Source of the DNA: Deltaproteobacteria bacterium RBG_13_61_14
GTDB lineage: Bacteria > RBG-13-61-14
Direction: 5' to 3'
DNA length: 12,291 nucleotides
NCBI GenBank assembly: GCA_001797815.1
Contig: MGQK01000090.1
Location: 48,051-60,341 of the forward strand
Shown here in pieces: positions 1-12,291 of the stretch. Positions within the stretch are counted from its first letter, which is position 1. Every line of letters starts with the position of its first letter. A program made the translations under genes and the position numbers. Under the pieces are notes generated by a model that saw nothing but the letters and a program-made list of their open reading frames with translations, made no database searches and was not told the DNA's origin.

Positions 1-68
1 CGCACCAACTCATCCAGAAGGCGCTGATCTAGTTTTTGGCCAACCTGGAGAAAAACTTCGGTATTCAT
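1..68 (-). CDS. Unrecognised protein, 5' end only
   Basis: A reading frame on the minus strand runs off the window edge. From the ATG at 68 it begins MNTEVFLQVGQKLDQRLLDE and has 23 residues in view. An in-frame ATG at 80 overlaps the stop of the preceding short frame (TAATG) and is an alternative start. I prefer 68 because a GAGAG lies a few bases upstream of it. The visible peptide looks amphipathic and helical. I do not recognise a family. Its position directly behind a UPF0175-like remnant would fit the second gene of a toxin-antitoxin-like pair, but that is only context. Confidence 0.35.
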   Translation of the reverse strand, partial: MNTEVFLQVGQKLDQRLLDELV

Positions 69-79
69 CCTTACTCTCA

Positions 80-184
80 TTACTCAGCAATGGAGAGGAG
101 AGGCTCGCGGGCAACGCTCTCCAGATCCTGTTTCAGCGCGGCAAAAGCCGCCTCCGGCATCTCGATTTTCAGGATTTGAGACAT
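80..184 (-). pseudogene. Truncated UPF0175-like (small antitoxin-type) protein remnant
   Basis: The frame from the ATG at 184 encodes 34 residues starting MSQILKIEMPEAAFAALKQD. This resembles the N-terminus of UPF0175 proteins (a pattern like PEAAFxALRxDPExFAREL), which are normally about 70-90 residues and end in a helix-turn-helix-like segment. Here the frame stops just after the ...SVARE part, and neither other forward frame downstream continues the family. It is best read as a decayed or deleted remnant, or as a short unrelated peptide. A weak AAGGG lies upstream of the ATG. The family assignment is from memory of the motif and is moderate at best. Confidence 0.4.
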
Positions 185-272
185 CGGCGTTTTTCCCTTT
201 TCTGAGGTTAATTGTAAATTATCTGATTTTTGATTGCAAGGACCAAGCGAAACGACAAAGTTGGGGCACCAC

Positions 273-1871
273 CTAAGCACATGCGATTGACATTCCCACC
301 CCATCCACCAAGGCCCGGTAGGCTTTCTCCACCCGGTCCCAGTTGGATTCCCGGTCCAGCGCCCAGAATCTTCCCATCACCGTGACCACTTCTCCTAATC
401 CCAGCCTCGCGCACTCCGCTTCCACTTTGGCGATGTAGTGGGCCCCGGCCTCGGGTCGCTCGCCGCGCCGGCCGAGGAGCGAGTGGATGAACATTTGGGG
501 CACGCCCTGGTTCTTGGCCATGTGCATGAGGGCGAAGAGGTGGTCGAGGGAGCCGTGGGAAGAGAAGAAGCTGACGATGCCGAGCAGATGCAGGGGCCGG
601 TTTTCTTTCTTGGCCAAGTCCATGGCCCAGAGGAAGGCCGGGTTCCGGTAATAGGAGCCGTCCTCCAGCGCGCGGTCAATGCGGAGGCGGTCGGAGTAGA
701 GGATGCGGCCGGCGCCGAGGTGGAGGTGCCCGGCCTCGGAGTTGCCCACCGTATTTTTGGGCAGACCCACCGCTTCGCCGCTGGCCCAGAGGGTGGTGAA
801 AGGATGTTCGGCGCGCAGCCGGTCCATGACCGGGGTGCGGGCCTCAAGGATAAGGTTGCCGTCCGGGTCGTCGCGATGGCCCCAGCCGTCGGCGATGAGG
901 AGCAGCACCCGCCGGGGGCGGGTTACAAACCCGCCCCCACTTCTTATGATCAGGGAGGCGCCGGTCATGGCCGCGGGCTTTTCCAGGGCCAATAGCTCCA
1001 GCACCGTGGGCGCGACGTCAATCAGGCTCCCGCCGGGGCGCAGGCGCGCGCCCTCGGCTTCGAGCGCGGCGTCGAGGAGCACGCAGGGGACCGGATTCTT
1101 GGTATGGCCGGTGTCCACCGCGCCTTCGGGGTAGAGCCACTGCTCCACGGTTCCGTGGTCCGCGGTGAGGAGCACGGTCACTCCTTCGGTCCTGGCTGCT
1201 TCGATTACTCGTCCGATTTCGCGGTCCACGGTCTCGATCGCCTGGAGCACCGCCGGCTTGTTCTCAATATGGCCGACCACGTCCACGTTGGCGAAGTTGG
1301 CGATGAGCAGGCTCCAGCGGGGGTTGGTGAGGCAGGCCAGGGTCTGGTCGGCCACGTCCGCGGCCCGCATCTGGGGCCGCGCGTCGTCATTCTTCGCGTC
1401 TTTGTGCGACTCGATCACCCGGCGCTCTTCCCCGGGGAAGCGCGGCTCGCGCTTGCCGCTGAGAAAATAGCCGAGGTGGATGGCCTTTTCCGATTCCACG
1501 ATCTTGACCTGAAAGAGCCCGGCCCGGCTCACGACCTCGCCCAAGGTATCGCGGAGCAATTCTTGGGGCGGGAAGGCCACCTGCTCGGCCAGGCCGGGCG
1601 CATACTCGATCATGGTGGCCAGTCGGACCGGGCCGGCCGTGGCAAAATGCGGGAAACGAGGGTCGGTCAGGGCTTGCGAGAGCTCGACCTCCCGCTCGCC
1701 CCGGATGTCGTAAAAGATGACCGGGTCGCCGGGCCGGATCGGGCCGCGGGGCCGGCCCTCGGCATCGAGGAGCACGCGAGGGTTCAGGGCCTCGTCTTCC
1801 TCGCCGGCGGCGTAGGCCGCCCGCACCGCTCGAGCCAGGGGGCCGAGCGGAGGGTCGGGAGGGGAGTTCAT
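273..1871 (-). CDS. Circularly permuted cofactor-independent phosphoglycerate mutase
   Basis: The 532-residue product contains every conserved block of 2,3-bisphosphoglycerate-independent phosphoglycerate mutase (3PG to 2PG, Mn-dependent, cytosolic; usually about 510 residues), but in permuted order. Residues 12-308 match what is normally the middle to the C-terminus: AAYAAGEEDE, IRGER (R57, R60), SEK (K129), ANFANVDVVGH (D197, H201), TADHG (D238, H239), GH256, then APTVLELL and MTGASLI. Residues 320-526 match the normal N-terminus: LLIADGWG (D328), GNSEAGH (nucleophile S378), SSHGSLDHL (H439), GRFWALDRESNWDRVEKAY (R501, R507). The new termini fall between RVEKAYRALVDG and ARAVRAAY, normally a linker inside the phosphotransferase domain. 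All metal ligands and the serine are present. The substrate-loop GRD reads RRG, losing one Asp. The ATG overlaps the upstream lipoprotein stop (ATGA) and has no clear ribosome-binding site, suggesting translational coupling. The stop is TAG. It is probably an active enzyme, but specificity is uncertain. Confidence 0.88.
   Translation of the reverse strand: MNSPPDPPLGPLARAVRAAYAAGEEDEALNPRVLLDAEGRPRGPIRPGDPVIFYDIRGEREVELSQALTDPRFPHFATAGPVRLATMIEYAPGLAEQVAFPPQELLRDTLGEVVSRAGLFQVKIVESEKAIHLGYFLSGKREPRFPGEERRVIESHKDAKNDDARPQMRAADVADQTLACLTNPRWSLLIANFANVDVVGHIENKPAVLQAIETVDREIGRVIEAARTEGVTVLLTADHGTVEQWLYPEGAVDTGHTKNPVPCVLLDAALEAEGARLRPGGSLIDVAPTVLELLALEKPAAMTGASLIIRSGGGFVTRPRRVLLLIADGWGHRDDPDGNLILEARTPVMDRLRAEHPFTTLWASGEAVGLPKNTVGNSEAGHLHLGAGRILYSDRLRIDRALEDGSYYRNPAFLWAMDLAKKENRPLHLLGIVSFFSSHGSLDHLFALMHMAKNQGVPQMFIHSLLGRRGERPEAGAHYIAKVEAECARLGLGEVVTVMGRFWALDRESNWDRVEKAYRALVDGVGMSIACA
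914..938. repeat. Perfect palindrome (11-bp arms) inside the mutase fusion linker
   Basis: GGGGGCGGGTT (914-924), a 3-base loop, and AACCCGCCCCC (928-938) form a perfect inverted repeat. On the coding (minus) strand it encodes residues 312-320 of the permuted mutase (GGGFVTRPR), exactly between the old C-terminal block (MTGASLI) and the old N-terminal block (LLIADGWG). GGGGCGGGTTTGTAACCCGCCCC-like palindromes are, to my knowledge, common dispersed repeats in environmental bacterial genomes, so this may be an inserted repeat that became coding sequence. Confidence 0.75.
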
Positions 1872-2884
1872 GGTTTGGCCGCGGAGGAAGGGGACAGTTG
1901 GTCGAAGGGCACGATCACCCGGTAGAGCTTGTAGGCATCCGCCGGGGTGGTGCCGATGGCGGAGACCACGATGCCGTCAAAGTCCTCGCGGTATTCGGGG
2001 AATTTCTGATCCAGGAACTTCGCGAGCTCTTTGCCGTCGGCCTCCAGGCCGGCGGTATCGGTAAAGGACTTGGCCTGATAGGTAACATCCACCCAGATTT
2101 TGTTATTGGCGGAAATCACGCTCAGGTTGGAGACGTTGTAGGAATGGCCCGAAGGCATGCTCCAGATCTGGACACTCCCCTGGGGCAAATAATCGGCTTT
2201 GATCTGCTTCATCTCGGTGGCAATCTGGGAGACGGTGAACTCCTGCACCCCGGGGCCGAGTTCGGAAAGGAGGATGGCCATCCGATATTGCAGCGCGGCC
2301 AGGTGCAAGAGGTTCTTTTCCCGGCTTTTCCGTGCCGCCTTGAAATAGGATTCCGCTTCCCGGCCTTTGGCGGTGGAAGCATTGATCGCCAGGGAAAGCA
2401 ACTTCCAGCCGCCTTCCTCCTTGAGCAAGTGCAGGACCACCCGGAGCGTCTCGTCGGCGCCTTGGCTCTTGTAAACCAGCGCGGCGACCTCGTTATTGGC
2501 CGGAACCATATGCAGATCCTGCACCCCTTGCGCGCCCAGGTTGCACGGGATCACCGCCTCCTCTTCCCGGGCCTTGCTGCTCATCCAATATAACTCTTCC
2601 AACCGGCTGAACTCCTTGGCGCCGAAACTGTCGTCCGCCGCGCGAAGCAAGGTCGCAAATTGCTCGCGGGTCTGCCGGCGTTTGAGCATCTGGCTGGCAT
2701 CCTGATACAGGGCGGGGTATTCGCTGTTTTCCCATTCCTGGATCAAGCGGCCGCCCGCCTGCATGATCTCGTCCTGGGTGGGCTCCGCAATATCATTGCC
2801 GTAAACGCACGAAGTTTGGGGGGTCTTGTTGCGGCATCCCATGACCAGCACCAGGATCCCGGCCATTAGCATCGCTTTCTTCAT
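1868..2884 (-). CDS. Predicted lipoprotein of unknown function
   Basis: The 338-residue product starts MKKAMLMAGILVLVMGC, a lipoprotein signal peptide: two lysines, a hydrophobic run, and lipobox VMGC with the acylated Cys at 17. It should be anchored to a membrane facing outward. I chose the ATG at 2884 because a GGGGG run lies about 11 bases upstream. A TTG at 2893 would be almost on top of that run. Residues about 45-170 look like a compact NTF2-like domain of the DUF3887/DUF4019 type (helices, then a strand pattern ...VVLHLLKEEGGWKLLSL), but the match is weak. Residues about 180-235 are helical (ESYFKAARKSREKNLLHLAA), followed by a mixed C-terminal domain. It follows the DUF4405 gene by about 80 bases and overlaps the mutase start by 4 bases. 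I do not know its function. Confidence 0.75.
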   Translation of the reverse strand: MKKAMLMAGILVLVMGCRNKTPQTSCVYGNDIAEPTQDEIMQAGGRLIQEWENSEYPALYQDASQMLKRRQTREQFATLLRAADDSFGAKEFSRLEELYWMSSKAREEEAVIPCNLGAQGVQDLHMVPANNEVAALVYKSQGADETLRVVLHLLKEEGGWKLLSLAINASTAKGREAESYFKAARKSREKNLLHLAALQYRMAILLSELGPGVQEFTVSQIATEMKQIKADYLPQGSVQIWSMPSGHSYNVSNLSVISANNKIWVDVTYQAKSFTDTAGLEADGKELAKFLDQKFPEYREDFDGIVVSAIGTTPADAYKLYRVIVPFDQLSPSSAAKP

Positions 2885-2965
2885 TAGCTTCAATTCCCCC
2901 TTTTCATGCGCATCGGTCTCCCCCCGCCGGCGGCAACGGCACCCGCCCGCCCGGTTCAGACCGCG

Positions 2966-3562
2966 TCATCGTTCCTCCAGGCGCCGCCGCACGATTTCGC
3001 GCACCTCATGCAGTTCAAAACCGTGGTCCTTGCTCAATCGGCCGAGACGCGCGTCCCCGGGCAATTGGGGCGGCAGACCGAGTTCTCGCAGGATGACCGC
3101 CGCGGGCACTCCGGTTAGTTGCTCAACTTGCTTCAGGGTCATGGTTCCGTCAATCGGCGGAACCGGAGTTTCGCCGGGCGCGGTAACCCGCATCCGGCGC
3201 GGCGGCTCCCCCGTCTGCTCCACTCGTCCAAAGAACGGAGCCGCGGCCAGACCGACAAGCGCCGTCACTCCGACCACCGCCAGAGCCAGCCGCGGGCCCG
3301 ACCCGGCGCGAGGGCGACCCTTAACGACGTTGACCACCCAACGCCAATGCAGAAAAAGATGGAATCCGAAAGCCGCCATCAGGACGACGGAGAACCAATA
3401 GTGAAGCTGGCCCCACCCGTGGCGGTCCATCCCCCAAAGCGCGCTGAAGCGCCCGGAACCGGCTGGAAGGACGTAACGAATCAGAACGCCGGTGGCCGTG
3501 AGCAACACCAAGGCCACAAACGCCACCGCATCAACGATAAAATTGACCTTCGTTCTTTGCAT
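2966..3562 (-). CDS. DUF4405-type membrane protein (possible cytochrome b-like heme binder)
   Basis: From the ATG at 3562 the product is 198 residues. I chose this start because a GGAG lies 6 bases upstream and residues before it look non-coding. Residues 9-30, 53-72 and 91-112 are predicted membrane spans. Histidines at 48 (DRHGWGQLHYW), 54, 68 and 72 (HLFLHWRW) sit at the ends of helices in the pattern of the DUF4405 family, small proteins resembling cytochrome b subunits, so heme coordination is plausible. After a proline-rich spacer (115-138), residues 140-195 form a soluble helical module (TLKQVEQLTGVPAAVILREL ... GFELHEVREIV) resembling modules attached to some redox membrane proteins. 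It is first in a minus-strand operon with the lipoprotein. The redox partner is not in the window. Confidence 0.75.
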   Translation of the reverse strand: MQRTKVNFIVDAVAFVALVLLTATGVLIRYVLPAGSGRFSALWGMDRHGWGQLHYWFSVVLMAAFGFHLFLHWRWVVNVVKGRPRAGSGPRLALAVVGVTALVGLAAAPFFGRVEQTGEPPRRMRVTAPGETPVPPIDGTMTLKQVEQLTGVPAAVILRELGLPPQLPGDARLGRLSKDHGFELHEVREIVRRRLEER

Positions 3563-3894
3563 CGGATGCTCCGGATCCCTTCGGCCTAACTCCCGGGTAA
3601 GACAATCCGAAATTCCTTGCCGAACAGATCCCCCGGCGCCCGGCGGCTTCGGAAACATCTTTTCCAGGAGTAACATGACCCTGCCCCTTTGTCAACGCGC
3701 CCAAGACCCGCGCCAGTTCGAGCCTGGAATCGCGCCGGCGGGACCGGCCATCTCTGCCGAAAGCCCTGAAAACCGAGCCGAGAAAGATCCGGGGCATTGA
3801 TTTCATTATATTTCAGGCTTCCCGTTTCAACAAGGCTTCCCGGCTCCGGGCTTGGGCTGATTCCTAGAGCTGTGATACTATGATCTCCTGAAGC
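3563..3894. other. Divergent intergenic region, no gene seen
   Basis: These 332 bases lie between the divergent DUF4405 (minus) and YfhO-family (plus) genes. Open frames crossing it on both strands are low-complexity, arginine- and proline-rich shadows without recognisable motifs or ribosome-binding sites. It must carry the promoters for both genes, but I see no convincing sigma-70 pair. A GATACT at 3874-3879 is the best -10-like match before the plus-strand gene, with only a poor -35. Confidence 0.5.
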
Positions 3895-6675
3895 ATGAAG
3901 CCCTTCCGTTCCAGCGCAAACCGCTCCGGCCGGCAAGTGCTCGCCGCCGGCTTGCTCTACCTGGTCCTGCTGGGCACGGTCTTTGTCCCCAAGTGGCTTT
4001 CCGGCTATTCCTTCCTGACCGAGGTGATCTGGGACCCGACCCCGGTCTACCTCCAGTATCCGGGCGACCTGGTGGCGATCCGCACCCTCCAGGCCGGGCA
4101 ACTGGGCGGACTCTGGGACCCCACCCGCGGGTTCGGCACCCAGCACTTCATCCCCATCTATCTCACCTACTTCCTTATCCTCAAGCTCCCCGTCTATCTC
4201 TGCCACGCCCCCTGGGCCTGGGAAGCCTACCTCCTGGTTCGGCTGCTCCTGGCCGGGGTCTTCACCTTCCTCCTCGCCCGCAGCCTGCCCCTCCGTTTTC
4301 TCCCCGCGCTTTTCGCCGGCATGGCCTACATGCTCTGCGGCTACTTCCGCATCTTTCTCAATTTTCAGCACCTCAACCTCGAGGTCTTTTTCCCCGCTCT
4401 GCTCTGGAGCTTACTCCTCCTGGCCCGCCGGCAGTCCCTCGGGCGGGTCTTCGCCGCCCTTTTCTTCATCATCCAAATGTGGGCCAGCGGCAACCCGATG
4501 TCATTTGTTTATGCAATCCTGCTCGGCGGCGCTTTCAGCCTGTTCCTGGCCGCGCTTGCCGCCCGCCGCTCTTCCCGACCCCTGCTGATCCTGGGCTTTG
4601 GCCTTGGCCTCTATCTCTTTCTTTGGTCCCTCAGCTGGTTCGGGGCCGCCCATGGCTTTGCCGCCGTGGAATTGAGCGGGCAGGTCTGGAAACTGCGCCT
4701 GCCCGGGATCGGCCAACTGCGCATTCCCCTTGCCAACCTGGTGGCCTTGGTTACACCCATCTTCGATTATTGGCTCTCCCCCCTGCCCTCCACCCACGAC
4801 GCCCGACTCGCGCTGCTCAACTTCGTGCCCGGTTACCTGGGGATCATCGTCTCCGCCCTGGCCCTGATCGCCATCCTTCATCCCGGCCGTCTTCCCCGGG
4901 TGGGCCTCTTCTTTATCCTGGCTTTGCCCTTTAGCCTGGGGCTGGTCTTCGGAATCCCTCCCTTCAACCTCCTCCAAGGGCTGCCCGTGCTCCGCGAATT
5001 CCAAAATTTCCGTTACGCCCAATCCCTGGTCGCGCTCCCCGCGGCCCTGGCCGCCGGAATGGGACTTCACCTGTTCCTGGCTTCCCCCGCGCCCATTCCC
5101 CGTCGAACCACCGCGATTCTGGCCGTGCTCCTGGCTTGGGTCCTCTGGCATTTCATCGGCTACCGCCACTTCCTGGCCGCTTCTCCCTTGCCGCTCCGAT
5201 TCCTGCTCGGCGCCGGCCTGGTCCTCGCCCTCGCCGGACTTTTTCTTTCCGCCGCCCGCTTCGGGTTCAGAATCACTTCCGGGCGGTCGCTTTTCGGCCT
5301 GGCTTTGCTCGCGATCGCGGCGGGTGAAGGAATTCTTTATTTTTACTTGATCACCCCGCTCTATGGCCCGCGGGCGTTCTCCGTGGCCGAGCCGCCGGCC
5401 GCCGCCTGGCTTCAGTCCCAACCGGGCTGTTTTCGCCTCTTGGGCGTGGAACCCGAGTCGCTCCACCCCAACCTGGCCGGGCTGTTTCATTTAGAAGACG
5501 TCCGGGATTCAACTCCCCTCTATTTCCGGCGCTACCTTAAGTTTATCGCCGCGATCGCCGGACTGAATTCCGAACGCGCCATTCTGGACCATTATTTCGA
5601 GAAGGGGCGGTTTTACCTGAGCCTCGATCTCCATGAGCTCCCGCCCCGTCTGCTGGACCTGATCAACGTGCGCTACCTGCTTACCCAAGAAGCCCGCGAC
5701 CGCCTGGCCCTGGCCTTGGCCGACCCTTTAGCCCGCGGGCTTATGCCCCAAGGAGGGACTCACTATCTCGCCGCCCTCGAGGCAACGCTCGGCGGAGTCC
5801 GCCGCTCGGCCCTTCTCACCCACGCGCCTTCACGGGCCGAACTCATTCTGCCCGCGGCCGCGAGCCGGACCCTGGTCTGGGAAGTCGGCATCCTGCCCCG
5901 GGCACGGGAGAATCCCAAAGCCGACGGCGCCTGGTTGATCGCGGCTCTACCCGGCCCGGCCGGCTCGCGCCTGGTCTTCGGCCGGTTCCTCAACCCTCAA
6001 CAGAAAGCGGCCGAGCGGAACTGGATCCGGATGGATGCCCACCTCCCGCTCGGGAGCCGGGAGATTGTCTTTGGCTCCTTGCCGGGTCCGCGCGACAACC
6101 GCGAGAGCGATTTCGCGGTCTGGGGAGAGCCGGGGTTATGGCAGGCCGACACTTGGAGGAATCTGAAGGAGGTTTACGATCGCGATTTGCGCATCTATGA
6201 AAACCAGACCGTTTTGCCCCGGGCCTTCTGGGCCAGGCGCGCCGAATGGCTCTCGAGCGACGAGGAGGTATTGGACCGCTTAACCGGCGAAGGCTTCGAT
6301 CCCGGGCAACTGGTCCTGGTCCACGCCCGGCCGCCTTGGCCGGAGCCCGAGTCCGAGCCGGGGCCGGCGGAAGTGGAACTGGTCGAGCATGATTTCGGCA
6401 GGGCGCGGGTCAAGGTGCGGGCTCAGGGCGCGGGATGGTTGGTCCTCACCGATCTCTATTATCCGGGATGGGAAGCGCGGGTGGATGGGAAAGAGGTCCG
6501 GATTTATCCGGTGGATGTGGCCTTTCGGGGACTGCCGCTCCCGCCCGGCGAACACGATATCCTGTTCCGTTACAACCCGCCCATGGTGCACATGTCCCTC
6601 TGGCCGATGCTGCTCTCGTGGTCGCTGGCTTTCCTGGTTCTTGTCTTTAAAAAGCTTTTTTCACCCGAAAGATAG
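3895..6675 (+). CDS. YfhO-family multi-pass membrane protein (GT-C-like)
   Basis: The 926-residue product has about a dozen membrane spans between residues 14 and 490 and near 905-922. The first outer loop holds WDPTPVYLQYP (46-56) and GLWDPTRGFGTQ (72-83), typical of YfhO and related GT-C-fold proteins, where acidic residues in the first loop bind lipid-linked sugar. Residues about 500-850 form a large soluble domain outside the membrane. Near 850-900 is the characteristic end: TDLYYPGWEARVDGKEV, then LPPGEHDILFRYNP, before the last span. Its length is close to the Bacillus YfhO (about 860). YfhO proteins are implicated in glycosylating envelope polymers such as lipoteichoic acid. The acceptor here is unknown. 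The nearby polyprenol-phosphate sugar synthase could supply its donor. There is no strong ribosome-binding site before the ATG. The 3' end overlaps the convergent GT39-like gene by 29 bases. Confidence 0.83.
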   Translation: MKPFRSSANRSGRQVLAAGLLYLVLLGTVFVPKWLSGYSFLTEVIWDPTPVYLQYPGDLVAIRTLQAGQLGGLWDPTRGFGTQHFIPIYLTYFLILKLPVYLCHAPWAWEAYLLVRLLLAGVFTFLLARSLPLRFLPALFAGMAYMLCGYFRIFLNFQHLNLEVFFPALLWSLLLLARRQSLGRVFAALFFIIQMWASGNPMSFVYAILLGGAFSLFLAALAARRSSRPLLILGFGLGLYLFLWSLSWFGAAHGFAAVELSGQVWKLRLPGIGQLRIPLANLVALVTPIFDYWLSPLPSTHDARLALLNFVPGYLGIIVSALALIAILHPGRLPRVGLFFILALPFSLGLVFGIPPFNLLQGLPVLREFQNFRYAQSLVALPAALAAGMGLHLFLASPAPIPRRTTAILAVLLAWVLWHFIGYRHFLAASPLPLRFLLGAGLVLALAGLFLSAARFGFRITSGRSLFGLALLAIAAGEGILYFYLITPLYGPRAFSVAEPPAAAWLQSQPGCFRLLGVEPESLHPNLAGLFHLEDVRDSTPLYFRRYLKFIAAIAGLNSERAILDHYFEKGRFYLSLDLHELPPRLLDLINVRYLLTQEARDRLALALADPLARGLMPQGGTHYLAALEATLGGVRRSALLTHAPSRAELILPAAASRTLVWEVGILPRARENPKADGAWLIAALPGPAGSRLVFGRFLNPQQKAAERNWIRMDAHLPLGSREIVFGSLPGPRDNRESDFAVWGEPGLWQADTWRNLKEVYDRDLRIYENQTVLPRAFWARRAEWLSSDEEVLDRLTGEGFDPGQLVLVHARPPWPEPESEPGPAEVELVEHDFGRARVKVRAQGAGWLVLTDLYYPGWEARVDGKEVRIYPVDVAFRGLPLPPGEHDILFRYNPPMVHMSLWPMLLSWSLAFLVLVFKKLFSPER

Positions 6676-7459
6676 CCGCGGGACTTCGGGACTCCTGGTA
6701 AACCAATTCGAAGTTCTCCGGATAGGCTCGGAGGGTGGGCTCGAGGAACCGCACCGCGGCCGAGTAGTTGCGGTATTCCCAGAGCCCGAAACCCAGGGCG
6801 AAGGGCACCAGGATGATGAGCGCTTTCTTCAGGTGGAGCCTTTGGCGAGAACCCGTTCCCGGCTGAAGGGCGAGCGCCAGCGGCCAGGCCAGCGCGATGG
6901 CGAGCGCGGTGGACCGGACCAGATAAGCCGCCAGCAAGAGGGCCGCCCCGGCCAGCGCGGTGCGAGTGAAGCTGGATTGATCCTCCCGGTATTTTTCCAA
7001 GATCAGCAAGGACGCGACGTAGAGGGTGGCGGCTGGGAGATCGGGTCGGAACTGGGCCGCATGATCCACCAGGCTGGGCACGGCCGGGACGAGCAGGGCC
7101 GCCGCCAGCGCCACCTGGGGCGGGGCCAGCCTTCGAAAGAGCAGGAAAGCCGCGGGACCGAGCAGGAGCGCGGACAGGACTACGAAGCCTTTATAGACCC
7201 AGAGGTTGAGCCCGAAGACGCGGTCAAGCAGCGAGACCAGGAAGAAAAACAGGAACGGCTCGCGCACGTGCGGCGGCGCGCCGGGCAGCGAGATCTCGGA
7301 ATAACCCTAGCCGGCGCCGAGCGACATCACCAGGGTGAGGCTGGTGGCCTCTTCCCCGTAGAGGTAATACCAATCGCCGTTGAGGCGAGGGAGATAGAGC
7401 GCGCCGGCCAGGAGCAAAAGCCCGATCACCGCGGATCGGTCGCGTGTAAGCCAACTCAC
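6647..7459 (-). pseudogene. GT39-like membrane glycosyltransferase, amber-interrupted and 3'-truncated
   Basis: A 270-codon frame starts at a GTG (7459-7457) that overlaps the stop of the upstream GT2 gene (GTGA). Codon 51 is TAG (7309-7307), yet the same frame carries on with typical family sequence. The 50 residues before it (LLLLAGALYLPRLNGDWYY, GEEATS) and those after it (GYSEISLPGAPPHVREPFLF, then DRVFGLNLWVYKGF) match the first loop of GT39/ArnT-like enzymes, which use polyprenol-phosphate sugars. A CAG-to-TAG change is the simplest explanation. Several membrane spans follow (LSALLLGPAAFLLF, AALLVPAVPSLV, LIILVPFALGFGLW). The frame ends with ...AIFRVKKAF at about half the usual family length of roughly 500 residues, so the C-terminus also appears lost. 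A 206-residue product could start at an internal codon (7267). Most likely it is non-functional. Confidence 0.75.
6649..6660. terminator. A-tract/T-tract palindrome in the convergent gene overlap
   Basis: AAAAAGCTTTTT is a perfect 12-base palindrome where the 3' ends of the YfhO gene (plus) and the GT39-like gene (minus) overlap. It gives T-rich ends in both directions but lacks a GC stem, so it is a weak candidate for a bidirectional terminator. It encodes the end of both proteins. Confidence 0.2.
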
Positions 7460-8172
7460 GATTTAAGGAAGAGCCGGCGGAGCCCGAGCCGGAGCAGGTT
7501 CCACACTGCTTTCCCGACCTCGTGGCGGTTGATCTTGCTCTGGCCCCGGGACCGGTCGAGAAAGGTGATGGGCACCTCCGCCACCCGGAAACCTCGGCGC
7601 ACCACGGCAAAGGCCAGTTCCTCCACAAACGCGTAGCCGTCGGACTGGAACCGGTCAAGGGGCAGCGCGGCCAACGCCTCCCGCCGGAAGCAGCGGTAGG
7701 ACGAGGTCCAGTCGTGAAGCTGGCGGCCCAGGACCAGGCGGGAGAGAACATTCGACCCGCGGCTCAAGAAGCGGCGGTGCCAGGGCCAGTCCGGCGTGCT
7801 GCCGCCCGGCACATAGCGAGAGCCGGCCACAAAGTCCGCGGTTTCCGAGGCGCGGATCATCTCCGGCACCAGGGCCGGGTCATGGGAAAAATCCCCGTCC
7901 ATGATCATGACCCGGTCGTAGCCGTGGGCCAGGCCAAAGCGCAGGCCCTCGCGATGGGCCGAGCCCATCCCCAGCTTGCCCGACCGCTCGATCAAGTGGA
8001 TGCGGGGGTCCTGGCCGGCCAGGGACTGGACCCGCGCGCCGGTGCCGTCCGGCGAGTTGTCGTCCACCACCAGCACCTCCAGGTCCAGCGGGTGGCGCAG
8101 CAGCTTCTCGGTCAGCGGGCCGATGTTCTCGACCTCGTTGAACGTTGGAATTATCACCAGGATCTTGATCAC
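7456..8172 (-). CDS. Polyprenol-phosphate mannose synthase-type glycosyltransferase (GT2)
   Basis: The 238-residue GT-A enzyme is of the dolichol/polyprenol monophosphomannose synthase type. It transfers a sugar (commonly mannose from GDP-mannose) to polyprenol phosphate at the cytoplasmic membrane face. Motifs in order: IIPTFNEVENI (8-18), VVDDNSPDGT (35-44), KLGMGSAHREGLRFGL (66-81), MDGDFSHDP (91-99, DxD-type metal site), FVAGSRYVPGG (114-124), SSYRCFRREAL (157-167), SDGYAFVEEL (177-186) and DRSRGQSKI (206-214). There is no C-terminal membrane domain, so it is the short soluble form, and its length is normal. The start is GTG at 8172 with an AGGATAGG just upstream. It overlaps the GT39-like gene by GTGA, the usual pairing of donor-lipid maker and membrane transferase. 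Exact sugar is inferred, not shown. Confidence 0.88.
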   Translation of the reverse strand: MIKILVIIPTFNEVENIGPLTEKLLRHPLDLEVLVVDDNSPDGTGARVQSLAGQDPRIHLIERSGKLGMGSAHREGLRFGLAHGYDRVMIMDGDFSHDPALVPEMIRASETADFVAGSRYVPGGSTPDWPWHRRFLSRGSNVLSRLVLGRQLHDWTSSYRCFRREALAALPLDRFQSDGYAFVEELAFAVVRRGFRVAEVPITFLDRSRGQSKINRHEVGKAVWNLLRLGLRRLFLKS

Positions 8173-8274
8173 GCGCCTATCCTACCACTGGGCAAGGCCA
8201 AGGACAACCTCCCTGATTCTAACTGAGGGACTGCTCCGTCCATTTCTTGTTCCCATGCCGGCCTCCAGGTCTTC

Positions 8275-8302
8275 TTGACGGCAGGGCCATTCATTTGCTA
8301 AT
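8275..8302 (+). promoter_or_regulatory. Candidate sigma-70-type promoter for the oxidoreductase gene
   Basis: TTGACG (8275-8280) matches the -35 consensus at five of six bases. GCTAAT (8297-8302) matches the -10 at four of six with a 16-base spacer. A start near 8309 would leave a leader of about 45 bases before the ATG at 8353, which has its own ribosome-binding site. Based on consensus only; the host sigma factors are unknown. Confidence 0.4.
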
Positions 8303-8336
8303 TTACCACTTCAGCCTGAGCAATTGTATGAGCAGC

Positions 8337-8345
8337 GAGAAGGAG
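8337..8345 (+). promoter_or_regulatory. Ribosome-binding site of the oxidoreductase gene
   Basis: GAGAAGGAG ends 7 bases before the ATG at 8353, a strong Shine-Dalgarno match. It fixes this ATG as the start. Confidence 0.8.
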
Positions 8346-8352
8346 TAACGCC

Positions 8353-9369
8353 ATGGAACTGGGATGGGGTATCATCGGCACCGGCTATCACGTGCGCGCC
8401 AACATGTTGTCCTCCTTGGCCGAAGCCAAGAGCGCCCGGGTCAAAGCCATCTGCGGCTCCAGCCAGGAAAAGGCGGAAGAGCTGGCGGCCGAGCATCCTG
8501 GGGTCAAGGCCTACGCCCGGGTGGAGGATCTGGCGGCCGACCCGGACGTGCAGGTGGTATATATCGCGACCCCCAACCACTTGCATGTTCCCCACGGCGT
8601 GCTCTCCATCCAGGCGAAAAAGCACTTGCTCCTGGAAAAGCCGATGGCGCTCTCGGTGGACGGCGCGCACAAGCTGGTGGAGGCCGCGAAGAAGAACCAG
8701 GTCAAGCTCGGCATCGGCTTTCACCTGCGCCACCATCCCGTGCTTCAGGCCGCGCGGGAGATGATCGCGGCCGGTGAGGTCGGCGACATTGTCTTCTGCT
8801 CGGCCCAATTCGCCATGGACTTCCCCTGGCGGGACAACTGGTGGAGCAACCCGCTCTTTGCCGGTCCGGCCAGCCTGATGGGCATGGGCGTCCATGGCCT
8901 GGACACGCTCTCTTGGCTCAAGGGCCAGGAGGTGGTGGAAGTGGCGGCCATGGCCCGGGGCGGCACGGACAACCGCAGCCTCAATACCTTGTTCAGTTTG
9001 CTGATGACTTTTCGGGACGGGACCCAGGCCGCGGTGGTCTGCGGCAGCGAGATCCCCCACAGCCGCAACGACGTGCTCGTTTACGGCTCCAAGCTAAGGC
9101 TCCACGCCGAGGGCGCCATGACCATGCTCCCGCCCCAGGGCCGGCTCTTCCTCACCGACCGCCAGGGCACCCGCGAGGCCGAGATCGCGCTCCAGAACCC
9201 CTACGCCCGCGAGATCGAGGCCTTTAGCGCCCACGTGCTCGAAGGCGCGGAATTCCACGCCGACGGCCTCGACGGCCACAAGTCGGTGGAAATCACCTGC
9301 GCCGCGATTGAAGCGGCCAGGTCGCGGAGGACGGTGAAGGTGGGCGAAGTCCTGCGTCTGACCGGATAA
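8353..9369 (+). CDS. Gfo/Idh/MocA-family NAD(P)-dependent oxidoreductase
   Basis: The 338-residue product has normal family length. The N-terminal Rossmann domain starts with GIIGTGYH (6-13, dinucleotide-binding glycine loop). It continues through VVYIATPNHLHVPHGVLSI (68-86) to the hallmark EKPMA (95-99), whose lysine is usually catalytic. The C-terminal alpha/beta domain includes FHLRHHP (123-129) and MGVHGLDTLSWL (178-189), where H181 and D184 fit the usual catalytic HxxxD-type positions. The end, EIEAFSAHVLEG ... DGLDGHKSVEITCAAIEAARS, is also typical. Such enzymes oxidise or reduce sugars, inositols, sugar acids or related compounds, and the substrate cannot be read from sequence. It stands alone, divergent from the glycosyltransferase pair and followed by a repeat-rich region, so context does not settle its pathway. 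Confidence 0.9.
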   Translation: MELGWGIIGTGYHVRANMLSSLAEAKSARVKAICGSSQEKAEELAAEHPGVKAYARVEDLAADPDVQVVYIATPNHLHVPHGVLSIQAKKHLLLEKPMALSVDGAHKLVEAAKKNQVKLGIGFHLRHHPVLQAAREMIAAGEVGDIVFCSAQFAMDFPWRDNWWSNPLFAGPASLMGMGVHGLDTLSWLKGQEVVEVAAMARGGTDNRSLNTLFSLLMTFRDGTQAAVVCGSEIPHSRNDVLVYGSKLRLHAEGAMTMLPPQGRLFLTDRQGTREAEIALQNPYAREIEAFSAHVLEGAEFHADGLDGHKSVEITCAAIEAARSRRTVKVGEVLRLTG

Positions 9370-9427
9370 GAACGGCATCCGCAGTCATTCATGCCGCGTT
9401 GCAGCACCCAGGAAACATGAAAATCTT

Positions 9428-9458
9428 CACCGCAGATGCACGCAGATCAACGCCAATC
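9428..9458 (+). repeat. CGCAGAT-type intergenic repeat, unit 1
   Basis: The unit starts CACCGCAGATGCACGCAGAT and continues CAACGCCAATC. It belongs to the dispersed family of the form ACCGCAGATGNACGCNGATNNACGC found between genes in many environmental bacteria. It is in opposite orientation to unit 2, forming an imperfect large inverted repeat with it. Confidence 0.75.
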
Positions 9459-9478
9459 GAAAAATAATTAAACCCCTA

Positions 9479-9513
9479 CCTGATCCGCGTCCATCCGCGT
9501 TCATCTGCGGTTA
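9479..9513 (-). repeat. CGCAGAT-type intergenic repeat, unit 2 (inverted)
   Basis: Read on the minus strand it begins TAACCGCAGATGAACGCGGA and ends with TGGACGCGGATCAGG, the most consensus-like copy in the cluster. It pairs with unit 1 (inverted) and unit 3 (inverted). Confidence 0.75.
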
Positions 9514-9570
9514 AAAGTATTTTCTGAGTAGATTTCCCAGCGCGGCGAGCCGCAACCAAAGAAGAATTAG

Positions 9571-9603
9571 AAACCGCAGATGGACGCAGATAAACGCAAA
9601 TGA
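9571..9603 (+). repeat. CGCAGAT-type intergenic repeat, unit 3
   Basis: AAACCGCAGATGGACGCAGA followed by TAAACGCAAATG. It has the same orientation as unit 1. The spacing between units differs (about 20 and 57 bases), unlike a CRISPR array. Confidence 0.75.
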
Positions 9604-9621
9604 AGAGGAAGAAAGGATTTA

Positions 9622-9650
9622 TCCACGAAAAGACACGAATGAGCGCGAAG
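9622..9650 (+). repeat. CACGAA-type intergenic repeat
   Basis: CCACGAAAAGACACGAATG followed by AGCGCGAAGG. This resembles a second common dispersed intergenic repeat (CCACGAAAGGACACGAAG...). A related CCACAAAACCACGAACTACG occurs at about 9840-9859. Confidence 0.5.
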
Positions 9651-9695
9651 GATTTTTGTTTTTCCCTGCCTACTGCTAAACTGGGGCACAGACAT

Positions 9696-9768
9696 TCCGC
9701 CTTCGCGGAGGACATAGCGCTCCCGCCTGCGCGAAGCCAGCTCCGGCGGGCATAGGCAGGTCGGCGGA
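9696..9768. repeat. Nested palindromic element
   Basis: Outer arms TCCGCC (9696-9701) and GGCGGA (9763-9768) enclose a small hairpin (TCCGC/GCGGA, 9696-9709) and CCCGCC/GGCGGG (9722-9727/9745-9750). The GC-rich nested inverted repeats and lack of a gene suggest a non-autonomous palindromic repeat of the kind dispersed in environmental genomes. Copy number elsewhere cannot be seen here. Confidence 0.5.
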
Positions 9769-9805
9769 GTCTCTCCTGCTCGTCAGCCTTTAACCATCCT
9801 TGTAG

Positions 9806-9832
9806 CCCATCCCTCGCTCCGGCGAGGGTGGG
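9806..9832. repeat. Strong GC-rich hairpin
   Basis: CCCTCGC (9811-9817), 4-base loop TCCG, GCGAGGG (9822-9828), extended by CCCA/TGGG with one bulged base. No T tract follows on either strand, so it looks like a repeat rather than a terminator. Confidence 0.55.
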
Positions 9833-9981
9833 TCCGTCAACCACAAAACCACGAACTACGAACCGAAAGCACCGATCTTCGCCATGCAATAATGTAATGT
9901 TTTATGTTTAGATCTGAACCCAATCTAAGCTTCTCGTTAAGTGTAAAGTGAAGCTCTGACCCCGATTCGCCGATTCGCTAA

Positions 9982-10209
9982 ACCTTCCAGGATTTTGCCA
10001 AACGGCAGGTAGTTCAGGTATTGGTAAACCGTCCCATCCGCCCTTGTCGTTAACCGGGTTGAACCAAGCTGATCGGTGTGGAAGTAGAGGGTGTCCTTGA
10101 CCAGCACCGCAGCTTGCGCCTGTCTGGGGCCCCATAGCTTTCCCTGTTTGGCGGCTTTCTTCAGCACCTTCCAATTGTCAAAGAACTACTTAGTCAACTG
10201 ATTGGTCGG
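9982..10209 (-). pseudogene. Degenerate Rhs core fragment (second copy, no tip)
   Basis: On the minus strand the frame reads PTNQLTK, then a TAG, then FFDNWKVLKKA...GPRQAQAAV...HTDQLGSTRL...LPFGKILEG. It matches the intact Rhs protein upstream, with 45 of 50 residues identical from GPRQAQAAV to LEG. Compared with that copy it lacks one 12-base unit near FFKEFF, has an extra QGK, and has a stop where the other has Glu. After LEG the similarity ends abruptly and the frame closes about 16 codons later (ANRRIGVRASLYT), with no RFYDPDLGRF block and no tip. Its upstream edge coincides with the last codons of the immunity candidate. It is a broken duplicate of the Rhs core, like the core remnants left beside exchangeable rhs tips. 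Confidence 0.85.
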
Positions 10210-10700
10210 ATATGATATATTTTTAAAAAATCAACTATTAAATTATAAATGACTTCGATACTCTCATTCATATCTCCGGGTTGCAACCCTATAGCATTTG
10301 ATTGTTTATTATTCCGAATTTCTATTGCAATAGCATTGCCGCCAATCACCGTCATTTTAGGCGACGTTAGAATCATAATATTATTATCAAGAAGATTCTT
10401 AATAAATATAAAATAATTATTGCAGTCATTTTTTTTTATTTTATTTTTCAATTTTCTTTTTTTGATATTGTATTTTTGATCGTATTTGATAATTATCATT
10501 GTTTCGCTTAGCTTATCAATATCTATTTTGATGATTTGTTCATGACTAATTTTTTTATAATTATTTGCTGAATAAAATGCAATAGATAGACTATAGGTAT
10601 CTAGTGGCGCTTGCATAAGTTCTTGTTCTTTGCAAGCAGTATTAGCCTGAATATTATCATTACAAAGCGCTAAAAGTCCTATCAGGATTAACATCTTCAT
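10194..10700 (-). CDS. Small exported protein, candidate immunity partner of the Rhs tip
   Basis: The 168-residue product is encoded by very AT-rich DNA, unlike the rest of the window. It begins MKMLILIGLLALCNDNIQA, a Sec-type signal peptide with likely cleavage near IQA/N or NTA/C. LALC is a poor lipobox, so a soluble periplasmic protein is more likely than a lipoprotein. The mature part is rich in Lys, Asn and Ile (e.g. YNIKKRKLKNKIKKNDCNNY). I recognise no family. The ATG at 10700 is preceded by GAGGTG, and the stop of the Rhs gene lies 9 bases upstream, so the two are co-transcribed. Position, size, base composition and the neighbouring Rhs tip all fit an immunity protein, and an exported one would imply a toxin acting outside the cytoplasm. 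The last few codons (RPIS) lie in the start of the Rhs core remnant. Function is inferred from context. Confidence 0.7.
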   Translation of the reverse strand: MKMLILIGLLALCNDNIQANTACKEQELMQAPLDTYSLSIAFYSANNYKKISHEQIIKIDIDKLSETMIIIKYDQKYNIKKRKLKNKIKKNDCNNYFIFIKNLLDNNIMILTSPKMTVIGGNAIAIEIRNNKQSNAIGLQPGDMNESIEVIYNLIVDFLKIYHIRPIS

Positions 10701-10703
10701 TAT

Positions 10704-10711
10704 TTCACCTC
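10704..10711 (-). promoter_or_regulatory. Ribosome-binding site of the immunity candidate overlapping the Rhs stop
   Basis: On the minus strand TGAGGTGAAATAATG contains the Rhs stop (TGA, 10712-10710), a GAGGTG Shine-Dalgarno and the ATG at 10700. This supports a coupled toxin-immunity pair. Confidence 0.65.
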
Positions 10712-12291
10712 ACTTATAGCCCCTCTCCGTCATTTGGAAAAGGGCGTCTTCCCTGGGATTCCATTTTTGATACTCTGATATACAATACAAATCATATGGA
10801 GATAATGCTTTGTTGCTAATACTTGTTATAAACCCCTCACTATTAATTCTATTCATAACATTCATGCCCTCAAAAGAAGTAATATAGGCAATACGGTGAG
10901 ATATAACCCAATGCTCAATGGCAGGAATATTGAGGTCTGAAAAATAGCTAGGACGAATATCAAATTTATAAATCCAATTGCCCAACTCATATTGAATATC
11001 ATAATTAATTTCACCTTTGGTAAATAAAAAACGATGAAATGGAATTTTAATACTATAAGGACCACTACTATTAAAAGAATTAGAATAAGGCACTGGGAGA
11101 CGTGCCTCTTTACGTGATATAAGCTCTATTCCTACATTATGTTCCTTAAGATATCTTGCAATGTCAGGATGTTTGGCTGCCCATTCGGTCTTAATATAAT
11201 TATTCGCTTGCTCTATTGTGCGGAAACCACCGAAAAGGCCTCTTGGCTTATCAGATCCAACCTTGGGTAAATTTGTATTGCCTGTTGCTGAAGAAGTTAC
11301 AATGCTCGAAAGAGCTGATTTATCTCCCTGCGCCGCTTGAATAACGACAGGAGCTAAGGAAGACGGCGAATTGCTCGGAGATGCACTTGTCGCCGCGGGT
11401 GCGGAAACCTGATGCCCGGCCATGCCTCCGGCCACTGCTCCCACTACTCCACCGATAGCCATCCCGAGTAGGCCGCCAAAGGCAAGTCCCGCCAGCACCC
11501 CGGTTAGAAATCCCCCTACGCCTCCTAAAAAGCTACCGGAGCTAAATACACCTTCAAATGAACTCGCAATGTCCGTAAAAGTAGATGCAAAATCAATGCT
11601 CATTCCAATGTCCATCCAGTGACCAGTAGGATCCGTGAACTTGAAGGGGTTGTTATTCACATAGCTGAAGCGGTTAAAGGATTGGGAGTCAGTCGCGCTG
11701 GGAACTACAGTGTCGGCTTGGATGAACCTGCCCAAATCCGGGTCATAAAATCTAGATTGATAAAAATACAAACCGGTGGTGCGATCCACCTCTTGACCCG
11801 TATAAGAGTTCTTCCAAAGGGCATAGCCATAATCTGGAAGCGGCAGGATCGGATCGCTGCTTACCCATCCTTCCAGCATCTTTCCAAAGGGGAGATAGTT
11901 AGTGTATTGGTAAATGGTTCCATCTGCCCTGGTTACTAACCTCGTGCTTCCAAGCTGGTCCGTATGGAAGTAAAGAGTATCCTTCAGCAACACCGCGGCT
12001 TGAGCTTGCCTTGGCCCAAACAGCTTCTTCGCCTTCTTCAGGCTATTCCAATTGTCAAAGAACTCTTTAAAGAACTCTTTAGTAAGCCGACTAGTGGGGA
12101 TTTTAGCCCCTTGATATTGACTTGTCAAGACCGATTTTAAAGCGCCATAAATCTCCTGCTTGAACAATGGGTTATCGGCCATGAAGTTGACGAGCGGGCT
12201 CGGGGAGAACTCCCAAACCAACACCACCAAGATCAGTAAGATGAAACTATTTCGGAAGGGATGTCTTCGAAATCCCGGTCCGGTAAAGACC
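10710..12291 (-). CDS. Rhs-repeat core protein with variable C-terminal tip (putative polymorphic toxin), 5' partial
   Basis: The frame is open to the window edge; 526 residues are visible. Counting from the TTG at 12230: a hydrophobic segment lies just before and at 1-6 (FILLILVVLVW, probable membrane span). Residues 72-206 are the Rhs-associated core: GPRQAQAAV, FHTDQLGSTRL (88-98), YLPFGK (112-117), SYTGQEVDRTTGLYFYQSRF (142-161), YDPDLGRFIQ (162-171), then RFSYVNNNP and DPTGH. Residues 233-272 are a glycine-zipper hydrophobic stretch (GGVGGFLTGVLAGLAFGGLL...), possibly a membrane-insertion element. A Ser/Pro/Ala linker follows (273-330). Residues 331-506 are the tip, encoded by AT-rich DNA and matching no toxin family I know. 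Core plus foreign tip plus a following small gene is the standard polymorphic-toxin layout. The visible part may be only the end of a longer Rhs protein, or a short 'orphan' core. Confidence 0.82.
   Translation of the reverse strand, partial: VFTGPGFRRHPFRNSFILLILVVLVWEFSPSPLVNFMADNPLFKQEIYGALKSVLTSQYQGAKIPTSRLTKEFFKEFFDNWNSLKKAKKLFGPRQAQAAVLLKDTLYFHTDQLGSTRLVTRADGTIYQYTNYLPFGKMLEGWVSSDPILPLPDYGYALWKNSYTGQEVDRTTGLYFYQSRFYDPDLGRFIQADTVVPSATDSQSFNRFSYVNNNPFKFTDPTGHWMDIGMSIDFASTFTDIASSFEGVFSSGSFLGGVGGFLTGVLAGLAFGGLLGMAIGGVVGAVAGGMAGHQVSAPAATSASPSNSPSSLAPVVIQAAQGDKSALSSIVTSSATGNTNLPKVGSDKPRGLFGGFRTIEQANNYIKTEWAAKHPDIARYLKEHNVGIELISRKEARLPVPYSNSFNSSGPYSIKIPFHRFLFTKGEINYDIQYELGNWIYKFDIRPSYFSDLNIPAIEHWVISHRIAYITSFEGMNVMNRINSEGFITSISNKALSPYDLYCISEYQKWNPREDALFQMTERGYK
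11868..12098 (-). repeat. Intact copy of the Rhs core direct repeat
   Basis: This stretch (PTSRLTKEFF through PFGKMLEG of the Rhs protein) is the partner of the broken copy at 9982-10209. Both lie in the same orientation and flank the AT-rich tip and the immunity candidate. Recombination between them would remove about 1.9 kb containing tip and immunity gene. Confidence 0.8.
12057..12080. repeat. Tandem 12-bp duplication in the Rhs gene
   Basis: AAAGAACTCTTT occurs twice in tandem (12057-12068, 12069-12080), encoding the repeated FFKEFF region. The core remnant has only a single, mutated unit. The change is in frame (four codons). Confidence 0.75.

Follow-up and report, generated by a model that had tools for sequence, protein, structure and literature searches.

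A circularly permuted protein of the cofactor-independent phosphoglycerate mutase fold in a deltaproteobacterial genome and its relatives in several phyla

In canonical cofactor-independent phosphoglycerate mutase (iPGM) the N-terminal part of the phosphatase domain is followed by the transferase domain and then by the C-terminal part of the phosphatase domain. A gene in the genome of Deltaproteobacteria bacterium RBG_13_61_14 (GCA_001797815.1, contig MGQK01000090.1) encodes a protein of this type with the C-terminal part first and the N-terminal part last. Is this order a natural circular permutation, and what reaction does the protein catalyze? Below, the window means the whole stretch of DNA that was analyzed (12,291 nucleotides, contig positions 48,051-60,341).

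Gene, predicted fold and relatives

The gene lies on the minus strand, an orientation not given in the earlier note on this DNA. The features of the locus are as follows (window coordinates).

273..1871, minus strand: permuted iPGM-type gene, a single open frame of 532 aa plus stop, with an ATG start
942..1832, minus strand: first part, aa 14-310, corresponding to iPGM residues 219-511; the rest of the transferase domain, then the phosphatase metal ligands
915..944, minus strand: linker RSGGGFVTRP (10 aa by the 1ejj alignment) from the old C-terminus to the old N-terminus
914..938, no strand: 25-bp palindromic DNA GGGGGCGGGTTTGTAACCCGCCCCC (0 expected by chance), encoding most of the linker
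291..914, minus strand: second part, aa 320-527, corresponding to iPGM residues 4-211; Asp328 (D12), catalytic Ser378 (S62) and the substrate-domain half
450..473, minus strand: family motif GRRGERPE (aa 467-474), with GRRGE in place of canonical DGRD(T/M/V); Gly470 stands at Asp154 and Glu471 at position 155
1868..2893, minus strand: upstream lipoprotein-like ORF of 341 aa without a Pfam match, its stop overlapping the ATG of the permuted gene (ATGA)

The two halves, whose separate alignment had been proposed earlier, each matched iPGM, in swapped order: a phmmer comparison with the Bacillus stearothermophilus enzyme (PDB 1ejj) paired query residues 15-310 with chain residues 219-511 (197 bits) and query residues 320-527 with chain residues 4-211 (188 bits), residues 213-510 of the Bacillus protein preceding residues 4-211. 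The metal ligands of the first part are Asp197, His201, Asp238, His239 and His256 (D403, H407, D444, H445 and H462 of 1ejj). The TIGR01307 model scored 456.6 bits (cut-off 330.65) as two stretches in swapped order, and the Pfam Metalloenzyme (PF01676) and iPGM_N matches were likewise swapped or split, PF01676 being split. By the alignment the ring is complete, each parent segment occurring once and none being absent or doubled; the new ends lie at approximately 1ejj 211/213, in a loop within the transferase domain. The join between the old ends stood as described earlier; its length, put at about 12 residues, is 10. In other members of the family the linker comprises 4-15 aa, and 57 aa in one genome (G623). 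Among the fetched loci, the window gene alone has a palindrome-bearing linker, and no second copy of the palindrome was found there. The palindrome, lying within coding sequence, resembles an inserted REP-like element.

The AlphaFold model, for which the window protein was submitted with two permuted homologues and the halves of normal loci, has a confident iPGM fold (pLDDT 93.1, pTM 0.90). Residues 9-309 of the model superpose on residues 213-510 of substrate-bound 1ejj with an rmsd of 2.2 Å over 294 residues (Z 22.7); as the aligners are sequential, the fold search against solved structures covers only the first 309 residues. The superposition on Bacillus GpmI suggested in the earlier note thus succeeded for the first part; for the second part, the predicted fold has the support of the sequence and of the confidence of the model. 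The protein would presumably fold as modelled in the cell.

The database search for the same order revealed 31 genomes with the same cut, patchily spread over several phyla including that of the window. Both other genomes of the window's phylum examined gave a contiguous permuted match (59-60% identity), and identity for the first four permuted homologues compared was 52-60%. Scanning 84,980 species genomes for gpmI yielded 80 loci, 78 in normal and two in permuted order, the latter from an Armatimonadetes MAG (L009) and a Deltaproteobacteria MAG (L010). A profile built from five permuted sequences was then searched in further genomes, and permuted-order matches were found in 7 of 291 genomes in the phylum of L009, in 16 of 395 in the phylum of L010, and in 5 of 383 more distant genomes. 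In one genome (G279) the gene is in two pieces at a contig end, and in G623 the match is split by the long linker; 30 permuted sequences were usable for residue counts and trees. No relative was found on the viral contigs searched, and the best ten matches listed from plasmids were all two-piece, with 38-42% identity. The permuted form is therefore a real, old family rather than a one-off.

Active site and probable reaction

Residues were compared in 1ejj numbering between the 30 permuted and 78 normal sequences. The nucleophile and the metal ligands, seven residues in all (D12, S62, D403, H407, D444, H445 and H462), are kept in all permuted proteins. Nine residues that contact the substrate of iPGM have been enumerated (PMC3886921). 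Eight of them (S62, H123, R153, R185, R191, R261, R264 and K336) are retained in 30/30 permuted sequences; the ninth, Asp154, is Asp in 78/78 normal sequences and Gly in every permuted one. Position 155 is Glu throughout the permuted set, and further fixed or nearly fixed changes include D151G, G152R, D263E, A265E, N68H, G121S, V122S, Y337A (29/30), G409E and N447T/S. To judge from these alignments, the pocket has changed uniformly across the family, which goes beyond anything claimed earlier. Glu155, beside Gly154, could make up for the missing Asp154 carboxylate; alternatively, the pocket may be adapted to a different acid.

The protein is likely an active iPGM-type phosphotransferase. A phosphoglycerate-like acid bound in the active site would pass its phosphoryl group to Ser378, activated by two metal ions, so that phosphoserine is formed; the acid would then turn in the closed cleft and regain the phosphate, the net reaction most likely being the interconversion of 2- and 3-phosphoglycerate or that of a close analogue. 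For 2-/3-phosphoglycerate mutase itself the balance tips only slightly in favour. Counting against it are the replacement of Asp154 by Gly with the nearby fixed changes, and the presence of another mutase gene: apgM was found above the cut-off, in at least one copy, in all five permuted-gene genomes checked, and the NF003160 equivalog is present in three genomes (G001, G002 and G004). The window genome (4.74 Mb, 95% complete) has the permuted gene as its only gpmI-like gene. The second, normal gpmI or gpmA that the earlier note had suggested looking for was sought in the same five genomes; no normal gpmI was found, and no gpmA above the cut-off, which counts in favour of the mutase reading. 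Since apgM is present in all five, phosphoglycerate mutation is covered without the permuted gene, and the permuted enzyme therefore need not be the glycolytic one. However, the archaeal-type iPGM occurs in many bacteria, often beside another phosphoglycerate mutase, e.g., in Deltaproteobacteria (PMC2964296), so that its co-occurrence with the permuted gene is weak evidence either way.

The main alternative is that the same permuted fold and phosphoserine chemistry act on another small phosphorylated acid, apgM serving glycolysis. Such a role would fit the substitutions fixed in 30/30 sequences (among them D154G, G152R, D151G and the Glu that stands for T/M/V at position 155), the presence of apgM in all five genomes tested and the patchy distribution of the permuted gene; on the other hand, eight of nine substrate contacts are retained, the carboxylate of Asp154 might be supplied by the new Glu155, archaeal-type iPGM accompanies another mutase in many bacteria, and the neighbouring genes give no pointer to another pathway. 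We consider this alternative possible but less likely than the mutase reading. Of similar probability is a bolder reading, in which the permutation and the fixed changes of the Asp154 loop would mark a new family of enzymes that acts on a substrate, or catalyzes a reaction, of its own, one ancient permutation away from iPGM and patchily distributed over several phyla, with apgM doing glycolysis. The reading we favour, with reasonable rather than strong confidence, is that of an ancient iPGM-fold family, derived by a single permutation (see below), which would use the phosphoserine chemistry of iPGM, probably on 2-/3-phosphoglycerate or a close analogue. The name phosphoglycerate mutase given in the earlier note is, as a functional label, likely, though not secured.

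Origin of the swapped order

In a whole-protein tree of 30 permuted and 37 normal sequences, the permuted proteins form one side of a branch with 100% support. Trees of each half alone recovered the same, fully supported permuted clade, and mean identity to normal iPGM is about 39% in each half. Two half-genes of different origin might also have been fused, and the order of C-part followed by N-part is by itself compatible with such an event. However, the cut falls inside a domain, no part of the ring is absent or doubled, and, because both halves are equally distant from normal iPGM and give the same branch, a single permutation is favoured and a two-source fusion is disfavoured; the half-wise trees speak against it, and it is very improbable. 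One ancient permutation of one gene is the simplest history of these sequences. The normal order is common to phosphopentomutase and ApgM, fellow members of the Metalloenzyme family, and the permuted order is therefore derived. It may have arisen by tandem duplication and trimming, the kind of route that the earlier note calls usual; no intermediate form was encountered.

That a normal gpmI was merely rearranged during assembly or binning is more improbable still: short N gaps in the contig just downstream and, at a distance of 1.7 kb, a decayed and incomplete copy of the 3' end of the gene might raise such a suspicion, but the frame is intact, the interior of the gene is free of N or gaps, and the identical order and cut in 31 genomes with differing neighbourhoods rule it out. 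The N gaps start approximately 270 bp downstream of the stop (L003 11991-12051).

Each segment thus occurs once, the shift is cyclic, the old ends are joined and the origin is single, as in a natural circular permutation, and we are all but certain that the product of the window gene is a natural circular permutant with the iPGM fold. The earlier note had argued for a true permutation with a cut inside a domain, rather than a fusion of fragments; this agrees with the segment order, the complete ring, the confident predicted fold, the half-wise trees and the 30 additional genomes that share the order and the cut.

The downstream copy of the 3' end (75-127 bp, 84-88% identity to the gene's 3' end) was considered as a possible remnant of a duplication from which the permuted gene arose and was ruled out: the family is much older than this copy, which lies in a partly duplicated toxin-antitoxin-like patch, and is a young local event. 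The patch (L003 10485-10611 and 11284-12275, mostly beyond the window) contains small toxin-antitoxin-like genes with internal duplications, the 3'-end copy and several short N gaps.

Related enzymes and genomic neighbourhood

With iPGM (GpmI/GpmM; TIGR01307; PDB 1ejj, 1o98) the permuted protein shares the fold, both domains, the metal ligands, Ser62 and eight of nine substrate contacts, but it differs in the permutation at approximately 1ejj 211/213, in the change of Asp154 to Gly in the GRRGE motif and in its separate, fully supported branch. Because the domain order and one substrate contact deviate, it is classed not with canonical GpmI but in a permuted family that is sister to iPGM. ApgM (TIGR00306, NF003160/PRK04135) belongs to the same alkaline phosphatase-like metalloenzyme superfamily, has the same nominal reaction and occurs in the same genomes; in contrast to the permuted protein, it has the normal order of metal ligands and a length of about 400 aa, and the similarity between the two is weak and local (28.5 bits with TIGR00306, cut-off 320), which places the permuted protein outside ApgM. 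Phosphopentomutase (DeoB; PDB 3m7v, 3twz) shares the metalloenzyme core, with a Z of about 11.5 over 170-174 residues, but has a different cap domain and substrate, and the normal order.

No naturally permuted iPGM was found in our literature search, in which coverage of subscription journals and preprints was thin; the earlier impression that no such form had been described therefore held, and the family is apparently undescribed. It provides about 30 natural examples of an evolutionarily kept cut inside the moving transferase domain, which bears on the opening and closing of iPGM, and on how circular permutations arise and survive. It is also a warning for annotation: permuted proteins score as ordinary GpmI, yet lack one substrate-contacting residue.

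The neighbourhoods of the permuted gene differ between genomes, and no neighbour recurring across lineages was found from which a function could be derived. A similar lipoprotein-like ORF adjoins the gene in two other genomes of the order (three in all), a macrodomain protein is encoded directly downstream in five genomes of one clade (L196, L186, L189, L185 and L195), and a 2-hydroxyacid dehydrogenase gene follows in two close genomes. Elsewhere in the window, an ORF on the minus strand (10710-12290) combines YD/RHS-repeat-associated core motifs (GLYFYQSRFYDPDLGRFIQADT) with a variable C-terminal part and has no Pfam match over threshold, and a large membrane protein of 926 aa with a YfhO match is encoded on the plus strand (3895-6675).
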